Origin: Omnitrophica bacterium GWA2_41_15
GTDB lineage: Bacteria; Omnitrophota; Gorgyraeia; Gygaellales; Profunditerraquicolaceae
Assembly (NCBI GenBank): GCA_919902045.1
Contig: CAKKSP010000031.1
Coordinates: 1-43,640 of the forward strand
Direction: 5' to 3'
DNA: 43,640 bases
In this document: positions 1-43,640 of the stretch, one piece after another
Layout: each line of letters starts with the position of its first letter
How positions within the stretch are numbered: the stretch's first letter is position 1
The notes under the pieces: model-generated
Databases searched by the model: none
The model's input: the letters and a program-made list of their open reading frames with translations, nothing else
What the model was told of the DNA's origin: nothing
Program-made: the position numbers and the translations under genes

Positions 1-395
1 GCATACCCGCCTAAAGGATCTTCTCTTTCTATGGCAATCAAGGCTCCGATTTTATTCTTTGAAAAATATTCTGCGGCATTGCTGATTTCTATTAACATCA
101 AGTCCATATCTTCTTGTTTAAGCGACGTACCAAAAAGATGGCGCTGCCCTAACCGCGCAAGCCCTTGGCGTATTTCAGGATGGAAAATAACAAGAATCGC
201 GATTACGGATATGCCAAAAAGCTTAGTCAGCACCCAATCTAAAGCAGTAAGTTCAAATCTCTGCACTAGGAGAAAAACTACCAGAAGCACAATTATTCCG
301 CGCAGAACCTGCACCGCGCGCGTTCCTTCAAAAAATAAAAGGATATGATAAATTACAAACCACAGAATAGCTATTTCAACAATCTCTTTCCACAT
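1..395 (-). CDS. cdaA: Diadenylate cyclase CdaA (DisA_N family), partial; 3' end lies outside the window
   Basis: Minus-strand frame from ATG at 395 reads MWKEIVEIAILWFVIYHILLFFEGTRAVQVLRGI...KLFGISVIAILVIFHPEIRQGLARLGQRHLFGTSLKQEDMDLMLIEISNAAEYFSKNKIGALIAIEREDPLGGY, matching the CdaA N-terminus and start of the DAC domain. The ORF track shows only a spurious antisense ORF here. Confidence 0.9.
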   Translation of the reverse strand, partial: MWKEIVEIAILWFVIYHILLFFEGTRAVQVLRGIIVLLVVFLLVQRFELTALDWVLTKLFGISVIAILVIFHPEIRQGLARLGQRHLFGTSLKQEDMDLMLIEISNAAEYFSKNKIGALIAIEREDPLGGY

Positions 396-398
396 AAT

Positions 399-1628
399 CT
401 AATCCGTAATTGCAGAAGATACCTTAAGCGCTTGAGAAACTGCTCCTACATCATGCACTCTTACTATTGATGCCCCATACATACGCGCTACTACGCTTGA
501 AGCCACTGTCCCGAAGATCCTTTCTTCAGGCAAAGCTCCCAGAATTTTTCCTATAAAAGATTTTCTTGAGGTTCCGACTAAAATCGGTAAGCCCAATATT
601 TTAAGTTCTCTAAGATGCTTAAGCACCTCTAAATTATGCTCTGTACTCTTTGCAAAACCTATACCCGGATCAATAATAATAGATTCTTTACTAACCCCTG
701 CTTCAATAGCATTACAAAACGCTTTCTTAAAATAGCTAATAAGTTCATCTATCAACGAACTATAAGAAGCAAGCTTTTGCATATTCCCGGGATTCCCTTT
801 CATGTGCATCATCACCACGCCTGCTTTAAAATTAGCGGCAACTTTACGCATTTTAGGGTTTCTCAAACCTGCAATATCATTAATAATAACTGCGCCTGAA
901 TTAAGAGCTGCTTTCGCTATTTCGGGCTTATAAGTATCAATAGAAATAGGAACTTTAATCTTATTTACCAAGGCAGCAATAACCGGAATAACCCTGTTTA
1001 ATTCTTCCTTTAGAGTAATTGATTTTGCGCCCGGACGTGATGATTCTCCTCCTACATCTATAATATCAGCGCCTTCTTTTACCATCTGCTGCGCTTTTGC
1101 TACCGCCTTTTCGACTGTCCCCCTGCCTGCCAAAGGCAGGCGTGCCCTATCACCTGTCACCTGAAGAACACCGTCTCCGCTAAATGAATCCGTAGTGAGA
1201 TTAACAATCCCCATAATCCGCGGTTTCTTACCCAAAACAAGTTTTTTATCAGCGCAACAAAAAATAAAATTATCTTTTTTATAATTGTTAAGCGAGAGCT
1301 CTAGCTCTTGACTGACATTCTGCAGCCCAAATGGCTGTTTACTTAATTTTTCACACAAACGGTTAAGCTGGGCCAAAGTACCGAATAAAAGGCAATCAGT
1401 TTTCTTAATTTTACCGCCGGTTAAAGCACCTTTAGAAAGAGCGGCATCCGCCCCAACCGAGAGCATCTCTTGTTTAATGATATTTGCTGCGATACATGGC
1501 AGGCCGTTAATTCGCAAGAGATAGCTTTGAGCTTTTAGCACCATTAGCTTGATGCCATAAGGATCAACGCCAATCTCCTGCATAAGATGAGCAACTTCTT
1601 GGGGCTGGCGTACTTCTAAAATTCTCAT
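399..1628 (-). CDS. folP: Dihydropteroate synthase
   Basis: IMGIVNLTTDSFSGDG, DIIDVGGESSRPGA, PISIDTYKPEIAKAAL, GTSRKSFIGKI motifs. Confidence 0.92.
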   Translation of the reverse strand: MRILEVRQPQEVAHLMQEIGVDPYGIKLMVLKAQSYLLRINGLPCIAANIIKQEMLSVGADAALSKGALTGGKIKKTDCLLFGTLAQLNRLCEKLSKQPFGLQNVSQELELSLNNYKKDNFIFCCADKKLVLGKKPRIMGIVNLTTDSFSGDGVLQVTGDRARLPLAGRGTVEKAVAKAQQMVKEGADIIDVGGESSRPGAKSITLKEELNRVIPVIAALVNKIKVPISIDTYKPEIAKAALNSGAVIINDIAGLRNPKMRKVAANFKAGVVMMHMKGNPGNMQKLASYSSLIDELISYFKKAFCNAIEAGVSKESIIIDPGIGFAKSTEHNLEVLKHLRELKILGLPILVGTSRKSFIGKILGALPEERIFGTVASSVVARMYGASIVRVHDVGAVSQALKVSSAITD

Positions 1629-1641
1629 AATTTACCTACGC

Positions 1642-1675
1642 GACCTACGCGGTCGAAAATTTGACCGCGTAGGTC
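1642..1675. repeat. Palindrome family 1, copy 1
   Basis: GACCTACGCGGTC GAAAATTT GACCGCGTAGGTC. Confidence 0.85.
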
Positions 1676-1683
1676 TAGCAAAA

Positions 1684-3591
1684 CTAAATAATCACGTCCG
1701 GCTTACTAATCCCCAGAAGGGCTTTTACCTCTTCTCCATCAAGAACTTCTTTTTCCAGAAGTTTAGCGGTAAGAGTTTTAAGCTTATCTATATTCAACTT
1801 TAAAACGTCTTTAGCGTGGAAATACGCATCATCAACGATCTTTTTAATCTCATCATCAATAATGCGCGCGGTTTGCTCGCTGTAATTACGCTCTTCCATC
1901 ATATCACGGCCTAAAAATATTAATCCTTCTCTTTTACCGAGGGTAATATTCCCTAAAACATCTGACATGCCGAATTGCGTAACCATACGCCGTGCCATCT
2001 GCGTTGCCATCTCTAGGTCATTCTGCGCGCCTGTTGTGATTTCGTTTAAATTTAATTCTTCTGAACCACGGCCCCCAAGCATCATCGCAATCTCCGACTT
2101 AAGCTGAGATTTCGTCCAATAATGTTTATCTTCAAGCGGCGGAGTAAAAGTATAACCTCCGGCTATTCCCCTTGGAATAATAGAAACTTTTCTTAACGGA
2201 TTTACTTCGGGCAATAAAAGCGACAATAGAGCATGCCCTGCTTCATGAAACGCGGTGATCTCTTTTTCTTTCTGCGACATAATCCGGCTCTTTTTTTCCG
2301 GGCCCATTAAGACGCGCTCAACTGATTTTTCAAAATCAAGCGTTTCAATATTTTCTTTGTCAAACCGCGCAGCTAATAATGCTGCTTCGTTACAAAGATT
2401 AGCCAAATCAGCACCTGAAAATCCCGGAGTTTGGCTGGCAATAGCACGCAAGTTAATCCCGGATGAAAGTTTAAGTTTACGGGTATGCACTTTTAATATC
2501 TCTTCCCTGCCTTTTATATCAGGAAAATTCACTACGATATTACGGTCAAATCGTCCGGGCCTTAATATCGCCGGATCAAGTGTATCCGGCCGGTTAGTCG
2601 CAGCAATCAGTATAACTCCCTGCTGGCCGTCAAAACCGTCCATTTCAACTAACAAAGCGTTTAAGGTCTGTTCGCGCTCATCATGGCCTCCGCCGATTCC
2701 TGAGAAACGAAGCCGTCCCACAGCGTCAATTTCATCAATAAAAATAATCGCTCCCTTTCCGGAAGCTTTTGAAGCTTTACGGCCCTGCTCAAAAAGGTCG
2801 CGTACGCGGCTTGCACCTACACCTACAAACATTTCCACAAAATCCGAACCGGAAATACCAAAAAACGGAACATCTGCTTCACCCGCTACTGCCTTCGCAA
2901 GTAAAGTTTTCCCTGTTCCTGGAGGCCCGACTAACAGCACTCCTTTAGGTATTTTTCCGCCGAGCTTCTGAAATTTACGCGGGTCTTTTAAAAATTCAAT
3001 TACTTCTTTTAATTCTTCTTTTGCCTCATCTACACCAGCTACATCATTAAAAGTAACCTTTTCCCCGCCTTCTTTACCACCTTGGATTTTAGGGCGAATT
3101 TTACCAAAAGTCATTATCTTGTTGCCTAATTGCTCCCCGCGGTTTGCCATCCAAAGCCAAAAAATAATTAATAAAAGTATAGGGCCGAGATTAAACAATA
3201 ATCCGACTAAAAGTGTCTTCGGAGGCTTTACATCAAAATTTGGAACATTTTCCTTTATTAACTCAAGCAATCCTTGGTCATTATCAGGGATGTTCACTTT
3301 AAAAAAACGCGTACTTATAGTCTCTGTTCCTATAATAACAGTTACCGGGTCTACAAATTCACCCTTTAATTCGTTTTCAACTTTTGTTAAGACCAATGAT
3401 TTTATCTTACGCGGCTCTTCCTTTAAAATTTTATAAAAACTGCTGTAGGTCATTTCCTTTGGAACACCGTTTGCGTTCATATTAAGCGAACTGATTAAAA
3501 AATACAAAACAACAAGCGCAATGATCCAATTAAAAGGAACGCGTTTTAAAAATTTGTTTTTTTTATTTTTGAGCGGGTTTCCGTTTGCCAT
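1684..3591 (-). CDS. ftsH: ATP-dependent zinc metalloprotease FtsH
   Basis: N-terminal TM segments, Walker [27 protein letters not shown] zinc motif. Confidence 0.97.
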
Positions 3592-3630
3592 TAGTTTTAT
3601 CCTTTTTTTTTGTAAAAAATTATTATACCT

Positions 3631-4617
3631 TTATCGAATGCTAAAATCAAGCCCAGATTTACTTTTAGAAGCTTCTAAACCTTTGGGAAGATGCACGATT
3701 GATAAAACCGGGCGGTTAATTAACAAATCTTCAATTTCTGCCAGATGGCGGAATTCGATGCGCCGCGTATCTCCCTGGACTTTTGCAATAGAAAGCCTGA
3801 TTACCATGCGCCTCAAAGACACAGGCAATAGTTTCAACTTATTCAAATTAAGGCTGATTACAACGTTTTTTTTATTTCTAGCAATAGTACGAAAGATATT
3901 CCTTGCCTCCTCTTCAATAAAAAGATAATCTTGCCCTGAAACCTGGGCTAAACTCGCTAAAACAGCTTTTATATTTTTATTATAGTTTTTTTCAAGCAGC
4001 GGCAGCAGATATTTACGGATTCTGTTACGTAAAAATATATCTTCTTTATTCGTGGGGTCACTGCGATAAGCAGCATTTTCTTTACCTAAAAACCCATTGA
4101 TTTCATAACGGCTGGTTTCGATTAACGGCCTGATCACGCATAATCCGTTAATATCTCTTTTTGGTAAAATTGCAGAAAGGCCAGAAAGCCCGGCTCCGCG
4201 GATCAGCCTCATTAAAACGGTTTCTGCCTGATCATCCAAATTATGCCCTAATGCTAATTTATCCGCATTTAGTTTCTTAGAAAGTGCAGAAAAAAATTCA
4301 AATCGCGCCTTGCGCGCAGCCTCTTCTAAAGACCCAACAGGACAAAACCTGCGCACTTCTATTTTTTTGCTAAAAAATTCTATTTCTAGGTTACGGCAAA
4401 GTTTACGCACAAACTCCACATCTTTTCCGGAACCAGCCCGAAGCCCATGGTCTAAATGCGCGACATACAGTTTTAAGTTCCACGCCTCTTTGAGCTTTTG
4501 GAGCGCTAAACATAGCGCCACCGAATCCGGGCCGCCAGAAACTCCGACAATCACTTTATCAGCCTTGGCTAAAAGTGAATATTTTTTTATTGTGTTTTGA
4601 ATTTTATCTAAAAACAT
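3631..4617 (-). CDS. tilS: tRNA(Ile)-lysidine synthase
   Basis: VIVGVSGGPDSVAL PP-loop, ALGHNLDDQAETVLMRLIRGAG, RNRIRKYLLPLL. Confidence 0.95.
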   Translation of the reverse strand: MFLDKIQNTIKKYSLLAKADKVIVGVSGGPDSVALCLALQKLKEAWNLKLYVAHLDHGLRAGSGKDVEFVRKLCRNLEIEFFSKKIEVRRFCPVGSLEEAARKARFEFFSALSKKLNADKLALGHNLDDQAETVLMRLIRGAGLSGLSAILPKRDINGLCVIRPLIETSRYEINGFLGKENAAYRSDPTNKEDIFLRNRIRKYLLPLLEKNYNKNIKAVLASLAQVSGQDYLFIEEEARNIFRTIARNKKNVVISLNLNKLKLLPVSLRRMVIRLSIAKVQGDTRRIEFRHLAEIEDLLINRPVLSIVHLPKGLEASKSKSGLDFSIR

Positions 4618-4771
4618 AGCAATTTATGAACTTGTAAGGTGGGAAAAATTGATTGCCCCTTGCCTAAACGCTCGTAAATTTTGTCGCCAGTCTCGCCTTC
4701 GGCGGACGGCTCCAATATTTACTTCGCAGGCTTCGGGGTAATTTGTCTACGAGTAAATAAGGACAAATTAA

Positions 4772-4845
4772 TGGCGGCGACTGGATTTAAACCAGTGACC
4801 AATCGGGTATGAGCCGAATGCTCCATCGGGCTGAGCTACGCCGCC
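4772..4845 (-). tRNA. tRNA with CAU anticodon (Met or lysidine-type Ile2), no encoded CCA
   Basis: Minus strand GGCGGCG TA GCTC AGCCCGATGGA GC ... CTCATAC loop ... ACTGG TTTAAAT CCAGT CGCCGCC A; 7-bp acceptor stem and cloverleaf inspected by eye. Confidence 0.88.
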
Positions 4846-4890
4846 GTAATAAGATTTTTAATTTTACCACAAAATTACCAAAAATCAACC

Positions 4891-5616
4891 TTAACGCCTT
4901 TGAGAATTAGAAAAATTCTGATAATCAATGCGCTTTATATCTTCGTATGTCTCTGAAACAAGCACTTCTTTTAAATATAGCGCTGACCAGGTAGGTATAC
5001 TTAAAGTAAACTCTCGTATTTCCCCGGATTTTTTACGTTCTAATAACTTTTGGAATTCGTCAAATTCACTTTTAAATATTTTTTCAATCTGTTTAATCAA
5101 AGCTTTACGATCTTCTCCTTTAACCAAAAACGGAAGCGCTCCTATTTGCTCTGCATCATTTACTGGTTTAATTGCCACATACATTGCAAAAGTTGTCGCC
5201 TCAGTTATGCGATTCCAATTTTCATTTTGCTTTGACACGAATTTATTATATTCAACTTTCTTTCCGGAAAAATTCTTTTCATCAACCAAATACGCTATTT
5301 TATAAGCATTATCTTCCATAAGCAACAATACGCTGTAAATATAGCGGCTTACGGGTTTCATCGTAGTAGATTCCGACTCAAGAAGCGGTTTCTCCATCAA
5401 ATTTCTTGCTTTTTCAAAAAATTTTGCCTGTAAATTAAGGTTTTTAATAAGCGCGCTTGAGGGGAGATTTTCCGTTGGGACTTTGGCAGCATCCCTGAGG
5501 TAACCCAAAACCAAAGCGTAATCTTTAAGAAAATCAGAAGGTGTAATTTCCTTAGCCGCAAATCCGCAAACTGCGATAGATAAAAACAATATAACTAAAA
5601 CCGATACTTTTTTCAT
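4891..5616 (-). CDS. Secreted hypothetical protein
   Basis: Signal peptide MKKVSVLVILFLSIAVCGFAAKE; no recognised domain. Confidence 0.7.
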   Translation of the reverse strand: MKKVSVLVILFLSIAVCGFAAKEITPSDFLKDYALVLGYLRDAAKVPTENLPSSALIKNLNLQAKFFEKARNLMEKPLLESESTTMKPVSRYIYSVLLLMEDNAYKIAYLVDEKNFSGKKVEYNKFVSKQNENWNRITEATTFAMYVAIKPVNDAEQIGALPFLVKGEDRKALIKQIEKIFKSEFDEFQKLLERKKSGEIREFTLSIPTWSALYLKEVLVSETYEDIKRIDYQNFSNSQRR

Positions 5617-5629
5617 ATTATTTTATCCT

Positions 5630-6031
5630 CTAACTTAAACTATGCAATAAATAAAAGATGCGTTTTGAAAAAAGCACATAACCTACGGCAAGAGAATTTA
5701 AAGAAGCAATCAATACAACCGCAGCCGCGATATCTTTAACCAGCTTTATCTTAATGTGATACTCATCGGTAAGGATATCCATCATAAGTTCAATCGCGGT
5801 ATTAAAAATCTCTGCCATAAAAACAAAGGTGATAGTTAAACAAAGAACAGCTAACTCTAATCCATGTAACCCAAAATGGACTCCTGCCAAAAATGCCAGG
5901 CTACCTAGAATAAAAATAATACGCATATTACGGTGGTATAAGAATAAGTAAGTTATACCACGAAAGGCAATATAAAAACTTTCCCTAAAACCGTGAAAAC
6001 GAAAAATGCTACGGATGATTTTTTTTGCCAT
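5630..6031 (-). CDS. dgkA: Diacylglycerol/undecaprenol kinase family protein
   Basis: Small TM protein with FMAEIFNTAIELMMDILTDEYHIKIKLVKDIAAAVVLIAS signature. Confidence 0.9.
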   Translation of the reverse strand: MAKKIIRSIFRFHGFRESFYIAFRGITYLFLYHRNMRIIFILGSLAFLAGVHFGLHGLELAVLCLTITFVFMAEIFNTAIELMMDILTDEYHIKIKLVKDIAAAVVLIASLNSLAVGYVLFSKRIFYLLHSLS

Positions 6032-6819
6032 TATTTTTTCCTGTAGGCATCAAGGTATGAATCACAATATATTTGTTTATTTAATATTACTTCTGCGGCA
6101 ATCAATGCATCCATAAGTTCTTTATCTTTCGGATCAAGGATTGCTGCATCAAGGCCGCATGCTACTGCCATCGCAAGAAAAGTACGATTTATCAATGAGC
6201 GCGTACACGTCCCCTGAGAAACATTACTTAAACCAACTACGGTTTTTGGGCTGGGCTCGGAAATAATTTTAAATTCTCTGATACTTTCTAAAATTTCACG
6301 GATTTGGCTCTGGGCAACATTAACCGGTAAAACTATCGGATCAAGATAAAGATTTTCCACAGGAAATCCCTGATCGCAACAAAAAGAAACGATCATCGCC
6401 GCAAGTTCAAGGCGCTGGTCCTTATTTTGCGGGATTCCTTTAGCGCTCATCGTCAGGCCGATAAGCGAACTGTTATATTTTATAGCTAAAGGAACTATAA
6501 CGCTGAGTTTTTCTTCATCAGCGGTAACGGAATTGATAATCGATTTATTTTTTATCACCTTAAGCCCGGATTCGATAACCTGCGGCTTACTAGAGTCAAG
6601 CGCCAGCGGCTTATCTGTTACCTCCTGGACAATTTCTACAAGCCATTGGATATCTTCAACCGGTTTTCTTGATGCCGGGCCGCAATTAATATCAAGCGCG
6701 CTTGCTCCTGCTTCAAGTTGCTCTAGAGCGCATTTCTGAATAACGGCTTTATCTTTAGCCTTGATGGCATCGCCGATATTCTTATACATTCCGTTGATCA
6801 GTTCGCCGATTATAAACAT
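6031..6819 (-). CDS. acsE: Methyltetrahydrofolate:corrinoid protein methyltransferase (AcsE-like, pterin-binding)
   Basis: FIIGELINGMYKNIGDAI, ALDINCGPASRKPVEDIQWLVEIVQ, LALDSSKPQVIESGL, TVVGLSNVSQG; location in CFeSP cluster. Confidence 0.88.
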   Translation of the reverse strand: MFIIGELINGMYKNIGDAIKAKDKAVIQKCALEQLEAGASALDINCGPASRKPVEDIQWLVEIVQEVTDKPLALDSSKPQVIESGLKVIKNKSIINSVTADEEKLSVIVPLAIKYNSSLIGLTMSAKGIPQNKDQRLELAAMIVSFCCDQGFPVENLYLDPIVLPVNVAQSQIREILESIREFKIISEPSPKTVVGLSNVSQGTCTRSLINRTFLAMAVACGLDAAILDPKDKELMDALIAAEVILNKQIYCDSYLDAYRKK

Positions 6820-6852
6820 TAATTTGCCTTCTTTTACTTGTATGGGAAACTA

Positions 6853-6899
6853 GGGGACGCTTCGGTAGTTTTGTCAAACAAAACTACCGAAGCGTCCCC
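6853..6899. repeat. Perfect 22-bp-arm palindrome with 3-nt loop
   Basis: GGGGACGCTTCGGTAGTTTTGT CAA ACAAAACTACCGAAGCGTCCCC. Confidence 0.9.
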
Positions 6900-7780
6900 A
6901 TGTTTTTATTTATCATCTCGATTGCTTTCGGATGCCGCATAACTAACATATCCGCCCCTGCCTGTAATAACGCAACAGCTGTAACAAACTCCCAGGCTAA
7001 TCCACGCTCAGTCTCAGATCCCCATCCCGGAAATTCTTCCGAACTAATACGCGCTTCTTTAGCGCGCCAAGTTTCCTGTCCTACAAAACAAATAAAAGGA
7101 GAAGCAATAGTTCTATCTCCGGCTAAAGCCGCAAGCCGCGCGCGCTCCATTATAGAATAAGCATACTCTAAACCATAACCAAGCGAGCCGATCGTAGGAT
7201 TAATCACAATCCTTTCAAGCGGAAGGCCCATATCCGAAATTAAAATATTAAGCTGTTTTGCAATATTTATATCAATCGGAGATTCTGCGATAATATTATG
7301 CTCATCGGCAAGCACTGCGGCAACAAGGGTTTTATAATTATCCTGCACAGCACTTCCAATAAGGCAACGTTCATTTTTTGCGGCTTCACAACAAAGCGGC
7401 AGCACTAAATTATCTTTAGCATCATCCCCGCAACCCGAAATTATTAACGGAACATCGACTTTTTTAAGCAGCTGGCTGATAAATTTTGCGCAGGCTTCAG
7501 GAGGCTTATTCTCAAAATCAGGGTGCGCACCCTGTAGTTTTACGCATAAAATCTTTGCTTTATATTCATTAACGCATTTTTCTGCCCAACTAAAAGGATC
7601 TTTAAGGCTGCCGGCAAATACTTTATCAAATTCTTCCGGCCAATCAAGCGGAGCAGTATCCCAAACCTCAAAAGCCACTTGCGGCTTCTTCCCTATCTCT
7701 ATTTTATGCGCACGCGTTCCGCCTTCAGTCTTGGTTGCACCTACTGAAACTACGGAAACACTGCCTGCCTCTATTGCCAT
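6884..7780 (-). CDS. acsD: Corrinoid iron-sulfur protein small subunit (CO dehydrogenase/acetyl-CoA synthase delta)
   Basis: CdhD-type TIM barrel: PLIISGCGDDAKDNLVLPLCCEAAKNERCLIGSAVQDNYKTLVAAVLADEHNIIAESPIDINIAKQLNILI; WGSETERGLAWEFVTA. Confidence 0.9.
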   Translation of the reverse strand: MAIEAGSVSVVSVGATKTEGGTRAHKIEIGKKPQVAFEVWDTAPLDWPEEFDKVFAGSLKDPFSWAEKCVNEYKAKILCVKLQGAHPDFENKPPEACAKFISQLLKKVDVPLIISGCGDDAKDNLVLPLCCEAAKNERCLIGSAVQDNYKTLVAAVLADEHNIIAESPIDINIAKQLNILISDMGLPLERIVINPTIGSLGYGLEYAYSIMERARLAALAGDRTIASPFICFVGQETWRAKEARISSEEFPGWGSETERGLAWEFVTAVALLQAGADMLVMRHPKAIEMINKNMGTLR

Positions 7781-8514
7781 ATTTTATCCCCCATCTTTCT
7801 TAATGCTTCTATTGATATACTATTCATATTTAAACTTTCAACGGAACTACCTTCACTACTTAACTTAATAATTTCTTCATCCCAGGGAATAACCCCGCAG
7901 AAATTAACCCCGTTTATTTCAGGAAATTCTTTTAGTTGATTCCGGATACGATTTAGCAAAAGATATCTTTTACCGATTTTAATTTTTAAATTATCTGCAA
8001 GCGCTAAAATTCTCTCTGCGCTTTTTAAACCGACAACAGTATCATCTGAAACAATAAGCAAACTATCGCAACTGCGCGTAGTACGCCGCGAAAGATGCTC
8101 TAAGCCTGCCTCATTATCAATAATGATATAATTATACTCCGTAAGCAGCTTATTGACAATATTTCTTAAGACATTATTTACGTAACAATAACAACCCGGT
8201 CCTTCGGGCTTTCCCATTGCCAGCAAATCAAACCCGTTACCTTCTGCTAAAGCGGTGCGTAGCTGATATTCAATAAATTTTTCCTTAGACATCCCGGCAG
8301 TAACGGATTCAGGATGCGCTGAGACCTTATCCAGAATCTCTCCCACCGTATCTTTAATTTCTACGCCTAAAGCTTCATTTAGATTGCTATTAGGATCCGC
8401 ATCTATCGCCAAGATAGATGATTTCTTATTTTCCCTTAATAATCTAACTAAAAGCGCAGCAATGGTAGTTTTTCCTGTGCCACCTTTACCAGCTAACGCG
8501 ATCACATAACCCAT
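7771..8514 (-). CDS. cooC: CooC-type nickel-insertion/maturation ATPase
   Basis: GKGGTGKTTIAALLVRLL deviant Walker A; IDADPNSNLNEALGVE; IIDNEAGLEHLSRRTTR. Confidence 0.9.
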   Translation of the reverse strand: MGYVIALAGKGGTGKTTIAALLVRLLRENKKSSILAIDADPNSNLNEALGVEIKDTVGEILDKVSAHPESVTAGMSKEKFIEYQLRTALAEGNGFDLLAMGKPEGPGCYCYVNNVLRNIVNKLLTEYNYIIIDNEAGLEHLSRRTTRSCDSLLIVSDDTVVGLKSAERILALADNLKIKIGKRYLLLNRIRNQLKEFPEINGVNFCGVIPWDEEIIKLSSEGSSVESLNMNSISIEALRKMGDKIWQ

Positions 8515-8523
8515 ATTTATTTT

Positions 8524-10443
8524 TCAACCGCGTAGGTTGAATTGGTTAAAATCCGTATGCGGGAAAAAAAGCGCGGCCATATACTCATCCATATAACCGG
8601 ACTCCGTAGAAAGTTCTAAATAACTCATCTTCTGGGCGATATCCTGCGCCTTATTTGCAGCCTGCTCTGAAAGTAACGCCTGCCGCGCGCCTATCAAAGA
8701 ACTATTTCCCATAAAAATAAAACGCTCAAGGGGAAAATTCGGCAATAGCCCGATCTTTATTGCGCTTTCAATATTTATACTTGTGCCAAATCCTCCGGCA
8801 ATAAAAAATTTTCTTATCTGGCTAAGCTTTATATCCATATGCCTGGTGAGAGTTGCAAACGCTGCGTAAATTGCGGCTTTTGCGCGTTTGATATTTTCAA
8901 TATCCGCCTCAGTAATAACAATATCCGCCACAGCATCTGCTTCTTCTTTATATGCCACTACAAATTCCTTGTCAATTTCACCATCTCTGACGCGATCGGA
9001 TTTTTTAGGCTCAAGCTTACCGTCTTTATCCATAATTTTCTCATGAAGAAGCTCGGCAATTATATCAATATAGCCTGAACCGCATATACCGCGAGCCTTA
9101 TCATTACCGATAGTTTCAAAACTAACTTTATTGTTATTAATTTTTACTTTCTGAATTGCCCCGCGGCTTGAACGCATACCACAGCTGACGCCAGAACCTT
9201 CAAATGCCGGGCCGGCAGATGCAGCGCAAGAAACAAGAAATTCTCTGCTTCCTAAAACTACTTCGCCGTTTGTTCCTATATCAATAAGTACTGATAGATC
9301 TTCTTCATTATCTATATTACATGCAAGCACGCCTGCTGTAATATCGCCTCCGACATAGCTTGCCACTCCCGGAACGCACCATAACAGGCCGCGAGGATTA
9401 ATTTTTATCCCTGCCTCTGCTGCGCGAATAACCGGAACAAAATTAGCAGTCGGTATATACGGATCGCGCCTGATATTGCTCGGGTCAATGCGCAGAAGTA
9501 GGTGTGTCATAGTAGTATTTCCCGAGCAAACAAAAGCAGTAAGATTATTTAAATCTATGCTATGTTCCTTTATTAAATCCTGAATTATCTGATTTATTCC
9601 GTCAATAACCGCATGATGAAGTTTCTCAAGGCCATCCTGTTTTTGCGCAAAAATAATACGCGTGATCACGTCGCTTCCAAAGGTAGCTTGTTTATTATAG
9701 GCTGCCATTGTGCCTAAAACCTTCTTATGATTAAGGTCTACAAGCTGGCCGGAAATTGTTGTTGTCCCGATATCAAAACAAACCCCGTAATTCCGTCCTG
9801 AAGTATTACCGGGTTCAATAAGCACTATTTCCGTAGTGCCGTTTCTCCTGCCAAGAGTGACTGTCACTTTCCAATCTGAATCACGTAACAACTCTCCTAG
9901 CTGGCGGATATTAGCTAAACCTGTCTGCATGATCGGTATATCTTGATGCATAATAATTTGCCGATAGATCCTATCAAGATCGCTTACAGAATCCTGCAGG
10001 CTAGGCTTAGGCAACTCAAGATAAATTTTTGTAGTAAGCGGTAAATACGCGAAAAGTTTCTCTGTAAGAACTGGTTTAGGTATCTCTATTTCTTCTGCCT
10101 TAGAAAACAAATCTTTCATGCGCAATTCTGTATCTTGCGCAGATTCTGCCCGTAGATCAAGCCGGGAAGTAGTTGGAATCTCAACCTCCAGGTCACTTTC
10201 TATTGAAGCAAGACAGGCAAGATAAATATTTTTCTGGCGTTCCTCTAAAGTAATTCTTCCGGTAGGCTGCGAATAAACATTACCGCTTTTTAGGATAACC
10301 TTACAACGGCCGCATACGCCATCTCCGCCACAGCTTGAATTAACAGATATACCGGCAGAAATCGCAGCAGAAAGTATCGTAGTCCCGCGCTCTACTTCGA
10401 CAGTTTTATTGTCTGGGAAAAATGTTACTTTAACCTTATTCAT
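8524..10443 (-). CDS. RACo-like corrinoid protein reductive activator (2Fe-2S ferredoxin domain plus ASKHA ATPase)
   Basis: N-terminal CGGDGVCGRCKVIL 2Fe-2S motif; YGVCFDIGTTTISGQLVDL; LSVLIDIGTNGEVVLGS; CAASAGPAFEGSGVSCGMRS. Confidence 0.9.
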   Translation of the reverse strand: MNKVKVTFFPDNKTVEVERGTTILSAAISAGISVNSSCGGDGVCGRCKVILKSGNVYSQPTGRITLEERQKNIYLACLASIESDLEVEIPTTSRLDLRAESAQDTELRMKDLFSKAEEIEIPKPVLTEKLFAYLPLTTKIYLELPKPSLQDSVSDLDRIYRQIIMHQDIPIMQTGLANIRQLGELLRDSDWKVTVTLGRRNGTTEIVLIEPGNTSGRNYGVCFDIGTTTISGQLVDLNHKKVLGTMAAYNKQATFGSDVITRIIFAQKQDGLEKLHHAVIDGINQIIQDLIKEHSIDLNNLTAFVCSGNTTMTHLLLRIDPSNIRRDPYIPTANFVPVIRAAEAGIKINPRGLLWCVPGVASYVGGDITAGVLACNIDNEEDLSVLIDIGTNGEVVLGSREFLVSCAASAGPAFEGSGVSCGMRSSRGAIQKVKINNNKVSFETIGNDKARGICGSGYIDIIAELLHEKIMDKDGKLEPKKSDRVRDGEIDKEFVVAYKEEADAVADIVITEADIENIKRAKAAIYAAFATLTRHMDIKLSQIRKFFIAGGFGTSINIESAIKIGLLPNFPLERFIFMGNSSLIGARQALLSEQAANKAQDIAQKMSYLELSTESGYMDEYMAALFFPHTDFNQFNLRG

Positions 10444-10498
10444 AAAAGTAAGGATTTTATCTGAATCTGGTCACAGGTCACTGGTAACATGTAACCCG

Positions 10499-11830
10499 TT
10501 AATTAATATTCTTCAAAAACGACGGTATGCCTGCTGCTTCTTTTGGCCCGACGATAACTTCCCATCCGGATTGCTCCTGAAGGTCACCGCTCATTACCGC
10601 CAGATATCCCGGAATAATAATGGATTTTTTTGATACCGAGGCCTCAACTTCAAACTTCTTCATTGCTTCGGTGATCTTTTCAGCGTTAAATTTTTCCGCT
10701 GCCCAGGCGGTAAGCACTGACATGCCTTCAGTATCTACGCTTAAAATATAGGAAGGAATTTTACTCGCCTCTACTTCTCCCAAAACCGTGTAATAAGAAA
10801 GTGAGAAGTTCGTAGTCACAAGTAACGGAGAGTTTTTATCGGTTTTGCCTATAGGATAAAGCTTTGGCTCAATTTGCAGGGGTTTCTGCGGATCAGTATA
10901 AATATTCTGACGCAACGTCAATAAAGAAAGAACGCACGCGGGATCAAAATGATTTAACAAAACAATTCCGGCATATTTAGAAATATAGGTTGCCGCTTCT
11001 TCTGTTTGCGCATAATTATCGGATTCAGAGGTTATGGTTAAAAAAGGATAACCCAGGCTGCGTTGAGATTTTTTTAAAGAAAGACTGCGCACTTGTGTTA
11101 AATCCAAGATTTTTTGCGCTACCGGTTTAAGGCCGGTATCAACTACTATCTCTTCAATTCCTTCTTTAGCAAGCGTCTGAGTCAACTCTGATAAAGAAGA
11201 AATATCATTACTCTCTGCAACTACCGGAACTTTAAACTCTTTAATCACTGGTAATAGGCTGGATAGATTCTCTTTTGTAATCTTATAAACCAGGGGCCTA
11301 CGGCCAGATGACAAAACAAGCGCTTCTTTAAGAGCAACCGGATCCTGGCTCATTAAAACTAAGTTAAGCTTTGTGTTTGCTAAAACAATTTTTAAGGCAT
11401 CAATGAATCTTGATTTAGCCTTCTCCTGTTTTAAGGCAATTAAATCTACGGAAAGATGCTGGCCAACACGCTCTAATTGGAAATTATTTATAAGAGCAAC
11501 TTTCTTTTTCAGCTCCTCGTCAGATAAACTATCCTTTAAAATAAAACCTATCCCGCAAGGATGGTGAAATTTCTCTTCATGGCGAAAAAGCACGGTCTCA
11601 TTACCTATTTGAAGTTTTGACTCACCCTCACCTACCGTTATTAATCTTATCGGGGGAAGGCTTGAAGCCTCAAGCCGAACTTTAGATTCAGGGCTCAGAT
11701 AAGGGCATTTTTCAATACTTATTGATTTTTTTGCAAGCTGCATGGCAAAAGCAAGACAAGTCGCAAATCCGCATTCACGGCAGTTTGTTTTAGGTAGAAG
11801 CTTATAAATGTCTAATCCGGAAAGTGCCAT
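10499..11830 (-). CDS. acsC: Corrinoid iron-sulfur protein large subunit (acetyl-CoA synthase gamma)
   Basis: N-terminal 4Fe-4S motif LPKTNCRECGFATCLAFAMQLAKKSISIEKCPYLS plus TIM barrel and corrinoid domain. Confidence 0.92.
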   Translation of the reverse strand: MALSGLDIYKLLPKTNCRECGFATCLAFAMQLAKKSISIEKCPYLSPESKVRLEASSLPPIRLITVGEGESKLQIGNETVLFRHEEKFHHPCGIGFILKDSLSDEELKKKVALINNFQLERVGQHLSVDLIALKQEKAKSRFIDALKIVLANTKLNLVLMSQDPVALKEALVLSSGRRPLVYKITKENLSSLLPVIKEFKVPVVAESNDISSLSELTQTLAKEGIEEIVVDTGLKPVAQKILDLTQVRSLSLKKSQRSLGYPFLTITSESDNYAQTEEAATYISKYAGIVLLNHFDPACVLSLLTLRQNIYTDPQKPLQIEPKLYPIGKTDKNSPLLVTTNFSLSYYTVLGEVEASKIPSYILSVDTEGMSVLTAWAAEKFNAEKITEAMKKFEVEASVSKKSIIIPGYLAVMSGDLQEQSGWEVIVGPKEAAGIPSFLKNIN

Positions 11831-11845
11831 ACTAGGTCCTCGGTT

Positions 11846-12271
11846 TTAAATACTGGCTATAGATTCAATAAATAACTCGCTAATCTTTTTTGTTTTATAT
11901 ATCTTTTTGGCAAGAAGCTCGCTTTCTTTATGCGTTTTAACCATCTCCAGAGAATTCAATAGATCTTTTGTAAGGTCGATACTGATTTTACGGCCTTTTT
12001 TATTTTCAATAATTTCAATATGTATATTCCTGGCATTAAATTTTTCGATATTTCCTTTTCCATAAGTAGCTCCGGTAGATAATTGCAAGCCGTCTATCAA
12101 GCAGGATTTGGGTTTTTTTGTTGCTCCCCAGACTTTAACCTGCATTCCAAAATATTTTTTTGCCTTTAATTTTTTAATTGCGTGCTCACCGGCTAATATC
12201 CCGATAACTAAATACGGGCCTAAGTGGCCGTGAAATTTTATTGCTTCGCTTAGTTTAATTTTATGTTCCAT
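11846..12271 (-). CDS. FmdE family protein (formylmethanofuran dehydrogenase subunit E-like)
   Basis: AIKFHGHLGPYLVIGILAGEHAIKKL; CLIDGLQLSTGATYGKGNI. Confidence 0.85.
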   Translation of the reverse strand: MEHKIKLSEAIKFHGHLGPYLVIGILAGEHAIKKLKAKKYFGMQVKVWGATKKPKSCLIDGLQLSTGATYGKGNIEKFNARNIHIEIIENKKGRKISIDLTKDLLNSLEMVKTHKESELLAKKIYKTKKISELFIESIASI

Positions 12272-12301
12272 TGGCTTACAGGGACACTTTTCGTATTATC
12301 C

Positions 12302-12327
12302 GTAGGGCAGGTTTAAACCTGCCCTAC
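12302..12327. repeat. Palindrome family 2, copy 1
   Basis: GTAGGGCAGGTTTAAACCTGCCCTAC. Confidence 0.9.
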
Positions 12328-12993
12328 CTTTGGCTTATTAATTAAACTCGCAAAATACCCTGCCCCAAAACCATTATCTATGTTCATTACTGCCACGCCG
12401 GGAGAACAGCCGTTTAGCATTGTTAGGAGCGCGGCCAGGCCCTTAAAACTTGCTCCGTATCCGCAGCTCGTAGGCACTGCAACAACCGGCACGCTTACTA
12501 AACCGCTCACGAGGCTAGCCAATGCCCCTTCCATACCAGCCACAACAATTACCACTCTTGCTTTGCGTATCTTTTCAATATGATGCATCAGACGGTGAAC
12601 GCCTGCTACTCCTACATCGTAAAATTTTTCTACTTGATTACCCATTGCCTCGAGCGTACAAACCGCTTCTTCTGCAATCGGCATATCTGCAGTTCCAGCG
12701 CTTAAAACCGCGACTAAACCACAAGGAGTATTCTTTTTTGCCAGGCGCCAGGCAATTTTAGCCTTAGGATTATATTTTAAGGAAGGAAAAAATTTTTTAA
12801 GATAACGTTGCGTATCTATTTCAAGTTTAGTCAGTAAAAGATCTTGTTTATTTTTAATAAATGCCCTGCAAATCTGTTTGAGTTGGCCTTTTTCTTTTCC
12901 CCGGCAATAAATTACTTCAGGATACCCTTTACGCTCTTGACGAGCAGTATCTATCTTGGCAAAACCTAATTCACAAAATCCTTTTTTTGCCAT
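12313..12993 (-). CDS. larB: Nickel pincer cofactor biosynthesis protein LarB (PurE-like)
   Basis: AVLSAGTADMPIAEEAVCTLEAMGNQVEKFYDVGVAGVHRLMHHIEKI; AGMEGALASLVSGLVSVPVVAVPTSCGYGASFKGLAALLTMLNGCSPGVAVMNIDNGFGAGY. Confidence 0.93.
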   Translation of the reverse strand: MAKKGFCELGFAKIDTARQERKGYPEVIYCRGKEKGQLKQICRAFIKNKQDLLLTKLEIDTQRYLKKFFPSLKYNPKAKIAWRLAKKNTPCGLVAVLSAGTADMPIAEEAVCTLEAMGNQVEKFYDVGVAGVHRLMHHIEKIRKARVVIVVAGMEGALASLVSGLVSVPVVAVPTSCGYGASFKGLAALLTMLNGCSPGVAVMNIDNGFGAGYFASLINKPKVGQV

Positions 12994-13002
12994 CGGGATT
13001 TT

Positions 13003-13335
13003 TTATGGGGATTGGCTGCCTTTGAATATGACAACGAGCAAAACAATTATCGTAATCGTACACAAAAGATAAAAATCATTAAAATAAATAAAATCAAACA
13101 GCTTATCGCCCAGAGGATATTTACCGGCAGTACCTTCTTTTGCCAGATCCGGGCGAAAATTCCGGCGGTACTCTTCAATCTGCTCTTTTTTAAAACGTAA
13201 GTATACTCCGGCAATTTTATAAGCAGGGATGGTCCCATTTTCTGAAAGATCCATTACTTCCCGTTCGGAAACCCCTAACATAAGAGAAACATCCCGTATC
13301 GTTATCAATTTTTCTTCTTTAGCGGATTTTGTCAT
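13003..13335 (-). CDS. HTH (excisionase/MerR-like) protein with C-terminal TM helix
   Basis: LITIRDVSLMLGVSEREVMDLSENGTIPAYKIAGVYLRFKKEQIEEY followed by YLLCTITIIVLLVVIFKG. Confidence 0.75.
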   Translation of the reverse strand: MTKSAKEEKLITIRDVSLMLGVSEREVMDLSENGTIPAYKIAGVYLRFKKEQIEEYRRNFRPDLAKEGTAGKYPLGDKLFDFIYFNDFYLLCTITIIVLLVVIFKGSQSP

Positions 13336-13344
13336 AGATAAAGT

Positions 13345-13851
13345 TTAATGGCTGATTTTACCCTGTGCAATCCAGGTATCAATCGCCTTACGTTCAAATT
13401 TAAAATTTTCTCCCTCTTTAACCGAAGGAATGCGGCCGGTATTAGCCAGATCCATTAATGAATTAAGCTCTACTTCCAGATATCGCGACAGCTCATCCGC
13501 AGACATTAAATCATGCAACATCTGGCAATGACCTTCAAAGATGGCGCCCTCTGTAACATTAAGCCGCGCCGGCATTATTTCTCCCTCAACTATAGCAGTA
13601 GGTAGCAATGTCAGGCGCTCGCGCGCTATAATTCTACCCTTGACTCTTCCCCCTACAATTACATTATCTCCGATTATATCGGCATTTACTACTGCTTGCT
13701 GGCTTATAGTCAAATTACCGCGTGTTTCCAGGTTTCCTTCAAATTTTCCGTTGATACGTAAAGAAACCGGATCCCTAAAACTAAGGTTTCCCTGCATAGA
13801 GGCGTCAACATCCATAATCTTCTCGTCATGCTTTTTCTTACTGAATGCCAT
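13345..13851 (-). CDS. Bactofilin with C-terminal excisionase-like HTH domain
   Basis: Bactofilin core SLRINGKFEGNLETRGNLTISQQAVVNADIIGDNVIVGGRVKGRIIARERLTLLPTAIVEGEI, then LMSADELSRYLEVELNSLMDLANTGRIPSVKEGENFKFERKAIDTWI. Confidence 0.85.
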   Translation of the reverse strand: MAFSKKKHDEKIMDVDASMQGNLSFRDPVSLRINGKFEGNLETRGNLTISQQAVVNADIIGDNVIVGGRVKGRIIARERLTLLPTAIVEGEIMPARLNVTEGAIFEGHCQMLHDLMSADELSRYLEVELNSLMDLANTGRIPSVKEGENFKFERKAIDTWIAQGKISH

Positions 13852-13862
13852 AGGGGTTCCTC

Positions 13863-14294
13863 CTATCTTCCAAAAACCCTCGTTTCAAGATAGCGTAGGA
13901 AAAATAACGCCATTAATGTAAAAATAGTGGCTATAATTCCTCCGCTGTAAAACCCGCAACCTACTGCAAGGCCAATACCTGAAACCACCCATAAGCTTGC
14001 CGCGGTTGTTAACCCTTGGACACCTGCATTATTACGCATAATCGCTCCCGCGCCTAAAAAACCAATACCGGTAATCACTCCGGCGGCTATACGGGTAGGA
14101 TCAAGCGCTACTTTGTCTTTATATATATCAAAAACGTATAACGATGTCAACATAATAAGGCAGGAACCAACACTAACTAAGATATGCGTGCGTAATCCCG
14201 CATTTCTTCCGCGCCATTGCCGCTCAAGGCCAATAAGCCCGCTCAAAATAGTAGCAACCCCCATACGAAGAGTAATAGAAAATACGCTAAACAT
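13863..14294 (-). CDS. MgtC/SapB family protein
   Basis: ILSGLIGLERQWRGRNAGLRTHILVSVGSCLIML; RIAAGVITGIGFLGAGAIMR. Confidence 0.93.
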   Translation of the reverse strand: MFSVFSITLRMGVATILSGLIGLERQWRGRNAGLRTHILVSVGSCLIMLTSLYVFDIYKDKVALDPTRIAAGVITGIGFLGAGAIMRNNAGVQGLTTAASLWVVSGIGLAVGCGFYSGGIIATIFTLMALFFLRYLETRVFGR

Positions 14295-14313
14295 GTTTCC
14301 TCCAATCTTTCAA

Positions 14314-15309
14314 CTAATCTAAATTAACCCCCAGATCTAAACCGCTTCTCTTACCCTTACGAAAAAGATGATAACCAAAACCTGCTACCATAGCCGCATT
14401 ATCCATGCATAAAGATTTTGAAGGAAAAATTACTTCTATTCTACTTTTAACTACAGAAGCCTGAAATTTTTTCCGTAAATAATTATTTGCTGCTACTCCG
14501 CCGCCTACTACCAGGCGTTTTGTCTTTTTTAATTTACAGGCTGCCAGGGATTTTTCAACAAGAACATTACATACTGATTCCTGAAAAGACGCCGCAATGT
14601 CACGGGTAACGGGTAACGGGCAACGGGTAACGCACCCCGTATCCCGAACATAATACAACACCGCAGTCTTTATCCCGCTAAAACTAAAATCGAATATTCC
14701 TTTCGTATTGCTACAACGGAATTTTATCGCCTTAGGATCACCCTTAACTGCCGCCTGTTCAATCACCGGCCCTCCGGGATACCCAAGACCAAGAATCTTT
14801 GCCACCTTATCAAATGCCTCTCCGCAAGCATCATCATGAGTTGAGCCCAATAACTTTATTTTATCGTAATCATCTACTTCATAAAGGCTGGTATGCCCTC
14901 CTGAAACTAATAATGCCGTAAAAGGAAATTTAACAGTTACGCCTTCAAGAAATCCTGCAAAAATATGGCTCTCAAGATGGTTTACTCCGATGATTGGTTT
15001 ATCTAAAGCCATACTTAAAGATTTAGCAAAAGAAATTCCTACTACAAGCGAGCCTAACAACCCCGGGCCGCAAGTTACACTAATCAACCCGATATCCTTA
15101 AGTTTAAGCTTTGCTTCGCTAAGCGCAGATTCTACTACCGCAGTTATAGATTCAAGATGCTTACGCGAGGCAATTTCAGGGATCACCCCGCCGTATTTTT
15201 GGTGGAATTTAAGGCTTGAAGAAATAACATTAGAAAGGATCTTCTTGCCGTCTTTCACAACAGAGGCAGCTGTCTCATCACAAGAACTTTCAATTCCTAA
15301 AACATTCAT
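14314..15309 (-). CDS. tsaD: tRNA N6-adenosine threonylcarbamoyltransferase TsaD
   Basis: VLGIESSCDETAASVV, GVNHLESHI, LLVSGGHTSLY, VVGGGVAANNYLR, DNAAMVAGFG. Confidence 0.96.
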   Translation of the reverse strand: MNVLGIESSCDETAASVVKDGKKILSNVISSSLKFHQKYGGVIPEIASRKHLESITAVVESALSEAKLKLKDIGLISVTCGPGLLGSLVVGISFAKSLSMALDKPIIGVNHLESHIFAGFLEGVTVKFPFTALLVSGGHTSLYEVDDYDKIKLLGSTHDDACGEAFDKVAKILGLGYPGGPVIEQAAVKGDPKAIKFRCSNTKGIFDFSFSGIKTAVLYYVRDTGCVTRCPLPVTRDIAASFQESVCNVLVEKSLAACKLKKTKRLVVGGGVAANNYLRKKFQASVVKSRIEVIFPSKSLCMDNAAMVAGFGYHLFRKGKRSGLDLGVNLD

Positions 15310-15321
15310 AAGTGTCCCCTG

Positions 15322-16110
15322 TTAGCCTGTTATCTCCGAAACAAAAACAAACTTGTACCCCTCTTTTTCCATTGCCGGCAGCATCTCTTTAAGCACAGCT
15401 AATGTATTTTTACGGTCATGGCCAATACCTACGGCATTCCCATACATCCGGGCGCGCATTTTTAACTTATAAAGCTGGCCGCGGATATATTCCGGATCAC
15501 TGTTATTATCTAAAAATATATTCCGCTTTACAGCAGGCAAACCGGCAAGCCTTGCTTTCTCAATCACTACAGAATTGCCTGTAACATAACTATCTAAAAA
15601 ATATAATTTTCTTTTTTTAAGCTCCTTAAGAATCGTTTCCATCGTAGGCCCATCCGACGTAGCTTTTGAACCCATATGATTTGAAACACCCCTTGCAAAT
15701 AATACGCTATCCAGGTCATTATTTAATATCTCCAGGATCTTAGAACCGGGCATCGCAGTAAGTAAAGTATTATTTTCAAGCCGATATTTTTCATTCGGCT
15801 CCATAGGTAGATGTAGGATTATCTCTTTATTACTTTGATGCAAAAACCGCGCTACTTCCTGCGAATAAGGTAAATTAGGTAATATCGCTGCAGTAAACGG
15901 CTGGCGGATTGATTTTGCAATGGGGATATTATTAAGATTATACCCCCAATCATCAAGCACAATGGCGATTTTACCTTTTAAGACAGCAGCTTTTGGGGCC
16001 TTTATAGCAGGAGTGATCTTTTTTCGCTTTTGAAAAATTACAATCAATACCGTACTTTCAATTACAACTATTACAAGCAGAATAAAAATCGCGATCCAAT
16101 ATTTTTTCAT
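15322..16110 (-). CDS. Divergent polysaccharide deacetylase family protein
   Basis: N-terminal TM; KIAIVLDDWGYNLNN, AILPNLPYSQEVARFLHQSNKEIILHLPMEP, NHMGSKAT. Confidence 0.88.
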   Translation of the reverse strand: MKKYWIAIFILLVIVVIESTVLIVIFQKRKKITPAIKAPKAAVLKGKIAIVLDDWGYNLNNIPIAKSIRQPFTAAILPNLPYSQEVARFLHQSNKEIILHLPMEPNEKYRLENNTLLTAMPGSKILEILNNDLDSVLFARGVSNHMGSKATSDGPTMETILKELKKRKLYFLDSYVTGNSVVIEKARLAGLPAVKRNIFLDNNSDPEYIRGQLYKLKMRARMYGNAVGIGHDRKNTLAVLKEMLPAMEKEGYKFVFVSEITG

Positions 16111-16116
16111 CTATGG

Positions 16117-17379
16117 TTATTTGCTGCGATAAATCCTTATTGCCTTAATCGCATCTATGGCATGCATCAGCTGGTTATCCGATTTATAATCAAACGCATC
16201 TTTTTCTTTTGATTTCGTTTCCACCTTTTGAAAAGCTTCTTCTTTTATTTTTTCTTCTTCAATATCAGAAACTTTTAATTGCTTAATCAAACCATCCTCA
16301 ACTACGATATCCGGCATCACACCCTTACCATGGATCTCTTTACCGGAAGGAGTAAAATATTTACTGGTTGTCAGCCTTAATGCCGAACCATCGCTTAATG
16401 GCACTATCGTCTGCACTGATCCTTTACCAAATGATTTAATGCCAATAACCACGGCACGCTTGTAATCCTGAAGGCAAGCAGCAAGTATCTCGCTTCCGGA
16501 AGCAGACCCTTCATTTATCAATATTGCCACGGGTAAATCAAGAATAGGAGCATTTGCGTGGCTTACAAACTCCAGATTTTGAATCGATTTACGGCCTTTT
16601 GTATAAACAATAAGTTTTCCTTTTTCAATAAACTGCTCACAAATCTTTACTGCCGCATCAAGCAACCCCCCGGGATTACTACGCACGTCTATAACCAAAG
16701 CGCTCATCCCTTCTTTTGTCAGCTTATCAAGCGCCTTCTTAATATCTTCCGGGGTATTTTCGCTAAATTCAACCAACCTTATATAGGCAATCCCGTCTTC
16801 AAGTATACGCACATCCTTAATATCCTTGATAACAATTATGTCACGGGCAATCTTAAATTCTAGAATCTTACTTTCTGATTCACGCAACACAGAAATATTT
16901 ACAAATTCACCCGGCTTTCCGCGCAATCTCTTAATTGCTCCGGTCATATCCATATCACGGGTAATTTCGTCATTAATTTTTACGATCTTATCTCCGGGTT
17001 TAATTCCGGCTTTCCAGGCAGGAGTATCCTCAACAGGAGTTACCACTGTAAGCAGGCCGTCTTTCATTACTATTTCAATACCCAGGCCGCCGAATTTTCC
17101 TTCTGTATCAACTTTTAACTCATTATAATCTTCCGGCTCTAAAAACTGGCTGTGCATATCAAGCGATGATAACATTCCTTTAAGCGCGCCATAGATAAGT
17201 TTTTTGGAATCTATCTCTTCGTAATAATCAGTCTGAATAATCGCTAAGGCATCAGAAAATAGCCCAACTTGTTGATAGAGTTCAGCTTTCTTCTTTTTGT
17301 TGAGCACTTCCGATAAAGCAATGCCACTTACTGTAAAAATAACTATTAAAATTGTTATAAAAATAATTTTCTTACGCAT
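16117..17379 (-). CDS. ctpA: C-terminal processing peptidase (S41 family)
   Basis: PDZ domain; VIDVRSNPGGLLDAAVKI; ILINEGSASGSEILAACLQDYKRAVVIGIKSFGKGSVQTI. Confidence 0.93.
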   Translation of the reverse strand: MRKKIIFITILIVIFTVSGIALSEVLNKKKKAELYQQVGLFSDALAIIQTDYYEEIDSKKLIYGALKGMLSSLDMHSQFLEPEDYNELKVDTEGKFGGLGIEIVMKDGLLTVVTPVEDTPAWKAGIKPGDKIVKINDEITRDMDMTGAIKRLRGKPGEFVNISVLRESESKILEFKIARDIIVIKDIKDVRILEDGIAYIRLVEFSENTPEDIKKALDKLTKEGMSALVIDVRSNPGGLLDAAVKICEQFIEKGKLIVYTKGRKSIQNLEFVSHANAPILDLPVAILINEGSASGSEILAACLQDYKRAVVIGIKSFGKGSVQTIVPLSDGSALRLTTSKYFTPSGKEIHGKGVMPDIVVEDGLIKQLKVSDIEEEKIKEEAFQKVETKSKEKDAFDYKSDNQLMHAIDAIKAIRIYRSK

Positions 17380-18805
17380 CTTTAAGTCTCCCCCGTAGAA
17401 GCTCCTGTAATATTTTAGGATTCGCTTTTCCTTTTGTCTTTTTCATTACCTGGCCAACTAAAAACATCAGGGCGTTTTCTTTACCATTTTTAAAATCCTG
17501 CACCGATTTATCATTCTCTTTAATTACTTCTTCAATTGAAATATTCAAACTTGAGGTATCGGAAATCTGAACTAAATTCTTTTCCTGGATTATTACAGAG
17601 GCCTTCTTTTTTGTATCAATCATTTCTGTGAGTACGATCTTAGCAGTAAGATGGGAAATCTTATTGCTATCTACATAATCTATAAGTTCAAGTAAATTCT
17701 CCGCAGATAAATCAAGCCCTACCAAGCGACAGTTACGGTTATTCGCCTCTGAAAGCAGCGGCCCGATTAATAAATTAGCTACTTGTTTTTTATTTTCTTT
17801 GGGATACTTACGCATGCAATCTTCAGAATATTCAGCATCTTTTTTAGAAAAAACCAGAATTCCTGCATCGTATTCACTAAGGCCAAAATCACGCATCAGG
17901 CGAACCTGCTTTTCTTTAGGTAATTCAGGAAGCGCTTTGCGGATCTCATCAACTTTTGAAAATTTAATTATAAACGGCGGTAAATCCGGATCCGGGAAAT
18001 ACCGATAATCCTTAGCTTCTCCCTTAGAACGCATAGAATATGTTTTTGATTCTTTGTCATCCCAAAGCCGGGTTTCCTGAATAATTTTTTCGCCTACTCC
18101 GAGCGCTCCAACTTGACGTTCGATTTCATAAGTTAAGGAATCACGCACAGCGCGGAAAGAATTTAAATTTTTTAACTCTGATTTTATTCCCAACTTTTCT
18201 TCGCCCTTAGGGCGCACAGAAATATTAGCATCGCAACGTAGAGAACCTTTTTCCATATCGCAGTCGGAAATATCAAGATAGCTAAGAATACTTTTTAAAT
18301 TATTCAGGTATTCGTATGCTTCCTGGGGAGAATATAAATCCGGTTCGCTTACGATTTCAAGTAACGGCATCCCGGTGCGATTAAAATCCACCAGGCTCAT
18401 CTTATCAGCGTGTATGAGTTTACCTGCATCTTCTTCTAAATGCACGCGCTTAACACGTATTCTTTTTGCGCCGCTTTCAAGTTCAATATCAACAAAGCCA
18501 TTAAGTGCAAGCGGCAAGTCATATTGCGAGATCTGATAGTTTTTAGGAAGATCGGGATAAAAATAATGTTTGCGGTCAAATTTAGTGAACTCCTGAACCT
18601 GGCAGCCCAAAGCCACTGCTACTTTAATCGCCGCATCAAGAAATGACGCATTAAGTACAGGTAAAGATCCGGGAAAACCTAGGCATACCGGGCAGACTTG
18701 TGAATTTGGCTCTGCGCCAAATTCCGTAGAACAGCCGCAAAAGGCTTTGCTTTTTGTTTTGATCTGAACGTGGACTTCTAAGCCAATTACTGGTTCGTAG
18801 TTCAT
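17372..18805 (-). CDS. gatB: Asp-tRNA(Asn)/Glu-tRNA(Gln) amidotransferase subunit B
   Basis: MNYEPVIGLEVHVQIKTKSKAFCGCSTEFGAEPNSQVCPVCLGFPGSLPVLN. Confidence 0.97.
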   Translation of the reverse strand: MNYEPVIGLEVHVQIKTKSKAFCGCSTEFGAEPNSQVCPVCLGFPGSLPVLNASFLDAAIKVAVALGCQVQEFTKFDRKHYFYPDLPKNYQISQYDLPLALNGFVDIELESGAKRIRVKRVHLEEDAGKLIHADKMSLVDFNRTGMPLLEIVSEPDLYSPQEAYEYLNNLKSILSYLDISDCDMEKGSLRCDANISVRPKGEEKLGIKSELKNLNSFRAVRDSLTYEIERQVGALGVGEKIIQETRLWDDKESKTYSMRSKGEAKDYRYFPDPDLPPFIIKFSKVDEIRKALPELPKEKQVRLMRDFGLSEYDAGILVFSKKDAEYSEDCMRKYPKENKKQVANLLIGPLLSEANNRNCRLVGLDLSAENLLELIDYVDSNKISHLTAKIVLTEMIDTKKKASVIIQEKNLVQISDTSSLNISIEEVIKENDKSVQDFKNGKENALMFLVGQVMKKTKGKANPKILQELLRGRLKDA

Positions 18806-18817
18806 AAAATTGATTTC

Positions 18818-18851
18818 GACCTACGCGGTCGGAAATTCGACCGCGTAGGTC
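18818..18851. repeat. Palindrome family 1, copy 2
   Basis: GACCTACGCGGTC GGAAATTC GACCGCGTAGGTC. Confidence 0.85.
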
Positions 18852-18855
18852 AATG

Positions 18856-20346
18856 CTATAATTTTGGTTCCTCGTTGTACCACGGTGTTGCCTGCTCATA
18901 CGCCGATGCCACCTGAAAAATCACCTCTTCCGCAAAAGGCTTAGCGAGAATCTGCAGGCCAACCGGAAGCTTACCTTTTGTAAAACCACCAGGAACGGAA
19001 ATCGCCGGAATTCCTGCAAGATTAGCAGAAATAGTATAAATATCTGAAAGATACATCTTTAAAGGGTCACTTGCTTTTTCACCGATCTTAAAGGCCGCAG
19101 TCGGCGAAACCGGCGCAAGTATAGCGTCAAAATCTTTAAAAACCGCGTCAAAATCATTTTTGATCAACGTGCGCACTTTTAAGGCGCGTAAATAATACGC
19201 GTCATAATAACCATGCGACAATGAAAATGTGCCTAAAATTATCCGTCGCTTTGCCTCTTCACCAAAACCTTCTCCGCGTGTTTTGTTGTACATATCGATT
19301 AATCTATTCTCTGCACTCTGTCCCCTGTCCCCTGCCACCTGTCCCCTGTCGCCTATGCGTAAACCATATTGCACGCCGTCAAATCGCGATAAATTAGAGC
19401 TTGCTTCGGCTGTGGCAACAATATAATAAACCGGCACGGCATATTTTGTATTCGGTAAACTTACTTCCTGATAAGTCGCGCCTAATTTTTTAATCTGCTC
19501 AAGCGCCTCAGAAAAAATATTTTTAATTTCCGGATCCATCCCCTCAACAAAATATTCCTTGGGGATAGCAAATTTCATCCCGCGGATATCCTTGCCTAAG
19601 CTTGCCGTGTAATCCGGAACTGCCATATTAACAGACGTGGAGTCCATCGGGTCATAGCCGGAAATAACATTCATGACCAGCGCGCAATCACGCACGTCTT
19701 TAGTCAAAGGCCCTATCTGGTCAAGGCTTGAAGCAAAAGCAATCAGGCCATAACGCGAAACCCTGCCATAAGTCGGTTTTAACCCCACTACTCCGCAAAA
19801 AGATGCCGGCTGCCTGATTGAGCCTCCGGTGTCTGAACCTAAAGCTGCAATTGCCTCATCAGCTGCCACTGCCGCAGCAGAACCTCCTGATGAACCTCCG
19901 GGAACACAGGCTAAATTCCAGGGATTGTGCGTTACTCCAAAAAAAGAATTTTCCGTTGATGAGCCGAATGCAAACTCATCCATATTAAGCTTTGTCTCTA
20001 AAATTAACGCGCCTGCTTCTTTTAATTTACGAATTACTGTAGCATCATAAGGAGGATTAAATCCTTGCAAGATCTTAGAGCAGCATTCAGTAGGCATTCC
20101 TTCGGTACAGATATTATCCTTTATGGATATCGGAATACCATTAAGTAAACCGTCTGTTTTTGCAGGAGTTTGGGAGGAAAATTTCAGGTTTTGGCCATTA
20201 AGCCTAACATAAGCTTTTACTTTGCTTTCAGTTTCGCGAATTCGCTCTGAAAGCGAAAGCAAAATATCTTCAGATTTAATTTCTCGGCTGTTTAATTTTT
20301 CACGCAGCTGATGCGCGCTGAATTTATATAACTTTTGGCACGACAA
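18856..20346 (-). CDS. gatA: Asp-tRNA(Asn)/Glu-tRNA(Gln) amidotransferase subunit A
   Basis: Amidase signature PISIKDNICTEGMPTECCSKIL...GGSSGGSAAAVAADEAIAALGSDTGGSIRQPASFCGVVGLKPTYGRVSRYG. Confidence 0.97.
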   Translation of the reverse strand: MSCQKLYKFSAHQLREKLNSREIKSEDILLSLSERIRETESKVKAYVRLNGQNLKFSSQTPAKTDGLLNGIPISIKDNICTEGMPTECCSKILQGFNPPYDATVIRKLKEAGALILETKLNMDEFAFGSSTENSFFGVTHNPWNLACVPGGSSGGSAAAVAADEAIAALGSDTGGSIRQPASFCGVVGLKPTYGRVSRYGLIAFASSLDQIGPLTKDVRDCALVMNVISGYDPMDSTSVNMAVPDYTASLGKDIRGMKFAIPKEYFVEGMDPEIKNIFSEALEQIKKLGATYQEVSLPNTKYAVPVYYIVATAEASSNLSRFDGVQYGLRIGDRGQVAGDRGQSAENRLIDMYNKTRGEGFGEEAKRRIILGTFSLSHGYYDAYYLRALKVRTLIKNDFDAVFKDFDAILAPVSPTAAFKIGEKASDPLKMYLSDIYTISANLAGIPAISVPGGFTKGKLPVGLQILAKPFAEEVIFQVASAYEQATPWYNEEPKL

Positions 20347-20635
20347 AAGAAGTTCCTTCTTTATGCGGAGCGTTGTTTAGAACCTTCTCAGGCTTAAGTG
20401 AGGTTTTAAGTTCATCCTTGCGCAACACGTTATTTACCGTCAGAATATGGCTTGTCGGGCTTACCTGTGAAACATCCGCTTCTTTGAGTTTATCGATAAA
20501 ATTAAGGATACCTTCAAGTTGGCCGCTTAATCTTGCCAACTCTTCTTCTTTAAGCTCAATTCTTGCCAGCGCTGCCACATATTTTACGGTATCTTTAGTG
20601 ATTTGCATAAAGTTTATCATAACATCTTTGCCCAA
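20324..20635 (-). CDS. gatC: Asp-tRNA(Asn)/Glu-tRNA(Gln) amidotransferase subunit C; likely start MQITKDTV at 20608
   Basis: VKYVAALARIELKEEELARLSGQLEGILNFIDKLKEADVSQVSPTSHILTVNNVLRKDE; overlaps gatA start. Confidence 0.93.
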   Translation of the reverse strand: MGKDVMINFMQITKDTVKYVAALARIELKEEELARLSGQLEGILNFIDKLKEADVSQVSPTSHILTVNNVLRKDELKTSLKPEKVLNNAPHKEGTSFVVPKVI

Positions 20636-20663
20636 TTTGTCAAATACATCAGAACTAACTAGT

Positions 20664-21116
20664 CATATAATCTCCTGCTAATTCTGCTCGCTCAGTTAGA
20701 TTTTGCCCTTCGGGCACGCCAATGATCTTTCGCAGCTCGGCGGCTGCAGAACTCACCCCGTCTTCTCTAGAAGCCGGGGTTCAGACAGCTTCGCCGTCCC
20801 AATATTACCCCTTCGGGGTATTGGGATACCCTCACTGCTCAAGCTGCTTTGGCTAAAATCTAAATTCGCTCGCTAGAATTGACACGAGATTATATATATT
20901 ACAATCAACGGGTGCCTGGACAACTTTTGAGCGGGACGTGTAGGCAAGGAGCGGGCATGGTTCCCTTCGTTTTACTTATATAGGAGAGCGACGCAGCCTA
21001 CCCCGAGCGAAGCTTTTCCACGCTGGGGAAAAGCGAGCGTTCCCGAGCAAAATTGTCCAGGCACCCGTTGACTTATAAAATCTACTTGAGCGAACAGAAT
21101 TGATAAGAGATTATAT
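20664..21116. repeat. Nested repeat island: three copies of a ~40-bp element (20664-20704 forward; 20855-20895 and 21077-21116 inverted) enclosing an inverted repeat 20905-20928 / 21049-21071
   Basis: ATATAATCTC...AATTCT...GCTCGCT...TAGATTTT shared by all three; TCAACGGGTGCCTGGACAACTTTT versus AAAATTGTCCAGGCACCCGTTGA. Confidence 0.75.
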
Positions 21117-21201
21117 AAAAATGATTTACTAAAACAGTTGGTGTTAGAATAACAAAAAATCATAGACAAAGACTATAAAAACGCTAAAATAGGTTATTCT
21201 A

Positions 21202-24200
21202 ATGACAACTAAATCTAAACGCGAAAATCCTAAATACTCTCTAAACAAATCCGGCGAATTTGTTATCAGCGAATTTGATAACGCAAAGCCGTTTGCCAGT
21301 TTCCTCCCCGGCATCGCCGGAAAATACGGCATTCCGATGTGGGCGTTTTATGTTAACCGCGGCCAGGCAATTGCCAGCTTCGGCACCAGAGATAAAGATC
21401 ACGCGATCATGGAATATTTCCCGGCTAATAAAAGCTGGGAATTCACTCAAACTTTAGGATTTAGAACTTTTATAAAGGTTTTCAAAGGCAAAAATTTCTC
21501 ATTTTACGAACCCTTTCGCCAAGACCTAAATAGCCTCAATTATAAACGCACTAATCGCATGGAGATCACCTCCTACGATCTGAAAATTACCGAAACCAAC
21601 CTTACCCTCGGCTTAGAAATTGAAGTCAAATATTTTACTATCCCGAATGAACCTTTTGCAGCCTTAGCAAGACAAGTTACTATTAAAAACCTCTCTTCAG
21701 CACCCAAAAAAATCCAGCTTCTTGACGGTATGCCGCAAATCGTCCCTTTTGGAACAAACAATTGGTGCCTGAAAAAAATGGGCCGCACAATCGAAGCCTG
21801 GATGGCAGTTGAGAATTTGGAAAATCACGCCCCCTTTTACCGGCTTACAGTTGATCCTGCTGATCGGCCTCAAGTAATCCACATCAAAGAAGGAAACTTT
21901 TATCTTGGTTTTACCGAAGAAGAAGATAAAAATACACTTATTAAACCTATCGTTGACCCGGAAGCAATCTTTGAAAATATAAGTGATTTTTCTTATCCAA
22001 AGTTATTCATTGAAAAGACAAATTTTCCTTATCCGGCCGGGCAATTTGGAAAAAATAAAATGCCAGCTGGATTTCTACTCTTAGATTTAACCCTCAATAA
22101 AGGCCAGACAAAAACTTTATCAGCTCTTGCCGGATATATGGACAACATGCCGGGTTTAAACGCTTCACTTAAAAAAATAACAACTCCTGGTTATCTTAAA
22201 CAAAAAGAAGAAGAAAATCGCAAACTTGTTGAAGATTTACAGCAAGAAATTCATACGGAAAGCGCAAAACCTGAATTTAATCTTTACGCAAAACAAACTT
22301 ATTTGGATAATATTCTGCGCGGGGGATATCCTGTAATTTTTGAAAACTCTACTACCAATAAACTCTTCTATCTTTATTCCCGCAAACACGGAGATCTTGA
22401 GCGCGATTACAACAGATTTCAGTTACAATCAGCGTATTTCTCACAAGGAAACGGTAATTACCGCGATGTAAACCAAAACCGGCGCTCTAATACCTGGTTT
22501 AATCCCAAAGTCGGCGATGAAAACATAATTACCTTTTTAAATCTTCTGCAAACGGATGGTTATAATCCCCTAATAGTCAAAGGCGTCCATTTCATTCTTG
22601 ATAATATCGATGGTTTTAAAAATGAGCTACTTAAAAACATCGACGGACAAATTGCAGAGATTATCCTCAAAGAATTAAAGAAACCTTTTACTCCCGGTGA
22701 AATCATTATTTTCTTAGAACAAAATAAGCTCCGTCTTAAAATTTCCCATGATGAATTCCTAAAAATCCTCATCTCTTTCTCTCACATGCAGCAAGATGCC
22801 GAACACGGTGAAGGATTCTGGATCGATCACTGGACATATAACCTTGATCTTATTGAAAATTACCTTGGGCTTTTTCCGGAAAAATTAAAAGAGCTTATTT
22901 TTGAGAAAAAAGTTTTTACTTACTATGATAACACGCATATAGTCAAACCGCGCAGCCAGCGCTATGTGCTCTGGGAAGGCCTGCCCAAACAACTTCATTC
23001 AGTTACCACAGATGAAGAAAAAAAAGAACTTATCTCGCAGCGTAATCATCTCCCCCACTTAATCCGCACACAATACGGCAAGGGCGAAATCTATTACACT
23101 ACTTTGGCAGAAAAACTTCTCTGCCTTTTAGCTAATAAAATCACCTCTCTTGACCCATCCGGATGCGGCATTGAAATGGAAGCAGATAAACCAAACTGGT
23201 TTGATTCACTTAACGGCTTACCTGCCCTCTCCGGCTCCTCACTTTGTGAGACCATTGAGCTTAAAAGGTTAATTCTATTTTTCATTAATTCTATAGAAAA
23301 AACAGGCGTTGAAAGTATCTTGGTAGCAGAAGAATTACATGACTTTTTAAAAGAAGTTGCTAAGCTCCTGAAAGATTGGCAGGCGCAAAATATAAATGAA
23401 AGAGATTTTATTTACTGGGATCAAAGTAATACCGCAAAAGAAGAATTCCGTTTAAAAACAAAACTAGGATTTAGCGGCATAACCCGTGAAATCAAACTTG
23501 AATGCCTGAAAGAACTCTGGCAAGCAGCAATTTTTAAAGTAGAAAATGCAATTAGTAAATCACAAAATAACGGCATATTTACTGCTTATTTTATGCATGA
23601 AATTAAAGATTATGAAAAAATATCCGCCTCGCATATTAAGCCTTTAAAATTTATCCAAAAGAAACTCCCGCTTTTTCTTGAATCACAGATGCATGCCATG
23701 CGGATCTATGACCAAAAAACAGCCAAAAACATTTATGAAAAAACAAAAAAATCATTACTTTTTGATAAGAAACTAAAGATGTACAAAGTCACTGCTCCGC
23801 TTGCCTCTATGCCTGAAGAAATCGGCCGCTGCCGGGTATTTACTCCTGGCTGGCTTGAAAATGAATCAATATGGCTGCATATGGAATATAAATATTTACT
23901 TGAAATACTTAAGCAAGGGCTTTACGAGGAATTTTATGCGGATATTAAAAACACGTTTATACCATTTCAACCTGCCAGTCGTTACGGAAGAAGTATCTTA
24001 GAAAACTCTTCTTTTATTGTCAGCAGCGCTTTTCCAAATGCCAAGCTGCACGGAACAGGTTTTGTCAGCCGCTTATCCGGCTCAACTGTTGAGCTTATTT
24101 CCATATGGTTAGCGATGAACGTCGGGAAAAACCCGTTTTACCTTGATAACGAAGGAAAACTAAATTTAAAATTTGCACCTGCTTTGGCAGGTTGGCTGTT

Positions 24201-24432
24201 TGTTCCTAAAACAAATACCTATTCTTTTAATTTTTTAAGCAATATCCGCGTTACATATCATAATCCTGGCCGCAAAAATACCTTTGGAAAAAATGGCGCA
24301 AAAATTCAGAAGATATCTTTTTCTGATGCAAACGGCTCACCCGTAGAGATCAATGGTGATTCTATCCCCTCTCCATACGCTCTACAAATCCGAGAACAGC
24401 TAATTAAAAAGATTGATATATATTTGAGGTAG
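21202..24432 (+). CDS. Cellobiose-phosphorylase-like / (alpha/alpha)6 glycoside-processing enzyme
   Basis: FASFLPGIAGKYGIPMWAFYVNRGQAIASFGTRDKDHAIMEYFPANKSWEFT; GDLERDYNRFQLQSAYFSQGNGNYRDVNQNRRSNTWFNPKVGDENIITFLNLLQTDGYNPL; family assigned from recall only. Confidence 0.55.
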   Translation: MTTKSKRENPKYSLNKSGEFVISEFDNAKPFASFLPGIAGKYGIPMWAFYVNRGQAIASFGTRDKDHAIMEYFPANKSWEFTQTLGFRTFIKVFKGKNFSFYEPFRQDLNSLNYKRTNRMEITSYDLKITETNLTLGLEIEVKYFTIPNEPFAALARQVTIKNLSSAPKKIQLLDGMPQIVPFGTNNWCLKKMGRTIEAWMAVENLENHAPFYRLTVDPADRPQVIHIKEGNFYLGFTEEEDKNTLIKPIVDPEAIFENISDFSYPKLFIEKTNFPYPAGQFGKNKMPAGFLLLDLTLNKGQTKTLSALAGYMDNMPGLNASLKKITTPGYLKQKEEENRKLVEDLQQEIHTESAKPEFNLYAKQTYLDNILRGGYPVIFENSTTNKLFYLYSRKHGDLERDYNRFQLQSAYFSQGNGNYRDVNQNRRSNTWFNPKVGDENIITFLNLLQTDGYNPLIVKGVHFILDNIDGFKNELLKNIDGQIAEIILKELKKPFTPGEIIIFLEQNKLRLKISHDEFLKILISFSHMQQDAEHGEGFWIDHWTYNLDLIENYLGLFPEKLKELIFEKKVFTYYDNTHIVKPRSQRYVLWEGLPKQLHSVTTDEEKKELISQRNHLPHLIRTQYGKGEIYYTTLAEKLLCLLANKITSLDPSGCGIEMEADKPNWFDSLNGLPALSGSSLCETIELKRLILFFINSIEKTGVESILVAEELHDFLKEVAKLLKDWQAQNINERDFIYWDQSNTAKEEFRLKTKLGFSGITREIKLECLKELWQAAIFKVENAISKSQNNGIFTAYFMHEIKDYEKISASHIKPLKFIQKKLPLFLESQMHAMRIYDQKTAKNIYEKTKKSLLFDKKLKMYKVTAPLASMPEEIGRCRVFTPGWLENESIWLHMEYKYLLEILKQGLYEEFYADIKNTFIPFQPASRYGRSILENSSFIVSSAFPNAKLHGTGFVSRLSGSTVELISIWLAMNVGKNPFYLDNEGKLNLKFAPALAGWLFVPKTNTYSFNFLSNIRVTYHNPGRKNTFGKNGAKIQKISFSDANGSPVEINGDSIPSPYALQIREQLIKKIDIYLR

Positions 24433-24454
24433 GGGAGGTTTAAACCTCCCCTAC
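24429..24454. repeat. Palindrome family 2, copy 2
   Basis: GTAGGGGAGGTTTAAACCTCCCCTAC. Confidence 0.9.
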
Positions 24455-24460
24455 ACTCTT

Positions 24461-24534
24461 GTCATTGCGAAGCCATGCGTAGCAGGGCTGAAGCAATCTT
24501 AAAGGATAGATTGCTTCGCTTCGCTCGCAATGAC
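24461..24534. repeat. Interspersed imperfect palindrome (GTCATTGCGA...TCGCAATGAC type)
   Basis: Inverted arms GTCATTGCGA / TCGCAATGAC and GAAGCAATC / GATTGCTTC. Confidence 0.8.
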
Positions 24535-24630
24535 AGTTTAACTTGTTGTGCAATTTATAAATTTACCATTTGTGCACCTTGAATAGCTTATAAACTATGC
24601 TATACTTAAATTAGAAAATTTGAGTTCCTA

Positions 24631-24753
24631 CTGATAAAGGCAAACCAGCAGTAATGCTGGGACCCCGCCAAAAAGATTGGCGGGCCCGCCGAAGCATTGT
24701 GGCGGGGCAAAGTCATGAGCCCTTAAGAAGATTAAGGGTGGTCTGGCCGCCAA
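24631..24753 (+). ncRNA. c-di-GMP-I (GEMM) riboswitch-like aptamer with a 43-nt double-hairpin insertion (24664-24706)
   Basis: GATAAAGGCAAACC AGCA GTAA TGCT GGGAC ... GCAAAGTC ATGAGCCCTTAAGAAGATTAAGGGTGGTCTGGCCGCC; GNRA-capped P1b hairpin; removal of CCCGCCAAAAAGATTGGCGGGCCCGCCGAAGCATTGTGGCGGG restores GGGACGCAAAG. Confidence 0.75.
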
Positions 24754-24770
24754 AGAGGTAATAATTTGAT

Positions 24771-24796
24771 ACCCTAAGGCCAACCTTAGGGTTTTC
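24771..24796 (+). terminator. Candidate intrinsic terminator / expression platform downstream of the riboswitch
   Basis: ACCCTAAGG CCAA CCTTAGGGT TTT. Confidence 0.6.
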
Positions 24797-24849
24797 CATT
24801 TTAAATACCCCGGCGATTGCTGATATCAGATATAGCAGATCGACCGGGG

Positions 24850-24906
24850 TTTATTGTGCAGAAAGCACACACCTGCCCCATTCCGATTGGGCAGGGTGTA
24901 ATAAAA
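24850..24906 (+). repeat. Structured two-hairpin element, copy A
   Basis: TTTATT GTGCAGAAAGCAC ACACCTGCCC CATTCCGATT GGGCAGGGTGT AATAAA. Confidence 0.6.
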
Positions 24907-24915
24907 GAGGCAAAA

Positions 24916-25185
24916 ATGATTGCACAGACACACAAAATCCAGCGCGTAGTAACCTTCTTGAACCGTAATGAGATTGATTTTTTGGACAAATTCGGCAAGG
25001 ACGCGCTCTTCTCTACCGGATCTAAACTTTCCAGGGCCAAGCTTATTGCCTGGATGGTTGATATTTTAGATCAGCTTAAGGTCAGCGGTAAAGGTATCCG
25101 TTCTGAAAAAGATTTTGAGCAGAAAGTTATTGAACTTTTAAAAAAACAGAACCCACCTGCCACGGAAGGGTCCCCCCTGCCTTAA
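24916..25185 (+). CDS. Small protein downstream of the riboswitch, function unknown (helical, possibly DNA-binding)
   Basis: RBS-like AGAGG upstream of ATG at 24916: MIAQTHKIQRVVTFLNRNEIDFLDKFGKDALFSTGSKLSRAKLIAWMVDIL; the longer start at 24817 overlaps structured leader. Confidence 0.65.
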   Translation: MIAQTHKIQRVVTFLNRNEIDFLDKFGKDALFSTGSKLSRAKLIAWMVDILDQLKVSGKGIRSEKDFEQKVIELLKKQNPPATEGSPLP

Positions 25186-25230
25186 TCGGCAGGGGCAACT
25201 TTAATCACAGAGGTGAAAGGAGAAGAGATT

Positions 25231-25467
25231 ATGAAAAAACTTATCCTCGCAACACTTTTAAGCATGATAATTTTAAGCATGGCAGGCGGATTGGCTTTTG
25301 CTGAAACAAAATCATTGGTAGTTTCCTGCACTATTCCGGCAATTCCAGGTGTAAATGTTCCACTTATTGAGGAGCAGAGTGTAAGGCAAGCTGAAGTTAC
25401 TCAAACCGAGGTTATTGAAGAAGAAACTAAACCCATGCTGTTGGTAAAAACTCTTTATGATCGCTAA
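25231..25467 (+). CDS. Small secreted peptide, unknown function
   Basis: RBS AAAGGAGAAG; signal peptide MKKLILATLLSMIILSMAGGLAFAE then VSCTIPAIPGVNVP. Confidence 0.65.
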   Translation: MKKLILATLLSMIILSMAGGLAFAETKSLVVSCTIPAIPGVNVPLIEEQSVRQAEVTQTEVIEEETKPMLLVKTLYDR

Positions 25468-25472
25468 CCTTA

Positions 25473-25498
25473 GTAGGGCAGGTTTAAACCTGCCCTAC
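25473..25498. repeat. Palindrome family 2, copy 3
   Basis: GTAGGGCAGGTTTAAACCTGCCCTAC. Confidence 0.9.
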
Positions 25499-25522
25499 AC
25501 AGCTTAATTGGTCTTTTCTTAT

Positions 25523-28354
25523 CTACTCAGTTTTCCTTACAGGGATATTATGCTGGTATATCGCCCCTTCGGAAATCTCCACTTCTTTATAGATAGGAAC
25601 GAGCGGTATATATTGCGCAGGTAAAGTTGCAATATCAAGCCTTAGAGTATGCTTACCTAATTTAGGCGCCTTAAAATAATACCTTCCGGAACTATCCGTC
25701 TTAGCTTTGCTTCCGTCTTCAAGCACCAAAACTACATTTCCAATGCCTTTTTCGCTTGAGCCGATCTTGCCGTCTCCGTCAATATCCTGAAAAACATATC
25801 CCGAAACCTCTGTGCGGCTTGCAATACCAAAATTTATCTCGGTTATTTTGCCGTTAGTTATCGAAACTTCCTGAACAGCCGGGCCGGTTAAGCTATACCC
25901 TCTTGGCAAAGAATCATTATCAATACTTACCGTTATTTTCCTTGCCCTTATCTTATGAAAACTATAGCAGCCGAAAACATCGGTAACTGCTGATTTCTTT
26001 TTGCCAAGCAATATTTTTACATTATGCACAGGAGCCTCATCACGCTGACGCAGGCCGTCTCCGTTTGTATCTTTAAAAACCATCCCCTGAATTACGCCAA
26101 CCGGATCCCAACGCAATCCGGTATCCCAGGAATAACGCATCCCGGCGTAAAAATTAGCATCCACGCGCTTTGTAACATCCGGATTATCCGCCCATACGTT
26201 ACGCACGCGCATATTCGCATAAATTTCCGTATCCGGCTTAGGCCGATATGTAAGTTCGCCAAAACTGTCTAAATAATCCTCTCCGGAAAGAAAACTAAAC
26301 GTGGAAAGCGAATCTTCCTCGTCTCTATACATCGAACGCAGGCTAAGATAAAACGGCGTTTTAGAGATCCTTCCTTGCCAATCTAACCCTGTTTGATAAG
26401 CTTGCGGGCTGCTCGTTTCATCGGTAATTAAACCTTTTGCCCAACTATATTCCTGGTCAAAGAAATAATTCAAATTATCTATCAGGTTAAACCTTATTCC
26501 GCCATAAAGTTTATTACTATAATAACTCATAGCAGGAGAGCTAAAATACTGATTATAATTATACCGGTAAGATATATACGTATTCACCCGCCTGATCCAA
26601 TCAAATCCACGGTATAACCCTAATCCGGCATTATGCGACCTAAAACCCGCGACTCTTCCCAGATCATTAAGCAAAGAATAATCCGCACGCACACTGGTAA
26701 GCGGATTGATCTGATAACTAGCATTAGTACTAAGATCTTCGTTTAACCGATTAAGATTATCGGGGCTTGCAAAAAGCCGGTCTCTGAATACGTCAAGGCG
26801 CGTAGAAATACTTAATTTTTCCGTGGGGTTATAATCAAAATTAGTCAACATCCCGATCTCTCCCTGCCTCCAGCCCATTCCGGTCATAGATTTGAATGAA
26901 ACAGCACTGCAACGAAATTCGTTACTTAGGCTGGCATGAGTAAAACCATAATTACTCTTTAAAAGATAGGCAAATGTATCGGAATCAAAACCCACCTCAT
27001 AACCAAGCTTCCATTTTTCCAAATTATTTTCACCCTTGAAATCATAACCATAGCGGTTAAGATCAACGGGGCGGTCGCGGCCTGAACCCTGGAACACGCT
27101 TCCTTCATAAAGCTGATTTTTGGTAGGGGTGAATTTGAGGTCAAATCCGCTAAGAAAAGAGTTATTTAGTTTGCCTAAACCGGGTGAAAGGCCAGCATAC
27201 CTGCCGCCTCCTTCCCTGCCCCAAAAAGTCGTATAATTAATTTTATTATTGAATGCCGGGGAGGAAAAATTTACTCCCCGCAGATTGGCTCCGGAAAAAA
27301 CGATATTACTTATTCCGGGTGAAACATCAAAACCATGCAGAGAAAAATCATTAAAACCCCAGAGTTTTCCCTTGGTAAGGCCCATACTAAAATAAGTTAC
27401 ATCCGTAGTAGTCTGTGAAGTACTTAAAGATAACCCGGAATCAAACAACCCGTAAGGAGTTTCTCCGTCAAGGTTAAAAGCATGCCCCCAGGAATAAGAA
27501 GTGCGTTTTAACGATCTATCGAATCTTCTGCCGGTTTCAAAAGAAGACCATTCCACATTATAACGCAGCCTGAAATTGCCCGCCCTTTTTTCTTCTAAAA
27601 GGTTCTCCTCTTCAACTGTCGGGCCAGCAGCTTTTTTAGGCATAGTCATTATCTCTACTGTCCAGCGCCCCTGGCTATCCCAGATATGAAGATAGGTATA
27701 TCCTAAATTCTCACCTCTTACCAGAAGCGTGTTGCTATCTTTACGCTGCACCGTGATAATATCCGGCTGGGTAACTAAAAAACGCTCTATACCCCTACCT
27801 GCAATATTTAAAGCATTTCCCTGTTCAATTTCAATTGGCTGGGTAATATTCTTAAAACTATCCCCTAATTCTATGGTGTATTTTGCTGAAGTTTTTACAG
27901 GGAAAGCCGGGCTAACTACTTCAGAAGGCGGCGGTAAAACAGAAGATTTTTTAATCTTAGGAGCAGTTACTTGCTCAGGTGGCGGGAGAATTACTGTTTT
28001 TTTAGGAGAAATCTTTTCTTGTCTGAATACGCTGGGTTTAGGCGTAGTCGGTTTAATTACAGGAGGACTTGAAACAGAAGACTCTGGTTGTAATTGAGGT
28101 TTTACTACGGAAGTTTCCTCAACAGGAGTTCCTCCTTCAAGCATCTGAATATATTGTTTGGCTAACTGGCTATCAGGATTAACCAGTAAAGCCTTATGAA
28201 ACTCATCTAATGCCATATCCTGCCTGCCCTGCTCGTGAAACTTCACTCCGAGCTGGCAAAGATATTCAACCATCATACTTTCAGCCCAGGCATAAGGCAA
28301 AATAGAGTTTAACAAAGCTAATGTCAAAATTAAGCAGGAAAATCTTTTTAGCAT
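25523..28354 (-). CDS. Usher-like outer-membrane barrel protein: TPR-like N-terminus, secretin/pilus-assembly N-like domain, beta-barrel, two C-terminal SdrD/carboxypeptidase-regulatory-like domains
   Basis: Signal peptide; GIERFLVTQPDIITVQRKDSNTLLVRGENLGYTYLHIWDSQGRWTVEIMT; long alternating aromatic/polar stretch; GMVFKDTNGDGLRQRDEAPVHNVKILL and GYVFQDIDGDGKIGSSEKGIGNVVLVLEDG. Confidence 0.7.
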   Translation of the reverse strand: MLKRFSCLILTLALLNSILPYAWAESMMVEYLCQLGVKFHEQGRQDMALDEFHKALLVNPDSQLAKQYIQMLEGGTPVEETSVVKPQLQPESSVSSPPVIKPTTPKPSVFRQEKISPKKTVILPPPEQVTAPKIKKSSVLPPPSEVVSPAFPVKTSAKYTIELGDSFKNITQPIEIEQGNALNIAGRGIERFLVTQPDIITVQRKDSNTLLVRGENLGYTYLHIWDSQGRWTVEIMTMPKKAAGPTVEEENLLEEKRAGNFRLRYNVEWSSFETGRRFDRSLKRTSYSWGHAFNLDGETPYGLFDSGLSLSTSQTTTDVTYFSMGLTKGKLWGFNDFSLHGFDVSPGISNIVFSGANLRGVNFSSPAFNNKINYTTFWGREGGGRYAGLSPGLGKLNNSFLSGFDLKFTPTKNQLYEGSVFQGSGRDRPVDLNRYGYDFKGENNLEKWKLGYEVGFDSDTFAYLLKSNYGFTHASLSNEFRCSAVSFKSMTGMGWRQGEIGMLTNFDYNPTEKLSISTRLDVFRDRLFASPDNLNRLNEDLSTNASYQINPLTSVRADYSLLNDLGRVAGFRSHNAGLGLYRGFDWIRRVNTYISYRYNYNQYFSSPAMSYYSNKLYGGIRFNLIDNLNYFFDQEYSWAKGLITDETSSPQAYQTGLDWQGRISKTPFYLSLRSMYRDEEDSLSTFSFLSGEDYLDSFGELTYRPKPDTEIYANMRVRNVWADNPDVTKRVDANFYAGMRYSWDTGLRWDPVGVIQGMVFKDTNGDGLRQRDEAPVHNVKILLGKKKSAVTDVFGCYSFHKIRARKITVSIDNDSLPRGYSLTGPAVQEVSITNGKITEINFGIASRTEVSGYVFQDIDGDGKIGSSEKGIGNVVLVLEDGSKAKTDSSGRYYFKAPKLGKHTLRLDIATLPAQYIPLVPIYKEVEISEGAIYQHNIPVRKTE

Positions 28355-29226
28355 TAAAGCAGTTCTCCTACCGAAATAATTTTTCCGTTCTCTCCTATGC
28401 TGATCTCCGCTTCTTTAGTGATTGCCGGACCACGCCCGAGTTGAGCCTCTTCAAGCACTTTTCCGATATCAACTGTAATTACTAAATGATATTTTCCTTT
28501 TGGTAAGGGTTTTTTCCAGGAGCCGGTAAGTTTTGCGGAATCACCGGCAAAGGTATAGGCTTCGGCAAAACCTCCCCGCGCTAAAATCATCCCCGCGTCA
28601 TCCATAATATTAAATGATGAAGCAGTAGTAATATCGGTATTACCCGAGTTCTTGAAATCAAGGCTGATATTTAAAGGTGCATCTTTAGTTGAAGTAACGG
28701 AAAGATTGGTAATCTGCGCTTCACGGTTAATTGTTCCTGCCGGTTCAATATAAAATAACGCGCCTATGCGCACCAACATCCCCAGATTTGCGGTTTCTTT
28801 GACATTTGCCGAACCCATCAGGCTTTCAAAAAATAATACCGCATAATGCGCGCCTTTTGCATCCTGCGGCACACGCACAGTAAAATTTAAAATCTGCCTG
28901 CCATAAGAAGGAACAACAAAATCAGAAAGCGAAGTAGTTACCCAGTTTACGCAGGAATTTTTTGTAGAATCCGGAGGCAAAAATGCTTTGCTTCCGTCTT
29001 GAGGTGCTGTATATTTCCAATCTTCAAGATATACTTTTACAGTTACTGATTCTTCGGAAGAATTCTCAACTTCAATTGATCCGCTCTGCGATTGGCCTTG
29101 CGGAACTATCATGCGCACTTTGGTGGGATTTATACGCAAGGAGGCTGCTTCGACATTTGCAACACCAATCAAACATAACGCCGATACAAAAAAAACAGCA
29201 ATTATATTTTTCATCGTGTTATTCAA
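28354..29226 (-). CDS. Periplasmic chaperone-like Ig-fold protein (paralogue 2)
   Basis: SLRINPTKVRMIVPQGQSQSGSIEVENSSEESVTVKVYLEDWKY...STKNSCVNW...VPQDAKGAHYAVLFFESL. Confidence 0.7.
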   Translation of the reverse strand: MNNTMKNIIAVFFVSALCLIGVANVEAASLRINPTKVRMIVPQGQSQSGSIEVENSSEESVTVKVYLEDWKYTAPQDGSKAFLPPDSTKNSCVNWVTTSLSDFVVPSYGRQILNFTVRVPQDAKGAHYAVLFFESLMGSANVKETANLGMLVRIGALFYIEPAGTINREAQITNLSVTSTKDAPLNISLDFKNSGNTDITTASSFNIMDDAGMILARGGFAEAYTFAGDSAKLTGSWKKPLPKGKYHLVITVDIGKVLEEAQLGRGPAITKEAEISIGENGKIISVGELL

Positions 29227-29989
29227 TAGTAAATTCGCTTTCCTTAATTAACGCCGGCTCTCCTTCTAGATCAAAACTAACAACTAAATTATATTTCCCT
29301 TTAGAAATTTCTTTACTAAATTTAATTAACAGGGGCACCCAGGTTTGCTCCGGCATATAAACTTTTTTGATCTTACCTCTATCAACAACTATACCTGCCG
29401 CATCCATTACATAAAATGACGGCTCTGAAATTATAAATGTATCTCCGGCATTATGTAACTGTCCACGTACATTCTTGGAAGTAAAACTTAAATCTTCTAA
29501 AGCAATATTGTGCGTCTTGTTAATTGTCTGCACAAAAAACGGCACACCCATACGCAAAGTCAAACCCATGCCTTCCTGGCTTACTGCATCAGAAAGCTTT
29601 TCAAAAAAGAGTACAGCGTTATAACCACCTTTGGCATCAGCTGGGACTTTAATTTCACAATTTACGGTTTGGGTTGCACCCGGGCCAAGCTCAAATTCCG
29701 CAGGGTTAACTATCATCCATTTACCGCAAGAACGCTTTGTCGAACCTAAAGGCTTTAATTCTTTTAACCCGTCAAAAGGTTTAACATATACAAAATCTTC
29801 AAAAGACGCCTTTACTCTTATCGGAGTAGTCCCAATATTATCCACACTAACTTTATGTGTTACGGTTTCACCTGGTTTAACAGAAAATACTCTTGCCTCA
29901 TTCTGATCAGGACGAACTTGCGCAAAAACATATGAAGCCGTAGTAAAAAATAAAGTTGCAATTACTAAACCGATAATTGTCTTTTTCAT
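29219..29989 (-). CDS. Periplasmic chaperone-like Ig-fold protein (paralogue 1)
   Basis: ARVFSVKPGETVTHKVSVDNIGTTPIRVKASFEDFVY...STKRSCGKW...VPADAKGGYNAVLFFEKL. Confidence 0.7.
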   Translation of the reverse strand: MKKTIIGLVIATLFFTTASYVFAQVRPDQNEARVFSVKPGETVTHKVSVDNIGTTPIRVKASFEDFVYVKPFDGLKELKPLGSTKRSCGKWMIVNPAEFELGPGATQTVNCEIKVPADAKGGYNAVLFFEKLSDAVSQEGMGLTLRMGVPFFVQTINKTHNIALEDLSFTSKNVRGQLHNAGDTFIISEPSFYVMDAAGIVVDRGKIKKVYMPEQTWVPLLIKFSKEISKGKYNLVVSFDLEGEPALIKESEFTIE

Positions 29990-30007
29990 TCAGGCCCCTT
30001 TTGTGTT

Positions 30008-30040
30008 AATCGCTCCGCCATATTTTGCGGCGGAGCGATT
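30008..30040 (-). promoter_or_regulatory. Strong hairpin between pilin-like gene and chaperone genes
   Basis: AATCGCTCCGCC...GGCGGAGCGATT, 12-bp perfect arms, no U-run on the minus side. Confidence 0.7.
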
Positions 30041-30062
30041 TGTTTATTATAACTTTAATAAA

Positions 30063-30671
30063 TTAATAAATATCAACTTTAATTTTTCCTTTATAATCGG
30101 TGCCTCCTGCTTGCGTTGCAGTAAAAGGCTTTGCACCTATAGCCTTACTAGCATCATCCCCAGTTGCAATTCCTACATAAACCCTCAACCAACCTTGATT
30201 TGCATAATAATCTGAATTGACAAGAAAACCATTCTTTAGCAATACAGAAGTTGCTGGTAGCAAGTCTTGGGTCTTTTTATCATCGTTAGGGTCGATAATT
30301 GTTTTCACATATGACAAAATTACATGCTCACCAAAATCAAGATCTCCTTCATAACTATAAGCTATAGTTTTTCCTGGAACATGCCCTCCTCCAGACCAAC
30401 CATTATCAATTGCAAAATAAAATTTTGGTAAGTAAATTCCCAAGGATTTGCCAGTCTGAGGATCTTTTGCTTCTTCTAAATTACCGAAAGCCAAATCAGT
30501 TGACTCTACCCAATCTCCGCCCGCTGCAGGAACCTTGCTTATTTTTGCCATAAGAGTTCCTGGAGGAAGGGAAGTTGTAACATCTATGGGTGATATTTGC
30601 GCCATAGACATTGACGACAACACAACCGTAAACCCTATTATTGCTAAAATTAGAATAAATCCTTTTTTCAT
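30063..30671 (-). CDS. Pilin-like secreted subunit 1
   Basis: Signal peptide; conserved FGNLEE...LPKFYFAIDNG...GWLRVYVGIATGDDASKAIGAKPFT...YKGKIKVDIY shared with the 40375-40956 product; RBS TAGGAGG. Confidence 0.65.
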   Translation of the reverse strand: MKKGFILILAIIGFTVVLSSMSMAQISPIDVTTSLPPGTLMAKISKVPAAGGDWVESTDLAFGNLEEAKDPQTGKSLGIYLPKFYFAIDNGWSGGGHVPGKTIAYSYEGDLDFGEHVILSYVKTIIDPNDDKKTQDLLPATSVLLKNGFLVNSDYYANQGWLRVYVGIATGDDASKAIGAKPFTATQAGGTDYKGKIKVDIY

Positions 30672-30845
30672 GTTTAAAACCTCCTATTAATGCTTATTAT
30701 ACTCTACACAACCAGAAAATAAATACTTTTTTATCCGAAAACCACCTCCTTAATGAGCAGATAACTTATGGAGTTTTGTTTTACTTCATGCGACATAAGT
30801 TATAGTCTGCCTTCGGCAGACGTCTGCGAATTAATCCCGCAGCCT

Positions 30846-30889
30846 GTGCAGAAAGCACGCACCAGCCTATTCCAATAAGGCTGGGTGCT
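30846..30889. repeat. Structured two-hairpin element, copy B
   Basis: GTGCAGAAAGCAC GCACCAGCCT ATTCCAATA AGGCTGGGTGC, same architecture as 24856-24899 with compensatory changes. Confidence 0.6.
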
Positions 30890-31018
30890 ACGCAGTAAAT
30901 TTCGTAAGAAATTTACAAGTGCTCAGGCAAGGGAAATCCAATATTTTTGTTTTATCAAGTGACGCTTCTTAAATATCAATTTTAATTAGGCAAGAAGTGT
31001 CCCTAAAATATCCTTATT

Positions 31019-32755
31019 TTATTGCCCAAAACAATAAAGCTTGCCCTGTCTTGTTTGCGTATTATAGCCAAGAAAATACACCTTACCACTATATACAACT
31101 GGTGCACTTTCTTTACCACTCTCAAAATACGCTCCTGTTTCAACTGGAGTATAACTCCATTTTTCAATACCCGTGTTTGCATCAAGTACTAGCATTTTAT
31201 ACTGCTGAACAATGTATAACAACCCACTAGAAATCGTACAAATACTACCACCTTGGCCCAAATAACCACTTTGCCATCTTTCAACACCCGTATTTACATC
31301 TAAAGCACCGATATAAGTATTGCCCTTAAAGTAAAGCAACCCATTAGCAACCGCTGGAGTATCAATCGAAACAGCGCTGTATCTCCATTTTAAAGTTCCA
31401 GTATTAGCATCCAAAGCATATAACATATCACCCCATACAATATCTATCGTGCTAAGATAGAGAATCCCATTACTTACAACCGGGGTATCATTACTTTTCT
31501 GTTCCGGCATACTATATATCCACTTCACTGCTCCATTATTAACATCAAGAGCATAAATCTCTGGAGAAACTACAAAATACACCATTCCATTAAAAATTGT
31601 CGGTGTGCTAAAAGAAGCTCCTGGCCTAAAATTGTAAACCCATTTTAATGCCCCTGTATTAGCATCTAAAGCATAAAATATAGAATTCGGATCAATTAAT
31701 AAACTTTGACAACCAAAATAAACTATGCCATTATATACAATAGGCGACGTACAATATCCCTTAACATCATATTTCCATTTTAATAACCCTGTTACAGCAT
31801 CAAAAGCATAGAAAGCATTCCAGCCTCCGATATAAATAATATTGCCTACAACAGCTGACGATGAATAGAATTGGCATGTTGAACGATTACCTACATATGA
31901 CCACTTAACACTGCCAGTAGTAACATCAAATGCGTAAAGTTTGTTATTGCCACCTATATATAATACATTATTCACTATTGTGGGAGCATTTCGCACTATT
32001 GAGGTTTGAACGTCATCAATAAAATTATAACTCCATTTTAAATTCAACGGAAAAGTAGTCGGCCCATTTGGATAATTCCCGGTCCTGCCTAAATCATATC
32101 TATACATTGCCCCATCTGAAGAAATCACTACATTTGCAACAAAATTTAATCCATTACTTGTACGCGAATTTACATAAACCGTCGCTTTTAACGTTCCGCT
32201 TGTTATACCTGACGGAACATAAGCTTTTATTTGTGTATTAGACCAAAGAGTATATGATGTAGCTTTAACAGCTCCAACCATCACATAACTTGTGCCTTGG
32301 GTCGCGCCAAAACCATAGCCGTTGATAGTAACTAAAGTGTTTACTGTGCCGCTTGTAGGAGAGATTGAGCTTATATAAGGAGAAGTGATTACGGAAACCG
32401 TATAATTACTAGATGGATTATACGCGCCAAAAATACCCAAATGCATAATACCAGCGCTGCTTCTGCCATACCAAATCTGGTCTTTTGTTAATCCTGAATT
32501 TGTACTATATCCAACACGAGCAAAACCTGGATCAAGAAGATAAAGATTCGGATTTCCGGTTAAAGGCGTAACTGTTATACAATAACCCTTTCCTGCTTCG
32601 GCATTATACCTATACCATTGGCTCTGATTATAGGGGACATTACCACTGCTTGCTGATAAATCTACCCCTAACTGGGTATCCAACCCCGCCCATACTATAG
32701 TTACAAAACTAATGCCTATCCCGATACCAAGGATTAACCCGATTATCTTCTTCAT
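31019..32755 (-). CDS. Secreted PQQ-type beta-propeller repeat protein with IPT/TIG domain
   Basis: RBS GGGGGAGGAG; signal peptide MKKIIGLILGIGIGISFVTIVWA; SSISPTSGTVNTLVTINGYGFGATQG; repeated LYALDANTGTLKWRYS blades. Confidence 0.88.
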   Translation of the reverse strand: MKKIIGLILGIGIGISFVTIVWAGLDTQLGVDLSASSGNVPYNQSQWYRYNAEAGKGYCITVTPLTGNPNLYLLDPGFARVGYSTNSGLTKDQIWYGRSSAGIMHLGIFGAYNPSSNYTVSVITSPYISSISPTSGTVNTLVTINGYGFGATQGTSYVMVGAVKATSYTLWSNTQIKAYVPSGITSGTLKATVYVNSRTSNGLNFVANVVISSDGAMYRYDLGRTGNYPNGPTTFPLNLKWSYNFIDDVQTSIVRNAPTIVNNVLYIGGNNKLYAFDVTTGSVKWSYVGNRSTCQFYSSSAVVGNIIYIGGWNAFYAFDAVTGLLKWKYDVKGYCTSPIVYNGIVYFGCQSLLIDPNSIFYALDANTGALKWVYNFRPGASFSTPTIFNGMVYFVVSPEIYALDVNNGAVKWIYSMPEQKSNDTPVVSNGILYLSTIDIVWGDMLYALDANTGTLKWRYSAVSIDTPAVANGLLYFKGNTYIGALDVNTGVERWQSGYLGQGGSICTISSGLLYIVQQYKMLVLDANTGIEKWSYTPVETGAYFESGKESAPVVYSGKVYFLGYNTQTRQGKLYCFGQ

Positions 32756-32841
32756 CCTAGCTCCTCCCCCATTTCTAATTACTTCTTTTTCCAAGACTTC
32801 AACTAGTAAACCAAATAGTCCGCAAAGTTTAGACTATCTTA

Positions 32842-33228
32842 TTACTTTTTATTATCATAACCATAAACTGGATGTGAAGTTTTTAACGAATATTTTCCGA
32901 CACACAAATACCACATAAAAAAAGCAGATGGAATTATTATGACAACCGAAAGTAACAAAACCAATCCAATCCGGGAAAAATACTTAAAACTTAAATACGC
33001 TAGAAATTGATATTGTAAAATATATAATATCAAAACTACAATAAAATTGTTCGTGAAACTAGAATATAACTTGTAAAACAGTAAATTCAAAAACGTAAAC
33101 GGAGCGCCAATAACTGATAAAATCCAGCCTGATCCAACCAGCCCATTACCTTTCCCATAGTAAAAAATAACAACTATTGCTACAGCAATACTTACTAATG
33201 AGAACAATAAACTTACTACAATCTTCAT
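32842..33228 (-). CDS. Small polytopic membrane protein, candidate immunity/partner for the RHS protein
   Basis: Hydrophobic segments over 128 aa; starts 18 nt after the RHS stop on the same strand. Confidence 0.55.
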   Translation of the reverse strand: MKIVVSLLFSLVSIAVAIVVIFYYGKGNGLVGSGWILSVIGAPFTFLNLLFYKLYSSFTNNFIVVLILYILQYQFLAYLSFKYFSRIGLVLLLSVVIIIPSAFFMWYLCVGKYSLKTSHPVYGYDNKK

Positions 33229-33245
33229 AAAACCCCCGCTGTATT

Positions 33246-36200
33246 TTATTTATTACTTCGATTATCGGCTTTATATTCAGCAATAGCTTTATTCATCAAT
33301 TCTGCTGCTTTTTCTTTGCAATTATTTGCAATTAAGAGATACCCTCCTGTTTCATTCCTAATTATTAAAAATTCATTATTAACATAATTATCTAATTTTT
33401 CATAACCCCATTTATCAACTCCTATTCCGGAATCAATAGCTTTCTGGGCACCTAATAAATCTTGCGCTGAATTATTATGCCAAGAACCCCAATTCTCACT
33501 TGTCCAGCTATAAGTATTGACAACGACTTCTTTACCGGTATTTGGATCGATATCAGTTGTTGCAATAAAACTATGAGATATAGAATTATCAGTTGGAGTA
33601 GATGAGTTGAATTCATTATTAATGTAGTACGTATCTAATCCCCATGGATCAGTAAAATTTACCGGATTATTTTTAACATAGCTGTAAAGATTCGGCCCAT
33701 CAACCATGCCTAATGGATCCCTCGTTATAAACCTCCCTATTTGCGGATCATAGTAACGGTTGCGGTAATAATACAGCCCGGTTTCCCTGTCATACTGTCT
33801 TCCCGTATAAAGCCATTGATTAGTAACAGTTCCTTCCTGAAAACGGATATTGCCAAAAGAATCATATAAATAGCTTGTCTGTTTAACACCAGAAGCATCG
33901 GTTAGATTAACCACGCTTCCTAATCCATCGTAATGATAACAATACCCCCTTGAATCGCTAATTATCTCATCTGTCCGAGGGCTGTGAATATAGTATATAG
34001 GCAATAAACCGTAACCCCAGGGCTTTTCTTTTACAATTTCATTGAAATCATACACATAATAATCAGTCGATGTTGTATACTTACGCATTGCCCGGCCGTT
34101 ATATCTAAACGTATTTATATTTGTTGGGCTTATGTAAGACTCAAGCCGATCTTCATCATCATACCAAAACTCTTCTTTATAGGTAGAGGTTTGCCTTTGG
34201 CTAAGATTTCCATTGTTATCATAAGTATAAGTCAACGCCCCAGGATCAAAAGTAATTTCTTCCTGCGCGGTTGAGCTATTACCTGCCATATCAACTGCCT
34301 CTGCTTTAATTGTATTTTGTCCTACTTTTAGAGGAACGTAATCTGCAATGAATTGCCCACCGTTTGCTATTGCGTCAATGCCGTTTACCTTTACCGAAAC
34401 AGGACCAGAAATCAAACCCGCTACGTCAGTTGCCACGCCTTTTACCTGTACCAACCTTTGCGTTGCTTTAGATTGCCAAATAAGCTGATTCAGATTGTTA
34501 TAAGTATAATCAATCAATAAGCCGTTATCGTTTAAGTTCATTCTATTGCCTACTGCATCATAAGTATAGTTTATAGATGAGGGCTTGCCATTAAACGCAC
34601 CTTCCTCTTTAACAAGCTGGCTTATTTTGTCATAGGTATAATTCATCGTGCCGTTAATTAAACTTACAGTTGTCCTGCGAGAAGCAGCATCATAAAAATA
34701 ATTAAATCTTGAAATATCATTACCTGAAGAATCCTTATTTATAAGCTGCGTAAGCCTGCCAATATTATCATAAGCATAAATAGCAGTTGCGGCATTTGGA
34801 TAATTAAGCTGTGTCCTGCGCGAGAGCTTATCATAGCTAAATTGAGTAATTTTTCCTTCAGGCGAAGCAATCCTAATCAATCGATTAAGGTTATCATACC
34901 AATAAGAAACTCTACCGAATCCCGTTATATATAAACCAGTGCGATTTCCGCTTAGATCATAAGTATAACTTAACACTGTGCCATCTGAAGTAGATTGGCT
35001 CTTCAACCGGTTTAGTTTATCGTAAGTTTTTATAATCGTATCAGTCGAGTAATTTTCCTGAACAATATTGCCTACTTTGTCAAAAGTGTATTGAAAATAC
35101 GTGCCATCAAGACAATCCATACGCCAAAGTCGGTTCAACCTATCATATTTATAACTAGCATTTTTACCTTTAGCATCCCTACGATAAGTCAAATTCCCTT
35201 GAGAATCATAAGTAAATTCTACTATATGACTTTGGGCATCGGTAATTGTAATTAACCTACCCATAGAGTCATAAGCGTAGGCTGTTCTATTTCCTTTCGC
35301 ATCAGTAACGCTCAATAAGTTTGCTTTATTCAAATGCATCTGATTTGCCGTATCATAAACAGAAGTCGTTGTATTTCCAAGCGCATTTGTTACCGTAAGC
35401 AAATTACCAAAACAATCATAAGTGTAACTAGTTTTATTCCCCAAAGGATCAGCTACCGAAGAAAGATTACCGTTTTTATTATAAGTACTAGTAGTGTTAC
35501 TCAAAAGAGCGTCTTTTACATTTAAAAGGTTTCCGTTTTTATCATAGTTGTATTCTGTAGAATTATTTAATGCATCTGTAACTTTTATAAGCCTTCCTAA
35601 GATATCATAAGTATATGATGTGTTATTACCTAGACTATCCGTCAAGATAGATAAATTACCATAGGCATCATAACTAAAATAGGTAGTTTGCCCATTTGCA
35701 TTAGTCGCAGAAATCACTTGGCCGCAAGAATTATACGCATAAGTTGTAACTGCGCTTTCAGGATTTACTGTTTGGATTAAGTTGCCTTTCGCGTCATAGC
35801 TAAAAACGGTAATATTGCCATTGGCATCAGTAGCAGAGATTGGTTGATTATAAGCCTGCTCATAAACATAAGTGGTTTGATTCCCTAATGCGTCTACAAT
35901 AATTGTACGGTTACCTTGAACATCATAGGTAAACGCAGTATGATTAGCGTTCTTATCATAAAAATCAACAATATTTCCATTGGCATCGTTATTGGTGCTC
36001 TCCATTGCTCCCCTTGCATCCGTAATAGACTGTAAAAAACCGTTTGCGTCAAAATTATATTTGTAGAGCTCTCCGCGCTTGTTTATTACATGCACTGTTG
36101 ACCAGAGATATTCAAAAGTTGTAGTATCCCCTTTAGGATCCAACTGATCATTCACACGGTCATTGTAAGCATAGTTATATTTAAAAATATTTCCTTCGGG

Positions 36201-38087
36201 ATCAACAAGCTCCTTAAGATTATGTGTTATCAAATCATAAGCGTAATTAGTGATATTTGCCTGCCTATCTATAATCTTTATAAGATGCCCATCAGTATCA
36301 TAGAGATATTGAAGGTAATTTCCGGAAGGGTCAGTTGCTTTTGAAACCATATTATTTGCGCCATATTCCAAAGAGATTTTTCTTCCCGCGGGCTCTGCTA
36401 TATTAACAAGCCGGAATTTTCCGTTTATGTAACCATAAGTAAGGTCAATACGGTTTGAATTTCTGTCTTCGATATATTGTAAAACTCCAGATAAATCAAA
36501 ACGGTAATGGACTCCGTATTTTGTTTTTAAGCTAAAACCTCCTGCGTCTTTAGTTAATTTAGAATAATAATTTACAGGCACAGAAAAATACGAACCATCG
36601 CCGTTTGGCACATAAATTTCCTTACTGTTATTTTCTCTATATAGCGTAACGTGATCTGAATACTCTTTAACCTTCATAGAAAAAGAGTGTGTCCAGCCAT
36701 AACCAAATATAAACTCATTATCATCGGCATCAAAAGCGTAATTATAAATTTGTGTTCCTGAAGTTATTTTTATATTATCAAAATGGCTATGTGAAAAATA
36801 TGATTCCAGAGCAATTCTACCTTCTAAAAGAACAGGATTATAAATATCCGCATAATCTATCTCAAGTGCGCCATTAACATAAATCTTTATATTCGAATCA
36901 ACTGCTTCAATTTTAATATGGTTCTTATTAACAGGTAAATAAGCAGTCTGTTTTCCCAGAAGATAATAATAGACCCCGTCTCTCCATTTTGTTAGTTCAA
37001 TTTTTCCATCTGTGTGTATTAAAAAATAATAGCAATCTTTAGGCTTACGCTGGTCATTTGGATCCTCTGCATAGCGAAAGTTTATCCAGGCTGTTTCCCA
37101 GCTATAATGATTTCCGGGCTGGATTGTCTGCATATCCAGTTCTAAAGTAAAATTTTTAAATTTTAAATCTGTAGCTGAACGATTGCCTTGCCCTGAATAC
37201 TCGCCATCCTCTATGACCCAGCTTCCTGCTCCCGGTTCAGGATGCCAACCAGGAATTTCGGAAACAATTTCTGCATTATAATAACGCGTTAAAGTTAAAG
37301 GACGAGTTACTGTTGGAATAGTTATATCTTCGCTAGTTAAAAATAAATTTCCGTTCTGGATAATAACCGGTTCAGTAGTTGAAGCAGCGGGCCTTGCAAC
37401 TGAAGAATCAGAAGTACTTTGACCGGAAGAATTGCCTATAGTCAATCTACCCGAACCACCGCTTCCTGTATAAGTATATGTATTTCCCGTAACATTCTCG
37501 CAAGGCTGTGCTCCAAGTATACGTTTAAGTTCATTCTTAGTAACAGATTTATATGTTAATTTATATTTATTAAGACGAATGTTATTCTTAGAAACCACCA
37601 GCGCTACGTTGTCCCAATATTCCAAGAATTGATTATATGTAAGGCTAAACCGCTCATAATTTAACCCCGGAATATACACGGAAATCTTATCTTCACTAAT
37701 ATCTTCAATAAGGCAAAAATGCCTATTTCCTGTAATATTCACAATAAGCTGGCTACCTTTAGGTAACAAACGTAAGTTTATCAAATCTGTTTTTAAAACG
37801 ATTGTCTTTAGCCCTGCCTTACGCGCAGAAAGCTCTATTTCATATAAAGAATTAAATCCTTTTTGCTGATCCGCCAGCTGATTTAATTCATTTATAGCAG
37901 AATCTTGCCTTGGTGTACTTAACTTAAGATTAACAAAAGCTTCTTTTAGAACTGCCGAGCCGCAATATGCTTTTAGAAGATCTTTTGTATTTACAGGTTC
38001 AGCAAAAGCCTGTACAAAAAAACTATTGCAAACTACCAGTGAGAAAATTAAACAAAACAAATGTATTTTCTTAAACTTCGCCTTCAT
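33246..38087 (-). CDS. Secreted RHS/YD-repeat protein with N-terminal C39-like peptidase domain, internal LamG/DUF1080-like insert and variable C-terminal tip
   Basis: Start MKAKFKKIHLFCLIFSLVVCNSFFVQAFA at 38087; YCGSAVLKEAF...NRHFCLIEDI; more than 20 YD repeats; RHS core RYYDPQIGRFITRDPLGMVDGPNLYSYVKNNPVNFTDPWGL. Confidence 0.9.
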   Translation of the reverse strand: MKAKFKKIHLFCLIFSLVVCNSFFVQAFAEPVNTKDLLKAYCGSAVLKEAFVNLKLSTPRQDSAINELNQLADQQKGFNSLYEIELSARKAGLKTIVLKTDLINLRLLPKGSQLIVNITGNRHFCLIEDISEDKISVYIPGLNYERFSLTYNQFLEYWDNVALVVSKNNIRLNKYKLTYKSVTKNELKRILGAQPCENVTGNTYTYTGSGGSGRLTIGNSSGQSTSDSSVARPAASTTEPVIIQNGNLFLTSEDITIPTVTRPLTLTRYYNAEIVSEIPGWHPEPGAGSWVIEDGEYSGQGNRSATDLKFKNFTLELDMQTIQPGNHYSWETAWINFRYAEDPNDQRKPKDCYYFLIHTDGKIELTKWRDGVYYYLLGKQTAYLPVNKNHIKIEAVDSNIKIYVNGALEIDYADIYNPVLLEGRIALESYFSHSHFDNIKITSGTQIYNYAFDADDNEFIFGYGWTHSFSMKVKEYSDHVTLYRENNSKEIYVPNGDGSYFSVPVNYYSKLTKDAGGFSLKTKYGVHYRFDLSGVLQYIEDRNSNRIDLTYGYINGKFRLVNIAEPAGRKISLEYGANNMVSKATDPSGNYLQYLYDTDGHLIKIIDRQANITNYAYDLITHNLKELVDPEGNIFKYNYAYNDRVNDQLDPKGDTTTFEYLWSTVHVINKRGELYKYNFDANGFLQSITDARGAMESTNNDANGNIVDFYDKNANHTAFTYDVQGNRTIIVDALGNQTTYVYEQAYNQPISATDANGNITVFSYDAKGNLIQTVNPESAVTTYAYNSCGQVISATNANGQTTYFSYDAYGNLSILTDSLGNNTSYTYDILGRLIKVTDALNNSTEYNYDKNGNLLNVKDALLSNTTSTYNKNGNLSSVADPLGNKTSYTYDCFGNLLTVTNALGNTTTSVYDTANQMHLNKANLLSVTDAKGNRTAYAYDSMGRLITITDAQSHIVEFTYDSQGNLTYRRDAKGKNASYKYDRLNRLWRMDCLDGTYFQYTFDKVGNIVQENYSTDTIIKTYDKLNRLKSQSTSDGTVLSYTYDLSGNRTGLYITGFGRVSYWYDNLNRLIRIASPEGKITQFSYDKLSRRTQLNYPNAATAIYAYDNIGRLTQLINKDSSGNDISRFNYFYDAASRRTTVSLINGTMNYTYDKISQLVKEEGAFNGKPSSINYTYDAVGNRMNLNDNGLLIDYTYNNLNQLIWQSKATQRLVQVKGVATDVAGLISGPVSVKVNGIDAIANGGQFIADYVPLKVGQNTIKAEAVDMAGNSSTAQEEITFDPGALTYTYDNNGNLSQRQTSTYKEEFWYDDEDRLESYISPTNINTFRYNGRAMRKYTTSTDYYVYDFNEIVKEKPWGYGLLPIYYIHSPRTDEIISDSRGYCYHYDGLGSVVNLTDASGVKQTSYLYDSFGNIRFQEGTVTNQWLYTGRQYDRETGLYYYRNRYYDPQIGRFITRDPLGMVDGPNLYSYVKNNPVNFTDPWGLDTYYINNEFNSSTPTDNSISHSFIATTDIDPNTGKEVVVNTYSWTSENWGSWHNNSAQDLLGAQKAIDSGIGVDKWGYEKLDNYVNNEFLIIRNETGGYLLIANNCKEKAAELMNKAIAEYKADNRSNK

Positions 38088-40276
38088 CTTATAATTTCTC
38101 CGTTTTGCGGCGATGTTATCTGAATAACCGGCTTGACAGTATCTAAAATTGCGACAGTAAAAAACGACTCTGACCAATTTCCTGCAAAATCTTTATATTT
38201 TACATATATGAACTTTACGCCATCACCGGATAAAATCGTCCAGCTTTTTGTTGTACTATAATTTTCTGGAGCTGACCAGGCACTGTTATCATTTGAGAAT
38301 TGCATCTGGCTAACACCGCTTCCCAGCAAGCCATCGTCAGCTGATAAGCCTAAAGTAATAGTAGTAGTATTAACACATGGCGTAGTAAAATATAGATTAG
38401 CGTTCATTACTTTTATAGAACCGGTAGGCGGAGTTATATCGCTTTGTATTGTCCAAGTGCCTTTTTGCACCCAACCAGAATTAGCACCAGCAAAATCTTT
38501 AACATAGAGATAAACGTTCTTTCTGCCTAAAAATGCTGATTTAAAAGTTAGCTGCCAATTTAAGCTAAGAGTATTTCCAACAGCCGTAACAGTTGTCTTT
38601 GCGCAATCAAGCCGGCAATAAGTATTTTCTATTATTTGGGCTGAACCAGGATTAAACCCTCCTAACCAAGCAGTATTCGTATCATTCCTTAAATACAGTT
38701 TATTGGTACCCCTATCATAATAACCATAAAAACCATTTGCTCCAGAAACAGCTGTATTAATCAAAAAATATGCATATTGGATATTTAAAGATGTATCGGC
38801 ATCCGAGTACGTAGTAGAAAAAGTTAAAATCTGTTCCGGAGATGAAATACTATTTATTGGCGTAATAGTGCCGATTTGCGGCGCCTGATTCGGTAATACC
38901 CAATTGCCTTTTTGGGTTAAATTTTGTTAAGTATTTACGTCGTCTCTTACATAAAGATAAGTTTTTTTTGCTCCGGTAAAAGGGGATTTTAAAGCTACTT
39001 GCCAGTTTATGGTAAGAGTAGTTCCTGATCCAGAAATTGTTGTTTTTGAACAATCAAGTTTTCCAAAAGAGTTTTCGATAATATTACTCGAACCCGGCGT
39101 ATAACCGCCAAGCCAGGTAGATGAGCCGTTATCGTCGCGTAAATATAAAAGATTAGTATTTTGGTTATAATAACCTTCAAAACATTGGGCAGCAGATGTG
39201 GAACTGTTTATCAGGAAATATACATACTGGATATTCTGCCAGCCGTCAGCATCAGTATAAGTGGTAGTAAAGTTTTGATAAACATTAGCCTGGCCTGTTC
39301 CTGAAGAAGGGGTAACTGTACCGTTTACTGGTGTAGTATTTACAGTAATGGTGCCTTTTTTAGTCAAAACAACAGTTTTGTCTACGTCATCTTTTACTGA
39401 CAGATAAGTATTATAAAGCTTACCTGAATAAGCTGGTTTAAAGGTTATACTCCATTTAATGGTCAGGGTATTGGTTGAGCCGGTAACAGTAATAGTAGCG
39501 CAATCCAATTTAATATAGCTATTCTCAAGAATACTAGCTGATCCAGGGGTATAGCCAGTACCCCAGGAACTGTTAGTATCATCGCGTAGATACAAGAGAT
39601 TTGCATTTTGGTCATAATACAGGTAGCAAGAATTTGTAAGCGCGGTTGTGGCTGTGCTGATTAATAGGTATGCTTCTTTGAGATTAGCCCAGCCATCAGC
39701 ATCAGTATAAGTAGTGGTAAAGCTTATAGAAGTACTGGGTAGCTTTGTTCCTGATGAAGGAGTGATTGTACCAAGTACGGGTGAATTGTTGACGATACAG
39801 GTGCCTTTTTTAACTAATGGGGCTACTCCTGCTGTATCATCTACTGCGGAAAGATAGGTATCGTAAATCTTACCTGAATAGGTACTCTTAAAGGTTATAT
39901 TCCATTTAACGGTTAAAGTACTGCTTGAGCCGGTTGCGGTAGAGGATGCGCAGTTTAATTTGACATAGGTATTCTCAATAGTATTGGCAGTCCCAGGTTT
40001 AAAACCGCCAAGCCAGGCAGTATTGGTGTCATTACGCAGATATAAAAGATTTAAATTTTGGTCATAATATAGGTAGCAAGAATTAGTAAGCGTAGTTGTG
40101 CTTGTGCTGATCAATAGGTAAGCTTCTTTAAGATTTTGCCAGCCATCAGCATCAGTAAAAGTAGTAGTAATGCTAAGAGCAACATTAGGAGCTGTAGTTA
40201 TATTTGAGGAAGTAATAGTGCCTACTGCAGGAGCTGCGGCAAAAACGTTTACCTGAAAAACAAAAAGAAATACCAT
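38084..40276 (-). pseudogene. Tandem-repeat secreted adhesin-like gene interrupted by one in-frame TAA (38927-38929)
   Basis: ORFs 38927..40369 and 38084..38764 share a frame; sequence between them continues the repeat: ...YLYVRDDVNT*QNLTQKGNWVLPNQAPQIGTITPINSISSPEQILTFSTTYSDADTSLNIQYAYFLINTAVS...; likely start MVFLFVFQ at 40276. Confidence 0.75.
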
Positions 40277-40301
40277 TAAAAATATAATTTTCAAGAGGAA
40301 C

Positions 40302-40333
40302 AATGGATGTGGCAATAAACAGCCACATCCATT
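40302..40333 (-). promoter_or_regulatory. Strong hairpin between pilin-like gene 2 and the adhesin gene
   Basis: AATGGATGTGGC...GCCACATCCATT, 12-bp perfect arms. Confidence 0.7.
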
Positions 40334-40374
40334 ATCTTTTATGAAAACTTTATTAGTATGGATACCCACAATAA

Positions 40375-40956
40375 TTACGGCGTAAGTGAAATCGTTACCT
40401 GGCCTGAATACTGGCCATAAGCCTTCAAATTAGTAATCGGAGACGCTCCCGTAGCATCATCAGCAACCTTTCCAGTAGCAATACCATAATAAATCCTTAA
40501 CCATCCACCAGCTAAATATGCTTTATTATAAGCTTTGCTATTACTGTTAGCATAAGTTACTTTTTCTATTTGGGTGCCGGCAGTGCTGCTAGTCTGCTTC
40601 ATAAAAGTAACATTTATGTTACTATCCAAGTTGCTTGTTCCGGTTGTGTTTACCATACTAGTTCTGGTATGTGTTACTGTGTAATCTGTTGCGTTTGAGT
40701 TGATCCCTACATCTACCGCATAATAAAAAGGGGCGGTAAAAATACCTAAAACAGGATCAAAACTAAGGTTACCAAATTCTAATCCTCCAGCTGCCGCTGT
40801 CCATACCGTTCCGGTAACTTTTGAAACTGTGACATTCAGCGCATTCTGCTGCGGGATATATGCTTTTATAGCTAAAATTTTACTTTCCGCGGCAAAACAA
40901 ACTGATGTTATTAACACCAACACCACCACACTTAATACTTTTATTACATTTTTCAT
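40375..40956 (-). CDS. Pilin-like secreted subunit 2
   Basis: RBS GGGAGG; MKNVIKVLSVVVLVLITSVCFAAES; FGNLSFDPVLGIFTAPFYYAVDVG...GWLRIYYGIATGKVADDATGASPIT...YSGQVTISLTP. Confidence 0.65.
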   Translation of the reverse strand: MKNVIKVLSVVVLVLITSVCFAAESKILAIKAYIPQQNALNVTVSKVTGTVWTAAAGGLEFGNLSFDPVLGIFTAPFYYAVDVGINSNATDYTVTHTRTSMVNTTGTSNLDSNINVTFMKQTSSTAGTQIEKVTYANSNSKAYNKAYLAGGWLRIYYGIATGKVADDATGASPITNLKAYGQYSGQVTISLTP

Positions 40957-40974
40957 TTTTCTACCTCCCATTTT

Positions 40975-41019
40975 AGGGACATTTCTTAACAGGAAAACTG
41001 CTTGTTAAGAAATGTCCCT
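40975..41019. repeat. Perfect inverted repeat with GGGACA ends
   Basis: AGGGACATTTCTTAACA ... TGTTAAGAAATGTCCCT. Confidence 0.75.
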
Positions 41020-41088
41020 GATTCAGTTGTTTTTACTTAATTCACCTTAAATCTTTTAATACCCCCTTTCGCTACTTTAAAATTATAA

Positions 41089-42435
41089 TTAAATCTCCGA
41101 AATCGTATAAGTAATACGCGTTGCATAATCTCCTGCTAATACATCTTTTGAAGTAGTAAGCTCATAAATCACTTTGAATTTATCAGGAGCCCCTTCTTTA
41201 TCTGAAACAAAAATCACAGTGTCGTTTGCCCTGATCTCTGTTGCTTGTAAAAACGGCAAAGACCCCTTAGTCTCTAAAGATTCCTGCCGCATCTGAAAAA
41301 ATTTCTCCGGGATCGCTTTGCCTTCCTTATTTACTAACCCCGAAGGCAGCTGCTGGCTGACCTGATAGCGGCGTCCGGTATTATTTTTTATTTCAATGAC
41401 AGCTTCGGAATGCCTTGGCGCCTGGCCTATTTTAACATCGCGGAACTCTATATTTCCTCCGCTTTCCGGGCTTACCTTCAATTCAAAAACCGGAGCAATT
41501 TCAACCTCTAAAATAAAATTTTCTAAAATATGCTGCCCCACCGAATCTTCAAGCAGATATTTAAGCCCTGTGCGGGATTTTCCGGATTTAAGCATCTCCG
41601 GATTAATCAAACCGTAAGTAACCGTAAAATTAACAGAATCACTCGATGAAGACGTATAAATTGCTTCCTGGCGTAACGATAACGGAAGATTCTGATTCTG
41701 CCCGATTACACTGCAACTTACTGCTTCAAGCCCAAGCTCATTTCCGGATAACACTTCAAAAGGCGCTTCGATTGCCTGCAGAATTTTATACGGTTGGCCG
41801 CCTCCGCGGGTAATCGCAAAGTTAACATCAAAAGTTTGAGACTGTGGCCTGTTTGTATCAAGCGTAATAAATTTAGCTCCGGAGGAAGTTTTTATATCTA
41901 CTCCCCAACCACCTTCAATCTCAACAAAAATATTCATCATTACCTTAACTGATTGTTGACTAGAATCAATCGGCTCTAAAACAAAAGCAATTCTGCCGCG
42001 ATAATTACCAGAAGGAACCGTAAGCGGAGGTTTGATCAAATATACTAACTTGAAAGAATCGTTTGACCCTGAAGTATTTGAAGTATAGACGATGTTACGG
42101 TTTAAAGTCACCACACTTTCATTCTCGGCAGAAAGTGTCCCGAAAGAGTTGCTTCCGCGCAAACCGTAAACAGCAAAATTTGCCGTAGGTAAGACAACTC
42201 CTTGATCATTAGTAAGAGGATCAAGCAACATTTGAACTACCTGATATCGTTTTCCGAGGTCGCTTGTAATACTTAAGATAAGCTCTTTACTGACGGGCTT
42301 TGTAATACCGCTTACTTTACCAAAACGCAGGTCATTACCGCCGTCATAAGGGGTGGCGCTGAAGCTAAAAGCAGCAAAACAATTCGAGGCGGGTATGATC
42401 AGAAGCAGAGCTAACACCAGGAGAATCTTTTTCAT
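41089..42435 (-). CDS. Secreted protein with three tandem ~140-aa Ig/pilin-like domains
   Basis: RBS AAGGAG; MKKILLVLALLLIIPASNCFA; three repeats ending VYTSNTSGSNDSFKLVYLI..SGNYRGRIAFVLE, IYTSSSSDSVNFTVTYGLI..SGKSRTGLKYLLE, IFVSDKEGAPDKFKVIYELT..AGDYATRITYTISEI. Confidence 0.7.
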   Translation of the reverse strand: MKKILLVLALLLIIPASNCFAAFSFSATPYDGGNDLRFGKVSGITKPVSKELILSITSDLGKRYQVVQMLLDPLTNDQGVVLPTANFAVYGLRGSNSFGTLSAENESVVTLNRNIVYTSNTSGSNDSFKLVYLIKPPLTVPSGNYRGRIAFVLEPIDSSQQSVKVMMNIFVEIEGGWGVDIKTSSGAKFITLDTNRPQSQTFDVNFAITRGGGQPYKILQAIEAPFEVLSGNELGLEAVSCSVIGQNQNLPLSLRQEAIYTSSSSDSVNFTVTYGLINPEMLKSGKSRTGLKYLLEDSVGQHILENFILEVEIAPVFELKVSPESGGNIEFRDVKIGQAPRHSEAVIEIKNNTGRRYQVSQQLPSGLVNKEGKAIPEKFFQMRQESLETKGSLPFLQATEIRANDTVIFVSDKEGAPDKFKVIYELTTSKDVLAGDYATRITYTISEI

Positions 42436-42509
42436 TTCAATCTCCTTTTTTGATTTTAATATACATCTGCTCTCTCGCATTGTCAATCCCTTCCTTTTAT
42501 CCCTTCCTT

Positions 42510-42761
42510 TTATGACGGATCTCGCTCTTGCCTATCTGAACCCATAAGGTTCCACAAACCTCTATCTTCAGAATCAACAGCCGAAATATTACCACCAGCA
42601 ACATTAGTACTTTTATCTGTAAACGACTCTGAAGGTTTTAGCCAACCGGATGCGCCGCTTTCCATCGTTTTCTGAGTTCCTGCCTCTTGAATAGCATATA
42701 CCGTTGTAACAACGATGATAACAACGATTATTAATAGTATTATTATTCCTGTTTTTTTCAT
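42510..42761 (-). CDS. Small TM-anchored/secreted protein, unknown
   Basis: RBS GAGGAAAG; MKKTGIIILLIIVVIIVVTTVYAIQEAG; first gene after leader. Confidence 0.6.
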   Translation of the reverse strand: MKKTGIIILLIIVVIIVVTTVYAIQEAGTQKTMESGASGWLKPSESFTDKSTNVAGGNISAVDSEDRGLWNLMGSDRQERDPS

Positions 42762-42790
42762 TTTTCTTTCCTCGCGCATATATTATAAGC

Positions 42791-42837
42791 CTTAAAAAAA
42801 CAAAAAGCCGGCCTGACCCTTTTTTAGTCATCCGGCT
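42791..42837 (-). terminator. Intrinsic terminator in the leader of the surface operon
   Basis: Minus strand AGCCGGATGAC TAAAAAAGG GTCAGGCCGGCT TTTTGTTTTTTT. Confidence 0.8.
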
Positions 42838-42895
42838 CGAAACAATTCCGTGGCAGCTCTGACAATTACCTCCATAATTATCAGAAATGCCGGAT
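42830..42895 (-). ncRNA. Candidate cis-regulatory RNA, class not recognised, with antiterminator pairing
   Basis: ATCCGGC (42889-42895) pairs with GCCGGAT (42830-42836), excluding the terminator stem; internal 10-bp hairpin CTGATAATTA TGGAGG TAATTGTCAG. Confidence 0.6.
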
Positions 42896-42921
42896 TTAAG
42901 AGTTTATAAATACTTTGTAAA

Positions 42922-42950
42922 AGTATAATCTATTTCTTCCCTTTTGTCAA
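42922..42950 (-). promoter_or_regulatory. Sigma70-type promoter
   Basis: TTGACA - 17 nt - TATACT on the minus strand. Confidence 0.75.
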
Positions 42951-42958
42951 GGGAACAA

Positions 42959-43306
42959 TCATTCTAAGTTAGGCTGCGCCTTCAAGTTCTCTTTCAGCCA
43001 TAAAGTCCGCGCCAGGCCAATTAGCTTTTCATGTATAAGATGAATCCCGACCTGCTTATAGTTTCCTTTTCGTTCCGGCCTTATCCACGATACCTCCCCT
43101 TCTACCGCAAGAGGCTCATGATGATCAGGTATATCAAGCCACATTTTAAGGTTATTTTCCATGGGGATATACCCACTTGTTACAAAACAAATGCCGTTTG
43201 CGCTGATATTCAACGTCTGTGCCACATCTTCAGTGCCGTTAAGAGGATTCTGGTACCGCAAAGGAATTTTTACTGCAATTCTTTCAAAATACCTTCGGTC
43301 GTTCAT
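42959..43306 (-). CDS. PilZ domain protein (predicted c-di-GMP receptor)
   Basis: MNDRRYFERIAVKIPLRYQNP...AQTLNISANGICFVTSGYIPMENNLKMWLDIPDHHEPLAVEGEVSWIRPERKGNYKQVGIHLI. Confidence 0.85.
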   Translation of the reverse strand: MNDRRYFERIAVKIPLRYQNPLNGTEDVAQTLNISANGICFVTSGYIPMENNLKMWLDIPDHHEPLAVEGEVSWIRPERKGNYKQVGIHLIHEKLIGLARTLWLKENLKAQPNLE

Positions 43307-43640
43307 TTTCTCTCCATATCTGTGGCTGGGATTTATGTTCAGATAACGCAAAAAGCGTGATCTTAAGAGAATGCATAAACCGCACCATATATAATTTATC
43401 TCCGGAAGTAGCGTAAATATTTGCTTTCATCCGGCAGAAGAATTTTTCAACTTGATCTTTATCATTATGCTCTTTTCGTACGTAAAGATAAGGCAGAGGT
43501 TTTGCTTCTTTAAAGTTAGGATCGATTTCTTTTACGATACAAACCATATGCCGATTAATAACCCTGCGCACTCCTTCTTTGTCGGTAATTTCTGAAGAAG
43601 AAATTATCTTTCTTCGTTTTCCAATTGAAGTCAGGTTTTT
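43284..43640 (-). CDS. Hypothetical protein, 5' end outside the window
   Basis: Frame open to the window edge: KNLTSIGKRRKIISSSEITDKEGVRRVINRHMVCIVKEIDPNFKEAKPLPYLYVRKEHNDKDQVEKFFCRM. Confidence 0.6.
   Translation of the reverse strand, partial: KNLTSIGKRRKIISSSEITDKEGVRRVINRHMVCIVKEIDPNFKEAKPLPYLYVRKEHNDKDQVEKFFCRMKANIYATSGDKLYMVRFMHSLKITLFALSEHKSQPQIWRENERPKVF

Follow-up and report, generated by a model that had tools for sequence, protein, structure and literature searches.

The c-di-GMP-I aptamer is among the best-studied riboswitches. To our knowledge, no helical insertion has been reported inside the internal loop of its P2 helix, two base pairs from the ligand, and keyword literature searches for such an insertion found none, most subscription papers lying outside their scope. 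Aptamers of this class (GEMM-I; RF01051 and RF03167) combine the helices P1, P2 and P3 with a GNRA tetraloop, a pocket of ligand contacts (G20, A47 and C92), and an interhelical pair between C44 and G83 (PMC3764141, PMC4744006), the pairing of C44 with G83 being described in known structures (PMC3764141). They precede genes for pili or signalling and are followed by a terminator. The RNA described here is the same in all these respects, and differs from the standard form by a pair of additional hairpins between C44 and G45, which would make a four-way junction of P2 and for which the Rfam models hold no helix.

The inserted hairpins have their own parallels. Small dispersed palindromes are found in bacterial genomes, as REP/BIME/REPIN and the Rickettsia palindromic elements (PMC3733652, PMC3116915); the present elements differ in consisting of two tandem palindromes with a linker of 0-2 nt, often inside structured RNA genes. 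In the mitochondria of the fungus Allomyces, according to PMC2800124 (citing Paquin et al. 2000), short dispersed double-hairpin elements, to which other repetitive hairpin elements are related, lie in genes, are retained in the transcript, and are described as lacking flanking target duplications. The likeness to these elements is one of form; the present ones are bacterial, and occur in a riboswitch core, in RNase P RNA and in tRNA 5'-end fragments. In the literature searched, from which most subscription papers were again absent, we found neither a report of comparable hairpin elements in a riboswitch core, nor a paper joining Omnitrophota or Omnitrophica with riboswitch terms.

The assembly that contains the window (the whole stretch of DNA analysed, 43,640 nt) as its contig 31 has 1.14 Mb and is 82% complete. 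The 43-nt insert of the window (24664-24706) lies in the 3x3 internal loop of P2, between the nucleotides numbered C44 (24663) and G45 (24707) in Vc2, and zero nucleotides separate hairpin A from hairpin B, or either hairpin from the flanking core. The initial annotation had proposed a c-di-GMP-I aptamer split by a 43-nt double hairpin, and every element that it named was found in its place, exact to the base: the -10-like TATACT lies upstream at 24601-24606 (TG-extended, 16 nt after TTGAAT), and the 3' hairpin with T-run is a terminator-like hairpin at 24771-24792 plus a T-run. Its description of the insert as two back-to-back palindromic repeats was right as well, and the hairpin pair proved in addition to be dispersed in the window genome and in others. 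In the features listed below, R1 is a covariance model made from the window copy and its paralogues L004 and L006 (the window score of 158 bits is that of one of its own training members), and A3 is an alignment of 109 matches to this model.

24579-24606, forward strand: putative sigma-70-like promoter, TTGAAT-16-TATACT with extended -10 TG (consensus only; about 0.8 expected by chance; a TATGCTATACT block also precedes paralogues L004 and L006).
24628-24758, forward strand: insert-bearing c-di-GMP-I (GEMM) aptamer (partial RF03167 match, 27.7 bits; 158 bits to R1).
24632-24633 with 24751-24752, plus outer pairs, forward strand: P1 of the aptamer (structure counted in alignments).
24639-24641, forward strand: G20 (24639, ligand contact), G21 and C22, the basal P2 5' strand (A3 columns 20-22).
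24639-24646, forward strand: GGCAAACC motif (read in the sequence).
24645-24660, forward strand: upper P2 stem, CCAGCA-GUAA-UGCUGG, with GUAA (GNRA) tetraloop (six of six pairs covary in A3).
24661-24663, forward strand: G42-A43-C44 of the P2 internal loop, C44 being 24663 (C44 in 105/106 of A3).
Ending at 24663, forward strand: GGGAC (read in the sequence).
24664-24684, forward strand: inserted hairpin A, CCCGCC..GGCGGG (sequences largely unrelated among relatives; all pairs covary).
24685-24706, forward strand: inserted hairpin B, CCCGCC..GGCGGG, abutting A (all pairs covary in A3).
24707-24711, forward strand: G45-C46 (basal P2 3' strand), then A47 (24709), A48 and A49; GCAAAG starts at 24707 (A47 in 106/106 of A3).
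24711-24749, forward strand: P3 helix with bulged G83 at 24741 (compensatory changes; bulged G in 93/95).
24750, forward strand: C92, ligand contact (96/102 in A3).
24771-24795, forward strand: predicted intrinsic terminator, 9-bp stem and T-run, presumed expression platform (sequence pattern).
24916-25185, forward strand: presumed controlled gene, 89 aa, unknown family (relatives in 70/148 genomes).
25231-25467, forward strand: second small gene, signal-peptide-like, 78 aa (read as an open reading frame; co-transcription inferred).

The contiguous core GGGACGCAAAG is absent from the window copy, being broken by the 43 nt, and P2 has its expected features: the GNRA tetraloop, an internal loop of GGCAAAC / G-R-C, and basal pairs that are standard in 100% of cells. 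The pocket bases are G at 24639 (G20), A at 24709 (A47) and C at 24750 (C92), and both C44 (24663) and G83 (24741) are present and conserved in A3; some P3 positions are weak, with A-C and U-U in an alignment of the three copies of the genome. A scan of the whole window with Rfam placed zero riboswitches above gathering score. Run on the region alone, cmscan gives c-di-GMP-I-GGC (RF03167) at 24630-24673 with 27.7 bits (E 2.4e-4; cut-off 59), and the RF01051 score of the window copy is 27.8 against a cut-off of 35. Paralogue L004 stands above this cut-off (35.6 bits), and the cmscan alignments of L004 and L006 span the insert and cover the full family model (34.5 and 28.9 bits). Of 20 insert-bearing relatives, 12 fall below the Rfam cut-offs, as does the window copy. 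Such aptamers explain why standard annotation misses many riboswitches of Omnitrophota. A gathering score is an annotation threshold rather than a functional feature: by pocket and architecture this RNA is a c-di-GMP-I riboswitch that fails the contiguous-core and Rfam-score features, and it is a variant of the class, not a standard member, because there are relatives of this leader whose aptamer is uninterrupted.

The window copy is not alone in its genome (G000), where the RF01051 search gives 11 matches, among which L004 and L006 bear a double insert of the same kind whose arms differ. In these three copies 96.1% of the structure cells pair, 9 pairs have two-sided changes (3.4 when shuffled), and G20, A47 and C92 are the bases of c-di-GMP binders in all three. 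In L004 the basal P2 pair C22-G45 is replaced by U22-A45, closing directly across the insert. The same genome holds an empty site, L003, the uninterrupted 5' half of an L004 paralogue, whose flanks are nearly identical (GGGGAC, then immediately GCAAAGCCACCGATCCTAATCATA). Two further c-di-GMP-I-like RNAs, L008 (1501-1619) and L009 (1501-1607) on contig C34, lack the usual 5' half and read AAAAGCC-hairpin-GGAAAGCCACGGGCGTTA..GCCGGGTTGCCGAA; they are possibly another structural variant.

Beyond this genome, a search of 148 related genomes with R1 gave matches in 129, which fell into two length classes (near 90 nt, and roughly 120-200 nt); most members of the long class keep this core and have, at the corresponding position, two hairpins that are unrelated in sequence. 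One genome per bacterial or archaeal species was also searched with the pattern GGCAAACY-NNNN-GNRA-NNNN-RGGRC, 36-66 nt, GCAAAGC, which returned at least 120 stretches. Among the matches listed, double-hairpin inserts are found mainly in Candidatus Omnitrophota, and in a few records of Auribacterota and PVC; those labelled Clostridia, Proteobacteria or Bipolaricaulota proved to be chance matches, tandem aptamers, or aptamers without insert in which GCAAAGC happens to recur. The sequences of L200 (labelled Planctomycetales) and L182 (labelled 'bacterium') are the same as those of genomes of the window's family. At least 80 distinct sequences have two abutting hairpins of at least 4 bp each, a form that shuffled inserts reach in 1.3 of 80 on average.

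About 100 insert-bearing aptamers could be aligned, almost all from Omnitrophota. In A3, which includes a few reverse-strand or uninterrupted secondary matches and is fitted to R1, 96.1% of cells are paired, the covariation score is 0.711 (0.193 when shuffled, at most 0.124 for slid structures), and every pair of both inserted hairpins covaries. Two-sided changes affect 31 of the 34 pairs, the covariation support in homologues whose absence from the flanking helices the initial annotation had named as grounds for refuting its reading. The basal pairs are unbroken (G21-C46 in 105/105; C22-G45 as CG in 100, UA in 3 and UG in 3), and conservation reaches 104/104 for G20, 106/106 for A47, 105/106 for C44, 93/95 for bulged G83 and 96/102 for C92. 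Conservation in the G20, G21 and GCAAAG columns is partly imposed, because some of the input sequences had been picked with a pattern in which the letters of GGCAAAC and GCAAAGC are fixed; loci obtained from R1 without that pattern have the same bases. With their very different hairpin sequences, these natural examples amount to a ready-made insertion library, showing which places of a compact RNA are open to insertion. A one-off insertion is ruled out by the paralogues and relatives.

Taken together, we consider it probable that double-hairpin repeats have recurrently entered a permissive P2 site, leaving a four-way-junction aptamer that still senses c-di-GMP. The 43-nt element, sitting in the P2 internal loop between C44 and G45, would convert P2 into a junction at which the 2 basal pairs and upper P2 meet hairpins A and B (a geometry inferred from the pairing). 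It leaves intact the interhelical C44-G83 pair, the pocket for the ligand, and both the GNRA tetraloop and the helix that receives it. Such an RNA most likely still binds c-di-GMP, an inference for which there are no binding data, and the downstream gene would be controlled by transcription termination through the hairpin at 24771-24795. The putative source is a set of dispersed palindromic double-hairpin repeats, repeatedly entering structured RNA genes in Omnitrophota, for which C44/G45 would be a favoured and permissive position in the c-di-GMP-I aptamer. That insertion, rather than loss, is the direction of change is likewise inferred.

Could the two hairpins instead be an adaptive module kept by selection, the junction altering how fast the RNA folds, its affinity or its dependence on magnesium, or the loops binding a second factor? 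With hardly an exception, the inserts consist of two hairpins. Of 296 genomes of the class, 182 have at least one uninterrupted core and 57 match the insert pattern (about 74 insert-bearing places by hand count among the matches listed, 13 uninterrupted rows being set aside). Only 8 pattern matches in these genomes have the size of a single hairpin, at most one of them genuine, the others being either part of a double insert or a copy without insert; single-hairpin inserts, considered as a sign of general tolerance, are virtually absent from the 296 genomes. The constant form, two hairpins without linker whatever their sequence, speaks for such a module, as do the very wide distribution and the compensatory changes by which the hairpin pairing is kept (for example L123 compared with L153, or L119 with L197). 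However, the loop sequences are unconserved, and the related genes of most relatives do without the insert. Because dispersed elements built in this way also occur outside the riboswitch, selection within the aptamer is not required to account for two hairpins, and we regard the adaptive explanation as rather unlikely while keeping it in play.

These dispersed elements are best seen in the window genome, where CCGCC-N-GGCGG palindromes occupy 33 places (9 for a reversed control pattern), and where five CCGCC doubles are found by pattern, the window copy included. The window itself has 3 occurrences of CCGCC-N4-12-GGCGG for 0.13 expected, more than chance would give. Tandem CCGCC doubles are present in 28 of 148 relatives, compared with 0 for the control pattern, and when one locus was fetched per genome, about half of the 28, read by eye, were in or at structured RNAs. 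In three genomes of the family a double lies inside RNase P RNA (L288 1236-1692, L290 1387-1785, L291 118-524; RF00010 at 138-165 bits), apparently at one common site (GGATAT or GGATTT, element, GAGAGCYACAGAG). Double- or single-hairpin elements also accompany tRNA 5'-end fragments (e.g. GGGGTGCTTAGCTCAG..), some adjoining an intact tRNA gene (L030 238-360, at 5537-5659 of contig C10 of the window genome, L034, L038, L281, L287, L292, L294, L298 and L300); these fragments were recognised by eye, and ARAGORN calls none of them genes. In the window genome, for instance, two copies of this kind stand beside an intact tRNA-Val. Other positions in the c-di-GMP-I aptamer can be occupied, as in L282 (1433-1540), with a double hairpin at the P1-P2 junction, before GGCAAACC, and still 61.9 bits, or in L296 (near 1501), with a double hairpin in the 5' strand of P2. 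A second repeat family, TGAACC-N-GGTTCA, has 16 copies in another genome, G356 (control 0), to which both pattern-matched riboswitch inserts of that genome belong and which also includes a free-standing double; in nine other genomes this pattern has only 0-3 matches each.

In both G000 and G356, judged by sequence likeness, the inserts match the genome's own dispersed repeat family, which suggests such an origin for at least some of them, that of most being unsettled. Mobility of the element is inferred solely from dispersal and from presence or absence at related genes. A wider proposal, that bacterial double-hairpin elements move by preference into structured RNA genes (riboswitch core, RNase P RNA, tRNA), perhaps via RNA, and have repeatedly built, at one exact position, a new four-way-junction riboswitch whose function is kept or retuned, is offered as a tentative hypothesis, a little short of an even chance in our judgement. 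The link with RNase P RNA and tRNA fragments makes the spread of the element, and its landing in structured RNAs, testable.

The presence or absence of the insert can be followed at one leader, that of the 89-aa gene. Relatives of this gene, a widespread and conserved family in Omnitrophota, often lie directly behind a c-di-GMP-I aptamer, and a small protein similar to the 78-aa product is found behind the insert-bearing aptamer of L100; a Pfam search of both proteins (89 and 78 aa) gave zero matches above cut-off. In the leaders fetched for the 89-aa gene, the aptamer is uninterrupted in about 30 relatives and has the double insert in G000, G018, G033 and G030, and also in more distant relatives of the gene (L103, L123, L127). 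No target duplication was visible when filled and empty sites were compared. Homologous genes with insert in distant families (L103, L123, L127), together with the wide distribution in the class, are what a single ancient insertion would leave, inherited with many losses and with sequence turnover, in place of recurrent insertion. Against it, the inserts of G000 and G356 belong each to their own genome's repeats, and on a tree of 21 short proteins of the 89-aa type insert presence has to change state at least 5 times (4-7 over bootstraps), with poor support. One origin is not ruled out by this tree, and the tree was dropped as proof of recurrent gain, its support being too small; a single ancient insertion seems to us unlikely, at perhaps one chance among a few.

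The genes behind insert-bearing aptamers, judged by eye, show the usual c-di-GMP repertoire: among them are genes for type IV pilins and pseudopilins, for ATPases resembling PilT and PilB, for response regulators and for secreted proteins. A terminator follows within 140 nt in 61 of the 98 insert-bearing loci with enough sequence (shuffled mean 2.6), and the window genome encodes 8 GGDEF domains; from the terminators, the gene repertoire and these domains, a working c-di-GMP switch of transcription termination is therefore inferred. The mode of switching is less clear. A downstream segment (such as UUUGCCUUU) is complementary to the aptamer's AAAGGCAAA in 25 of 101 insert-bearing loci, for 5.3 expected. 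Because same-sense matches are likewise raised (16), and the window copy has a match of 6 nt only, no specific anti-terminator is claimed for it. General anti-terminator pairing with the GGCAAA segment of the aptamer was set aside, there being no convincing one at the window, and the direction of regulation is unsettled.

Does the insert nevertheless inactivate the aptamer, as the initial annotation had allowed, leaving decaying pseudo-riboswitches? The split of GGGACGCAAAG and the sub-threshold Rfam score of the window copy would fit such decay. However, about 100 examples retain the ligand and tertiary contacts with the pairs flanking the insert unbroken, the terminators counted above are retained, and the genuinely broken copy of the same genome, L003, looks different, having the 5' half only; covariation and pocket conservation speak against inactivation, which we judge very unlikely. 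Its other suggestion, a natural variant tolerating a helical extension, is strongly supported by the same covariation and pocket conservation, and the search of related genomes that it had proposed found both same-site insertions and uninterrupted homologues. The altered ligand response that it had also raised, for instance a change of specificity to c-AMP-GMP, which rare GEMM variants do sense (PMC7266159), is hardly credible, the insert replacing none of G20, A47 and C92, and these specificity positions being unchanged, with the bases of c-di-GMP binders in the copies of the window genome and in nearly all relatives.

Other repeats surround the locus. Upstream of the promoter, 24468-24537 forms a long imperfect inverted repeat (TGTCATTGCGAAGC..GCTTCGCTCGCAATGACA) that looks like a dispersed repeat, and a near-identical palindrome, GTAGGG(G/C)AGGTTTAAACCT(C/G)CCCTACAC, flanks the riboswitch and its two genes at 24429-24456 and 25473-25500.
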